From Polytrichum commune (lineage: Eukaryota > Streptophyta > Polytrichopsida > Polytrichales > Polytrichaceae): DNA of 64,000 nt. Location of the stretch: assembly GCA_950295325.1 (NCBI GenBank), contig OX485808.1:8806501-8870500 (forward strand). The letters run 5' to 3'. Made by a program: the position numbers and the translations under genes. A model generated the notes under the pieces. It was not told where the DNA came from, did no database searches, and saw only the letters and a list, made by a program, of their open reading frames with translations. This document shows positions 1 through 64,000 of the stretch, one piece after another; the first letter of the stretch is position 1; every line of letters begins with the position of its first letter.

Positions 1-12
1 TATATATATACA
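1..12. repeat. TA microsatellite at window edge
   Basis: The window opens inside a short alternating TA run. No other function is visible. Confidence 0.6.
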
Positions 13-469
13 TACAAGTGCTCCCTAAAATGCATTGAAAGAAATCTAGTTAACTATAGTTATTTTGGCAGTTCTTGATTATTATTATTTTTTAAATTGG
101 GTGATAAATGAGTAGCTTCAATCCTTGACCCGTATTTGAGAATAAGGTGCACAAAATCCAAGAAAGGTTTGGTATAGTGAATAGCCATGGATTGGCATGA
201 GCAAAGTAATCAGCTACGATTGTAGTCTTTCATAGCAAAGGACAGAGCTTCACGGTTCTACCGTTTTCTTGTTTTTCCATGTTCTCAACTTCTACTTACT
301 GATTAGGTTCAAGTAATCAACGAAACTTGTGTTGCATTAGCAAATCTACAATGAAGCATCGGGCAAAAATGGGATTGAAATTTGGACCTTTGTTGAGTTA
401 GTTATGGTTATCGGAACCGCATGTTTGTGAATTTCTTTATTTAATACATATATAGGTTTTAGAAGTCAT

Positions 470-860
470 GCGTCTGTGATTTTCCGAGGCTAAAATTCAC
501 ACCGTCTTTGAGTGTGGAGTAATTAATAAAATTTGAAGACGTAGTCCAATCTCTTTTGAACATGTGGATTTATGGTGTTTTTTTTTTGGATCCTCACCTA
601 ACCACACACCAATCAAATCCAATCAACAAAATTAAGCAAATAACACCCGCACACCTCACAAAATGGAAGTTGTGTGCATTAGCAAATTTGCAGTGAAGCA
701 TGGGCTAAAATTGGATTTAAAATTGAACATCTCTTCATTTAGTTATGGTTATCAGGAGTGCATGTTTGTTGATTACTTTTATTGAATACTTAAGTCCTTC
801 CATGTGTGTTCACTATTGAGTGCGGAATGGTTAATAGTATCAAAGACAACTTCAAAACAC
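470..860 (+). repeat. Fragments of a dispersed foldback repeat family
   Basis: About 510-660 holds the family core (TAGTCCAATCTCTTTTGAAC, then a CACCTAACCACACACCAATC-type block). The segment around 800-850 repeats the 'TTCACTATTGAGTG..GAATGGTTAATAG' part. The same blocks recur near 1.56, 4.77, 8.32, 10.88, 37.84, 45.77 and 57.86 kb, in both orientations. The rest of 1-2076 shows no convincing gene; the short open frames there have no recognisable domain. Confidence 0.6.
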
Positions 861-1559
861 TATACACTCGTGAATGTTGGAACACACAGTGAACTTCCCC
901 AAGATAACATTGTACTCCCATGTACTTGCGGTACTCAAAGATGCCATTGTAACCGTAAACTCAAACCTAACATACTCTACGTAATAGGCCACCCCTACAA
1001 CAACCCCCTACCAGTATCCCCCACCCCGTGACTCACCATATAATTTATAGAATTTACATATCGTAGGGACAAATTATTTGTAGAATCCCTCACCAGACTG
1101 ACTACAAAAATGGCTCATCAATAACAAAATTACAAAAAGATGGAAAATAACCCCCCTCATGGTAATTGTAGCTAGTGCAACAACAATCACACACATACCA
1201 TCAATGAATGAAATACTCAAAAACAAAATTAAAGATTCCAAGTACTACAATACAAAATACATTAAAACAAATTAACATAATTGCCACACAATATGCACAC
1301 TTTAAACTTATCCACAAAAGACAACTAGAAAATGGACAATTTGTTGCCAACCTCCATGACCCACCATAGAGCATCACACGGCTTACTAGATATGGGTTAT
1401 ATTTATTGGTTACTGACATAGTGTCTACTCCCTGAAAAGGGTGAAGTAATTGTACATCCAACGTCATTGCCCTTGGCCGTGACCCCAAATGTTTTATGAA
1501 CAACAAACACTCTATCCACTCTAGTCTTCGCCCCTTGGGACCAAAGTTCTTCTTTTAAA

Positions 1560-1860
1560 GTGGTTCATAGAATTTGGAGACATAGTCCAATCTCTTGTGA
1601 ACATGGGGGTGTTTATGGTGTTTGTTCTTTGATCCTCGCCTTACCACACACCAATCAAATATAAGGGTCCAATTAAGAGAAGTAACCTAATAACACCCAC
1701 ATACGTTAAGATCAAACACCAAAAAGAAGGTGACATCATGTGCTTATGAAAAGATTGGACTATTTGCTCACATTTTGCTAAGCATTCTAGGTTGTGTTGT
1801 CAACGATGTATTTGAGGGGGCCTTATGTGAACAATAAAAAAGAAAGAGAATCTTCACAGT
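1560..1860. mobile_element. Foldback (long inverted repeat) element
   Basis: The left half (about 1565-1710) carries the family core in forward orientation. The right half (about 1715-1857) carries it reversed, ending in the reversed AGAGAATCTTCAC block. The two halves can pair as a long hairpin, as in foldback or MITE-like DNA elements. I did not find clear target-site duplications. Confidence 0.5.
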
Positions 1861-2079
1861 GAGAATGATTCTAAGATATTCATATAAACTATGAAAACTA
1901 TGATGAAATCACATGTACAAAGGACAACATGGGTGGATGTGATGGTGATGAGGTTGTTGCCCCATGTTGTTATGGTGGGAGGCCCACACATGGGATCACA
2001 AGTGCAACATCCCAGGACGGCATGGGTCCAAGCTACCTAGTTAGTTGGCTATGGGCATAATTTTGGGTGAGTTAACTAA

Positions 2080-2372
2080 GGGTGAGTTTACACTAGGCTC
2101 GAAACTCAAAAATTGATGTCCTATTGGTTGAGAGCAAAAATTTGGACCTAAGGAGTTTAGAGTAGGGTTTGGGTCCAAGGTATGGAAAAAACGAAGCAAC
2201 TCTAACGATGCATTTCTTTCCCACCAAATCTCATAGGTCTCTACTAAAAATAAAAGAACATTTTTGAGAAACCAATTTTCAAGCTTGGGTCTAATGTTGA
2301 GTTTGGATGTAAGGTAAGACACTTTTGAAAACCCCAAGTTTCTTGGACCTAGAATGTTGTGTCAACACACCC
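2080..2372. mobile_element. PIF/Harbinger-like MITE, family 1, complete copy
   Basis: A 293-bp element starts GGGTGAGTTTACAC and ends GTGTCAACACACCC, an imperfect terminal inverted repeat. It is flanked on both sides by TAA (2077-2079 and 2373-2375). GGG-type termini with a TAA target duplication are the hallmark of Tourist-like MITEs. The body has no coding capacity. Related copies begin at 2417 and 34407, and a reversed end lies at 3892. Confidence 0.75.
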
Positions 2373-2416
2373 TAAGCAAAGTGATATCAACATCATCATT
2401 GTTTGCGAAAGTCTCA

Positions 2417-2926
2417 GGGTGGGCTCACACTAGGATCCAAGACCAAAGAGACTCTAAAGACCTTATTGGCTGAGAGCAACAATTTGGACCCCCAAGAAGT
2501 ATACAGTAGGGTCCAGGTCCAAGGTATGATAAAAGGAGGTGGCACTAATGTGGCTTCGGTGAAATCTTAGTGGTCCCAACTCAAGGAAATATTTCCCCTA
2601 GTTTGAAATACTTATGGGGCATCACTCAACCATATATGGATGAGTTCAATTTCTTTATTTAGCATCTGGTAGGGGCCTCCATCGTCTTATCTTTCATAGA
2701 AGAAACTTAGATAAATGTGAATAAATTGGCGCCTATATGAATAGTGAATAATCCCTCTATGAAACAATGCCTTAAGTGAATAATGCCAAGAATATAAATC
2801 CACCCAAATTTCGAAGTGGAGTTAGCTTGTGTGTATGACAAATAACTGAATAGGACCACTATGTTCACGGGACCCACATAATAAGATTACGTACTAATAT
2901 AACTCCAGGGTCTAGTGAACTGACCC
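2417..2926. mobile_element. PIF/Harbinger-like MITE, family 1, diverged copy
   Basis: The left end GGGTGGGCTCACACTAGG and the body (TTATTGGCTGAGAGCAACAA, then GGGTCCAGGTCCAAGGTATG) match the copy at 2080. The right end CTAGTGAACTGACCC is the inverse of the left. The flanking triplets (TCA and AAA) no longer match a clean TAA duplication. The copy is longer than its neighbour and may hold a further insertion. Confidence 0.55.
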
Positions 2927-2940
2927 AAAAGGGTGAGTAA

Positions 2941-3291
2941 GGGGTTGTTTACACCATGGACCATGAAGTTGTTCAAGGGCCATGTAAAATTTGTGATCGG
3001 TTTTTGAACTCGTCCTAGGACCACTTCGGTTTACACCAAGGAAAAAAATTAGAGTGACCATGAGTTCGAAACCCTCAAAAGACATATTTTAAGGCCTACA
3101 TTATTCATTGACATGGTCCAACGGGTTTTGTGGTGGGAAAGGCAAAAGAGGTGCTTTGGTAGAAAAAGACAAAGACATATGACAAAGAAATATTGTTATA
3201 ATAATTTTAAGGAATCGGATCATGGAAGTTGGCCCATGAAAAAAGGCCATCTTCCATGGTCCGACTTCATGGTCCATGGTGTAAACCGGCC
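2941..3291. mobile_element. PIF/Harbinger-like MITE, family 2, complete copy
   Basis: A 351-bp element contains a perfect 23-bp inverted repeat: GTTTACACCATGGACCATGA(AGT) at 2947-2969 and its complement at 3264-3286. The outer ends are GGGG and GGCC. TAA flanks both sides (2938-2940 and 3292-3294). Short open frames inside are shadows. A second, larger copy lies at 40547-41143. Confidence 0.85.
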
Positions 3292-3303
3292 TAATGTTAA
3301 CTT

Positions 3304-3780
3304 ATTATTACACCCTAAACTCCGTAATATCAACCTCCATAATGCCACTCGCTCTCTAATATCCCGAAACCCTAGGGAACGGATGTTCGTAGTTCAAATC
3401 TCACTCCTTATTGTCACATTTCTCCCCCTTATATCATGAATTTTGTCATTAATGCAAATCACCAAAGAAGTCAACCCACACCCTCGCAATGCGCCATGTG
3501 TCAATATGTGGAGTGTCACCTTCTTATTCTTCTTCTTCTTCTGTCACTTGTTGGATGTTGGTGCATGCATATGCCACATCGCCCGGAAAGGCCAAGTGGA
3601 GTGGAACACACCACACCACACCACACCATTAGAATGTTGCACTTTGTATTATTCCATAATATCACATGCTACACTAATTCTACAATATCACGCATTAATG
3701 TTACTACTACAAAACTCCGTAATATCACGTGCACTTTGGTTGCCGGAGGTGTGATACTACGGAGTTTAGAGTGTAGCAAT
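3304..3780. mobile_element. Terminal-inverted-repeat element, unclassified
   Basis: The left end ATTATTACACCCTAAACTCC (3304 on, continuing GTAATATCA) is mirrored by the right end ending GGAGTTTAGAGTGTAGCAAT at 3780, with a few mismatches over about 35 bp. An internal piece near 3708 repeats the AACTCCGTAATATCA motif. I see no transposase and no clear target duplication. Confidence 0.5.
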
Positions 3781-3892
3781 CTTGAAGCTTCAGCTTGGGT
3801 CCAAGCTTGATTCTTGAGCCCCAAAAGTAAGGCCCATCCATCAATTCAAGGGATGATGTTGGACCCAAACCCTAATCAATGTAAACCCACCC
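3781..3892. mobile_element. Reversed end fragment of MITE family 1
   Basis: The segment holds the reversed family-1 blocks (GGACCCAAACCCTA, then GTAAACCCACCC) and ends directly before TGA, the complement of the TCA that flanks the 2417 copy. It lies about 100 bp upstream of the first gene and could overlap its promoter. Confidence 0.5.
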
Positions 3893-4009
3893 TGACTCGA
3901 GACTCTTGAATGTCTGTACGCCTCGCATTGGATTCAAGGGGACTCGGGCAGGAGCGGAATTGAAGCGTCGAATTCGAGTCCCAGCTAGTGTTTGGCGGCA
4001 GCAGTAGCG

Positions 4010-7000
4010 ATGGTGGGAATGGGGGGAGGATTTGGAGTTGGAGGAGGAGGGGGTTTGTCATGGCGCCCCAGCCGGATGCCTTCCAACTTCCACCGGAACA
4101 ATGCATCAGCGTCTGGCAGTGATGCGGCCATGGACGCGGAGAATCACAATGGCGCCCAGAGCAAGCCGAGCAGGGCGCGCTTTCCTCTCAAGGCCGCATT
4201 GACGGCCAGCGTGTTGGCCACCACGGGGGACACCGTAGCGCAGCTCTACGATCGGTACAAGAAGCAGAAAGCTTTTGAGAAGCAAGCCGCCATGGAGGTC
4301 GTGGAGTTGCCCCCGGGCAGGCTGCAGCAGGTGAGTTCGTGGCAATTCGTCGATCTGGGTTTGGGGGTTTGTGCAATCCGTTTGTGGTTGTTAGCTTACA
4401 AGCGGTCCAAATCGAGGCCATTGCCATTTTCCTCATCATTTTTGGAGCTCGTATGAGTGCTTTACTCATTGTCAAAGTGAAGATTCTTTTTTCTTATGGA
4501 GTGATCATATGGGTCCCCTCAATTGTGTGGACCTTAGAATGGGTAAGAATATCTGCGCAGAGAATATTAATGTAGATAATTAATATTCTACGTAGAGAAT
4601 TGGGTTGATCTGCCAAAGTAGATAGATTGGCAAATCTGAAATCAGCTAAGGCAATCAGGCCTAAAATGGACACTTTCAGCTTTGCACCCTCTTCTCCTCA
4701 GGTATCAAACATGCAATAAGTACGAGATGATTAACAAATTGAAATTGAAATCCAAGCTGTAGCCATTTTCCTTGTAATTTTGGGAGCTCATATGAATATC
4801 ATATTCATTAGCGAAGTGAAGATTCTCTTTCTTAAATGATCACGTAGGTCCCCCCAATTGTGGTGACTGTTGAACCTAGAATAATTAACACATGCTTTGT
4901 TGGTGTCGAGTCTTAGATCCACACCTAACCCACGTACCAGTCACATATGTGTCCGATCAAAACAGGAACTGAATTAGGCCCATTTACCTTAAGGTATATG
5001 GGCCTCATGTGGTCACTCTTCTTAAGTGGACACCTATATTTAAGTGGCGTATGGTAAGGCTTGTTGTTAGTATTGAGCATCTATAAGATATGTGTTACGA
5101 TGAGATTGGACTCTCTGCACAAAATAATTTAACCATTCTATGTTCAATAGTGAACACAATTGGGAGGGCCTATATGCTTGTTTAAAGAGAGAATCTTCAC
5201 TTTTACCTCTTTGTGATTCTCAATTGCATGTGCTGATCAAAACCCAACCCTGTCAAAAATATCTGTGGAGTTGGAAATGCCCACAATGGGGCCACTACTT
5301 GGGTTTCTGTAGTACATTTTGAGGTTAGAGTTGGACACTTGTTTTGCGGTGAGCAGAAAACTGTGGAGACCACACTTTCAAGTCCTGGGCAGAGTTTGGG
5401 AAGTTCAACATTATCAATTCTCTAAATGAAAATTTTCTTTTTGTAAAAATCTGGATGTTGAACGAACAGAACTGCTTCTAGAGCATGACATATGTAGAAG
5501 AGACAGCCGAGGTTCAGCCACCACATCAAGTAACAATGTTTTAAAGAGCTAGTAGCCTATGTCCATAATGATCCAAGTAATGAATGACCTATTGCATCCA
5601 AGTATGGGTTGTCATTTCTGGCAAAGCCACATACATCTTTCAGTATTTTCCTTTTTAGAACTGGTTGCTATGATGAACAGGGCGGAGTGCAATTCTTGGC
5701 CAGTGGTGTGTACTTGGAGAAAAGTTGTCCGATTGTTTCCTGGTAGTTCTGGCTGGATTATGTGATATGGCAAGTATCAATGACATGGACATGGTAGTTA
5801 TACTAAGACTTCCCTAAATTTGTATGTATGATGTTGCTGTTGCAAGATATAAGATTTAATTCTGAGATCCTGACATCTCCACAGGATGATCACAATGATC
5901 TTGGGTTTATGAAAACTGTCATGGCATTCTCCCTTCTCATAAATTGTGTCATGTGGTTTATGTGAAGGCAACAGAGGATGCAAGTTTGTGGAATCATGAC
6001 TGGCAAAGAGCGGCCCGCATGGCAAGCTACGGCTTCTTGATTTATGGGCCACTGTCACAGGTTTGGTATGAAATTCTAGATCATTTCTTGCCGCTGAAGA
6101 ACATGACAAACCTCTCAATAAAGGTATTGGGAGATTTTCTGACCAGGATTTTTTTGTAATTAAATCACCATAAGTAGTAGGCTTAATTTTCCAAGCTCCT
6201 CAAATCTTTGCAGTTAATTCAAGATTCGAGTTCTTGAATTTCTTAGGAATAGATGTGGGGGGGGGGTGTGTGTGTGCATGCATTAAACTTCTTTTTATCG
6301 TAAAGTCTTGCTAGCCTAGGAACATTCCATTACTATATTATATATTGGCAAAATGAAGTTGCTCAAATGTCCTTAAGGTTCGAGTTTTTAGGTGCACATC
6401 TTGGCGTTATCAAAAATCTATACAATATTAAGCTGAACATTACTTCATTTTCACATGTTAGATTATTAGATTATTTATAGAATTTGGGTTCTCAAGAGCA
6501 CACCTCTTCATCTCTTTGTATGATATGTGAACGCAACTTGGTGTGGTGGGTGCAGGTAGCTGCCAACCAGCTGATTTTGGGACCAATTGTTATCACACTT
6601 GTTTTTGCATGGAACAAACTGTGGGAAGGTCGTCTAGAGCAACTTCCTAATCTTTATCGCACTCGTGCTCTCCCTACTCTTATTGATGGTGAGTCCAAAC
6701 ATTCTCACTTTCAAAACATGTTCCACGATAATTATGTGGAATATAAATCTAATGCCACAATAGTGTAGAGAATTGAGCCTGGAGGAAGACCCTCCCTCCC
6801 CCCCCCTGCGGGCCACTTTAATATTGAAACTCTTTTAAAAATGAATTGTTGTCTTGTTAAAATTTACTGAAGTCTTTCGTCTTAGTGAAGCCTGTCATAT
6901 TATCTATGCCTCTCGTCCCAATTTACTGATCTACATCAATATATGTTCATGTATGTTCATGGTAAGTCATGTGGTCCATCATAATAAACATTAGTGAGAA

Positions 7001-7619
7001 CATATTACTAGATAAATAATGTGGCCCATGACAATTAGTCTAATATTTATTTTTGTGGATCGATATTCAAAGGTGTTGCCCACACTAATTCAGATATTTA
7101 GTGTAGCCATGATGCTATAGTAGATCAGTGGTTAATTTTCTAAGGTAACAGAAGCCTCACTTCTTTTGTGATGATTGTTGAACAGGTTGGAAGTTCTGGC
7201 TTCCTGCAAGTGTTCTTAATTTTGGGTAAGCTAATTATCAGAATCGTTTTCTCTTTACTGTGAATGGTAAATGATCAATCTTTATAGTGTATGATGACTC
7301 TCCATTACAATTTCAAGAGAGTTAGATAACTTCAAACTGATTACTGACTCTGAATTGCAATTTTCTAAGGAGAAACCACTTATTGCAGTGGTCCAGAAGC
7401 CCTTGGTTCTACATTTCTGCTCTCTAACAGTCATTAGTGATTGGATTCCCCGTTAAAGTCAACATCCTAATGTGATTATAATGTCTTTTGTGCAGAGTAA
7501 TCCCCTTGCAAGCACGCGTTGCATTTATGTCATCATGCTCAATATTCTGGAATTTCTACTTGTCAAACACCATGACTGCAGCTAAGGCAAAGGCTATCAC
7601 TGCAGGCAAGGCAGATTAG
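4010..7619 (+). CDS. Mpv17/PMP22-family membrane protein, 5 exons, 257 aa
   Basis: This is a small four-helix membrane protein of the Mpv17/PMP22 family. In plants such proteins sit in peroxisomal, mitochondrial or plastid membranes, and their transport role is unsettled. I join exons 4010-4330, 5968-6123, 6556-6688, 7186-7225 and 7496-7619. All use GT-AG introns and the sum is 774 nt with an intact frame. Family marks are FPLKAALTASVLATTGDTVAQ-like residues in exon 1, WQRAARMASYGFLIYGPLSQ-type residues in exon 2, and FAWNKLWEG, then GWKFWLPASVLNFGVIPLQA and FMSSCSIFWNFYLS at the end. The N-terminus is glycine-rich and basic and could be a targeting segment. The ATG at 4010 is the first in frame; 4019 is an alternative start. 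The exon 2 acceptor is the least certain: an upstream CAG site at about 5883 would run into a stop at TGA 5962-5964. A GC-rich first exon and a foldback element in intron 1 are notable. Confidence 0.85.
4436..5215. mobile_element. Foldback element and half copy inside intron 1
   Basis: A forward arm lies at about 4770-4960. Its reverse lies at about 5000-5215 (GGACACCTATATTTAAGTGG, then CTATTGAGCAT-like and AGAGAATCTTCACTTTT blocks). The centre is near GGCCCATTTACC/GGTATATGGGCC at about 4978-5005. A separate single forward arm precedes it at 4436-4560. The whole sits in intron 1 of the Mpv17-like gene on +. The transcript could form a long hairpin here. Confidence 0.65.
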
Positions 7620-10567
7620 GTGAGCATCAACTCCTACCTTTTCTCTTGCAAATTGGCAACTGCGAATAATGGCCACTATCTATTTTCAAATGATGCACCC
7701 AATGACATGTTGAGTTTCTCTCCGATAATATTTCTCATCAAATCTGACATAAGAACATGCAGATGTTCTCAAAATATGTTCTTTTTTTTTGCCAATTGGC
7801 TTGCCGTGACAATCCTGATTATCTAGTGTTATGGTGCAGGAGAGATGTGTCAGCTAATCACAATTCGGCGACGTCATGGAATATGAAAAATGCGAAAGGA
7901 AATCCTTTCCTGTACACTTTTTTATATTTCGATTCCTCGAAAGGAGATCAAACACACTGACTAGAAGATATTTGACGTCCCTTCACTGGATCCAAACATA
8001 TCCCCAAATCTATCAGATGTTTGCATCATGCATCCTTGCACCTTCATGTTATGACAGTTGTCCAGTAATTATGGACTGCAACAATTTGTTGGCTTTTGTC
8101 TCTTCAATTTGCATGTTCATGTTGCAGTGAATGGGTTATGGAAGTGGAAAAAGTTGAGGGCTTTTTTGTATTCAGGTTCCGGCAGGTCTCTCTGCTGGCA
8201 GAGGTGTCATATAAGTTGTAGAGGCCCCAAATGTGTTCCCAATTGTGATTTAATTTTTTTTTGGAGCTATTGCTCTCAAGTCATGACTGGTAATTTGAGA
8301 TGCATCACAAAGTGCAGATGAGGTATAAAACCCTTATTTGGTTACTTTTCTTACTAGGACACCTATATTTGAGTGGTGTGTGATTTGGTGTGGCTCCAAG
8401 AACGCATACCAAAAAGACGTGTTCCAAAAAGGATGTGGGGGCTGTGCCTGATCCTCGACGTGGGGCACCAGATCCTCTTGTAAGTCTTTGCAATATGAGA
8501 TGTTGCTGGAGCGACATCTTGTGAACCTAGTGCCTCCTGTGCATCGTCGCCTTCCTCATTGTTGCTAGACTTGGACCCGGATCCTGAGTACAAACCAACC
8601 AACTCGATTGGTATCTTGAAGGAGCTTGAAGCTCAGAGTAGCAGCCTCTCTAGTTATTAACATCTTTTCCCCTAGCCTAAACCTCAATCCATGAAGAAAT
8701 TGCAGCACTGTGATTGCCATCTGAAGCCTATGGTATCTGATGCAACTCGCATGAATCTCAAAGTGAATGCATGAGGTCTGAGGCCTATTAAATTTATAGC
8801 CACCTGAATGTCGGAATTTGTCGGCCAACCTTCGTTGTTTCAACGATTAGCAACCTTAATCGTATCGTTGCATGATCAGTCCACTAACCTTGCTGTGTGC
8901 TCATCGATCATCTGCTTCATCCTGCTATTGATCCTGCTGCAAAATGTGGGTATTTCGGGCGCCTGCAGGGCCTTTACTTGCTGCAAGCGACTTCGGCAGC
9001 CACCACAATCTCCACAGGTTGCACGACATGCAACCTGTTTTCATTTGGAGCGCAGCTCTCAAAAACTATCCGTGCATAGCTGCCCTCCAAATGTGTCGAA
9101 AGCACATGATAAATCTTGTCTACCAATTATCATGTGCTTCTTGATCACATTCAATTGTTGAATATGGACAATTGTTTGCATACTAATTCAACCCATGCCG
9201 TTCTGGAGCATTGCACTGGTGCTTCCCTACCATTTCAGAACGATGGGCACTGGTGAAGGATTGTGGGCAACGATGAAGGATTGTTGGGTAACGGCTACTA
9301 ATGAGATCATGACCACCACCACATTGTTCGTTGTATAGTAATTTACTCCATTGGTAAGATGACTTCACATAAGTGCAAACTCAATTTCACGAACCTTCTA
9401 ACAATGTTACCAAAGTCTTCTACCAATTTCTTGAACTTTCTGAATTAGTTCATGATTCTTCTAAACCGACTTGACATGTGGCACACCCCAATTCCAGGAT
9501 AGTGGACCTTTACACCTAGCAACTTCATGAATCTTCCATACCAATTTCACGAATCTTTTCACTTTGTGGTTTTCGTGTTCTTAATTTCTCAACTTCTTGC
9601 CTCCTCGTTTCGCATTTTTTGCCTTCTCATTGTTCATTGGCTCTTCTTTGTTTTGTGTGTTTACATGGAAGCCTCTAGCCTTGATGTCGATTTTTTCTTT
9701 GGTCATTCATCATTGTACCTTGAAGATGGAAGTAAGCAATGCTAGTTTGAACAATCACATTAATGATGATGTACAAACAATCACTATGGACAAGGTCCTA
9801 GGTTGGATAAGAGTGGTCAATCAAAATTTTGGTAGAGCTAGTTGTAAGAAGCAATCAAGAGAATCTTATACACGATGTACCGTTTCTTGTGAAATAAAAT
9901 TATACAATTCATGAAAATGATTTTTTGATGTTGTGAATATGGGTACCGAATAATGAAATTGTTCACAACATGTAGTGAAATTGTTTAGGGTTAAAGTAGT
10001 TGTCTAGATAGTGAACTTGGTTCCTAATTCCAATGAAATCACTAGAACCTATTGCTAAATTGGTTTGTAAAATCATGAAATTGAGTTTGCACTTCTATGA
10101 ATTCATCTTACCAAAGGCGTATAACAAGAAGGAAACATCTTTTGTCTAAGGCATACTTGTGATGTCAATAGTGCAAAGGATAAGTTCTCTTGAGGAAGGT
10201 TACGTCATAAAATAATGATTTGGGGGGCTTTTGGAAAATTATCAGACAAGAAGTTGAGGCACCATCAAAGGATCACATCCATATCATTAGAATTTCAAAA
10301 ATACAGGTGATCCTAGCATAATGAACTTAGGAGCTAATAGAGTCTTGAGTATTGGAAATGCAAATGCAAATAATTTGAAAGCAGGCACGAAGTGCTCCAA
10401 CAATGAGGTGCAAAATGTGTCTTTCACGAAAAAGAAACATGCCGCAGTGGCTCTGGGGTGGTCAATAAAATCTGAAACCTCAGTTCACCACTCAAAATAT
10501 AGAATTAGCTGTCATTCTCTAAATCTAGGAAAATTTGTGAGCACATACAGGGAATTGAAGGCGATTC
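7620..10567. other. Intergenic region between convergent genes
   Basis: This holds the 3' flank of the Mpv17-like gene (+) and the 3' flank of the callose synthase gene (-). A reversed fragment of the foldback family is at about 8320-8400 (TAGGACACCTATATTTGAGT). On the minus strand around 8600-8800 a weakly Gag-like stretch (FLHGLRFRLGEKMLITREAA) is visible, but it has no protease, reverse transcriptase or LTRs beside it. I see no supported gene. Confidence 0.5.
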
Positions 10568-13500
10568 CTACAATGCTCGGTTCGGGTTGTCTCCGGCCAG
10601 GAGAACAGAAATTTCGAGACCACGGCTAAATGCTTGGTTGAAGACAAGACGTGTCTGGAAAGTTGACACGAAGGGGAACCATGAAAGGAGGGCTATGGGG
10701 ATGAACACAACCATTCCCATGGCGGCATCGTAAAGCCGGGCGATTCCTCGAACCGAACTCCATAATCCGAACCACTTTGTGATTGGCCGGAGCGCAATCG
10801 CAATCTGTGACAATCAGTTTGAGAATTTTGTTAATGTGTGGAACTGCTTTTAAGTTAACAACCAAACAGGATTTTAAAATATAAGTACATTAAAGGTGAT
10901 CCTGCCTAATTTGGTTACTTATCTCAAATGGACACATATACTTGTGTGGTTAAATTTGGATCTACAAACAGACACTAAATAGACATGTGTTTAGAAGATA
11001 TTGGACTACGTGCTACAAATTTGTCCACCATTCTAGGCTCAATAGTCAACATAATTGGGGATGTCTACTTGATTGTTTATGGCTCTGACACTTTTGACTT
11101 CCGAAAAATCATAACATCAACATGGGAGCTCAGTAAATTCCACCAATTGTTGCTAAAATCTCATCACATTGACAGATCCAAGAAAAATCCCAACTCAGTC
11201 CAAGTTGAGAATCATGGCAAACAGCAACAACTAAGCATTTAAGACATGTTGAAAAAGCTCCATGAAGGAATGGAGAAAACAAGACATCTAGATCATGTTG
11301 TCATTCATAAAAAGAAGATAAAGAAAGGTTCTTACAGAGAGAAGTCCCCAGCCAGTTGGAATGAATGCCAAGGAACTCGCAAACACATCACCGACCGTGA
11401 GGTCTGTGAGAACGATGGCCACAGTTACGCCAGCAAGGATCGCCACAAATATCAACCCTTGCAGTAGCCGAACTATCAGCTGGAAATTGGCAGCTGCCTT
11501 CTGGCTGAATGTAAATATCTGCAAACCCACCACAAACAAGGACAATAAGTGGAACAGAAGACAATCATGGACGAACACAAAAGCATCAAGAATGGTTATC
11601 GTGCAAATTTTGCAAGAAGCAGATCTTTGAAAAGAAGTGTACAAGCAGTTTGAAATATGTGACACACCTTAAATAAAATAAAGATACCTACTAATACCGC
11701 CCACGAGTAACCATACACCTGTATCAAACCAACAGCCATAGTCAGCGGATGATGTCGAACATCTGGGGACATGATGTTTCATGTCAATATACCTTTCGAA
11801 ACATGACAAGATAACATGATTAGTCTATGCGTATGAATTCTCACACACTCATTTAAACTTCCTATCTAGGCCTGGACAAGCACAAAAAGCTACATACTTA
11901 GTATATGAATCATATTACTTGAGCTACATAGTATCCAAAATGAACTCATTCATCAAGTGTGATGTTTAAATCGGTTAAATACCTTTAAATACACGACATA
12001 GGTGCCCTTGGATTAAAACACATACCAAGTATATTGATCAGAAATGTCAAATATGACTAAAATTTTCTTCTCTCCTTTGACATAAGATAATGTATGAACC
12101 ACAGTTCCAAACTACATGTATGAAAATAATGATTTAAAGATTTGGTGAGGACTCCTGGAAATGGTGTAGATAGGTCGTACATTGGCCCCTTAGACTTTTA
12201 AGGGTTGCTTTGGTGTGAGCATATGTGGAATGATATTTATCTATTAGAAGTGCTGCAATGATTATTCTAGTGTCAGTGAATAAATACAAATGAATAAACA
12301 ACATGACCATTTCCGAGTACTTGCTCACCCTGAAGCTTCTGTCATTTCCAGCTGCATTAAGGGCATACACAACGCCATACTGGAAAATAAAGAACCGTGT
12401 GCTCAACACAATCTCCCAGAATCGCCCTCTAGTTGTTTGGATATGTGCAATCTCCTCTTTCCACCAAACTTCCCAGCTGTTTTTACCCTGATCTCCAATG
12501 CCTCCTTTGTGGAACAGCCAATTAGTCCAGTCCTCGAAATCTTTGACAGTCCTGTGTCAATGAGCGTAATCATTCGTTAAGACAATCTCTCCTATCAACT
12601 TTAGAAGTTCATGCTTGAAGATATTTAATATTCTTGTATCCTGATGTACACATCCCCAATCTCCTCTCTTAGGAAGTGAACCCATTATTTGTTAACAAAG
12701 ACATCTACATTGCAGTGTAAACCCATCACATGCTACCAAAGACATCTACATTCAAAATCAAAAGGTCAAGGATCTCAAAGTGCATACTTTTGCCATTCAA
12801 ATCCCGAAGGATTGAAGATGTAGGGAGCATACAGCCATGAGATGGCAAGAAACCAACTGCTAAACGTAAGAAGAACATAGCTGGCAGCTGTGCGATTTTG
12901 AGAACCATAGACGAGGTATACAATCAGCAATATTATTATCTCCATGCTGCACAAAGACGCACCAGATTCATATGTTACACCTGGAGAAATTTTGTCCTGT
13001 GAGAGAACTAGGGCAAACTTCACATCTTCAGGAAATACTCTGCCACAAATGATTAACTAAGGAACTACATCAAACATACAGAACAGATATAAGTTCAAGT
13101 CTAGATCTTACGCTTTGACAAAATGGCTGCGGGAGTACGTTCGGTAGTTCTCAGCAAATGGAATATGTTCCACGACAAATCCTCGTCCAGTAGCTTTGTA
13201 CTGCACAATTTCATCAATGACCAATCAAATAAATCTTCCAAAATTCACAGAATTTGAGGTATATGACAACAGCCTGTTTAAAAGTTTCAAGGCATGCTCA
13301 ATTTCATCATTAGTGGTCCTTTTACTCGATGTCATACTGTGTAGAGATGTTGTAAAGGTTTTGAAGGTGCAAAACATAAAAAAATTCAGATTAGCCTGTG
13401 ACTACAATAGTGTTTAGATAGTCCTACAGTAACTCACTCATGCATATGGATCAAGTCATACCTTAGCACCTCCATGCAGGATAGTTCGGCCAAAGTAATG

Positions 13501-14928
13501 AGTACGTGTTCCAAGTGAAAAAGTGAAGTAGACCGAACTCAATTGAAGTTGCATAGTACAGAAGCTGATTATAGCCTGGCCCCCACCATCAGATAGTTGT
13601 CAGGAATAAACACCATTCCCTAAACCCTAAACCACCGACTACTAAATTGAGAACCATTACGACCATCCAATATGTCACATATTTTTCAGGAGTGACTTCA
13701 ATGAAATACTAACATCTATCATGCCATGTATTGTTATAATCCACGTCGCGCAAGGACAAATGGTAGAATATCTGCTTCATTGTATGAGGAATGTGTCAGA
13801 AGCTGGAACTTTTAACAATAACAGGATAGAGATGCTATAAAAGTAGGCCACTTTATAGAGGTTTTATGGAGAATCTATACTATTATCTCACCCGTAAAAC
13901 TCCCTGCTCCAGAATGAAATTTACGATCATTGGCACGGCTGTAAAAACACCAATCTGAAGAAGGAATTGCGTTTCCAGGGCTGACTGCAGAGCTGTATTT
14001 TCTAGTAAGTTCTTTTTGAGTGCTGAATCTACTCCTGAGAGTGCCTGCAAATAATAATGTCAGGATGACCTGCTCCTCAACAAGAGTTACTAAAACGTAA
14101 GCCTGTTGATTACTGTAAGTAGAGGAAGACAGTAAGCACTATCTCCTACCACATATTAGTGTAGCCTTGACGTCTTGAAATATTTGATAGCAAAATCACT
14201 GGTTGGACTTATAAATACGTGGAGACCAGAATATAGCCTCTTCATATCCAATGGATTCTGATAAAAATCAACACGGCGAATAGACGGATCTTTAAAGGGA
14301 TATTATTGTTCACATACCAGATATACTTTGCCGTAGAGGAAAACATAAACAGTCAGCACAGTCATCTGCAAGACAAAACGAATTTATGAGGTTCTTTTGG
14401 CTGTGCCTCCACTGACTTGCCTTCAAACAGACTTTTGTAAAACAACACCAAGCAATGGACATCCTACCAATTTGGCCATAAGCCAAAGTAACTGTCTGTC
14501 TTTGTATTAGAGTCCTTTTGTTTCAGAAATACAGTAATTTCGACACCATGTTGAGGATTTGTGAGGGAAGAAGTTCATTTTTTTATTTTTTTTAACACGG
14601 ATGCCAAGGTTGGTGTGCTCACTAGCTCCAATGATCATTTCTAATTAAACCCACAAAGGCGCCTATATATATCTACGCCAACCATCTGTGACCTATCACA
14701 AACTTTATAGTGTAAACCACCATAGTTTAAAGAAGAGATGAAGGTACCCACCATGGTTGTGAGGTAATACCCTACAGAAGTAAAGAAGAAAGAAAGCATC
14801 CGGAAGAAGTCAAACAGCTGGCCACATCGATAGATGTCACGACTGAGTGTTTGCTCTCCATTTCCAGAAGCCTCTTTGCCTTCAAATGCTGCAATCTGAT
14901 TCAGCCCTACGTCTCGACCCTTCCCACA
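10568..14928 (-). other. Callose synthase exons 41-50: C-terminal membrane cluster
   Basis: Exons are 14752-14928, 14318-14365, 13892-14044, 13462-13575, 13112-13200, 12788-12946, 12329-12551, 11668-11718, 11336-11518 and 10568-10804 (residues about 1470-1946). Exon 41 has KGRDVGLNQIAAFEGK and FFRMLSFFFTSVGYYL. Exon 44 has FSLGTRTHYFGRTILHGGA. Exon 45 has YKATGRGFVVEH. Exon 46 has YVLLTFSSWFLAISWLYAPY. Exon 49 has LAFIPTGWG. The last exon ends QAFSRGLEISVLLAGDNPN. Hydrophobic segments alternate with short loops, as expected for the second helix bundle. Confidence 0.92.
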
Positions 14929-17900
14929 CTGGCATATAATATTGTCAGTCAGTGGTGCAACTTTTTTTATGATAACTGCACTTAAATGCTGAGATAATCA
15001 ATAACTGCATTTGCAAGACACAGATGCAACTAACCTGAATATACTCATGATGTGTAATGTTTCCTTGCCGTAATGTAGAATTGAATCCTGAAAATTTGTT
15101 GGTGATGACCATCAAAACAAAATCAGAAAACTATGGGCACCTTCACTGAAGCAAATATCAACTGGGAAAAAAGTGGCACATATGTACACTATTGTAGTAC
15201 TAAAGTAACTGAGGAAACTGGAGTACACCTAAATATAGAAATATAATTGAGGTCTTGTACCTGCAAAAATGTCTTCACTGAGGTTGATTTGTTTAGAAGC
15301 TTTACTGACGCCACCCCTTGTGATATGGAATATACGGTCAAAGACGTCTGGATGCCCATAATGCATCCTCACCCTGGACAACAGATAGATTCAAAATCTA
15401 CACTAGATGGAATCCAAAATTTGACATTTCAGAAAAATAAAAATAAACTTCAACTTGGTTGTACGCAAATAACATAACTTCTTCATCACAATAGATGTAC
15501 ATATTTAAGATCAGAGTGCAGTAGAAATGGAGAACACAATCAAGATGATTCCTAGTTTCCATGTAGTTGAGAGCTGTATAGAAATTGACAATATACGAAC
15601 TTCAATGGCTTTGCAAGAACCCTTTGCCCAAGTGTCACAAAACTCCTTTCCTGCAGTGACATGAACCACGCCAACGACGACACACTGCAAAAAGCACAAA
15701 ACATAGTAAATCAAACCAGAATTATGTTTCAAATAATATGGAATCCAGAAGTCCTCTGCACAGATAAAGTAAGAATGCAAAGCCAGAAGATTGTGAAACA
15801 CTTGCATGCATTCACCAGAGGGAACAAGTTTGGTTTAAGAGACATATCTCCTACCTTCCCGTGAAGACATGCTCACGGACACCAAGAATGGTAGGGGGGC
15901 GTAGGCCAAGCTTTTTAGAGTCAAATTCTTCTAGAAGGTTCCGCATCTTCAATGTTTCCTCCAAGTAATGCTCCTACAATTAGCAGATTGATCAATGAGC
16001 AGAAAAGACAAATATTCCCAGTTATTACTTTTGCTGTAAAAAAAAAAGTGGTGAATCCAGTGGTGAATAGCTAGCATGACACCTTGTCCTTCCAGGCGTT
16101 TATAAGTAACAAGATTGAAATCAACCTGGTCCATATCGATTGTCTGCAGAGCATCTCCACGAGTGAATATAATTGCATGATTTTGATTCTCAGGTTTGCT
16201 TTCCCCCAATATCACTGGTCCAGGCAACTTGATGGAGTATATTTCCTGACATACAACCACCACTCTGTGCACAATAAGAATTCTTTCGATTTTAGATCTG
16301 TCCAGAGAGCACTGTGAGTTCACCGTCCTCAGATACTCAAAAACATTTTCACTCTGTTAGGTACACATTAGAATACACATCTGTAGTCATGTACTGACAT
16401 TCTATATACTCGTCTTCAACTATCATTAAATAGATTCAGTTAAACTAACAATCACATCAAGAGTTCCCTTCTCAGAACATTTTCAAAAACAAAAAGAAAG
16501 TCAATTAAAACCCTTTCACACTTGAAGTACTGCTAAAGGTATTCCAGCAACCCACTGCAATTCAGGAGGACAACATTGAAAAAAAGAATGGTTTGCAGGA
16601 AATAATACCTGGTCCTTTCCACTTGGATCAGCTTTGATGAGTTTCGAATAATATTCTGTATTTATTTTTCCGTTCCTAGTAATTTTTGAAGTGTGAATAT
16701 AAGCTATCCTGAGAGAGTCGTTCCTGCCATCACAAGTTCAAAACCGCTAGCCTGTTAAAGACATTTTATAATCTACATGTTATGGTATTTGACCTACTTG
16801 ACCGAGTGCCAAGAAGTCCTAATAAGTGAAGATACAGCACAGTACATGTGATAGTGAACAAGACACATAAGTTGACAAAATGTGTTGATGTTCGAATTCC
16901 TATATATTTGCGCAATTTCATCATTCTCCAATGATTCACCTCCATACATCTCCCAGTTAGAAATACAATCGATTATCTACCCAAACAGAAATAAAATTCC
17001 ACTGACCTATTATGGTAAAAAATATGGTTAAGCCCTTATAGTCACTCAACTATGGTTCTGAGAAAATACTCCTGGCCAAGGACACACAAGTCAGAACTCC
17101 AGAGAAGGACGGTGTAAAATAAGGGGAGAACAGTTAAACCTAAACACGGAACCTGGAGAACGCTTACATTTGCATGAGGTATGAGATATCTGCAGCTTTC
17201 TCCCTATCTATTTGTTTTGTACTATTCTTCTGTTCTCCATAAATTTGAGCAGTAACAACGTAGCAGAATTTCAGCTCTGCTTGAGCTCGTGCACTCTGTG
17301 GAAGTGACCCTCTTGATGTTGTCACCATTGCAAGCTCATTTCCTTCCTCCTCGTCTTCTACTCAACAACCATAGAAACTTCATCAAATGTGCATTCATTG
17401 TTTTTATGCTTTTATAAAAAGCCAGTTGCAAAATGCAAATTGAGACATGGATACTTCCCAGTAGAAAAAAATTCACAAGTGATTCTTAGACTGTATATGA
17501 CCACACTTCAAAACAATAGTGAAGAGTGTCCTGGCTGTGAATAGCTCTGCTGCATCACATGCTTCAGCAAGATGAATACCTGCAAGGGACGCTCCTTCTT
17601 GTTGCCCTTGTAGTATCAAAGCTTTTTTGTAATACATCATGCCACGGACTGCCAGAGAAGAGACAGACACTCTTGTAACATGGTGAGGAAGCAGTTCTGG
17701 ACTGGCTGCTCGTGAGTAGTCACAAGTAATTCTATTCAAGAATAAGTCAAGTAACTAAAGAATTTTTCAACAACTATGTTAGTAAATGTGCCACCAATCC
17801 TGAAAATATGCAACCCAGTTAGCCTTCATAGGTAAATCAGATCTGCTATAGAAAGATGCCAAACACAGATTGAAATATCTTCGCAATATAAGATGCCCGA

Positions 17901-20900
17901 TTAGGAATTAAGAGTTGAGGACATTGGTCACAGCGTCGACTGACCTGTGCGTGCAAGGGTTTGACCTCGATAAGATGCCCAAAGACGTAGTTCTCTGGCA
18001 TCAGAAACACTCTCTTCTGTAAGATTACCCAGCTGACTATATTCGACCTTTGGGTTCATCCGTTCAAGAAAATTCTTCCATTCATCTGTGATGCAACAAC
18101 ATAGATAAAGTTAAATGCTAGTATGGGCGAAGAGAATTCAAAGTAAGAGGAATCAACTTAAATGCACATTCCAAAGATTGTCTTCATTCAACACCCACGA
18201 GTAGCAAAACTTTCTTCGCAGTTGGTAGAGTGAAGGAAATACAGTTGCCATCCTGCAATACAGTTCATACACGGACACATAAAAGGATGACATGAGTCAG
18301 CCCCAGCATTTGGCATTTCAACATCTGAGCACAAACCTGGAACAATGGTTTTCAAATAGTACAACATTGTGATTCCATCAACATTCCTCTCTTTCAACTG
18401 CTCCAGACTGTACAGCACATCTTCATTATAGTATGGTGTGAGCACACTGCACAAACCATCCCCACACGACAGCAGAACCATTAAGGTCAATACATAGAGT
18501 GGACAAATCAAGTCATATGAAGTAATAAAAAGCTTGATAGGAACTCTGTCTGTACATGATCATATTGCTTCCAGAAAATGACTACAAAACTCAATCTTCA
18601 AATGACATTAATCAGGATGGTCATTTAGTTCAAAGGCTACTACCAATAAACTGTTTTCGGTCATGGAGGGTAGTATCATGACAGATACTTTGAATCTAAA
18701 TTAAAGCTCGTATTATAGCACAATTAAGAATCAAGAGACAGTGAGGTCACCAACCTGAAAGAAAACATCTTACGAACTGATTGTGGCGCAGGTATTGACA
18801 TAAATAGAGAATTACTGAAGTATTGCAAACGCCGACGAGCTTCCAAATTTTTGGGGACATTCAAGGCAGAGTCCTTGATTGTTAAAATATAATTGAGTCT
18901 TCTCACTTGTGCTTTCTGCCCAAATAAACAAAACATTTATTAGAACAAACATACTGATAAGAATTCAATACAATATTAATACCTGAGGAGAAACTGTTTC
19001 ATGTTGATAGAATATACTTGGAACTGGACTATTACTTTGAATCTGTGGAAAAGTTCAGGATGTCTCCACCTAGACCCTAATTCTGTTGGGTTCCCTTCGA
19101 GGAAAATGACCTTTTAAAAAGAGGGTAAACCTGTAGAAAAGTATCTTTGAAATATTTAACTTTTTGTTATGGTCTCAAAGAATGGATAAATCTCTATATC
19201 CTCAGAGTCCCCTAGAAAATCAATACTTACAGACACCTTCGGGAATGAACATATTGAAAATATTGGTCTCTTCTCAAATACATACCTATCTAAAAAGGGG
19301 AGCTCAATTCAATCAAGTTCATATTTCTGCACACAAACTTTCCAGCTCTTGGGCTACCAAAATGCAAATTGCAAAGAAAGCACATGTTTACAGAACAAGA
19401 TGGAATTAGCAGGAGATACATACTTCCTGATCGGTGGTAGGCCATCTCAAGTCATTGAATAGTCGTCCTTCTTGCTTGGCAAGTTGTAATGATTCTTTTC
19501 TTTCATAATAGGCCCTGTAGTACCAGACCATAAAAAGATATCGACTTTCAATTTACAAAACACCATGGTGATATACATTTATACCTAGATATGTATATCC
19601 ATTGCAATTATGCATAAACTGCAACCCAAGCAACTGAAGCTCATCTCCTCTGAACTATATCTGCACCTCTCAAACATTCCTCATGTGGCAGGTATGATTT
19701 ACTTGGGCATTCCTTGATATTTTGTCAAAGCAGTTTTTAAAATAGAGGCCAAACTAAGAGTATCATGAACCTGTAGGCCAAGTATTTTGACTTGGTGTCA
19801 AACTGCAAAGCCTACCCACCAGTGAACATAACAGATCAGATCACAAATATTGAATGTATATGTAAAACCCAGACCTAGCAGATTGTTCTGCATAGAAATC
19901 GCGCATCACCACCTCATACAAATCCATCAAGGCCTCTGCTGCACGTTCTTTCAGCTTTGTTTCCTCATCCTGCCTTCCCTGCTCGTCAGTTTTTTTTGGC
20001 TCTGAAACCTGACAGAAGTAAATCATGAATGAGAAAACATAAGCCAAAGTATCTATTTCAGATAGACGCACTCTTGCTCCAACTATAAGTCTTTCATATT
20101 TCTGGGCAAATGAACTCAGAATGCTTATGCATTGTATCACCAACAAAGAACAAAAGCAGTAATAGTCTGAACCGGTTCAGTATTTATGATTTCAAAATGC
20201 ACCAGGAACAAATTTATTTACAGTGTGAAGCCAAGTCTACCAAAATTAGAGTCAATTTTGCTGTTTTGTCCAACAGGTTTCCAAGCTGCTCCAGGTCAAA
20301 GCTACTCATCATGTGGCCTTCCTCAATGGCTGTTGTTATATCTTGATAGACATCCCTCACCCTGTCAAAATATACCAACAAAGTCCTCCATTGTCACAAA
20401 GTCATAAATAACCTCAAACAGGTCCTGTTCCTCAAAAATAATCTACCTAGCTGATACTTGATGGAGTGTCTTTATTAAACTCCTTCAGGCCTCAGTATTC
20501 AATATCAATTGAGAGGATATCCTTGAAAGGTGAATAATTTGAGGTATGTGTAGGAGGCATACCAGTCGCAGCCATCCTCGTTCAGCAAATTCAGCAAAAC
20601 AGCCCTTAACCTCTCATGGGCCTCTTCCACAGCATACTTCAGATAAGGGTCCTCCTCTATAGTGAACCAAAGTTCACTCTGAAAGGCCTGTTTGTTCTCT
20701 TTGACAACGTCACAGCCAGTGTACACCTGCACCCAATTACAAAAGCACTCCATTCAGTCACTGATGTTAGTAACTTAGATCCCTGTTCATCTCCTATACA
20801 GACTAGATGGTTCCATTGAGTGATTGAAAACAGCTCTTATGGTGAAATGTGTGTTGTCATCACGGACCTTATTGGCAAGTAAGAACAAAGGCCACTGAAC

Positions 20901-23900
20901 CAGGTGATCTTCCACATCAGTGATTTTGTTGTCAGGCATAAGCAGCCACTCTTTCTCTCTGCCAAAGACAAATAAATTATTAAGCTCTACAAACGTAGAA
21001 CTTAAGTATTGAACAAATTGATCTTTCAAAACTTTCTAAAAAAATGTTGGACCATGTCACAAATATTATGTGACTGTTGTTGTCATATAAAGCACGCGAT
21101 TGTTGATATGCAACATTCGGTCGGATGATGAAATGTTTGATAGCCTCAGAACAACCCAGGGTTGGGAATCCAAAAGACGACAATGAAACCCATGCATACA
21201 ATTTTACAATAGGAATATAATGCAACCATTTTTTTACCTGTTGTTGATGAGGTCTTCTTCCCGTAGGGCGTTTATGATTTCATTCCAGAGGGGAGCAAAC
21301 CTGATTGCATCAGCCTTTGGCTTGGGAGCCTGAAGAACCCAATCACTCACAAATTAGTAACCTTTTCAGGCAGGATATGTGTCAACAGACATGATCTGAT
21401 GGAACACTGAAAGAGCTACCAACAATTCAACAGATGACAAAGCTTTGGATATATACTTGTGGAATTTGCCAGCCTGAATAAGGATTGCTAAGCAAAACGA
21501 GTGCAATATGAAAACTCTATTGTCTAATGTGGTAGAAGAAGCGAATGCACCTCACTAGTAAGGGACACAGTCCTTGCCCTGCAATACCAGGTAGTTTAGA
21601 GAACAGAAGTTAGACAAATTAATGAGCATCAATTAATGAGCTTTTCTACCTTCAAGAACATTTTAGTGACATCTATAGACTTGAATGTCCATAAAAGGTA
21701 GAGATATATACATTTGATTACTGGAAATACTTTTTGGAGGCGCAAGATGCTTCACAAATGCAGCTGGTAAGGAGGAAAATCGTGTCCGTAACATGTCAAG
21801 AGACCGGATCTGCAAAACCAGCCAAGCTTTACTAACAGCAAACAATAGTCAACCTTCCCACTTTTAAATCCACTTTTGGGTCGCCTTGAAATGCTTTCCT
21901 CCTGTCTTCGCCATGCCAAAGAACAAAATAGATGGCAGACTGTATTTGTTGAAAACGCACATGAGTAGCTCAAGTTTACAAGTTCGTACAAAGAGCAATC
22001 TCTTCCTTTATAAAAACATAGAAGTGAGCATGAGAATAGGACAAACCTCTCCAAGGCGCATACGTGCACCTTCCAGGCCTCCAACGAGAGCAGATACTAG
22101 TATGTACCACACTTGTGTGTCCAAAAAATAAATCTGTAGAAAAAACTCAATTAGCAAGTAGCTTATTTTGACATCTTCCAAGTGGATGGGGCAAATGCAT
22201 CACACTTTATATTGATGATGTATCAATGAGGTCAATCTAAGCTGGAATAGTCCTGAGTCTTACATGATAGTAATCAGAACAAAGGCATCTCAACACGAGG
22301 GCTATGCCAGCAAATTCATATCTATGAACTCTAAAAAACAAAACCCTTTTCAGAGAATGAGCAATTTAAGGTCACAATGGAATGGCTAGAGATAGCCTTC
22401 TGGTTGTATAGGCTCCATGGAATGACTAGCCTATGCCTCAAGGTAGGTTTGGTCAAAACTAAAACTCCTAGTAGTGTCAAGGTTGTGTAAATCAAGTTAA
22501 GAGCGACAAGTAGGTTCACTATAGAAGTCATTAAGGCAAAGGGCTGGAGGCAAAACACAAAAATGGATGCGATGGCCTCCTTGAGGCATGGCCTTAATAC
22601 ATTGTACCTAATGCTTAGAGGTACCCTTGAGGTTGTATAGGCTGAAGGAAATGACTGGTCTATTTCCCACGTAATCAGAGCAACTAGAAAGTTCATTATA
22701 TAGTGGACCGGGAATGGAACTTACTATATTATGACTAGGAGAAACCTTGCTCAAGGTAGAAACAACTAGTAAGTTCAATTTGCGATGAAATACACTAAGG
22801 CTAAGGGCTAGGGTGGAACTGATGACCTCCCTCAAGGCATGGCCTGACAAAAGTTTGAGCTCAGTATCAGAATGCAATCAATCATAAGTTCAGGTTGAAG
22901 AGCTTAGGATGAAGATGCAAGAGATAAGTGTACTGTACCATAACAACAGGAGCCCATATGGCTACTAAGGCGAGGGCATTATGATTACCTGGAACAGAAG
23001 GAAACTGGTTTAATACAAACCAAAAATTGATCAAATAATCTTGGTGAACCACCTACACCTACATAATGAAGAATCATTAAATGGAGAGGTGAGTCAAACA
23101 TCAAGATTTTGGGAAATTTGACAGGTAGAATAAGTCAGTGCAAGTTCTCCTTGCCGGACTTCATGCCTGTCATTAAATTCTGCTTGATAGACTTGCTACC
23201 TATCACCTGGATCAGGTGTGGAACTTTACAGAGGGTGCTGAAAGAACATACTGTGTGAAATGAGGTCTTTCCACCGATAATTGACATTGTTAATGCCGAG
23301 GATGGTTCTCGTTGGCCCCACCATAGGCTGAATCTGCATTACCCAGGTACATTGCTTTCAATGATCATAGACGCTCCTGCTTAATTAGTTTATCGTCAAC
23401 ATCTTAAAGCTCCTCCAAAATGAAGGTATGAGGAGTAAATCGAAATGAAAAAATACCTGCAGAAAATAGCTGAACGCAAACTTGCATGTCCCAATTATGA
23501 ACCAGAACAATGTATACCTGTTTTGAATTCGCAAAAAAGAACACAAAATTATGCACAAAGTGAATCATCTTTCATTTGAGCTTTCAGAATGTTATCAAGC
23601 AATAGTAGAGCATGATTGAGTCATAGTAGACACAACCATTGATATAAGCATATCACGGTGTCATTTTTAAACGCCTTTCATATTTCATCAAGAAGACAAA
23701 AGAAAATGTCACTTCTTCAACGACAAAAAGTATTTTCCTAGTAACATTCATAAGTATCATATTGCATAATTTCAGTTTGCAATACGTAACAAAATTGCGC
23801 TTTGATGGAGTTGAATGCTTACAGAAAGTAATCACGGGTCCTCTCATACATGCCCCGTCCCACATAGTATCTTTCCTGAGAAAAGCCACACAATGAATTT

Positions 23901-26900
23901 CATATATTCAGCTGACACTCATGAGTGTAGTTGGGAAAATGAGGTTTTACATAGGAAATTAATAGAGGAATGGATGGGTATGAGGTGCTTGATGTAGCAA
24001 AGTACCTGGTGCACCCACTTAATGAACTGAATGACATAGAAGTTTTGACACTTATCAGCTTGCATCCGAAACCATGGGATTCGTAATAACAAAGCGAAGG
24101 TGAATTGTAGCCCACCATAGATTCCCAAGAACCAGTAAAATACTCGGTACCAGGAATTAGCTCCTGACCCACTGTTCAGTTCTTGGATTGTCTTTCTGTC
24201 ACCCAAATAAATGAGTCACCGACACATTGGATTAATATAGACAGAAAGATACCAAAAGTTTCCAGCAATGGTACCAACTACCTATAGCAAGGAGAATACA
24301 ATACTTTTACAATAGAAATGAGATACACAAGTAATGGTTTTATATTTGTTAACAACACTAGTCAGTGAAGTTTGTCGAAGAAAATGTTTGCAATAAGAAA
24401 AACAAGTGGATAGGATCCTTAAATGTCATATTTTGAAACGAGTAGACACCTATATTCGCTTCACCTATGCATACCATGATCTGCAGGATATCATTACGAA
24501 TAGACGAAGCTGCCTACTAAGTAGTACAGATGGAAAGGGTCACTTCTTCAGATGCTTACTTCTAAACACGCATGCTGATCCAGTATCTACATGGGACCTC
24601 AATGGAGATAATCAGATATATTGTTCGTGAGAATAACTTGACAAAATATTCCAACCTATCTGTGGCAAATTAAGCATTGCCTTTGCGCGTCCTTATATTC
24701 ACCTGACTTATACCTCAAACTGAGTTGCATTCATGGAATTCAACTCAGTGCCAAGCTTATTAAATATACCACTGTGAACCAAGATGTCAAATTCCTCAAT
24801 ATCATTGTGGGGCCTCTTTGGGCTATTCTAGAATACTATGGTTCTTAATAATTTACATCACCTATGTCAAAGACGAACTTAACCTTCAAAATAGACCTAC
24901 CCTAATTGGTCATTCACCAACGCATTATGAGTGAAGAAACAAACACAATGAAGCTTTAACAAATGGGACATCTATCAGTCTTACAGTTACTAATCCTAAA
25001 TAGCCTTCATTGGCATCAAATAAAGAAATCCTTTTCAAACTAATCTGGTCCTAAGCCACCAAGTTTTTGTGTCCTTGCAACATTACTTACACGTATAGAA
25101 TAACAATTACTGTTGAGAGAATGGCAAACCAACAGAAGCGAATTAGCATTCTTGAAACATTACGAGCTCTCGTGCTTCTGTATGCGCCAACCATCAGTAT
25201 AACGTCCAAAATAGCTGCATCCAGACCATAATCAATGCAGTGTCACAATCCCCACTAGATTCAGAACATGATGCAAATCGATAAGAATGGAAGTCCATTG
25301 CGTCGTACCAGTTGATCTCAATGTGTCATTAAAGATATCCCAATTGCATAAAAATTCATTCCAAAACTGATGACCAGGAAGAGTGCAGTAGTTTAACAAT
25401 GTGATCATCTTTTCAAAAGACTACTTGATGTGCACTGAGAAGCATAAAAGAAGTCATTCATCACAACTTACATTGAAAGAACTTCATGAGAACAAAAGTG
25501 GGTCCAACACTCAAAATATATTTCATGTTACGAACATTTATTATCCGGTCGCAAAATGCAAAAATTGCCAGACCCTGCCAACACAGCAGGATAATCAGTT
25601 GAAGAAAGTCATTTGGTTGGCATCCTCAAGAGATACACTGTAATTGGTAGAATAAATGTACAAGCACTGTGAGATAAAACATGCTTCATCCCAAACCTCA
25701 ACTCCACTATACAAAACAGAAAAGCAAAAAAACAGTCTTTACTAATCAACTTCAGTGTATACAGCTATATGGATGCAAATAATCAAACAGAAGAGTTGCA
25801 AAGATCCACATAGGTTACAATAGGCATCACAAGGTTTACAGCAATATTGATTGCTGCTTTTGAAACTGAACTAGTAGTGGCAAAAAAAAGGTAGATGACT
25901 AAAGGATTGGTCACCAGAACCTTACAAACAAGAAAAGACCCAAGATAGTGAAAGCTATGGTAAGAGTTGCAAAAACAAACAGTGCTCTACAAAATGGACT
26001 TTTCCCACTTTTCACTCTTGCATTTCAATATGGCACATGACTGATTGAGATTTGCTCACCTGAAGCATACAAACAAGGAAAATCCAAAGACGGTGAAAGC
26101 TGTGGTAGAGATGAAAAAATGTCCGGTGCTCTACAAAATGGGTTTTTCCCACTTTTCTCTCTCGCTTTGCACCTGGTGTAAGGGGTGGTTGTTCAGGTGG
26201 CTTAGCAGGCTCCTGTTAGCCACTTCCATTTTGTGAGCATAGTGCCCTTCTTCCTAGTATAGGAGGCAAACCAAAAATAGATCAAGCTGATCATAACCAG
26301 CAATCTGAGATACGACATCTGAACATACTAGACTACATGCACCATAGTCAACAATTGCAGAATTTCATTGACGGTGCAATTGCAAAACCAGAACTTACGA
26401 ATCTGTCAGCCTCTGTCCGAATAACCTTTAGGGGCCTTATAAAAAAGCCCGCATCCGGCCTCCATGGCCATGAAAGCTCAAAACAAGATGGTGCCCTGCT
26501 TGCACGCATTCTATAAATGAGATTTATGAATAAACTTGCTAGAAAAAGTTGGCAGAAAAACTGTCATTAAAAAGAGTTAACTTGTGACAGATGAATTGCA
26601 TGTTGCAAAACTGATCATCAAAGTTGTTTTCTCAAAAAAGTGATCTTTGAAGTATATTAAATACCTGACTGCTCTACCTATGCAGGACAATAATGGTAAA
26701 ACAACAGATATTACACAACAGAACAATTATCACGTAATCTCAAGCAAAAGGCACATAAATAGGGTCATAACAGGAGACAAACACCAGAAAAACTCATTGA
26801 AATCATCATAATTTCGCCAGCTGGAATGTGGTGCTTTTCCATCTGCACACATCTCAGCCTCCTGAAAAACAAGACAGTCCAGATTCAGTGGAAATATCTG

Positions 26901-29900
26901 TGTTCATAAGCGGAGTGCCATGTACTGTATACTACAATGACAGCACTTTAGAAACAATGTGAATCCTAACAATATCTAATTGTATAATCCTAACACTAAG
27001 TGCAACCCAATCTTGTGCCCGCTTTTGTGTAGACCATCACCTCATCTAAGTGTACCCATCAACTGCTACAGATTTATTCAATTCTTGACAGAAAATAAAA
27101 TTGTAATGAAAGAACTACCATAAAGAGAATAGAGCACTAGGTATCAACTTCACAATAACATAATACTGAGGTTACTCCTCAAAATTGAACAAAAGATTTA
27201 TATGGTGTCTTTCTCATTTCAAGGATCACATGCAACATACAACCTCTATTTATTTCAGATTTTTTTTGAAGAAAATACAACATCGGTACCTCAACACTCA
27301 TGTTAAATACTATAATTGTTCTGCATGAACTAGGTTCAATAAATAGATAAAGCATGCTTAAACCAGGGTGTGGGTGGCAGTCCATGTTCAGTGTGTGTTT
27401 CATTTTGGAGTAAAAATAGCATAAAGGGAGAATCCACAGTAAGGAATGATTCTTCCAAAGCAAGCAAGATGCAGGTGGTCTGCAGATCTCACCGCAGCCA
27501 GAATTTCATGGATGGGTGTAATGACCCTATCCAAAAATGAGTGAGGTGAATCAGCAAGGAATGTTCGTGACCTCTGAACCTCCGGCTTGTCAAGCAAATC
27601 AAACATTTCATCTGCCATCTGCACCCGTACAACAAGTCCAACACATTCCTACCATCACATCCTTCCTGTTTAAACGATGAAAGGGAGGGAAATGGAGGAA
27701 TCCAGCACCTCCCTTTTCTCAGATGTACATCATGTTGAGAAGTTGAGATTGATAGCACAGTGGCCAGTCTCATATTCCAACAACCTCAGAATTGTCACTT
27801 GAGTTTGCATCATCATTGGTGCAGTCCTTCGGACAACATCTAAAGAGATATCAACACAAGAACTACCACAATTGGCACATCAGACACATGACAAGATTAG
27901 AGGACATTCAAGATTCCCTAAGATTTGGAGCATCACAGCTTCAACACAAGAAGTGGAGCATGTTGATGAGCATGGAGGAATGATGAGGCTGTTGTGAAGA
28001 CCCAAAAAAACATGATCCAGAAGAGAAAGAAAAGGATGGGGATGAGGATGCATAAACTTGGCCAAATCTTCTCACAGGGAAAAAGCTTTGAGACACTTAC
28101 AGAGCACAGGATGTTTGTTATTTTGGAGCTTCTTGAAAGTAAAGTGAACCAATTTCAACTGATTTCGTCTTCCTCAAAAGGTAAGGGAATTTGTGATGAA
28201 GTTCAATTAACTTATGTCCTGGTAGATTAAACCATCGTCTATATTGATTATCTCCTCAACAGTTCTTCATCAACAGACCTCAACTTGCTTTCACACCCAC
28301 CTTCCATAAAACTCCAACGAGCAGTTCCAATAAGGAATTCAGTGTTAAAGTCCATCGTCCTCATAAGCTTATCAATACACCCTAAGATATGAATTCCTTT
28401 AAGAGGAAGTTGAAAAAGTTGTGGGTATTCTGAAAAACACTTGAACTCCAATAGCAATCAGTCTGAGGAGTCAGAAGTGGGTCGCTTCTCACAACCAAGA
28501 AATAGAAAAATTATCCACTTACATGATGGAAGATGTAGCAGAGGCATTCCGGCAGAAACCGCAAATTTGCAGCTTCTCCCCATATTAGTAGATAGAGGGC
28601 AGTCAAGAACAGTCTCAACTGCGTCGTGAAACCGCTGCAGATGACAAATTGAAAGAGATATATTAAAAACGGCTTCAAACCCCACTCTGAACTCAACAGA
28701 CCACTGTTATTGGACATTTCAAAACATAAGAAGAGCACATTTGACACAAAAATATCAAATTTCTCTTGAAATCAAGAGGACCAGAAAACTAAAGAGAAAG
28801 TAACTGAACTAGCAAGGTTCAATTTATAGCAAAGGATGATAATGTTGTAATATTAACAATGGTACTTATGCTTGTAAGATCTCACAAAGCAAACCTTTTG
28901 TGTTTTAATAAATATGCTTTTCAATCATGGAGAATATTACTTACCGCTTTGCCATAGAATCCTTTTTAAGGAAATCACACCACCGCTCATAATTCTCCAT
29001 CAATTTTATATGTACATGAGAGACAGCACCATCATCCAGCTGCAAGAATCAAATGCTTGAAGCTTAGACCAATAGCTTGCCTCACATAATCCTCCCTTTG
29101 CAAAATTATTTTTCCCACATGCAAGCACACAATCCCTACCATTTAGTGGCACCAATACAGGTATTAGTTCATACCTCCCAATGTAATGTTTTCAGAGTCA
29201 TGAGGAATCCTATCTAGTCATCTCGGCTTAAGCATCTCACAATACCTTGATTTCATTATCAACAAGCACACCCACACGTGACTGTGCGTTGGCCAGTAAC
29301 AATATCAGATGCTCTCGCTGATTAGCAACATTCCCTGTCTGCAGTTCATGGGGACAAGTTACTTGATAGGTGCTAATACACAAATATCTTCAGCAAATAT
29401 CACCCATCCAAGTGAGGAACTGAAATCCCTCTAAGCCACTACATGTGAGATTCTGAAACATGCAAAGTATTACAACCAATATCTTCGTCCATCTTTATTA
29501 ATGAGACGATATCTAGTGGTGGGAAAACATCACAATCAAAGCCACACTCCGCCAGATCTAAACATAAAGTGCAGAGGCTTGAAACTGCAAAGAAAATTAC
29601 AAACCTGAAACCCAAACACGTATTGCAAAAAATCAAAGATATCCGTATGCCTTTCTTCTGGACGGACAAAATCATCCGGAAATCCAGGTCTTTCAGCTGT
29701 ATTGTACTCGAGGCTTCTGGTTGCCCCTGCCACCTACACATCAAAATCCACATCAAGTCTTCTGAGAAAGAAACTTAGAGCTGCAGATGAAGTTAACAGG
29801 ATATAAGATAGCAACAAGCAGCAATTTACTTCTGCACAAGGGCACTATTGCAAGTCCTTTTTGCAAATTAGCAAACCTGAACTGCAAATAACAGACACAG

Positions 29901-32431
29901 GCAGCCTGCAAAAGATTTTTGTTCCCACTCACGTTGAACACTATACTTTTGAGTATCAGAGTTAAATGAAGTACCTCTGGAAAGCTCTGGAATGAATTTG
30001 CTACACCAGGAGTCTCAAGTGGAAGGATGTTGTACGCCTTGAAACCCAGAAGTTTTCTTGCATCTTCCTCCATAATCCTCTTGAGCTGGATGATTATCAA
30101 CACTTGTAGCCATTGGTCCTCAGTCACTTCATTCAGACTTTAAGGCTCTAAGCCACAAACTTCACTTATAGTATTTAAATAGGGTGAAAGACCTGCAATT
30201 CAGGCTCAGCAAATTCATAGACACTCACTCAAGTGTAAACTGATGCTAAGCATTCAACCTCCATGTAAGCTAAATTCAAATAGAAGCTTTTGATAAACAG
30301 TTTGAATGAAGGCTTAGAAGTCTAGTCACCACAAACATTTCAGAAAACTTATATGAAGGGTTTCACAAATATATCTTGATGTTTGTCAAAAGTGAGTAAC
30401 TGCTCACTGGATGTGATTATTATGAATATTTCCATCATGTACTACCAGTTCTTCAAAAGCACCAGGTCAAGTGCTCCTGAATGGTCCTGCTATGTGCAAA
30501 GGATTTCTCATTCCTTGAGGATCAGCCAGGGAAACTGCTTTGACAGCCTACCTCTGGATCATAGTCTTGTTCTGGATACTGATTCCTGAGAGCGTCAATA
30601 ACCTCATTAAGTATTCTTGCTCTTAGATACACCCTCCTTTTGGACTCTGTCCTTTGCTCAGTTCTGCACAAACCAATAGCAGTAAAATTTGTGCAGCTTA
30701 GAAAGCAGATGACCACAAATCAAAAATTATACCGACATTGAGCAGATCGCAAACAAGACAGGAAAAGGAATGTCATACGTTGTAGAGTCCTCTGAATACA
30801 ATTCAGACTGTGGCCGAGATCTGTCCTCTTCCTCGAGTTGATCTAGGTTATTCCTCTCCCTGTAAAATTTGTAATATTTCTGGAGTTCTCTTATATCTTG
30901 TTCTCGATCTATCCTCTCTCCTTCCTTCTTTGAGCGCCTTTGCTGTGAAAAGACACACATTCCAGGGGCGTTCAACAAGAGAGGAAAACAAAAGCTTTTC
31001 TTAGGAACACAACCACATTGAGTCTGATAAGAGAAATAATACTAAGCAATCCACAACCTGTATAATGGCACTCTAAGGATCAGGTTGGTACCTTGATGAT
31101 GGATAGTAAACCTGTCTTGAACTGCAGTACGCCCCTACCATCACTTCTTGGATCCAGATTTTGTGAAAGCGAATATGCGTACTCGCACACTATAGTAATC
31201 ACCAAACAAAAGCCATTCATTCAGCCATTTGAACAAAATAATTTTGCCCAAGAAGCAGGAATGTATGTGCAAATGTAGAGGTAAATTACTGACAAATATG
31301 TTGTGAGATGCATTTTGCAACGTGTCAGATGAAGGCCGTGGCTGGCATCACTTCTATATTCTTGACAACACAAAAAGATATCTGAACTCCAATCCATTTG
31401 TATGCATGAATAAGTCCATAAACTTAGTAATCTCGATACCACCTCATTAACAACAGTGACGCTACAGGCACACGAGTATGCTTGCTTTGCCTGAAGACAT
31501 CAGATGTTGTAAGCAGGTGCCTAAATCTAAATCTTTGAACCTCCTTGCCACATCTTTGCATTACCCATGCAGGGCTTTGCTTGTTTACACACACTCAAAG
31601 AACACTCAAAGACATTCCAGGACGATTTTGTACATACAGGAACTGATATGACCTAGTCTGGTGAACTTCTATCCTGTGCTTTTGTGTGCAAATTCAGAGC
31701 TGATGCAGATGGCCTGAGCATATTCCCACAATTAAAACCAGATAAACCTAAGCCCAGAATGAACTCCCATATCTGCGTGAAAACAAAAATACTATGTGGT
31801 CCCATGGTGCCTTGAATCTTGCACATAGACTGACTTGCAGCATTGATCTTTTGTTTTACTCACGATGATGGATTGACCTAGCTGTAATATAAAGCTGCAA
31901 CATAGTCCTCAAGCCAAAGAAATTCTTGATTTCCTCAGATAACCTACAACTACCTTTGAGAGTCAAACCACCTACACTCCACTCCAACTTAGTTGTTGTT
32001 CGAACAAGTGTTTGTGATCAGGTCTATTCTGCTTCCTTAAATATACTTTTTGGAAGCAAAGTGGCACTTTGTTCATGTCCCTTCGTACTCACGGTGTGTG
32101 GCAAATTTCGATACAGAAATTTGATAGGGCTGAACTAAGAACTCCTCATGAACCCAATACGAGAAGAAAAGAATTTCTTTTTCTTACAAATACGGGCCAC
32201 TGTAGGATTTTCGTCTTCAACTTCGTCGGCCGTTTGCAGAATGGCATCAATGTTGGTCTGCTGCAGCAGAGATTGCGGGACAGTGGTATTGGAAGCTGTC
32301 GTAGTAGGACGACTGAGTTCCTCATCCGCGGCCCTCCTCTCGTTCACCATCATTGCTTTGTACACAATTCTCTCCCATCTGTTCATAACCTTCTTCGAGA
32401 CCCTCTGAGGTGCTCGAGGTGGAGTCGCCAT
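10568..32431 (-). CDS. Callose synthase (1,3-beta-glucan synthase), CalS9/CalS10 type, 50 exons
   Basis: This is the plasma-membrane enzyme that makes callose from UDP-glucose (glycosyltransferase family 48). The start ATG is at 32431 and the stop TAG at 10568-10570. I traced 50 exons, all GT-AG. Their lengths sum to 5841 nt, giving 1946 aa, close to the usual ~1900. Every one of the 49 junctions is phase-consistent, so the gene looks intact. The N-terminal stretch TNIDAILQTADEVEDENPTV and the intron-rich structure place it with CalS9/CalS10 (GSL10/GSL8), which in Arabidopsis serve pollen and cell-plate callose; the few-exon callose synthases differ. Whether it is co-orthologous to both is inference. 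Exon coordinates are given in the four block entries that follow. Uncertain points are the exon 13 acceptor (26164 or 26158), the exon 22 donor (chosen at 21712 to keep phase) and an alternative ATG at 32440. Confidence 0.95.
15035..22133 (-). other. Callose synthase exons 21-40: cytosolic catalytic loop
   Basis: Exons are 22047-22133, 21712-21809, 21551-21578, 21238-21329, 20868-20958, 20563-20726, 20241-20361, 19875-20008, 19424-19514, 18755-18915, 18337-18446, 17945-18085, 17580-17648, 17168-17357, 16609-16723, 16126-16245, 15855-15973, 15601-15684, 15261-15373 and 15035-15087 (residues about 743-1469). Marks are QWPLFLLANK (exon 25), NLEARRRLQYFSNSLF (exon 30), LTPYYNEDVLYS (31), LWASYRGQTLARTVRGMMYY (32-33), PENQNHAIIFTRGDALQTID (36), LRPPTILGVREHVFTG (37) and FDRIFHITRGGVSKASK (39). 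These belong to the glucan synthase (GT48) domain. Exon 23 is only 28 nt. Confidence 0.92.
22399..22855. repeat. Diverged ~230-bp tandem duplication in intron 20 of callose synthase
   Basis: Two diverged copies of a unit of about 230 bp lie at about 22399-22592 and 22628-22855. Shared landmarks are GGTTGTATAGGCT, GGAATGACTAGCC/GGAAATGACTGGTC, AAGGCTAAGGGCT, GATGACCTCC/GATGGCCTCC and GAGGCATGGCCT. The unit has no coding sense. Confidence 0.55.
22939..26164 (-). other. Callose synthase exons 13-20: first membrane cluster
   Basis: Exons are 26060-26164, 25472-25574, 25091-25214, 24006-24195, 23823-23875, 23457-23517, 23252-23333 and 22939-22988, covering residues of about 487-742. Exon 13 has FVEHRTFFHLYHSFHRLWIF. 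Exon 16 has FYWFLGIYGGLQFTFALLLR followed by IQFIKWVHQ. Exon 17 has RYYVGRGMYERT. Exons 18-20 (YTLFWFIIG, IQPMVGPTRTI, ALALVAIWAPVVM) hold further hydrophobic segments. In this family these helices flank the large cytosolic loop that carries the catalytic domain. Confidence 0.9.
25915..26016 (-). pseudogene. Decayed duplicate of callose synthase exon 13
   Basis: About 45 bp downstream of exon 13 on the minus strand, the sequence repeats that exon from its AAAAGTGGGAAAA start to its GTTTGT(A/T) end, then a GTGA donor-like site. At the protein level it starts KVGKVHFVEHC like the real KVGKTHFVEHR. One extra T in the CTCTTACCATAGC part (exon 13 reads CTCTACCACAGC) shifts the frame and brings in a stop. 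Including it would break the protein, so exon 13 proper (26060-26164) must be the used copy. It is a tandem exon duplication that has decayed. Confidence 0.75.
26399..32431 (-). other. Callose synthase exons 1-12: cytosolic N-terminal region
   Basis: Exons are 32188-32431, 31092-31189, 30779-30942, 30552-30663, 29975-30085, 29605-29733, 29246-29338, 28945-29039, 28523-28634, 27493-27618, 26785-26861 and 26399-26495. They cover residues 1 to about 486. Exon 1 has the Vta1-like start of the family. Exon 2 reads NLDPRSDGRGVLQFKTGLL. Exon 5 has AYNILPLETPG. Exon 6 has DIFDFLQYVFGFQ. Exon 9 has the family signature LIWGEAANLRFLPECLCYIF (FKS1 domain 1). Exon 11 ends in WRNYDDFNEFFW. Exon 1 begins with a basic, proline-rich stretch that differs from the Arabidopsis proteins. 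Confidence 0.9.
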
Positions 32432-32578
32432 TTCTGACACTTTATCTTTTCCTACCGTCCCTCACATCTGTCAACCTGCCACAGGTCCACAAGAACATGA
32501 AACTGTTTGACGTTCTCAACAAAATTAGATCCTCCTTGAGCTAGATCATCAAGTGCTACACTCGTAGGTTCAATTTCA

Positions 32579-33065
32579 GAAGTCAGACAAGAAAGAAATG
32601 ACAGCTTGGCAGCTCTAGAAGTCCATAGGAATCTAAAGGCAGCAGTGAGGGACTCAATGGAAATATAAAAGTAGGTGAACGCAAGGGAGCTCCAGCGACA
32701 AATTGTGTGCACGGCAAAGATTATAGGTTAGAATCACACGAATACATAAAAATTCATCTTGAAGCTCACGTGTTTCAACCGCACTTAATATTCCAGAAGT
32801 GATGCCCCATATGTCTCCATTCCAATTCGGAAGTCAAAGAGGACAATGGCAGGTTGGCTCTAGAAGTTTATAGCACGGGAGGCAGCAGTGAGGAACTCAA
32901 TGCAATAAAAGAAAGTAGGTCAACAGTCAACGCGAGGGAGCTCCTGCGGGAAACTGTGTGCACGGCAAGGCAAAGATTATACGTAAGAATCACACCAAAC
33001 TTCATAAATTCCATCTTGAACTTCATAGGTTTCAATCGCAATTGATATTCTAGAAATGATGTCCC
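32579..33065. repeat. Tandem duplication just upstream of callose synthase start
   Basis: Two copies of about 245 bp (32579-32815 and 32830-33065) share GAAGTCA, GGCAGCAGTGAGG(G/A)ACTCAATG, GTGTGCACGGCAA, AAGATTATA and GAATCACAC blocks in order. They lie 150-630 bp upstream of the callose synthase ATG and probably in its promoter or 5' untranslated region. Confidence 0.65.
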
Positions 33066-33309
33066 GTTTGTGTCCTTCAACTCCTTATAAGATGCGATTG
33101 CAGCAGATCTTCGTAGTCCGGTCTAGCACCCCCTCTGAAGAAATAGCAGCCCCCCCCCCTCTAGTAATTTCTAGTGCAACCGCGATTAACTGTCGTGAAA
33201 AAAAATTCCCGTATTCCAGACGACTAAATAATCAATCGAGCCGGAAAGAATAGACTATGCCAGTCCGCCATTGCAACCATACTAATAATCATCCTCAACA
33301 CACATACAA

Positions 33310-34110
33310 ACAGAAACGTGACAACTCACTCAAAAATTCTTCTGACTTCTTCCAGCCACATAAAAATTCGCGTCCTTCCTAGAAAAAATCAATTACATGA
33401 CAGCGTCACACACAAAACTCGAAGTGCCAAATCAAAAAAACAAGCTCCAGGATTGCTAGCTTCGAAATCAAATGGCAATATTGACACGGAAAGGAGGAAG
33501 CTCTGACAAGAAGAATCAGAAGAATATCTCCACGAAGACAGCACCAAATCGAGTGCACTAATCGTAAACACAACAAACACAAAATACTAACTCGCTCAAA
33601 CTTCTGCCGACTTCCAGGGACAAAAATTTGCGTTCTTGTCAAGAAAATTACGCCACGGCGCCACACACGAGTAGTAGTGGCGGATAATAATAAACAAGGC
33701 GGATAAGTTAGAAGCTTCGAATATAGCTAACTTGGAAATCAAATGCAATCGCCATGAAACGAACACGTAGGGAGCTCCGATGACAAGAAGGAGGAGGAGC
33801 GTCTGTTTAAGAATACTGCACCAAATCGAGTGTTAATCGTAAACACTACAAACACAAAACACGAACTCACTCAAACTTCTGCCGACTTCCGTAGACAAAA
33901 CTTTTGCGTGCTTGCTGGAGAAATTACGCCACGGTGCCACACACGAGTAGCAGTGGCGGATGATAAAAAGAAGGCGGATAAACTACAAGCTCCCAATATA
34001 GCTAGCTATGAAATCCAAATGCAATCGACACAGAACGGCCAGGAAGGGAGCTTCGATGACAAGAAGGAGGAGGAGCGTAAGTTTAAGAATACTATACCAA
34101 ATCGAGTGCG
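33310..34110. repeat. Tandem repeat of ~276 bp, about three copies, upstream of callose synthase
   Basis: The landmark ACCAAATCGAGTG occurs at 33543, 33820 and 34096 (steps 277 and 276). AACTC(A/G)CTCAAA occurs near 33322, 33588 and 33863. Shared blocks include CTTCTGCCGACTTCC, TTACGCCACGG(C/T)GCCACACACGAG and GGAGCT(C/T)CGATGACAAGAAG. The first copy is most diverged. The 162-codon open frame at 33830-34318 (+) falls in these repeats and is not convincing as a gene. Confidence 0.75.
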
Positions 34111-34119
34111 ATTTGGTGC

Positions 34120-34400
34120 AAACGGAAGCGGGGGTGAAGATAGGTACCTTGCGAGGGAGGGCAAGGGAGCGGTGTGGGCAATGGCGATGGCGGTGAAGGT
34201 CGGGAAGAAAGCGCAACTACGTTTTTCCGGAGCTTTGAAATTCGGGCAAACGTTGGCAGAGGGACAAGAGCCCGACTCCCGCAAACCACGTTCCCATGCC
34301 TGCAGGACGTTCCCGTAGCGCCGTTCCCTTGTTCCCGGGCTCAACTGACATTCCTCGCACTACAATGCCTGGCCAGGCCAGGCCAGCTCAACCTAACTTA
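34120..34400 (-). promoter_or_regulatory. GC-richer block, possible promoter of callose synthase
   Basis: This block is much richer in G and C than the flanks and lies about 1.7-2.0 kb upstream of the callose synthase ATG, beyond the tandem repeats. It could hold the transcription start and a 5' leader exon, but I see no decisive TATA box or splice pair. It also contains GTTCCC motifs like those at 35.06 kb. Confidence 0.25.
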
Positions 34401-34406
34401 ACTTAA

Positions 34407-34580
34407 GGGTGGGTTTAAACTTTAAACTAGTGCCCAACACCCAAAATAACACCAAAATCGAGCGATCTTATTGGTCGAGAGCACAAAATATTGGACCCAA
34501 GGATATTACACTAGGGTTCAAGTCTAAAGTATGATAAATTAAAGTGTTACTCATAAAATATTTTCAAAAGTTTCTCAAAG
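34407..34580. mobile_element. PIF/Harbinger-like MITE, family 1, left part only
   Basis: TAA (34404-34406) precedes GGGTGGGTTTAAAC. The body then matches the 2080 and 2417 copies (TTATTGGTCGAGAGCACAAA, TTGGACCCAAGG, ACTAGGGTTCAAGTCTAAAG). I could not find the right end, so the copy may be truncated. Confidence 0.5.
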
Positions 34581-35059
34581 TAAACTTTATATGTGCTAAA
34601 TAAAAAAACTCGTCCCACTTTGGACAATTTATTATGTCTAAGAAATGTTCAAGTGGTATTGGAACCCTCGATCCTGGTGAAGTAAAGGGTAAGCATTTGA
34701 CATTGGCCTGAAGATGTCTATATAAAATTGAATCTCACAACAAAAAATTTGACAAGGAGTTCATTTTATTTTTTTGTATGACTATCTTTTGTCCGAAGTC
34801 AAAAACACCTCGGCTTTCGTTCGCCAAAATCGAGAGTTTTGATGCCACTTGAACACTTCGTAGCCATTAAAACCCCTCCACAAATCAGCGAAACTCCTTC
34901 CCTACCAAGAAGATGAGTTTCAGAGAGCGTCTAAGGATAACTCTGCTAGTGTACCTCGTGAGAAAGTAAGCAAAACTCGATACAAATTAATTCAAAATTT
35001 GAGCATTCCCTAGTGGCATGTTTCACTTTACTGTCTGTCAGCACATAGGTAGGTTGGCC

Positions 35060-35180
35060 CAGAAGCGTTCCCATTCCTGTCAGAAGTTCCCAAGAAGAGT
35101 TCCCGTTCCTGTCAGAGGTTCCCAGAGCATCGTTCCCACACCCTTCCCAAGTGACGCCAAACTGACATTCCTGTCTGTTG
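35060..35180. repeat. GTTCCC-rich repeat
   Basis: Several GTTCCC words with partial copies of ATTCCTGTCAGAAGTTCCC lie close together, followed by CAAACTGACATTCCTGT. A related block at 34289-34360 ends with CAACTGACATTCCTCG. The two seem to be copies of one dispersed sequence. Confidence 0.5.
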
Positions 35181-35253
35181 GGCCACTTCCCCTTGTGGGA
35201 ACGCCAGCTCAGCCTGCGAAGTTTGTCCCTTTGGCAGTGGTACCCACCATTAA

Positions 35254-35752
35254 GGGCCACTTCACACACGAGCCAAGAGCCGTGACCATGAAATTGTGAG
35301 AGCCCAAAAGAAGTGTCCAAAGGTCGTCCTAAGACACCTCCAAAATCATGTAGTGTGGTCACGGACCCTCAAGTGTAGTGTGAAGTCGTATGTGACCGGG
35401 CCCTCAACCAAATGCTATTTCAATGAGTGTCTATTCATGCGGGTCCTCACACATGATAAAATAAAATAAATCAACAGTTGTGAGCGTTCGGGGTGCCATG
35501 GTCTCCCAGTTTTGTGTTAGGCCTACCTCCTAGAGGTGGTTTTTGAAAATAGTCCAAGTGACCATGAAATGTGATCCATTCGATGCCATGTAGGAATCCG
35601 TGTAGACTTCTACATCCATCTTGCATACACCTACTCCGTTGGTCCCTCAAGCGTAGTGTGAAGCGAAGTTGGACCGGCTCCGCCTTTTCCACCAATGAAA
35701 GTGCTTGAAGTGTACTAGTCATGGGCTCTCAGTCTCGTGCGTGAAGTGGCCC
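35254..35752. mobile_element. PIF/Harbinger-like MITE, family 3, complete copy
   Basis: A 499-bp element starts GGGCCACTTCACACACGAGC and ends with the inverse GCGTGAAGTGGCCC. TAA lies on both sides (35251-35253 and 35753-35755). The body has inner partial inverted repeats (GTGTAGTGTGAAG and GCGTAGTGTGAAG) but no gene. Confidence 0.85.
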
Positions 35753-35755
35753 TAA

Positions 35756-38700
35756 GTCTATTGCAGTCCACCTCTTTGCCTAATTAGTGTGGGTTACCAT
35801 TTGAATTAAGCATAGCTATTGCATTTTACTAAAGGTGTCATGTTGTAACCAAATAGCATAAGTACACTAAATAGGGTATGTAGGGTCGTATGGTGTTTCA
35901 TGTCACGAGGCTAACTTCTCGGATGACACTTCTTAGTACGAGTAAGTGAACAAATATTGTCATGGGATGATGGATGAGTTCATCCGTTGGCCGAAACCCT
36001 ACCTTCTCTTGTCAGCAACGTGTGATGACTAGCCTAAGGTAGGAACACCTTAAACCAAGACATCACCCAAAACCAACACATTCGAAATCTTGCATAATAA
36101 GTAAAAGTTGATTTTGAGGACATCCACTATGTGAATATCAAGGCCCTTTTAACGGGTTTGCGTGCTAACACAATTTTTATTTCCAAATTTTGTATTTGTA
36201 CCAATATTGGGAGGAAAAAACCCTTGGAGTAGACTTGATTTTACTTTCTTTTATTAACCAAGGAATATTCTCGGTTCGTATGGCTATCACATGTATGCCA
36301 ATTAGCGTAGGTCTAATGTCTAGGAGGTTCAACTACATTACATATTGTAAGAGATTCCCTATCAAGTGGAAACAACATTTGGTTTCTCAAACTTGGTGTA
36401 TTGACATTCACAAGCAAAATTTAAAAATCTCATGCAATTGGAGACCAAATAAATAGGTATTGGTTGGGGGTGCCAATGAGGATAGATTTACAGGGCCAAC
36501 CCTCCATGGGCCATGGAAGGGGGGGGGTGGTTTTGGGGGATGCCATGTTGTTTGTTGTCAGTGTATTGGCAGTGCAAGGTACTAAGGCGACCTAAAGCTG
36601 CAATGAGGACGGAAATTGCCATGCATGGATGGGAGGTGCAGGTGAAGCCCAAACAACTTGCCGTCTTCACAATGTCGGCATACCTTCGGCCTTTGGTGCT
36701 ACATATATTCTACTATAGTTTGATTACGAGGTTTGAATCGTTGAAATTTTGTTGAGTTCTTTTCGTAGTTGTCATGGCTCCGAGAATGCGAGAGTTTGCC
36801 CACTCCCAAGTAGAGGAGCGAACATGTGCGTACTTCACATATATGTTATTGAGGCTTCGGTTTAATTGCCATGGGATGTGTGGATATAGATGTTAGACTT
36901 CTTATAAATATGAGAAAGTTCATAGAGGAGAATGGCATTGGGGATTTGTGCTCGGTTCTTGTCCGCATGCCTATATGCATACCTTTTTCAATAATTATTT
37001 ATAATTTCTTTAAAACAACTTAGTTCTAAGTAGGCTAGCATGCATTTATGATGGTAGGTCTTCACTTCCAAATGCCAATGCATATAAGTTGGGGTGAAGT
37101 TTCGGGTGTAGTTACCTTTTGAAATAGACATTGTCATTTTATATGCGTGATTTACATGTAGATTTTAGCTTCTTCTTTTTCTTGATTGGAAAATGGCATT
37201 TCGTAGTTTGCCTCCAACTTGGTAGATAAACTACAACATCGATCTTCTCCTTCGATCCCAATCAAACGTGGATCGTACCTACACTACATAGACAACTATG
37301 TTTAATTCCTAGCTATTTTTTCACATTGTTTGAATGTATGTTTGTGTGTGATAGAGTGAGAGAACATAGACTAAGGTCATATGTAGGCCTAACAAGAGGT
37401 GAAGAAACTAAAGTATAGGCCAAGTGCCACTTCTTCTTCCTATCGGAGGCGGTCCACATCGTGTATAACTTCACCAAATGCAAGGTGCACAAAGACCAAG
37501 TTCAATGCCCTTGCAAAAAAATTGTTAAGGATAGTCATTGAACTCTTCCTAATAGAGTCCCTTCCGCATAGGGCCCTCCATGGAACCTTGTACCATTAAA
37601 TTATGATTTGGTGAGCCGAATGAGTGACACTTCTATGTGCAAGATCTAGGGTTTGGCCACAAACAATGTTTAAATAAAGACTTCCTTGAAAGTTGCATCC
37701 ACCACCCATGCATGGAATGGTTGGCTTTGGAGTACCAAATGTGCAAATTCACAATACAAGTTTCAAGCCTCTAACGAGATATTCATTTTGTATAAGACAT
37801 GCAGGTGCTATTCAATAAACTTTTCTTTAATCATTGGTGTGTGGTTAATTAGGTGACGATCGAACCCTAAACACCATAAGGACACAATCTTTAAAAGAAA
37901 TTGGATTACATCTTCAATGTTTATGAACCGCTCCACACTCTATAATGAACACAATTGGGAGGACCTAAATATTCAACTAAGAATTCAACAAACATGCATT
38001 TTCAATAACCACGACTAATTCAAGGAGGTTTCATGTTCCATCTAATTTTTGTCGATGGTTCATCATAGATTTTCTATTGCAACACAAACTTGAAGACATA
38101 AATCTCATCAATAGACGATGGAGACAAGAAAAAATCGCCACATAAATCAAACCTCAATTAGAAAAACTCAGCTCCATGTAGTGTCCAAGGAGATTTTTGA
38201 CATGAACAATCAAAATCTCAATGTTTCCAAGTCCTACCAGTTTCATGTTGTGATTATTCATTTTTTCTTTATTAGATTTGAAATATATTCCATAGATTCC
38301 TCTAAAATGATTATTGATTTTCAAGAAGATTTGAACTTCAAATTGGTTATTTCTCAAACTCAACTGGTTCATCTATAACTAGCAGTTGATTCTCCCCGTT
38401 CATTGATACGAGGGCATGATATTCCATTCCCCCAAGCATGTTGAGACAAATGGACATAATAAGGTACACAAATCGAAAACGGTGGATGACCAGTACTACT
38501 GCACTAGACTAGGGGGTAGAATACCAATCTTGTGTGGGCCCAGAATGGCTAATTATAAAAATGGTGGCCCGAAATGTGGTGATTGGTTAGATAGGTGTTG
38601 TTTCACACCACTTGCAATCACTTTTGGGTGTCATTGAGTTAATTGTTTTGTGTGCATTCGTATGCTAAGTGGGGTATTATGATGCTCAAATATAGGGAGA

Positions 38701-39313
38701 CCCTGCTATACAAGTAAGGGGTTCGACTCACTTGCCTCTTTGGGAAATTGTAACTAATTATTTACATGGAAGAAAATTATGAAACAACTTGCATTCCTCA
38801 TCGTTTCCTCCACTCCATTGTTGAGAAATATTGCACAAACTTCAAGCCAATCTTTATGGCTGAATCAACAGATTTTCATCGCTTTCCATTTTCTACCTTC
38901 AATATTCAATTGTGTGTTTTTAAAGTAGCCGACCCATTCTTGACCACCGCCATGTTTTCTCAAATTAGGCCAACCTATTTCAATGCATCACAATATCAAC
39001 CTTTGATCAGTGTTGTCGTGTTTGAAATCCAACTTACCCAAGTGTCAATGGTTGAGTTGATAACAAAGTTTTGATTGCAAGAATAATTAGGTGCCATGAT
39101 TATCAATTAAGGGAACCAAGAAGTCTCGATTGCATAATTGATTGGTGATTGGAAATAGGGTAGCAGATCACAAGTCTAGTTCAAAGAGAACATCCACTTA
39201 AAAAATCCATAGTAATTTGGCCAATGCAAAATGTTCTCCTTATTTCTATTTCTCTGCATGGATATAACTCCCCCACCTCTTTGATCACACCTAAGCTAAG
39301 TTGCACATACCGT
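35756..39313. other. Intergenic region without recognisable gene
   Basis: This is AT-rich DNA with short open frames only. A piece of the foldback family lies at about 37840-37990 (AATTGGATTACATCTTCAATG, then AATGAACACAATTGGGAGGA). I saw no other element or gene. Confidence 0.5.
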
Positions 39314-39454
39314 AGAGGGCTCCCTATTCCAACACAATTTGATTATTCCCCCTCAAAATCAGCCACATGTCATGCTCACATTCCCCTCAACCCACTTGTA
39401 TCCCACGTGGAAACTACATTGCAACACATATAAAGATGAAACACGGAACCCTCT
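39314..39454. mobile_element. Small TIR element, ~141 bp, copy A
   Basis: The copy starts AGAGGGCTCCCTATT and ends CGGAACCCTCT. The inside shares ATGCTCACATTCC, ACCCACTTGTATCCCACGTG and AAAGATGAAAC with copy B at 47859. Size and structure fit a small MITE. Confidence 0.6.
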
Positions 39455-40021
39455 TCGATATGCTAAATTGCTTAATTGGTCGGACTAAGTCAACCACTTA
39501 GAATCCTATTAACAACACCATAAGAAGAAGAAATCAAGAATCTCCATTAGGGTGGGGGGGGGGGCTGGAGTGAATAAAGTGCATGTTTGTAAAACATCGT
39601 AAACAAGACCGCTTGAGATCGTACTTCTTCCTCAAAAGGGTGGCAAGGACAAGTTCACAACTTCATGGTGGGTTGTAACTTAGGGCAAGATCATTGGCGA
39701 CGTGTGGTGGAGGAGCCATATCTTATATAAGGCAAAGGGTGGAGTCGAGTTTAAGTTACTTTGACAATTTCGTACTCGTTCCCTTGGGTAGCCACGATTA
39801 GTATCATTGCTGAATAGATAAGGACTATTTCGATCGTTCCCTACCTTCAAAACAAAAGAGCCCTAACTTATAGTGGAAACTTCAACCAATGTTCTAAACT
39901 GGAGCATTGTGTCATTTCACACGTATCGTGGCACAATGGCATTAAGTAATTTATAGAGTCTTGGCATCAAACTCATGTTGAGCTGGCTTGACCGAGAGAG
40001 AAGAACTTCGGTCTCAACCAA
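39455..40021. other. Intergenic spacer
   Basis: I see no gene or clear element here; a G run lies near 39554. Confidence 0.4.
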
Positions 40022-40543
40022 GGGCCGCTTTACACTTAGAGGTCAGGGCAATTCGTTGTGTAAGAGGCTTGAAATCTTCACTTGTGATTGGTTAAAAGGC
40101 TGAAATCGGTCCCAACCCCTTTACACTTAGAGGCCGGGCCGATTTGGTGGTATGAATTTTTTAATAAACAAATGCATGGTCTGACGTGGCCCAAGCTCGT
40201 TGAATTGGATGCACCCAAAATGGAAGGCTCGGGGACAATGTCAAATTTCAATGAAAAAACTTTTTTGAATACAATATGTTTTTTTAGCGAACCATATCCA
40301 TTGGATTATGTGAAAAAAATGAACGGCTCTTTGCTAGATTATGCTAGATCCGTTAGATTATGCTAGATTTATTGAATCGGCCTAGCTTCTTGGCCCTAAG
40401 ACCTTTACATATGGGAAAATTGGCCCCCATTATAATCTTATTATAGTATGTAGTTGAGGCCGGCCTCCAACCCAAAAGGGGCGGAAATTTCATGCAATCG
40501 GCCTCAAGGGGAATTGGCCCGGCCTCTAGGTGTAAAGCGGCCG
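40022..40543. mobile_element. PIF/Harbinger-like MITE, family 4
   Basis: It starts GGGCCGCTTTACACTTAGAG and ends CTCTAGGTGTAAAGCGGCCG, a near-perfect inverted repeat of about 20 bp. TAA follows at 40544-40546 and CAA precedes at 40019-40021, a target duplication with one change. An internal TTTACACTTAGAGGCCGGGC copy of the end lies at about 40113. It abuts the next element. Confidence 0.75.
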
Positions 40544-40546
40544 TAA

Positions 40547-41143
40547 GGGGCTCTTTAGATCATGGACCGTGAAGACTATGAAGACCATGAAGATGATGAA
40601 GACGTCCCAAAGGCCCTTTAAAATTTGTGATTGGTTGTTGAACTCGTCCCGGGAGCACTTTAGTTCACACCAAGGGAAAAATGTCGGAGTGACCGTGGAG
40701 TTCGAAGGTTCCCAAAGGACATATTTTAAGGCCTACATTATCCACCGACATGGTCCAACATGTATTGTGGGGGAAAAGGCAAAAGAGGTGCTTTGTTAGA
40801 AGAAGAGAAGAACAAGGGCCCATGACAGAGAAATGTTGTTATAATTAAATTTCAATATATATATTTTTAGGGGGGGGGGGAAGAAGATGAAGACAAGAGA
40901 ATGATCATACTTGAATTAATTTTTTTCATCAAAACTATCCTTTGTGAGGATATAATAAAAAATTAACACATTCACTTTTGGGTGCGTGGTCATTCCTCTT
41001 GGTCCACATTCAGTTTACACCTAGTGGTGGGGCCCAAAGGCCTTGTAAATTGTTTTTTTAAGTAATCGGACCATGGAAGTTGGACCATGAAGAAATGCCA
41101 TCTTCCATGGTCCGACTACATGTTCCATGGTGTGAACCAACAC
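40547..41143. mobile_element. PIF/Harbinger-like MITE, family 2, larger copy
   Basis: TAA at 40544-40546 and 41144-41146 flank an element homologous to 2941-3291: ATCATGGACCGTGAAG at the left and CCATGGTGTGAACC at the right. Shared blocks are AAAATTTGTGATTGGTTGTT, GGCCTACATTAT, AAAAGGCAAAAGAGGTGCTT and ATGGAAGTTGGACCATGAAG. About 240 bp in the middle (about 40855-41060) is absent from the smaller copy and may be a later insertion or the ancestral interior. Confidence 0.75.
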
Positions 41144-41146
41144 TAA

Positions 41147-43189
41147 GGAGATTGAGTGAACATAGTGTTAGTTATTTAGAACATCTTTGGTCCCATCCTA
41201 AAGGGCGATGACTTCATATGTAAAACTATTGCACCCTTTCAGATTTTAGACACTACATTAGTAGTCGGTAACCAATTTTTATAATTAATATAATATAATA
41301 TAATATAAGTAGTAGTGTTGAGAAGTTAGACTTTAAGGGTGGGTTATGGGGTGTGTGGAAACTAGGTCAATGAGCTCCATGTTGGTTGGGAGTGAATGTT
41401 TAGTTCCATATTATCTTGTTCGGGTTTGATTTATGTTGAATTTGTTTGATTGGGTGTGGATGAAAATGACATGATGTTGCCATGGGAGTAGATGCATGAA
41501 ATATATTTATTAGCTAGCGGCCTATCCCAAAGCATTTGGTAGTTGAGCTAGAACACTGATGGTGTGTGCCACTATTTGAGTAATGCAATTTAGTTTGGTT
41601 TGGTTTTTTGTTTTAAATAATTATATATGATTCTGATATTTATTATTCTATTGTGTGTGGGGTGTGCCACAAGTGGCTTTCAAACTGTAGTTTGTCTAAG
41701 ACAAGTCTTGGAGATTTGCAACCAATTGTTAGTTTTCAAGTCTATGTTTGTGGACTAATACGGACTTACGAATGGCATAATTGTGCTAGGATAATGATTT
41801 TTTTGTCATATTTGAGGATATGTTTTCTACGTGCTCAATGGGGCCTTTGTGTGGTGTTTCAAGTATAGAGTGCCACCATTCTTTTTGGAAACAATGGGGG
41901 ATGGAGTGTGCATGTTCATATGGTTACCATTCTATAGCTTACTATGTGATCAAGTTTACAATCTCGTTTGGCTAGTTTGACAACTTGTTTGTTTCCATCA
42001 ATGTTAGCGTGGGCTCTTATTTTATGGAGTGTGGTGATCTGTGTGCATGATTGTAGCATATGGACCATGCATTCTAGGATTATTTTGTCATGGTGGCTAT
42101 TGTGTAAGGTGGGGTGATTGATTTGGGTATTTAGCAAGTATAAGAGTATCTCGGGGGGTTCACTGGCGAAAATCGTAGAACAACGTTAGCAATGTTAAAC
42201 ATTTGTTGTATGTATTCATTGGTTCCAATAGGTGTATTACTATGGTGTATGCAAGTACTGTGTGTGGCACACTTTTCTATTTTAGGTTTAGTTCTAAGTT
42301 CTAGTTGGGATTGTTGGTTCTTTGTACGTAATGGTATTGGCTTTAAAGTGTGTAATGAGGTGTATGTCGGGGAATGGTCCATCATGGGAGTTGGAGTTGT
42401 GGTACCAAATTTTGTCTAGTGCTACCAAGATGGTAATAGATTCTGGGTCATTTTTGGTTGCCCAATGAAGAGTTCGTTGTGTCTCCTTCTACACGTTTGG
42501 GTTGGCATATCCAATCCTGTGCCATTCTTGGCGGAGGTTGTTCCTAGTGATCCAAATACGACATCTATTGAGAAATTATGAATTAAAATGATTGAATAGG
42601 GAGGAACATGTCATCGGCAATGAGAAGTATGAATGGGTTATTTGGAAGGAGTTGAAGAAAAAAATAAAGAAAGAAAAAATGTCAAAGTCTTTAACCTTGA
42701 CATGTGATGTGCATTCAACACCTCCCTCTCATGTTTGTATGAGCATGAGTGGGGGTGGCTTAGTGCCTTTTTTCATAGGTGGACCATGTGGTTAGTGTCA
42801 AGGCTACGTGTTCTATGTTTGTTTCGGGTTTTAGTGTTAGTAAGTGTGTTTAATCAAGTGGGATCGGGGTTGTTTATTTTCTAATTTCTGTTTGTTTGGG
42901 ATTATATGTTATTGAAACTCAATAGGACTAGAAATGAGATTACAGAAGCATATTACACAAACATAAAGGCATATGAACAATGTTTGGAGTGAGACAATCT
43001 CATGCTCTCCTTGATTTGCCTTTTATTGCTTTTCTTCTTTACCTTGGTTCATGTAAACAATATGGGATAACTCTTATCCTTCTCGGACCATCATTGTGGC
43101 TTTATTCTAGCCTTATTGTTTCTCATGCCTCTTCCATTACATTTTTATTGACTACGAGCAATCTAATATGTGTGTTAGGTACCTTATAG
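41147..43189. other. Intergenic, T/G-rich region
   Basis: The + strand is rich in T and G, with no convincing gene. A pentanucleotide run (TAATA)n lies at 41284-41309. The open frames on either strand are short and lack known motifs. Confidence 0.4.
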
Positions 43190-43440
43190 CAATTGGGGAG
43201 AGCTAGTTTATGGGGTTTGGAGCTAGGGATTTGTAGGTCTTGGAGGAGTTTAACAATTGTTGTATGTATAGATCCCCTTTTCCCTACTGTGATTATAATG
43301 GGTGAGAGTACAATCCATCCTTGTTGGGATAGGAGTGGGTGGAGAATGGTGTATTTATCAAGTTTTCGGTTGGTGGCTTCTATGGGGAATCTATCATCAT
43401 AATAAGTGTATTCAAGTTATTTAGAAGGAGTTGACAATAT
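43190..43440 (-). pseudogene. Decayed retroelement-like coding remnant
   Basis: Read on the minus strand, one frame gives YDDRFPIEATNRKLDKYTIL, then a GWIVLSPIIITVGKRGSIHT stretch. A neighbouring frame gives AIRYLTHIL just after it. This resembles, from memory, the tail of reverse-transcriptase polyproteins of non-LTR elements ('KLDKY..L...L...GW.V.PL..IT.G.RG.IH', then 'AIKYLTYI'). A frame change and stops show decay. Upstream (43440-44400, -) a similarly broken frame seems to continue. The family assignment is tentative. Confidence 0.35.
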
Positions 43441-43670
43441 GCTCAAGTGTTGTCTGCGGAAGTGTGTATTGTGTGAATTTGAGAGGGTCATTCTTTGCAA
43501 TGCGGTATTTATATCTTTTGTACAACCATATGAATTCCATTTGAAATGATTGAGTAGGGGGGTCCAAGTTATGGGGTTTATTTAATGATAAGTGGTATTG
43601 CGTCCATAACCAATGTAATCTTGTTTTGGGGATGGTGATGCAATGTTTGTTGTTGGTTATTTATTTTATT

Positions 43671-43692
43671 TATAATATAATATAATATAATA
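43671..43692. repeat. TAATA pentanucleotide microsatellite
   Basis: Four or more TAATA units, like the run at 41284-41309. Confidence 0.7.
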
Positions 43693-44203
43693 AATTTTGT
43701 AGAGGTGGGCCACATCATGTTGTGTTTGGATGGTGTTTTTGTTATATGCAATATCATTTTCTGGGTTGCATTTGCTAGTGAAGATGGTGCATTGGGGGAT
43801 GGTTTGTGGTGGTAGAATGTATCTAGTGTCTTCCACTTGTTCTTGGTTAAACTAGGTGTGGATTATATTTGTGAATGTTGGTGCTACTTTCAGGTGTAGT
43901 ATTGTGTGAGTAGCAAGATGTTGTGGTTAATGGTGTTTCAATCATTCCATGGAAATAATGTGCTTTGTGGGAGCCATTTGTTGTAAATTGTGTTATTGGG
44001 TACTGTCCATTAGCATAAGTATGATGTAAGTTTTTTGGTTATTTTGTATTATTTTGTATATTTATTGGGGCAGTCATTGAGTATGATGCGGATTGGGAAG
44101 TGTATGGGGTCTTTGAGAATGTTGGGGGGTGGCTTAAAGTGTTCCGGGTGTGGTGGAGGTTGGAGGGGGTTGGAGTGCTCATTTGGTCTCGGGGTTAGTG
44201 TGG

Positions 44204-44222
44204 TTCTCTCTCTCTCTCTCTC
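44204..44222. repeat. TC dinucleotide microsatellite
   Basis: An uninterrupted TC run of about 19 bases. Confidence 0.8.
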
Positions 44223-44399
44223 TGGTGTATTGTGTATTGTGCATGGATAATTGCATTGATCGTGACATGATGGTTCGCAGAAGAGGAATTTGCCATATTT
44301 TAGTGCAATTTTTCCTACTTTGGTTAGCTAAGTTAAATAGTGAGTTTGAGAGCTTGTGCATAAAGTCACTCAAGTTTTCTTAATTCTTAGATTATCATA

Positions 44400-47300
44400 C
44401 TCAAAATTTGAGGGACTTTACAAACAACTCTATTGGGTGTTATCTTCCAACATAAAACAACTAATTTTGTCCTAAAAAATTTCCAATTGTCGTTCATATA
44501 TTTGTTGGGATCTGCACTAAAAATCTAACCTGGAAGCTACACCTTTCACACTTACTACTATAAAGGGTTGAAAGTTAAGGTTGGTGAGAAAAAACTATGG
44601 TCCGCTATGATTTATGTGTGAATCATAAAATGATAAATACTAATAACTATTAAATTTGATATTTGATAGAATATTGATATCATATTTTCCAAACGTCAAT
44701 AATCCATGCTATGTAAAGCATGATTTTATATTCCTAGTTTTGAACATATGATAATGTGAGCTCAAAAATGGCCTGGGTTGAAAAAAAATCATATTGACCA
44801 AAATTATAGTGCACTAAAATCATGGTTGTGAAAGGTGTACATTCCCTCAATAGTAAAAAATGAAAGCACCTTCTAAGGCATTTCCTTCAAGAGGTGTAGT
44901 TTTCTAATATGTTTCTTTGTTTCACACAAAACACAAGCCACATCATTTTTAGGTTTAGCGGAGCCGAATTATAATTATATTTGGTATTGTAGAGTGGATT
45001 CAATTAAATCAAATATGAAAGTATTATGATGAAAGTTGGCAACTGTTCTTAGAGTTGTGTTCTACAAGATAAGGTCGCGAACATTTTGACTCATCAACTT
45101 TAGAAGAAGCATACAAACAACCTAGTTGAGGCTCATTTGGAACACTTAGCATGTCAAGTAAACAACACCGAACAAACACTAAAATTCAATGAGACCACAA
45201 TACAACTTAGGGTTTGGAACTAAACCCATGGTTTCATATGCTTTACTTATACTCTAATAAACATATATACATGAAGTTTGTATAATTATTGTTAAAATAC
45301 TCTTGTTGAACTTGTAAACTAGTATATTATATATTTATTGGAAAAAAACTACACTAAAACATCTGATTTAATGTGGCCTGCAGTATTCATCGTCGACCCA
45401 TGTTAGTTTTTCAACTGATGCATACTGATACAATGGCGTCTCAAAAGCATGATCTCAAGACATTGTTTAGGCCAGGCAAAGTTGAGACATGTCAAATCCA
45501 TCGAACAGGAAAATCGTGTCGAAGTCATTCACCTTTTCTGTACAATTCATACTTTTGTTGAGGATCATTTGTTCGATCACAATTACGAATCATGAAGGAA
45601 GCATGACTGTTTCTCCTCCACATTCTACTGACGTAAGGTAGATGTGTGTTATTCGAGTAATTTCCTCATTGTGCTCACTGCTTGTAGGATACGAAACATA
45701 CAAAATAGTGCGAGATTTTAGCAAATTCACATCGTGCCCATAGCCATTAGCCTCATAATACTTGGAGCTCGTATCAATCTCTTGTTCATAGTCAAAGTGA
45801 AGATCCTCGTGCTCATATAGTGGTCACATAAGCCTCTTCAATTATGTTGATGGTTGAGTCTAGAACGGTTGGCATGTTTTGAACACGTATTTTTTTGGTG
45901 TCCGTTCATAAATCCACGTGTTATTGCATACTACTCAAATATAGGTGTCCAAATTATTGCTATGTTGGATTTAGGCTCATCTACCTTATGTTCATCTTTA
46001 CACCCAGAGCGTTGAGGTTGGCCTTTCACAGAGATATTCTAATATACTTCACAACATCAAGGATAAGAAATCCAGGAGATACATGGGATTTCTTTAATTT
46101 CTAGCACTTGAGCAATGGCCTTGAATTTTAATCAACCAAGCAGATGTAAGAGGTTGGCAAGCGCAAAAGATTTGCAATGCATATGATGTCACTTGCCAAG
46201 TAGTCCGTTATATGAGAGTTGATCCAACACTTTTGGCTCAGTAGGTTGCATGTGTTCTCTGCAATGAAATTATGATCAACGGTATTTCGAGAGATAAAAA
46301 CTGCTATAAGATGATGCTCAAAATTTGGATAACCCTTAAAGAGGTCTCAAAAGCTCCATTCCTGGGCCTCAAGGTGGCATCATATGGAGATGTTTAAAGT
46401 TACTCATAATCAACATTGTCAGTTGACAATGTCAAAATTGACCCATAATTTAAAACTAATTCCATTTTTCCAATTGGAGCAAACATATACATGTATGAAA
46501 AGAAAATATAAAGAGATGCAAACTTGTACAATGACCTTTGACTTGAATACATACCATGTACATTTGATCATCATCGGTGCATGTCACCAAGTTGCATTTT
46601 CACTTCCTCTTGAAATAGATTGTGTTACATATATGACGTAGAAGGTGCTCAACTGAACATCTTAAAACCTTGCACAATAAGTTGATTCATAGAATGTTCA
46701 CCACCTTCACATCAAGGTCCCTTATTGGTTTATGGGCATCTACCGATAATTCTTTGAACCCTCATAACTTTTGGATACGGAATTCAAAAAAGGCATAGTT
46801 GGGTGTGGTGGAAACGCCTGTCAATTATTAATTAGAACCTTTTAAACCTTTTGAGCCCAATATTAGTATCTACGCTCAGCGTTTACATTGATGGTTTTAG
46901 CGTCCTCGTCCTTGGATTCGATCTGTAGTCCGAATGAAAATTAACTCTCGTACTTGTTATACAATTTGTCACATAGATCATGCAATGGTAGCTTGAAACC
47001 ACCTTTAGGGATTCATCTGACACAAGCCTTGTCAACAAGAGGAGCTTAGTGCCGTACGCTTGCCGTGCAGACCAAGTGTCCCTTGACTCAGGCCAGCATT
47101 TCTCACAAATAAATGTGTCTCAAGATAGCACGGGACGCTGCCATGGTGAAGAAATACTCAAAGCCAATCCTGAGTCCGATTCAACGGAGACAATGTCAAT
47201 GTGTCAACAAACTGATCAACCACAATATCCACAGCACCTGTACCAGCTGACAGGCATGCTAAATCTCTCGTGTCTGATAATTACTCGACCGTAGCAGAGG

Positions 47301-48613
47301 GAAAAACACAAACTCATCACCATTGGCATGTTGATTTAGGGTCGATCCCAAACTCCAAAGTCATGTGACAACAAAGTGATTTCCAGTTGCTGCAGTGCTT
47401 TTGTGCAGGAGGATCTGTTGAAGATGATCGTATTTGTCTCTTGAATCTGGCAGATGGTGTATGTAACTTCACCTAGATTAGTGTGAAGTCTCAATCGAAT
47501 CTAGTGAAAAGCATCCAAGAAACCCCAGAATTTATCAGAGCCGCACACGATTCCACTGCAGAAAATCAAACGCACATGTATAAAAGTTATAGATGAATCT
47601 GCACAGATTTGTAGACACAGTTCAAACATGAGAAAGCGGGCGGCTAATTGATAAGCTTGATGAATGACTTGCTGTATGATCAAATTAAGCATAGTTGGTC
47701 TGCAAGATTGACTGGTTTGAGGGTAGTTATCAACACTTTGTGGCGTTGATATGTACACTAGGCATGGAGAATTTGAATTTTGTGGATATTGATTCAAGAA
47801 TGTGTTGGTACTGATCAACACATCCTTAACGAATATAGAGAAGACAAAGTACGGACATAGAGGGCTCTCTATTCTGACACAAAATAAATATTTTCTCCTC
47901 ATCCATTTTGCCATGCGTCGTGCTCACATTCGCCATGACCCACTTGCATCCCGTGTGGAAACTGAATTATGGCACATGTAAAGATGAAATAGGGAGCCCT
48001 CTCAGAATTGGTTTCGACTGCCTCTCGAAGCCTCATTCTGCATTGTTTTGGGAGGATCTTTCTCCTTCCTTATCTTTATCCATTGCCTTCTTGCATTAAA
48101 CAACCCTGGAATGTTCATTCGCAAGCGACTACTGTGGGTATTTATTTTTCATTCCATGGCTTCTATTCATATTGTTTACTCATCAAAGGTGATTGTCCCA
48201 CCCACTGCAAAAAGCAGTGTTCAGATTGAAAGCCTGCATCTTAGGAATGTCAACATGTTTATTCTAAAATATTGGTGAAGACTATTATGTGTAGAAGGTG
48301 CTGCCTCAATTGACAGAATTAATGTTTGAAGTTTTTACTCCGTATTAGTCTTTGTAAAAATGTTGTGGTGGGATTTCAAATTTCACTTCTACTGCCGTAA
48401 CCTTCACCAACACATTTTTGGCACACCTTGATTAGCTAACGTTGCTTTCTTCTTATTCATCTACTCTTATCCAATGAGGTATATTACGTTAGTGTAACCA
48501 ACTAATAGGTTAACATTGTTTGGGAGTTCAATTGAATTCATAATACTCATGGTTGCCATGCATATTAGGTAGATTTGAGATCCACAGGAGAGGGATTATG
48601 GAGGGAAAGATTG
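44400..48613. other. Intergenic region with two exon-like open frames
   Basis: This is mostly AT-rich, featureless DNA. A piece of the foldback family is at about 45770-45960 (AAAGTGAAGATCCTCGTGCT, then ACTCAAATATAGGTGTCCAA). Two stretches on + have gene-like composition. One is 45373-45558 (MASQKHDLKTLFRPGKVETC is inside). The other is about 47008-47240 (VSLDSGQHFSQINVSQDSTG is inside), preceded by a CTTTAG acceptor-like site and ending near a CAG. I recognise no family and cannot join them, so they may be remnants of a lost gene. Confidence 0.3.
47859..48002. mobile_element. Small TIR element, ~144 bp, copy B
   Basis: It starts AGAGGGCTCTCTAT and ends ATAGGGAGCCCTCT, a 14-bp inverted repeat with one mismatch. 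The interior matches copy A at 39314-39454 (GTGCTCACATTC, CCACTTGCATCCCGTGTGGA, AAAGATGAAA). Confidence 0.65.
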
Positions 48614-49557
48614 CACTACTAGGAAAACATGCGAAATATGACTGGGTTTTGTGACTAAAAACGGGCATAAATGACCTTATGACTACTACCCATTTTAGTC
48701 ATCAACCCAGTCATAACGGACAAGTCTGATTTTGAAATATGACTACAGTCATATCTGCGGGCATACGTTCCCAATGGCGCGTTCCCGAAATATTTTTGGG
48801 TTCTCGATTCTGGGCAGCCCGTCAAATGTGATTATTTATAGTCACAAATATGTGACTCATATTAGTCATAATTATTTGACTGCATTTAGTCAGCTTCTTC
48901 AACTCAATGACTAAAATGTGGTTCTCATAACATGACTGCCAGTGGTTGCAGAATATGATCGTGATGACTACAATTAGTCATTGATGTAGTTTTGAAATTC
49001 TTAAGGCTCGTCATCCATTCACATGTGTTGGTAAACATTCGAGATGTCGTGACTATATCCAGTAGTACCGGATGACTACAACTAGTCATATTTAAAAACA
49101 AAATATTGGTTTCTGACTGATTCTCGATTATTTTCAGTCCAGAAAAAACGACTACTCATAGTCATCCACTTAAAAAATTTGCGTATGCTTCCTGATCACT
49201 GGTCATCATTTCCAGTTACGTTACTACTTCGTATGTGAAATAGTAGTCAAAACTTTAGATACATTCAGGATCACGCACAACGATATGACGATATAGATGC
49301 AACATTTGAGAATAATGTTGACAAAAATTGCAAAAAATCAACCTTTGTTTATATAGTCATTGCTTTCAAACATGTGACTAGAGCTAATGACTACATGTAG
49401 TCAGCTTGGGTCACATAACATACTCATCAGACCCAAAAAGCTCACTGAACACTAAATGACTACATATAGTCCGCTAAATTCAATCGATCACTACAATCAC
49501 AGTGAAGCTCTAATATCCACATTGTTCTAACCAAATTGAATCGTGCCCTATTTTAGC
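48614..49557. repeat. CACTA left subterminal repeat region
   Basis: Repeated units of the kind TGACTACA(A/T)xTAGTCAT occur in both orientations, e.g. near 48890, 48960, 49075, 49150, 49385 and 49460. TGACTA and TAGTCA are reverse complements, so each unit is a short palindrome. In CACTA elements such motifs bind the TNPA-type protein. Confidence 0.75.
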
Positions 49558-52500
49558 CTAATTAAGTTCACATGGATGCTTTAGGAATTGGGTGGACCAC
49601 AATATAAAGTTGCCTACTGCTTGTCCCATTTTCGTGATCGGTGGGTCGTCCAAATCTACGCTGCAATAGAGAAGGTACTCGTTGAGTTTGCTCTTTTGTA
49701 CTTCCACTGAGACACACCCTTCTGGAATTGTGACCCCATGCAACTTGGACCCTTCCAGGTTAACCACTTTTCCAATACGAACCACCTCTTCTTCTTTCCC
49801 ATCTGCAACACCCATGATCTCAACAATATCGTCCTTGTAAAATTTCGAGGTCGATGAGCCTTCATCCTTTTGTCCGCTTATCTGCAATAACACAAACACT
49901 TGTAAATAAAGGAATGAGGACTGCCATTAAGATTATTCATGCACTTTAAGAAAACACCAAATGTGCAGTGCGTTGGATCCCCTTACCTTTGATGTGTTTT
50001 TCTCCTGGTGAGCCCCCATTTTGTCTTCTTTCCTATCTGGGGCCGAGACAACATGAATGCTTGATTGCTTCTGTTTTGCAGCTTGTCCATGTGTTTTCCT
50101 CTGCTCAACAACTGGGGATCCCTTCGAAGACCGGTTTTGCTCCCCCTCGTCCAAGGACCCCTTCTCCTTTCTCCTCCGCTCGCTGGTGGTACCCTTCTCA
50201 GTCCGGGGTATTTTCTGCTCACCCCCCATGATTTCCAACTTTTGACTCTTAGTGATCCTCCTTTTCTTCTCACCAGGTGGACGAGGCTTCGGGAGGGACG
50301 TCAAATCAATGTCGTCCACATCTTCCTTCCCTTTGCTGACTTCTTCCATCTGCATGCCCTCTCTTCCATCAGAGATTTCTTTGGAATCCTTAGATCAATC
50401 ATAGTCAGTCATGCAGTGACAGTCAATGTTATAGGGAATTTTCTGACTAAAGCTAGTTACAAATAGTCTAGAACGTGACTAATGTTAGTCATAGTCTCCA
50501 TAAACTTCACTGGCACTAGTCATAAGCAACTCGGAACTTTGAGGTTCATAGGCAACGAACACAAAAACACCTAAACTTAAACTGTGATTAACCATTGATT
50601 ATGTGTCTCAGACCTCTGCAACATACCTTTTCACTACAGACAACGTCGTCAATTTTCAGCTCATTCTTCATTTTCTCCCCTCCACTGTCATTTCCACGTT
50701 CAGGGACAATATTATCTTTGTCCACGTTCTCTGCTGAGCTGCTTGCAGCTCCACCTTCCACCTGTACATTTGGAGGAGGTACTGCGTCTGCATGTGGAAT
50801 CTTCAAGGCAGTTAATATCAACTTCAGGCTCTCCTCTAACCCATCCATGCGTATGTGTATGTCTCTATCCGGCACCATTTTCGAGTGCATGTTGGACGGT
50901 GAGCTGCGATCAAATCTGCTTCCTCCTGGTGACATAGAGGAGACATGGCTACCACCTGCCTTCCTAGTTACAACCTCTTTTTCCTTTCGCATGGACAAGT
51001 CAAATTCTTGCCGTGTTAGAGTCCTCTCCAATTCAATGGCCTGCACCAACATAGTCTTCCCTTGCAAAGTGGATCATTGAATCCCATCATAAAAGATTAA
51101 GGTAACATTGACTGCCTCAAACAAAGGTTGATGGTCCAAAACTTACCAGATTGTGTGCAAGCCCATCTGAGTCCCGAGCTGAGATCGATGGCCTCTTCAA
51201 CTGTGCCCGGTTCTCTTTTAGCTTCTCCGCCTCCTTTACCTTCCTCTCCTCCACAATCAGCTTTGAGAGGCTCACCCAATGGTCTTGACGAATGTGCTTA
51301 GGCTTTGTCCTCCCAGCTAATAATGCCTTCTTCAGCTGATATCTCTTAGTCTTCAACTGGGTTTTCAACAACGAGTGGAATGCTTCCTCGGTGACTCGCC
51401 CAAGTCCCCCCTCGTAATCAAAGGTGTTGTCAACACGTTGCTTGATGGAGAGCAACATTGTTGTGTTGTGCATGTGGTAGTTATCGACGCTGAAGTCCAC
51501 CTCTTGTGCGTGGCCCCGCAGGCATGTCATCCACAACGGCCTGTTTTGTCCGTAGGGATGGCCCTTCATGTCAACCTCCACTGTGTATCTCTTCTTGCCA
51601 TGGTGTTTTCTTTCCCGAACTCCCAATTGCTGCTGCAGCTCCACCTTTCGTCTGTGACTGCGTAGCTCAGAGTCCTCCTTCCGCATCACCGTGTCTTGCT
51701 CGAGCCTTTCACTTCCATGTCCCTGCCCATGTTGCGCACTGCCTCCAGAGTATTGTGCATGCGCGTGTTGTCCACCTTGTCGTCGACGTTGTGAACTCAA
51801 CAACTCCAACTTCTGCAACTCCAATTTCTTGATCTCCAGTCAAGTGACATGGCTGCATCCACGTGGGCATCACCTTCTGAATCGGGAGCGCGATCATCAA
51901 TATTTGATGATGGAATTCCCACATCGTCGACTGGAGGTTCCTCTTCGTAGAAATCATGCTCCATTGAATTGCATGGCCATAATGCTTGCGACATCTTAAC
52001 GGCAGGTGTACTCGTGGGGCGTGGTGCAGATTGGGTGATGCGCTTTTGAACCCTGAACTCAGGGGTGGATTGGGAAGGATGTTTCTTACAATCCACTGTG
52101 CTGGTTCTGACGTCTTCAGCTCCTGGACATGACATAAACATTGAATTTTGGGGAGTAGTCAGATTTTGGGGAGATGCTGATTACAACTAGTCATAGTTAT
52201 GGCAGTTGTGACTATAGGTAGTTATATGTTTGGTATACATGACTACAACTAGTCATACTGCAGGCAGATGTGACTATATGTAGTCAGATTTTTTGGTATA
52301 TATGACTACAACTAGTCATACTGCAGGCAGATGTGACTACAGAGATTAAGGTTTGGTATTGCATGAAACTACAACTCACATTGCCTACAGAAACAATGTA
52401 TCCCAATATGTGCTTTGATCAGTGTTACCTTTCCCTTAACTCGTAGAGGCAGTGTGGCTGGCTCTTCCCCCTCCTCTGACTCCGTATCCTCGTCGTTTTC

Positions 52501-53277
52501 AAATGGCTCCGAATCAGCAACACCATTTTCCTCGCAGACTGACCTATTTATCCTCGCAGATCTCCTCGTACTTGAAAGTGGGTTGGAAGGCTGTGTACAC
52601 CGCACAGATTGCCGAGTGGACCTCCGCTTATGTGGAATTGGAGCCTCCCTGGAGTCTGCATACATGTCAGACATCACATTTGCCATGCGATTCAAGACAT
52701 GACTTAAAATTTGTGGCAATCTAGCTACTTCTTGGAATACTTCTTCCACACGTTCGTCCAGCAAGTTCGCCACCAACATCATTATCTCCGGTACAGAGGG
52801 TGGATCATGATTAGGCATTTGTCCCATTAACAACCTATGCTGCAGCTAGAGGAGGAGTTGATAAACAAAATTAGGATTTAGTGAGCACTCAGAAGAGCTG
52901 GAGCTGCGCCGTTTTTTCCCTCTCTCAGGTGCCTTCGGAGGCTTCGAGCGCTTTGCACCCGCCACCCCTGCAGCCAAGTTGGTGATGCCCAACTCTCGAA
53001 ATCGAGCGAGATTGCGCTCGATGTTTGCTTTTCGCTGTGCCTCGTAGGCGTTTGGCACTCCGCGCTTAGGGGCAGCTGCCCTCGACCTCACCGCCTGCGC
53101 CTCCGCCGCGGAGTCCTCGCTGTTGGAGCCGATTTTGTTGTCGCCGCCACTGTTGTTGCTCACCCACTCCTCGCTTGACTGCTCCGCCTCGGACGTCTCC
53201 TGCGCTGAGGACGTCGCCGACTCCTTACTCTTCGAGCTGCTGCTCCTGCTCTCCGTCGACCACTTGGACTTCGCCAT
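49558..53277 (-). CDS. Ptta/En/Spm-type transposon protein (TNPA-like)
   Basis: This is a plant transposon accessory protein. Coding blocks on - are: 53277 down to an in-frame TAG at 52846-52848; then 52845-52429; from 52123 to about 51830; 51824-51147; 51040-50627; 50349-49987; and 49881-49558, the last ending in a stop. Most junctions show GT-AG sites. The N-terminus is Ser/Glu-rich, then NIERNLARFRELGITNLA, a motif common in this plant transposon family. Block 51824-51147 has the core RYTVEVDMKGHPYGQNRPLW, an SIKQRVDNTFDYEG stretch and EEAFHSLLKTQLKTKRYQLK (Ptta/En/Spm family). The last exon has LHGVTIPEGCVSVEV and GQAVGNFILWSTQFL, like the C-terminal domain often found in plant CACTA proteins. 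The TAG and an unexplained frame change near 51.83 kb suggest either missed small introns or early decay. Confidence 0.7.
50390..50530. repeat. CACTA subterminal-type repeats in an intron
   Basis: The intron between the 51040-50627 and 50349-49987 exons holds CATAGTCAGTCAT, TGACTAAAGCTAG and GTGACTAATGTTAGTCATAG, i.e. the same TGACTA/TAGTCA words as the element ends. Confidence 0.6.
52150..52345. repeat. Tandem copies of CACTA-type palindrome in an intron
   Basis: Here the motif ATGACTACAACTAGTCATAC is tandemly repeated with the linker TGCAGGCAGATGTGACTA, with a period of about 61-63 bp. It lies in the intron between the 52429 donor and the 52123 acceptor of the transposon gene. Confidence 0.7.
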
Positions 53278-54036
53278 GGCGGCCGCACACCCCCTTGCCG
53301 CGAAGACGACGTGAAGGTACCGCTTCGGCCGTGGACGTCGCCATTTCTCTGCCTCCCTGCAACTATAGGGTAAGACCTACACAATGGCACCAAGAGAAAT
53401 GGTTTAGTCTTGGTTGTGGCAATGTAGAAGCGAGTGACAATGCAATAAGACCGAATTAGGGTTTCATCATTAATTGGGGGGTGCTCATTGATTACTGAAT
53501 TTTGTAGTCATACTAGTCGTCACAGACACATGGCTGTTTATTTAGGGTCAGACTTGTGACTTGTGTGACTGCATGACTACAAGTAGTCATAATTAGGACT
53601 ACATGACTAAATCTAGTCAGATGTAGGGACAAAGTGACTACAGGTAGTCATATCACTGCTAGAGAATGATGTCCAAATCAACAAATAACCAACTATTTTT
53701 TGTTGAACTGTGTACGTCAATGACCATTTCAACAAAATTCTAATATTTTGTCAATTTGAACAAAATGAGTGTTCTTTTTTCTGTTAGATTACGTACTGTA
53801 CCTTTTCTTCGACAAATTAATGGGCTTTTAGATTTGGATATGCTGATATGACGATATTCAAAGGAAATAATTATTTTATTTTATTTTTTGTATTCACAAA
53901 AATGTATAAAGTTCTAACCCTGCACCACTTGCGCTGATGTTTTTCATCCATCCATTTTTTAATTTTTCCCTAAGGTTTAATAACATTTGTATGGGAAGGA
54001 TCATCAAAATATGAGAATGTGAACTTCTGAAAAATT

Positions 54037-54436
54037 ACATAAATAGCGGTTTTTGCAAAAAAACATACTCAGAGGTAAAATGTTTTTACATAAATAGCGG
54101 TTTTTGCAAAAAACATACTCAGAGGTAAATTTTTTTTACATAAATAGCGGTTTTTGCAAAAAATATACTCAGAGGTAAAATATTTTTACATAAATAGCGG
54201 TTTTTGCAAAAAACATACTCAGAGGTAAAATGTTTTTACATAAATAGCGGTTTTTGCAAAAAAACATACTCAGAGGTATAATGTTTTTACATAAATAGCG
54301 GTTTTTGCAAAAAAAACATACTCAAAGGTAAAATGTTTTTACATAAATAGCGGTTTTTGCAAAAAACATACTCAAAGGTATAATGTTTTTACATAAATAG
54401 TGGTTTTTGCAAAAAACATACTCAGAGGTAAAACAA
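54037..54436. repeat. Tandem repeat, 8 copies of 50-52 bp
   Basis: The word ACATAAATAG(C/T)GGTTTTTGC starts at 54037, 54088, 54138, 54188, 54238, 54289, 54341 and 54391. Each unit continues AAAAAACATACTCAGAGGTA and a T run. Length differences lie mostly in the A and T runs. A lone GAATAGCGGTTTTTAG follows at about 54449. Confidence 0.9.
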
Positions 54437-54449
54437 ACTCCAACAAGAA

Positions 54450-55240
54450 TAGCGGTTTTTAGTAATAAAAAATATATTAATCTTCAAGTAGGGTGTACAA
54501 ATAACATATGTATAAAAATATATTCAATCAACTGAAATAATATAATTCAACAAGTCAAAAGTCTTTATATACTATCTTCAAGCTCATAAAAGTAACAAAA
54601 TAAAAAATAAAAAAACTATACAATTAATACTTGAAATTATCTTAAATTCATATGAACACTACGTTTAAAAATAAAAATAAGTGAAGATTGACTCTCAAAG
54701 AAAAACAAATATCATAGTTTGAAACTTAAATTTAGATTGTACTATCGTTTATTTGATAAATTTTTAAATATCTATATTCAAAAAGAAATTTCACCAATGT
54801 CTTTTGTATCTTGATTACAAACAAAATATTCAATTTTTTTAATAAATAATATTATGTCCCAAGTCTAGTACTTTTCTACTAGTACCAAAAATCGCAATTT
54901 TTTTAATGTTTTAAAATCTGCTTTTAAAACAATGGGCTTTATTAAGACGGGAACTCCATATTGCTTATACCCCGTATTTTCAGTTGTACCATGATTTATT
55001 TTTGAAGCATAAAAACATATTAAAGTCCCACGCGTTGGACGAAAAAATAATTCATAATCCTTCATACGGAATTGTGCCCGTTCAATTCGAGAGTGGTCTA
55101 GAATCTCTGCAAAATATGTTCAATTCAATTACAACATCAGAAACTAGTGAATCCAACAAATTTTTAAAAACTTCTAGTATAACATACGATGACATAATTT
55201 TATACTAGTTTTAAAATAAATTCTGTGATTGAAAATTACC
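54450..55240. other. Very AT-rich block with a short orphan reading frame
   Basis: This stretch is more AT-rich than its flanks. On the minus strand 55065-54865 reads a 66-residue frame beginning MKDYELFFRPTRGTLICFYA, with open sequence upstream to about 55110 and a TTTTGCAG acceptor-like site near 55105. I do not recognise the protein. The block ends where ordinary intergenic composition returns. Confidence 0.35.
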
Positions 55241-57155
55241 TTCATGGACCCAAAATATAAATCCGGAACCTTCATTTTTGTCATCTATATGGTCAGGAGA
55301 CCAATAGTTCTCTGTCACGCTCATCGTTGTGAATGGAGTATATCCAATACGATCCCACAGTAAAGTTATTCTTTAACTCATGATGTGTTAAGGATGGAGT
55401 TCAACCGGGAGTTATACATCCGATTCTAGTTTGACAAGTAACTGTTAATTATGCCTACTAATGATTGACCGAATAAATAGGTGGTTGACCCTTAAGAACC
55501 CAAGGTGAGGCAAGGGCATGGGCCACGGTGGGCCGCCCGGTTCCCGTATTTAGACCCGTGTTAGGTGGCCATGACTTTTGGGTGATATCATCGGCCGATG
55601 TCATCACGTGGGGTTAGCAAGGCCTAAATATGGACATTTCCAATGGAATATCTGCGTTCCCAATATGAATATTTGTGTTTCCAATAGAATGTATGCGTTC
55701 CCAATAGGAAAACAACGTTTCCATATGTTTTTTTAGTGTTCCCGCTCACTCTTGGGCGTTCCCACATGAATATGCACCGTTCCCATTGATTTTTTTAATG
55801 TTCCCAACGGTTTCTTGGTATTCTTCATTGCAAAATCAGCATTTCCAATGACTTTAGAACGTTTTCAATGATTTTTTGGCGTTCCCGCATGTCAAAGTCC
55901 ACGTTCCTAGTCAAATCTCTACGTTTTCACATAATGTAGCCTACAAGATAAAGTTTCGAACGAATCAAACGGGCTCCCTATGATAAAATCGGCGTTCTCA
56001 CTTATATATGTAAGTTCTCACATGATAAACCATAATAAATAAAATTACATATATTTTAAACGGATTCCCGATGTCAGATTAAACGTTCTCTTTGCCGTAT
56101 CACCATTCTTACATGATTTAGCCGATAAACAAATATCCTCGCACTTTAAAAATTCACAATGGGGGCATTCACGATTGGCATACTATTAAAACTGACTCTA
56201 TTCATTATTCATACCGGCATCAATTCCTTCCTACTTTCCAAGTTTCTTTCCATGAAGATAAGATAATGAAATCCCATGCCATATGCTATATATAGAATGG
56301 AACACAACCATACAATTGAATAATATTTATGGGAATGCCCCCATATACTTCCAAGATGATATATACTGAGCCAACAACAACCAAACTATAAGCAACATCT
56401 TGCCAACCTTACATGATGGTTTATGGAGTTCCTTCTCCACTTCAAAGCCGATGTGATTCTATGTGTATGCTAGCCTAGAACGTCACATAACCTACAATAC
56501 CATTACCGATATACACACATCACCAATGGAAATTCAAATCCCTCGCTCATTGTCTTCAATTAGCTCCTCGTGGATAGGAAATTCACCAAAAACATACATG
56601 TTGTGTTGTCATACGCAACATCCATAATGCCAAGTCATCGGGTCCACAATGTTCATAGCATTATTAAGTAGTGTGCATTTGTTCAAGCATATTCAAACTG
56701 AAACAACATTAGCTACAACAACCCATGGTTATATTCTCAGGGCCCACATAAACAAACGCACCTTATTCAACAATGTTATGTTAAGGCTCAAGATTATACT
56801 GCACATAAAATACTTTACTACTTGTATTGCTAGCATTGTCATACCATCACCATTGCTAAGGCTAAATACTAGAGCACCCCTATCAAGCTTTGTCCGCCCA
56901 AGAATATGCCGCCCTTGGTCCACGTGTAGTGCCTAGACCATAATTTTTTGGTCCAGCCAACGTTGCCCGTAGCTTGCTTGACTGGATGGAATTATGAATG
57001 GAGTAAGCTCCAACGATGTTAGTAATAATTCGAGCCACATACCTTCTTCGGGCATTGGGAACACGTCCTGCTCCCATTTCCCTTGTTCCACACAACATCT
57101 ATTATTGTGTTATGCAAACAATATCTACTCATGTGTTATGCACCAAATATGTGGA
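55241..57155. other. Intergenic with GTTCCC-phased repeat
   Basis: At about 55635-55935 the words GTTCCC or GTTTCC return roughly every 20-40 bases with varied spacers (for example TGCGTTCCCAATA). The remainder (to 57.15 kb) has short open frames only and no recognised gene. Confidence 0.5.
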
Positions 57156-57298
57156 ATGTGTTATGCAATAGGTCCAGATCTAGAAATGTGTTGTGCACCA
57201 GATCTAGATCTAGAAATGTATTATGCACCATATTCATATCCAAAAATGTGTTATGCACCATATCCAAATCCAAAAATGTGTTAAGCAACAAAATTAAG
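57156..57298 (+). repeat. 30-bp tandem repeat, about five copies
   Basis: ATGTGTTATGCACCA-type units start at 57156, 57186, 57216, 57246 and 57276, an exact 30-bp period. In one frame of an ATG-started frame (56994-57284) they code a ten-residue repeat such as MCYAPYPNPK. Whether this is translated is unknown. Confidence 0.75.
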
Positions 57299-57861
57299 GG
57301 ATCCGAACTTGTTAGTGCGCACAACTATTTCATACAAATAGTGCATGTAATCAAGTGGTATTTCTCTCTAAGCTTGTGATGCCAAGATTCTATAGCTTAG
57401 TGCAAACACCCTCTTGTTTTGTGCCTAAACTCACAAGATTTGTATGTTGTGCATGAGTATTCATGATCGTACTTAGTTTGATTATGTGCTAGTAGTTCAT
57501 GTGGTGTTATGAAATTTTGCTACATCTAATGATTATGTGGATTCACTACAATCTACCGTTCATATTAGTGTTGGCCCTTGATTGTTTTATACCCGTTCGA
57601 CTCAATCATCACTTATGAGTTTTGTAAGTCTCTAATCGGTTAGTTAATTCAATTTCTTTAGTAGCACATACTTGTTATTCTTATAACATATATCCACATG
57701 CACATAACATATTTACTTGTTGAATTTTGCGGTTCCAGCACAATTGATCAAGACATGGCTAGAAATAAGTTGTAGTTTGCGCAAACACTTACAATTCTCA
57801 TGAACATGAGAGTCTCAATTACTATGAGATGGTTAGCAAATCCAAATTGAGGTTGGAGGCA

Positions 57862-58130
57862 CTTTTCTCATAATTCTTAGAGCTCATATGAATATCATTT
57901 ACATCAACAAAGTGAAAATATTTGTGCTCATGAAGTGGTCATATAGGTCTCTCCAATCATGTTCACTATTGAGCCTAGAATATCTATCATATTTTGAACA
58001 TGTAGTCCAATCTCTTTTAAACACGCATCTTTTTGAATATTCGTTCTTGAAGACACCCAACCACATACCACAAAAAATTAGGTGGCCAATTAAGAAAAGT
58101 AACTTAATTAGGCATGTCCATCTTAGGAGG
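57862..58130 (+). repeat. Forward arm of the foldback repeat family
   Basis: The blocks GAGCTCATATGAATATCATT, AAAGTGAAAATATTTGTGCT, TATTGAGCCTAGAATATC, TAGTCCAATCTCTTTTAAAC, CACCCAACCACATACCAC and AAGAAAAGTAACTTAATTAG appear in family order. The opposite arm is absent. Confidence 0.6.
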
Positions 58131-58184
58131 CCAACTTGTTTGGCCATGGTCATTGGCTACTACAAGAATCTACTATTTTAGGTG

Positions 58185-58648
58185 TGTTGGACAAAACCCA
58201 ACCAATCATATCCCAACCATGGCACTCAAACCTAATATGAGATACACCCACTACTTAGTCCCTAAATTTGACCCCTTTGAAAATATGAATTAGAGATTTA
58301 GAAATTCAAAGTCTCACATGTAAACATTCTTGTTTAAACATTTACATTTGTTTTTAACATGAACATATTTCATCAAGTCATCCAAAGTTGGCATAACCTT
58401 ATTTTTAGTAGTTGTCGGTTTGTGAAATTGTTAGAGGCCCCAAAGATACTAACTTAAACGAGGAAGAATGAAGAGCTGCCGAGAGCTTCGTATTTTCTGG
58501 AGAGGTGAGTGACTGAGGAGTTAGCCGCTGTGGAATGATGTGTGTGCTGCCTGGAGCTGGACTTGCAGTCACCCCGCACACATTAGAGAAACAGTAAGGT
58601 CAGCGTGTTTGTAGAGGTGCTTAATGTGTTGGGAGGGGTACATATGCA
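58185..58648 (+). mobile_element. Putative 5' LTR of a retrotransposon
   Basis: The segment starts TGTTGGACAAAACCC and ends ATATGCA, giving TG...CA ends, and is followed after 4 bases by a primer-binding site. The 3' LTR would lie beyond the window, so the start is a guess based on the TGTTGG form and the end on the primer site. Confidence 0.45.
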
Positions 58649-58652
58649 TGCT

Positions 58653-58664
58653 TGGTATCAGATC
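58653..58664 (+). promoter_or_regulatory. Putative primer-binding site (initiator Met tRNA type)
   Basis: TGGTATCAGATC matches 11 of 12 bases of TGGTATCAGAGC, the usual primer-binding site of plant LTR retrotransposons. Confidence 0.55.
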
Positions 58665-59086
58665 TAAAGATTGAAGTATGTGAGAGTGAGAGTTGAGATT
58701 TCAAAAATTAGAGCATTCTGATGAGTTGGGGCCCTGATTGGTTACATATTAGAAAACTTCATCTCCCTGCTTGTAGACTTTAGATCTGAATCGAAGCACC
58801 ACATCGTGTGAGGAAACGAAGCACCAAGGACACAAACACACTGATACTCACGGTCGCAGCACTGATCCAGGATCACACTCCTGACAATAGATAGAACGCT
58901 ATACAGAAGGAGCCATAGGCTTCTTCTCCTTGTCATACACATTGCAATAACATTCTCCCTACTCCCTCTATCTAGCACAGGTACATGGACAACAGATCCA
59001 ACTAGATCGAGTTTACACCCATCTACACCGAATCTGCACCCAATGTGCACGCCAACCTGCACCGAATCTATCAACACCACGCTGGA
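58665..59086 (+). other. Leader of the putative retroelement
   Basis: No long open frame starts here. Towards its end the words ACACCGAA and CACCGAATCT appear, which become regular repeats from 59.35 kb. Confidence 0.35.
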
Positions 59087-59842
59087 ATGAAGAAGAGGAT
59101 CGAACCGTCACCGAAAGAAAGCCACACCGAAACAACAGAGAGGATCGAACTGTCACCGAAATCGAAAGAGAGCCACACCGAAACGGAGGCGAGGACCGAG
59201 CCCACAGAGGGGACCTGCTACACCGAAGGGGAGGAGATCCAGCCTGCAACAAGATTAGACTTCACCGAAAAGGAGGGGAACCGGGAGCTGGAGATCGCGA
59301 AATATGAAGAGTAAAAATCAAAAGTGCCAGCGATCCACAACGAAGGCACCACTACACCGAAACCAATAGCGAGCTACACCGAATCAATCCCATCGCCAGA
59401 AAGCACACCGAAATCTGTAGCAGTCTACACCGAATCAATCCCATTGCCGGAAAACACACCGAATTCTGTAGCAGTCTACACCGAATCAATCCCAGCGCCG
59501 AAAAACACACCGACCTCTGTGGCAGTCTACACCGAATCACCGAACTCTGTGGCAGTCTACACCGAATCGCCGAACTCTGTGGCAATCTACACCGAATCAA
59601 TCCCATCGCCGAAAAACACACCGAACTCTGTGGCAGACTACACCGAATCAATCCCAGCGCCGAAAAACACACCGAACTCTGTGGCAGTCTACACCGAATC
59701 AATCCCAGCGCCGAAAAACACACCGAACTCTGTGGCAGTCTACACCGAATCAATCCCAGCGCCGAAAGCCGAAACCCAGCAATCTGCAGGTACAATAAAG
59801 CCACAGAGATCTACAGCAACCGAGGAGAACAACACCAAATAA
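59087..59842 (+). CDS. Thr/Glu/Pro-rich repeat reading frame, broken by one stop
   Basis: From ATG 59087 one frame reads HTET/YTEG-like words to a TAA at 59312-59314. It then stays open to the TAA at 59840-59842. The second part is a repeat of PKNTPNSVAVYTESIPA (17 residues). There is no ATG right after the internal stop. It may be a short protein, a decayed part of the large frame's leader, or simply a side effect of in-phase repeats. I do not recognise a family. Confidence 0.35.
59374..59790 (+). repeat. 51-bp coding-like tandem repeat, nine units
   Basis: The word CTACACCGAATC starts at 59374, 59425, 59476, 59527, 59557, 59587, 59638, 59689 and 59740. The steps are 51, 51, 51, 30, 30, 51, 51 and 51 bp. 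The two short steps lack 21 bp. All steps are multiples of three. Confidence 0.9.
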
Positions 59843-59874
59843 GAGGACACACAACTGCTAAGAACCCAAACTCG

Positions 59875-62800
59875 ATGGCAATGCCGAAAACCTCACACCG
59901 AAATGGGAGCACATCAGGCGGGAGCCTAATCCCCATGGCCCTGGCAAAAGTTTTCAGGGCAGAAGAAGATGTGATGGAGATAGACTCCCCTGCCCAGAGT
60001 CTCAAACAACTGTTGGTAGAGAAGGCCAAAATGCCGCCCGAAGGGGCAGCGAGCGGGAAGCGAAGTCGGGACCCAACAGTAACGCCTCCACACTTACCGT
60101 CACCACCGAAAGTGACCCAAGCCACGGCACCCACTTCCAAACAGCCACTTAAACTTTGGCTAGGGTTCGATGTTATGGAGAAACTTGCCATGGACCAGGG
60201 ATTAGATGAGTTATACATGGACAAGACCATCGATGACAAAGTTACAAGAGGCATCCCCCGCAAAGAAGCTGAAGAGCTAGACAGTGTAAGCATCTCCTAC
60301 CCTAGAGTGCCACAAATATTGTACCCTAGTAATAGGAGTGATGGATTCCCGGGGCAACATCTTAACCTCACTCAACTACCGTCTGAGATAGAAATTGACC
60401 CTATCTCATGCATGTCTCTAGATTTTCAAATTGCCATTCATTTTCAGCTCCCCAACAACCCCCTCTTCCATAATCATGTGAAAAAGCTTGTCAAAGAAAG
60501 GCTAAATGACATGCATATCCCATTAGGCACTAAACTTATAGAGCCCATCTCAATTCTATGCATGAGTATCAAGAGGGGTGGGATTAAGGGAGTTTGGGCT
60601 GGGATAGTCAAACTCCACCTTCTCCACCCCCAAGTTGATGGAGTAGCACTACTCACGGGTCTTAGACCCTTTGTCCTCCACCTTGAGCCCCACTCAAACG
60701 TTGGAAGTCTTGGCAAGGTATGCAAGTCATATCACTCCATTGCTAGAAGCAACAACCTCTCCATCAAAATCTCAAATGACACATTGATTGGTATACCATC
60801 TCATGCTCTTTTTCTTGATATCCTAGAAAATAGCTTTAGGAGAGGCCATAATTTCGAGATTGTAGAGGTACAAAAGAGTACCACTAACAACCATGCTTAC
60901 ATTGTTGCTCCTACCCCCCACCAAGCCCAAAAAATCCAAAAACTCCAAGTATCTACACATCACCAAATCCTTGAAGGTCAAGTGACAAAAGGTCCCTCTC
61001 TTACTTTGGAGCAAAAGGCAAAGAAAGAGGCTCTTACCCTAACCTTCTACAACCTCCCCATTTTGATGAATATTAATGATACCTCCCTTGAAATTTGCAA
61101 AGTATTAGGAACCAAAAATGTTGTATCCATTTGGTTCCACAAGCAAGATGGCTTGAGACACAATGGTAGTGCAAATGTGGAATGCCTTAACCCCTTTGTG
61201 TATAGGAAGTTTGTAGGGAAAGAAGCAAAAATTGGAGCCTACCATGTGGAAATTACCCCACACCGCCAAAGCCTTGACGGTAATGACAAACCCACCAAAG
61301 AATTACTAATCAAATTTGGTTTTGAAGATATTAATACGTGTTTGGTAAACACAATTGAAGCCATCCAAAACCAAACCCAAGAGGAGACTAGTGCAACAAA
61401 GGAAGACGCTTTCATCGGCATGAAGGAGGCAATTGAAGAAGGCAACAAGAAACTCAAACTTGAACTTCACAAAGACATGAAGGACTTAAAGGATGATATA
61501 GTAAGAGAGGCACACATCTATGCGGATGAAATAAACGATAAATTAAAAAAGCAAATGTTGGACATCCAAAGCACTTTGACCTTGGCACTTACCGGAATGC
61601 AACCTCATGCTAAAAGACCAACCACATGTGGAATGACCACAAACCGCCAAGTAAAAAAAAAGTATTTACAACAATACTACCTCATATACGTAGACGTATA
61701 TAGATATAGTAGTATACAAAAAATATGTCATAGTATCATACATAGTACTATACATCGTAATTTTTCTTATATAAAATACAAACATACCCCACATCCATAC
61801 CTATACGGTATGTTCCAAAAAATCACTCATCCAATACACAAACTAAAATACAAAACCCACCCATACAACAACTTCCATACAAAATACAACCTCAGTATAA
61901 AATACAGTAGTCATCTAAATCGGAAAATACCCCGACCTCATCCAAAAAACAATTATCATCTAAGACATAGTCTTCATCCAAGGCACCGTCTTCTCCCAAA
62001 AAACAATCTTCATCCGAAATACGGAAGGTACCCAAAACACATACTCCACCCAAAAAACAAACTTCATCCAAAACATGGACTCCACCCAAAACACAAATTA
62101 CATTCAAAACACATATCTCATCCAAAAGATAGCTCACACCCAAAACAAGAAATCCATCCTAACTTAAGGACACATCCACAAAATAAACTCCATCCTAAAC
62201 ACAACTCCCATCCAAACCCCAAACTTTGTCCCCACTCAAATCCTAACTCCCACTCAAAATACAAACTCTACCCAAAAAATAAAACGGCCTCGGCCTACCG
62301 GCCTCGCCACATAACTAAGTGCAAACACCACTTCACAAACAATTGGAAACCTAACTCAATACCAAATCAAATACCTAAAAACTATGCAAAATCACACCCC
62401 TTACCCATACAACAAGAAAACATAATGCCCGCCCTACCCAACATTTTCTCTACAACAAAACTTGCACTCATTAAATATCAAAAACTAAATAAGAAAAAAC
62501 CAAAAATACCTCACTTATATGGATACTACTTCATTACATCAAGTACATCAAGTATGTATCAAAAATCTACACATAAACCAAATTACACTAATCACCCATA
62601 CAATAACAACTACCCAAAACACACTTTCCGAACAAAATACAACACCCACCCAAATTATACCTCTCATCCAAAACACAAAATACAAAGGCCTCACCCAAAA
62701 TACAGATATTACCCTCATCCTAAATCCAAACCGCAACCAAAACAAAAACCACACCCAAAACTAAATCCCCCCCTCACCCCTAAACATTCAAGTAACATTA

Positions 62801-64000
62801 CACACACCCGGAAACACGAAAAGTACCCAAAACACTTACTGCATCCAACAGACTACATTCATCCAAGACACGGACCTCATCCAAAGCACACACTTTACTC
62901 AAAACACATATCCCATCCAAAACATAATCCACACCATAAACAAAGAACCTATCCTAACCTAAAGACATACCAACAAAATAAATTACATCCTAAACACAAA
63001 CCCCATCCAAAACCCATACCTTACCCCCACTCACAACCCAACCCCCACTCAAAGTACAAACAATACTCAACAAACAAAATGACCTCGGCCTACCGACCGC
63101 GCCACAAAACTAATCGAAAATACCACCTCACTAACTGGGAACCTACCCCAATAACAAATCAAATACCTAATTTATACTATGCGAACTCACACCCCTTAAC
63201 CAAACAACAAGAAAACAGAATACCCGCCCTACACCACATTTCTTCTACAACAAAACTAGCACTCATTAAATATCAAAAACCCAAAATAATTAACCTATAT
63301 AGATACTATCCCTCTACCTCAAGTACATCAAATATAAATAAACCAAATTACACTAACCACCCACATAACAACAACCACCCAAAACATACTCCCCGAACAA
63401 AATACACCACACATCCAAACTATACCTCTCACCCAAAACACAAAATACATTGGCTTCACTCACAATATAGGTACTTCCCAAGAAACGAACTTCATCCTTT
63501 ATCCAAACCGCATAGTCTACACCCAAAACAAAAACCACACCCAAAACTAAATCCCCCCCTCACAACTAAACAATCAAGTAACATTACACACAACCCGAAA
63601 TACGGAAAGTACCCAAAACATATACCAAATCCAACGAACTACTTCCATCCAAGACACGAATTTCATCCAAAGTACATAAGTTACTCAAAACGCATATCTC
63701 ATTCAAAGCATAACCCACACCATGAACAAGGAACCTATCCTAATCTAAAGATATACCCACAAAATAAATTACATCCTAAACACAAACCCCACCCAAAACC
63801 CATACTTTACCCCCACTCACAACCCAACCCCCACTTAAAATACAAACAATACCCAACAAACAAAATGGCCTCGGCCTACCGGCCTCGCCACAAAACTAAC
63901 CGCAAATACCACCTCACTAATTGGAAACCTACCTTAATGACAAATCAAATACCTATATACTACGCGAACTCACACTCCCCACCCAAACAACAAGAAAACA
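59875..64000 (+). CDS. Giant open reading frame, Gag/ORF1-like head and His-Pro-Lys repeat tail, runs off the window
   Basis: From ATG 59875 this frame is open for 1375 codons to the window end; it is in fact open from 59308. I do not recognise the protein. Residues 1-90 are charged and low-complexity. Residues about 90-380 look like a folded domain (LKLWLGFDVMEKLAMDQGLD, LDFQIAIHFQLPNNPLFHNH). Residues about 383-470 resemble an RNA-recognition fold (LTLTFYNLPILMNINDTS, then GSANVECLNPFVYRKFVG). Residues about 500-570 are a likely coiled coil (EEGNKKLKLELHKDMKDLKD). From about residue 635 the sequence is a His/Pro/Lys/Tyr/Asn-rich repeat with at least 23 HPK triplets. A possible splice donor (GTAAAA at 61651) precedes the repeat, so head and tail might not be one protein. 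Position after an LTR-like segment suggests a retroelement protein; that is inference. Confidence 0.6.
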   Translation, partial: MAMPKTSHRNGSTSGGSLIPMALAKVFRAEEDVMEIDSPAQSLKQLLVEKAKMPPEGAASGKRSRDPTVTPPHLPSPPKVTQATAPTSKQPLKLWLGFDVMEKLAMDQGLDELYMDKTIDDKVTRGIPRKEAEELDSVSISYPRVPQILYPSNRSDGFPGQHLNLTQLPSEIEIDPISCMSLDFQIAIHFQLPNNPLFHNHVKKLVKERLNDMHIPLGTKLIEPISILCMSIKRGGIKGVWAGIVKLHLLHPQVDGVALLTGLRPFVLHLEPHSNVGSLGKVCKSYHSIARSNNLSIKISNDTLIGIPSHALFLDILENSFRRGHNFEIVEVQKSTTNNHAYIVAPTPHQAQKIQKLQVSTHHQILEGQVTKGPSLTLEQKAKKEALTLTFYNLPILMNINDTSLEICKVLGTKNVVSIWFHKQDGLRHNGSANVECLNPFVYRKFVGKEAKIGAYHVEITPHRQSLDGNDKPTKELLIKFGFEDINTCLVNTIEAIQNQTQEETSATKEDAFIGMKEAIEEGNKKLKLELHKDMKDLKDDIVREAHIYADEINDKLKKQMLDIQSTLTLALTGMQPHAKRPTTCGMTTNRQVKKKYLQQYYLIYVDVYRYSSIQKICHSIIHSTIHRNFSYIKYKHTPHPYLYGMFQKITHPIHKLKYKTHPYNNFHTKYNLSIKYSSHLNRKIPRPHPKNNYHLRHSLHPRHRLLPKNNLHPKYGRYPKHILHPKNKLHPKHGLHPKHKLHSKHISHPKDSSHPKQEIHPNLRTHPQNKLHPKHNSHPNPKLCPHSNPNSHSKYKLYPKNKTASAYRPRHITKCKHHFTNNWKPNSIPNQIPKNYAKSHPLPIQQENIMPALPNIFSTTKLALIKYQKLNKKKPKIPHLYGYYFITSSTSSMYQKSTHKPNYTNHPYNNNYPKHTFRTKYNTHPNYTSHPKHKIQRPHPKYRYYPHPKSKPQPKQKPHPKLNPPLTPKHSSNITHTRKHEKYPKHLLHPTDYIHPRHGPHPKHTLYSKHISHPKHNPHHKQRTYPNLKTYQQNKLHPKHKPHPKPIPYPHSQPNPHSKYKQYSTNKMTSAYRPRHKTNRKYHLTNWEPTPITNQIPNLYYANSHPLTKQQENRIPALHHISSTTKLALIKYQKPKIINLYRYYPSTSSTSNINKPNYTNHPHNNNHPKHTPRTKYTTHPNYTSHPKHKIHWLHSQYRYFPRNELHPLSKPHSLHPKQKPHPKLNPPLTTKQSSNITHNPKYGKYPKHIPNPTNYFHPRHEFHPKYISYSKRISHSKHNPHHEQGTYPNLKIYPQNKLHPKHKPHPKPILYPHSQPNPHLKYKQYPTNKMASAYRPRHKTNRKYHLTNWKPTLMTNQIPIYYANSHSPPKQQEN
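61860..64000 (+). repeat. ~790-bp tandem repeat, about 2.7 copies, continuing past window
   Basis: CGGCCTACCG occurs at 62291, 63086 and 63872 (steps 795 and 786). (A/G)GTACCCAAAACA is near 62026, 62821 and 63607 (795 and 786). AATTACACTAA(T/C)CACCC is at 62581 and 63346 (765). All steps are multiples of three. The + strand is rich in A and C and poor in G. Each copy keeps a core coding SAYRPRHKTNRKYHLTNW-like residues and HPK-rich stretches. The first copy (61.86-62.55 kb) is partial at its left. Confidence 0.85.

Follow-up and report, generated by a model that had tools for sequence, protein, structure and literature searches.

The open frame and the element that contains it

The window, which is the whole 64,000-nucleotide stretch of Polytrichum commune DNA that was analysed, ends within the 5' half of a non-LTR retrotransposon of about 13.9 kb, present here as a decayed copy (Table 1). 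A Rfam scan of the window at the gathering threshold gave no match. One plus-strand frame is free of stops from 59308 to the window edge, with its first ATG at 59875, exactly as a sequence-only reading of this DNA had described it. That reading counted more than 1375 open codons. Along the contig beyond the window, the frame ends after 64071, which gives it a length of 1399 codons counted from the ATG, with the last 24 past the edge; a break so close to the edge had been named beforehand as evidence against the reading. A single host gene of more than 1375 codons is ruled out, since the frame is split in other copies: ORF1 closes at a TGA in all 13 that were aligned at the junction. In this copy only, a 26-bp deletion takes away the end of ORF1 and joins it to the frame of the ORF2 leader. 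Such tails should not be labelled host genes in annotation.

Table 1. Features of the retrotransposon copy (window numbering)
Feature	Position	Strand	Evidence
LINE 5' part up to ORF1	58458-59934	+	alignment to the C2 copy begins at 58458
Tandem array of ~51 bp in the LINE 5' part	59374-59767	+	repeat analysis
ORF1	59935-61602	+	omega-like 0.21-0.27 against ten copies at at least 13% divergence; Met at 59935 homologous
Junction of private 26-bp deletion	61601-61602	+	alignment with 13 other copies, deletion in none
ORF2 leader, A/C-rich, repetitive (the His-Pro-Lys tail)	61603-64000	+	stop ratio 0.18, omega-like 0.95
GC-rich 23-nt motif, copy 1	62286-62308	+	0 mismatches to reference
GC-rich 23-nt motif, copy 2	63081-63103	+	3 mismatches to reference
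GC-rich 23-nt motif, copy 3	63867-63889	+	0 mismatches to reference
2A motif, end of leader, beyond the window	~65045-65071 (L001:1045-1071)	+	motif match

A chance opening of the frame is ruled out by comparison with dinucleotide shuffles. In this copy, the longest frame of the region from ORF1 to the endonuclease has 822 codons as against at most 238 in 200 shuffles, and across all 12 copies tested the longest frames have 464-890 codons as against at most 239. The tail strand is poor in G (6%, with C at 32%), and therefore TAG and TGA are scarce in all tail frames. His, Pro and Lys make up 40% of the open frame and 31% and 18% of the closed ones, so part of this richness follows from the A/C-biased base composition. 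The tail is periodic at 18 bp and at about 790 bp; the longer unit (~263 codons), marked by the recurring GC-rich motif, agrees with the repeat of about 260 residues noticed earlier. For ORF1, a structural model of low confidence suggests an RRM-like alternation, with a helix of 67 residues at the C-terminus.

Structure and classification of the element

The element is a dispersed LINE in a green-plant genome, with 149 genomic matches, and is neither a host gene nor a single protein. It has two ORFs, and in related copies ORF2 is arranged as leader, 2A motif, endonuclease motifs, reverse transcriptase, PCIF1-like domain, RNase H, and Cys/His motif. The reverse transcriptase matches Pfam RVT_1 (1.7e-25) and, by phmmer, R2 (83 bits) and human L1 (40 bits); RNase H and the PCIF1-like domain also have matches at the Pfam level. 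The motifs QETK, GDFN, and SDHYP, which may be those of an APE-type endonuclease, occur in this order, and the endonuclease region had no match in Pfam, with ExoIII at an E of only 0.61. Self-comparison detects internal repeats only, and the element is without long terminal repeats. Its 3' end is (TTA)n in both copies read. The C2 copy has a candidate 15-bp target-site duplication, with a 5' repeat that stops 15 bases short of the aligned start and a 3' repeat that shares a few bases with the tail; in the present copy the candidate duplication is just 8 bp.

In the portion of PMC9033089 available, plant LINEs of the L1 superfamily end in (A)n, and those of the RTE superfamily have a single ORF and end in (GTT)n. 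The present element shares with them the plant host and the RNase H, which occurs in plant LINEs, but its (TTA)n end differs from those of both superfamilies and its two ORFs from the single ORF of RTE, and that portion of the source makes no mention of a 2A or a PCIF1-like domain.

The 2A motif and the onset of constraint

The leader of related copies terminates in the 2A motif GDI(E/K)xNPGP. It was found in 16 of the 18 copies of the first set (the fetched stretch of the other two is without endonuclease and reverse transcriptase), and in exact form, with E or K, in 9 of the 12 of the second. There are 272 exact 2A-type sites genome-wide and none for a reversed-motif control. The onset of constraint coincides with the 2A: the omega-like ratio is 0.95 at -300 to -150 relative to the motif, then 0.65, 0.30 (-60 to +12), and 0.26 (+12 to +150). 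By domain, three comparisons gave 0.88-0.96 for the leader, 0.25-0.36 for the 2A, and 0.12-0.13 for the reverse transcriptase. Farther than 300 nt upstream, the bins (1.09-1.28; stop ratios 0 to 2.0) are read in the 2A frame and so combine different frames in shifted leaders, and the constraint on the far leader is therefore taken from other pairwise comparisons, described below.

The 2A peptide may be active in release between NPG and the final P. The core has E in 13 of 16 copies and K at that position in 3, and the latter count against activity since the position is almost exclusively E according to the part of PMC12846837 available. That part also describes StopGo as rare in cellular coding sequences, with no natural use found in plant viruses; a LINE family with so many exact sites would represent such a natural use in a plant. 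For plant LINEs, no 2A was found in the open-licence papers searched, and its presence here is a novel point. Outside plants, 2A-like sequences have reportedly been described in L1Tc (by Heras et al. in 2006) and in APE-type elements of multicellular organisms (by Odon et al. in 2013). As far as the available portions of PMC4981915, PMC5972666, and PMC11512398 go, 2A-bearing non-LTR retrotransposons have D(V/I)ExNPGP in frame upstream of the enzymes, as here, and the hosts named are trypanosomes and sea urchin. The present element differs from those of the L1Tc type in its green-plant host, in the length of the leader ahead of the 2A, from 272 codons to above 1000, and in the PCIF1-like domain.

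A leader kept open without being kept the same

The leader bears an unusual signature: its frame strongly avoids stops, and its amino acids are almost unconstrained. In 19 overlapping and non-independent pairs, with references picked for long open frames, stop-creating changes stand at 0.18 of expectation in the open frame, compared with 0.94 and 1.36 in the two remaining frames, which upholds the earlier claim that the opening is not accidental, and the omega-like ratio is 0.95 (bootstrap 0.89-1.00), or approximately neutral. Change among copies is near-equal by codon position, with a weak third-position excess in most pairs; equal rates had been listed beforehand as counter-evidence to a gene. 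Leader length ranges from 272 to 1151 codons among 16 copies and reaches 1927 in the second set. Over the stretch that begins at the ORF1 stop and includes the 2A, the ORF2 frame has no stops in the copies C4_34 (553 codons), C1_40 (551), and C5_35 (272), where the other frames have 19-40, and C5_18 is open across all 891 leader codons. Avoidance of AUG was not seen in the leader: in 11 of 12 copies, ATG is no rarer than dinucleotide frequencies predict. Two constraints that are usually joined, keeping a frame open and keeping its sequence, are set apart in the leader.

A proposed mechanism can be described as follows. In intact copies, ORF1 terminates at its own stop, and ORF2 would open in an overlapping frame, beginning with the long, freely evolving A/C-rich leader. 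Ribosomes would translate the leader along its length and release it at the 2A/StopGo peptide, and synthesis would continue through the endonuclease, reverse transcriptase, PCIF1-like domain, RNase H, and Cys/His motif. Because the leader is passed through and released, selection would purge its stops but spare amino-acid change. We assign this mechanism as a whole a probability of about 0.63. A fuller version, in which the leader is selected solely for readability and is disposable via the 2A as a natural plant StopGo, and in which the element has also captured a constrained PCIF1-like domain without catalytic motif, is tentative and stands slightly short of an even chance. If true, a disposable leader product would let the element grow tandem arrays within an open frame.

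Passage through the whole leader without interruption is probably not strictly required. Across the whole leader, stops in the 2A frame number 23-43 in 8 of the 16 first-set copies and 12-90 in 6 of the 10 from the second set (14/26 overall). In one sublineage, at least three insertions with unrelated 5' flanks have the leader shifted by a shared C13 run, so that a shifted leader was no bar to transposition. ORF2 might start late: the ribosome would reinitiate after ORF1 on an AUG close to the last GC-rich motif, ~96 codons ahead of NPGP, or on the ATG immediately after NPGP, with the upstream leader consisting of separately translated or tolerated frames. This is consistent with the transposition of the shifted sublineage, with an open stretch of at least 94 codons ahead of NPGP in 16/16 and 9/10 copies, shifted leaders included, with the last motif, which is in frame with the 2A in 14/16 copies and has an ATG in 10/16, and with the Met directly after NPGP, which is invariant in all 16. 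Stop avoidance, however, extends far upstream of the last motif; the C5_18 leader is open throughout; the T of the motif's ATG is its least conserved core position (69%), which weakens the motif as a start codon; and a start after NPGP leaves the constraint on the 2A itself (0.30) unexplained. A late start is unlikely, though it deserves consideration.

The GC-rich motif bears also on whether the leader is a non-coding spacer, open through an accident of composition and repeats. The motif is conserved without surplus change at third codon positions and is read in a different frame in C1_40, and the strong A/C bias and both periodicities would suit a spacer; but the openness is specific to one frame, both in the stop ratios and in the three intact leaders, and a spacer is very improbable. 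The motif folds better than its shuffles (z -2.6 to -2.9). An RNA hairpin was rejected, as standard pairs number 282 of 336 in 42 distinct instances and the shuffle mean is 282.7, which gives no support from covariation. Still less credible is a His/Pro/Lys-rich protein with a function in metal binding, in structure (both raised with the first description), or in RNA binding, a reading in keeping with the long open frame, its basic, His-rich product (K+R+H 30%, D+E 1.5% in this copy), and the weak third-position excess, since the tail has no Pfam match, its omega-like ratio is near neutral, its length varies about four-fold among 16 copies, and composition differs in intact copies and is not specific to the coding frame, both closed frames of C1_40 being richer in H+P+K than the open one.

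Beyond the 2A, the PCIF1-like domain matches Pfam PCIF1_WW at 2.8e-11 and has a collinear phmmer match (E 0.017) to the PCIF1 cap-specific adenosine methyltransferase. Its omega-like ratio is 0.14-0.17 in three of four comparisons and 0.38 in the fourth. The solved PCIF1 chains (6irx, 6irv) have ANPPF at the catalytic-motif position, and we take NPPF to be the motif of the active methyltransferase. In contrast, the seven aligned sequences of the element that cover this position have AHPHN (five), AYPHN (one), or AHPPN (one), and none has NPPF. As far as the alignment can tell, the domain is strongly constrained and probably non-catalytic, a novel point; a PCIF1 domain in a LINE was not found in the open-licence papers searched. 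AlphaFold gave no usable model of the region (mean pLDDT 33.2), and a search of IMG/VR with the PCIF1-like query confirmed no relative. The retrotransposon polyprotein thereby includes a relative of a cap-modifying enzyme that is conserved although the catalytic motif is missing, and a role in cap or RNA binding is testable.

Entry of ribosomes into ORF2

The frame offset between ORF1 and ORF2 differs among C5_35, C4_34, and C1_40, and a fixed programmed frameshift is therefore unlikely. Since the offset varies between subfamilies, our guess is that ribosomes enter ORF2 by termination-reinitiation. An in-frame AUG overlaps the ORF1 stop in C2_45 and C4_34, resembling the overlapping stop-restart of silkworm SART1 as given in the available part of PMC5972666. 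Unlike SART1, C5_35 and C1_40 have no in-frame AUG at the ORF1 stop, which counts against the proposal, and the offset is not constant between subfamilies.

The open frame and the element that contains it

The open-frame region of the window belongs to one copy of a dispersed ~13.9-kb element, a non-LTR retrotransposon (LINE). With 59875-62875 as the query, a DNA search of the source genome, 408 Mb in 64 contigs, scored 32 of 233 candidates and gave at least 149 matches, and the closest non-self match among those listed was 98% identical. A copy on C2 gave a 97% alignment across window numbering 59405-72320, which runs on along the contig beyond 64000, plus a 96% piece starting at 58458. For the C2 copy there is a candidate target-site duplication of 15 bases, whose 5' copy stops 15 bases upstream of the aligned start; for the window's copy, only 8 bases were seen. 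Fragments of distant relatives of the element's ORF2 (pieces with 37-57% amino-acid identity) lie at window 41825-44132 (-), within a stretch of GC skew +0.36, and at 831-1366 (+).

The sequence-only reading described a single + frame that has no stop between 59308 and the window edge, its first ATG being at 59875. Its openness was borne out, and on the contig the frame shuts after 64071; however, it is not one gene. ORF1 terminates at TGA in all 13 other copies aligned at the junction of ORF1 and the leader (the His-Pro-Lys tail, the N-terminal part of ORF2 up to a 2A motif), and 26 bp are missing there in the window's copy only. The fusion is therefore private to this copy, whose ORF2 region beyond 64071 is split into at least six separate open stretches, each of at least 150 codons.

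Along the element, a 5' part with ~51-bp repeats is followed by ORF1, the variable leader, and a conserved block of ~2340 residues. In another genomic copy, the intact C5_35, this block contains, in order, QETK, GDFN and SDHYP, which we take to be endonuclease motifs, then YADD (reverse transcriptase, RT), and then TDGS and DSLNV (RNase H); a CPIC...H...C motif was read by eye close to its C-terminus. Pfam searches matched RVT_1 (1.7e-25), RNase_H (1.9e-13), and PCIF1_WW (2.8e-11), with no match for the endonuclease and nothing above the cut-off for ORF1. The predicted structure of ORF1 (mean pLDDT 54.6) has a 67-residue C-terminal helix and an RRM-like alternation; its top matches in PDB are mostly RRM proteins, L1 ORF1p ranks 31, and none matches at E 0.001.

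A readable leader that ends at a 2A motif

The ORF2 frame overlaps the ORF1 stop and continues via the leader into the enzymes in C4_34 (2924 codons), C1_40 (2919), and C5_35 (2625), and C1_51 has one leader stop followed by 2663 open codons. Each of these four copies contains LL..GDI(E/K)xNPGPMPNIL. In the window's copy the 2A reads LDLLQCGDIELNPGPMPDIL, and the N of its NPGP falls at window numbering 65060. The motif was found in 16 of 18 copies of a first set (for C2_67 and C2_32 the stretch retrieved has no endonuclease or RT) and, exactly matched, in 9 of 12 copies of a second; a degenerate DNA pattern for it gave 272 exact sites genome-wide, versus 0 for the reversed control. In 16 copies the residues G, D, I, N, P, G, P and the next M are invariant, with differing synonymous spellings, and E is replaced by K in three. 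Since a StopGo survey (PMC12846837) reports E almost exclusively at this position, the K form may be weak.

Amino-acid-changing, silent, and stop-creating differences were counted and compared with expectations derived from each alignment's own substitution rates. The omega-like ratio (changing versus silent) of ORF1 is 0.21-0.27 against ten copies at 13% divergence or more and ~1 against the two closest copies, as neutral decay predicts. The RT frame has 0.20-0.24 in 8 of 11 pairs (0.32, 0.42, and 0.76 in the others). For the leader, 19 non-independent pairs (10403 codon comparisons) pooled in its own frame gave 0.95 (0.89-1.00), and 36 stop-creating changes versus 199.5 expected, a ratio of 0.18 (0.12-0.25); the other two frames gave 1.11 and 1.13, with stop ratios of 0.94 and 1.36. 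In 13 pooled pairs, the omega-like ratio relative to the 2A is 0.95 at -300..-150, 0.65 at -150..-60, 0.30 at -60..+12, 0.26 at +12..+150, and 0.32-0.48 beyond. C5_35 compared with the window's copy, C4_34, and C4_24 has 0.88-0.96 in the leader, 0.25-0.36 at the 2A, 0.12-0.13 in RT, 0.14-0.17 in the PCIF1-like domain, and 0.09-0.23 in RNase H. Against the distant C1_40, with no leader alignable, the values are 0.11 at the 2A (9 codons only), 0.21 in RT, 0.38 in the PCIF1-like domain, and 0.29 in RNase H. Therefore, judging from these counts, the leader is held readable but its sequence is hardly conserved, and constraint starts at the 2A.

Given a leader kept open and ending at a 2A, as the compared copies indicate, a ribosome done with ORF1 would most likely enter the overlapping ORF2 frame, translate the leader, and release it at NPG|P, with synthesis continuing into the enzymes. 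Any leader stop would then cost the enzymes, and most amino-acid changes in the leader would be without consequence. C2_45 and C4_34 have an in-frame AUG that overlaps the ORF1 stop; the first in-frame Met of C5_35 and C1_40 is well downstream of that stop.

A late start of ORF2, instead of entry at the ORF1 stop, remains a live rival, because leaders are often shifted or stop-rich and yet the stretch near the 2A is open. Whole-leader stops in the 2A frame number 0-4 in 8 of 16 copies and 23-43 in the other 8; in the second set, 0-6 in 4 of 10, including C5_18 with none over 891 leader codons, and 12-90 in 6. At least 94 codons next to the 2A are open in 16/16 and 9/10 copies, respectively. 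A C13 run, common to C6_20, C6_16, and C7_23, puts the leader out of frame ~225 codons ahead of the 2A. Since the 5' flanks of these three copies do not align to one another upstream of the element, the copies look like separate insertions, so that the shifted leader apparently did not block transposition, perhaps owing to trans-acting help or to slippage on the C13 run. A single fixed frameshift is argued against by the ORF1-to-ORF2 offset, which varies among subfamilies.

The PCIF1-like domain and the GC-rich leader motif

Location of two features of the element
Feature	Position	Other copies
PCIF1-like domain inside the LINE polyprotein	L001:5443-6357 (contig stretch past the window) = window numbering 69443-70357	homologous places
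GC-rich 23-nt motif	window 62286, 63081, 63867	leaders of 18 copies

Solved PCIF1 chains align to the element's domain across the region in which those chains bear ANPPF. Among the seven sequences covering this site, five read AHPHN, one AYPHN, and one AHPPN. Because constraint is strong while the motif is lost, the domain's sequence suggests binding rather than catalysis. A genome search for PF12237 (150 of 697 candidates scored) gave at least 150 places in any genomic context, all above the cut-off at 42-56 bits, some of which coincide with RT matches.

With up to 6 mismatches, GGCCTCGGCCTACCGGCCTCGCC occurs in all 18 copies examined (58 instances). The core averages 94% identity, a value raised by the mismatch limit, versus 76% and 64% for the flanks, and third codon positions show no excess change. 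A 21-base part has 221 exact occurrences anywhere in the genome (reversed control, 0), and C1_40 reads the motif in a different frame. A hairpin was predicted, for which covariation support was not found. The motif looks conserved at the nucleic-acid level, within leaders that change fast in other respects.

Relation to known elements and other observations

Passages of PMC4981915 and PMC5972666 describe 2A-bearing non-LTR retrotransposons in trypanosomes and sea urchin, and a passage of PMC11512398 mentions such elements without giving hosts. A search of the openly licensed literature found neither a plant LINE with a 2A nor a LINE with a PCIF1-like domain. Plant LINEs, in the passages of PMC9033089 consulted, are L1 and RTE, ending in (A)n and (GTT)n, whereas the present element ends in (TTA)n in both copies read; it is therefore assigned to neither, since the described features of both fail to fit.

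Elsewhere in the window, a tandem array of a 50-bp unit (7.9 copies, 94% matches) occupies an AT-rich stretch at 54035-54433, and a 276-bp unit is present in two tandem copies (84% matches) at 33534-34108. The source genome is that of a green plant, as shown by a TTTAGGG array that begins at one contig end and by 58 chlorophyll a/b-binding matches. Some of the best solved relatives of these light-harvesting proteins come from a moss. Fourteen of the matches score equally within ~95 kb (G000:C5:1751760-1846160), a tandem amplification.
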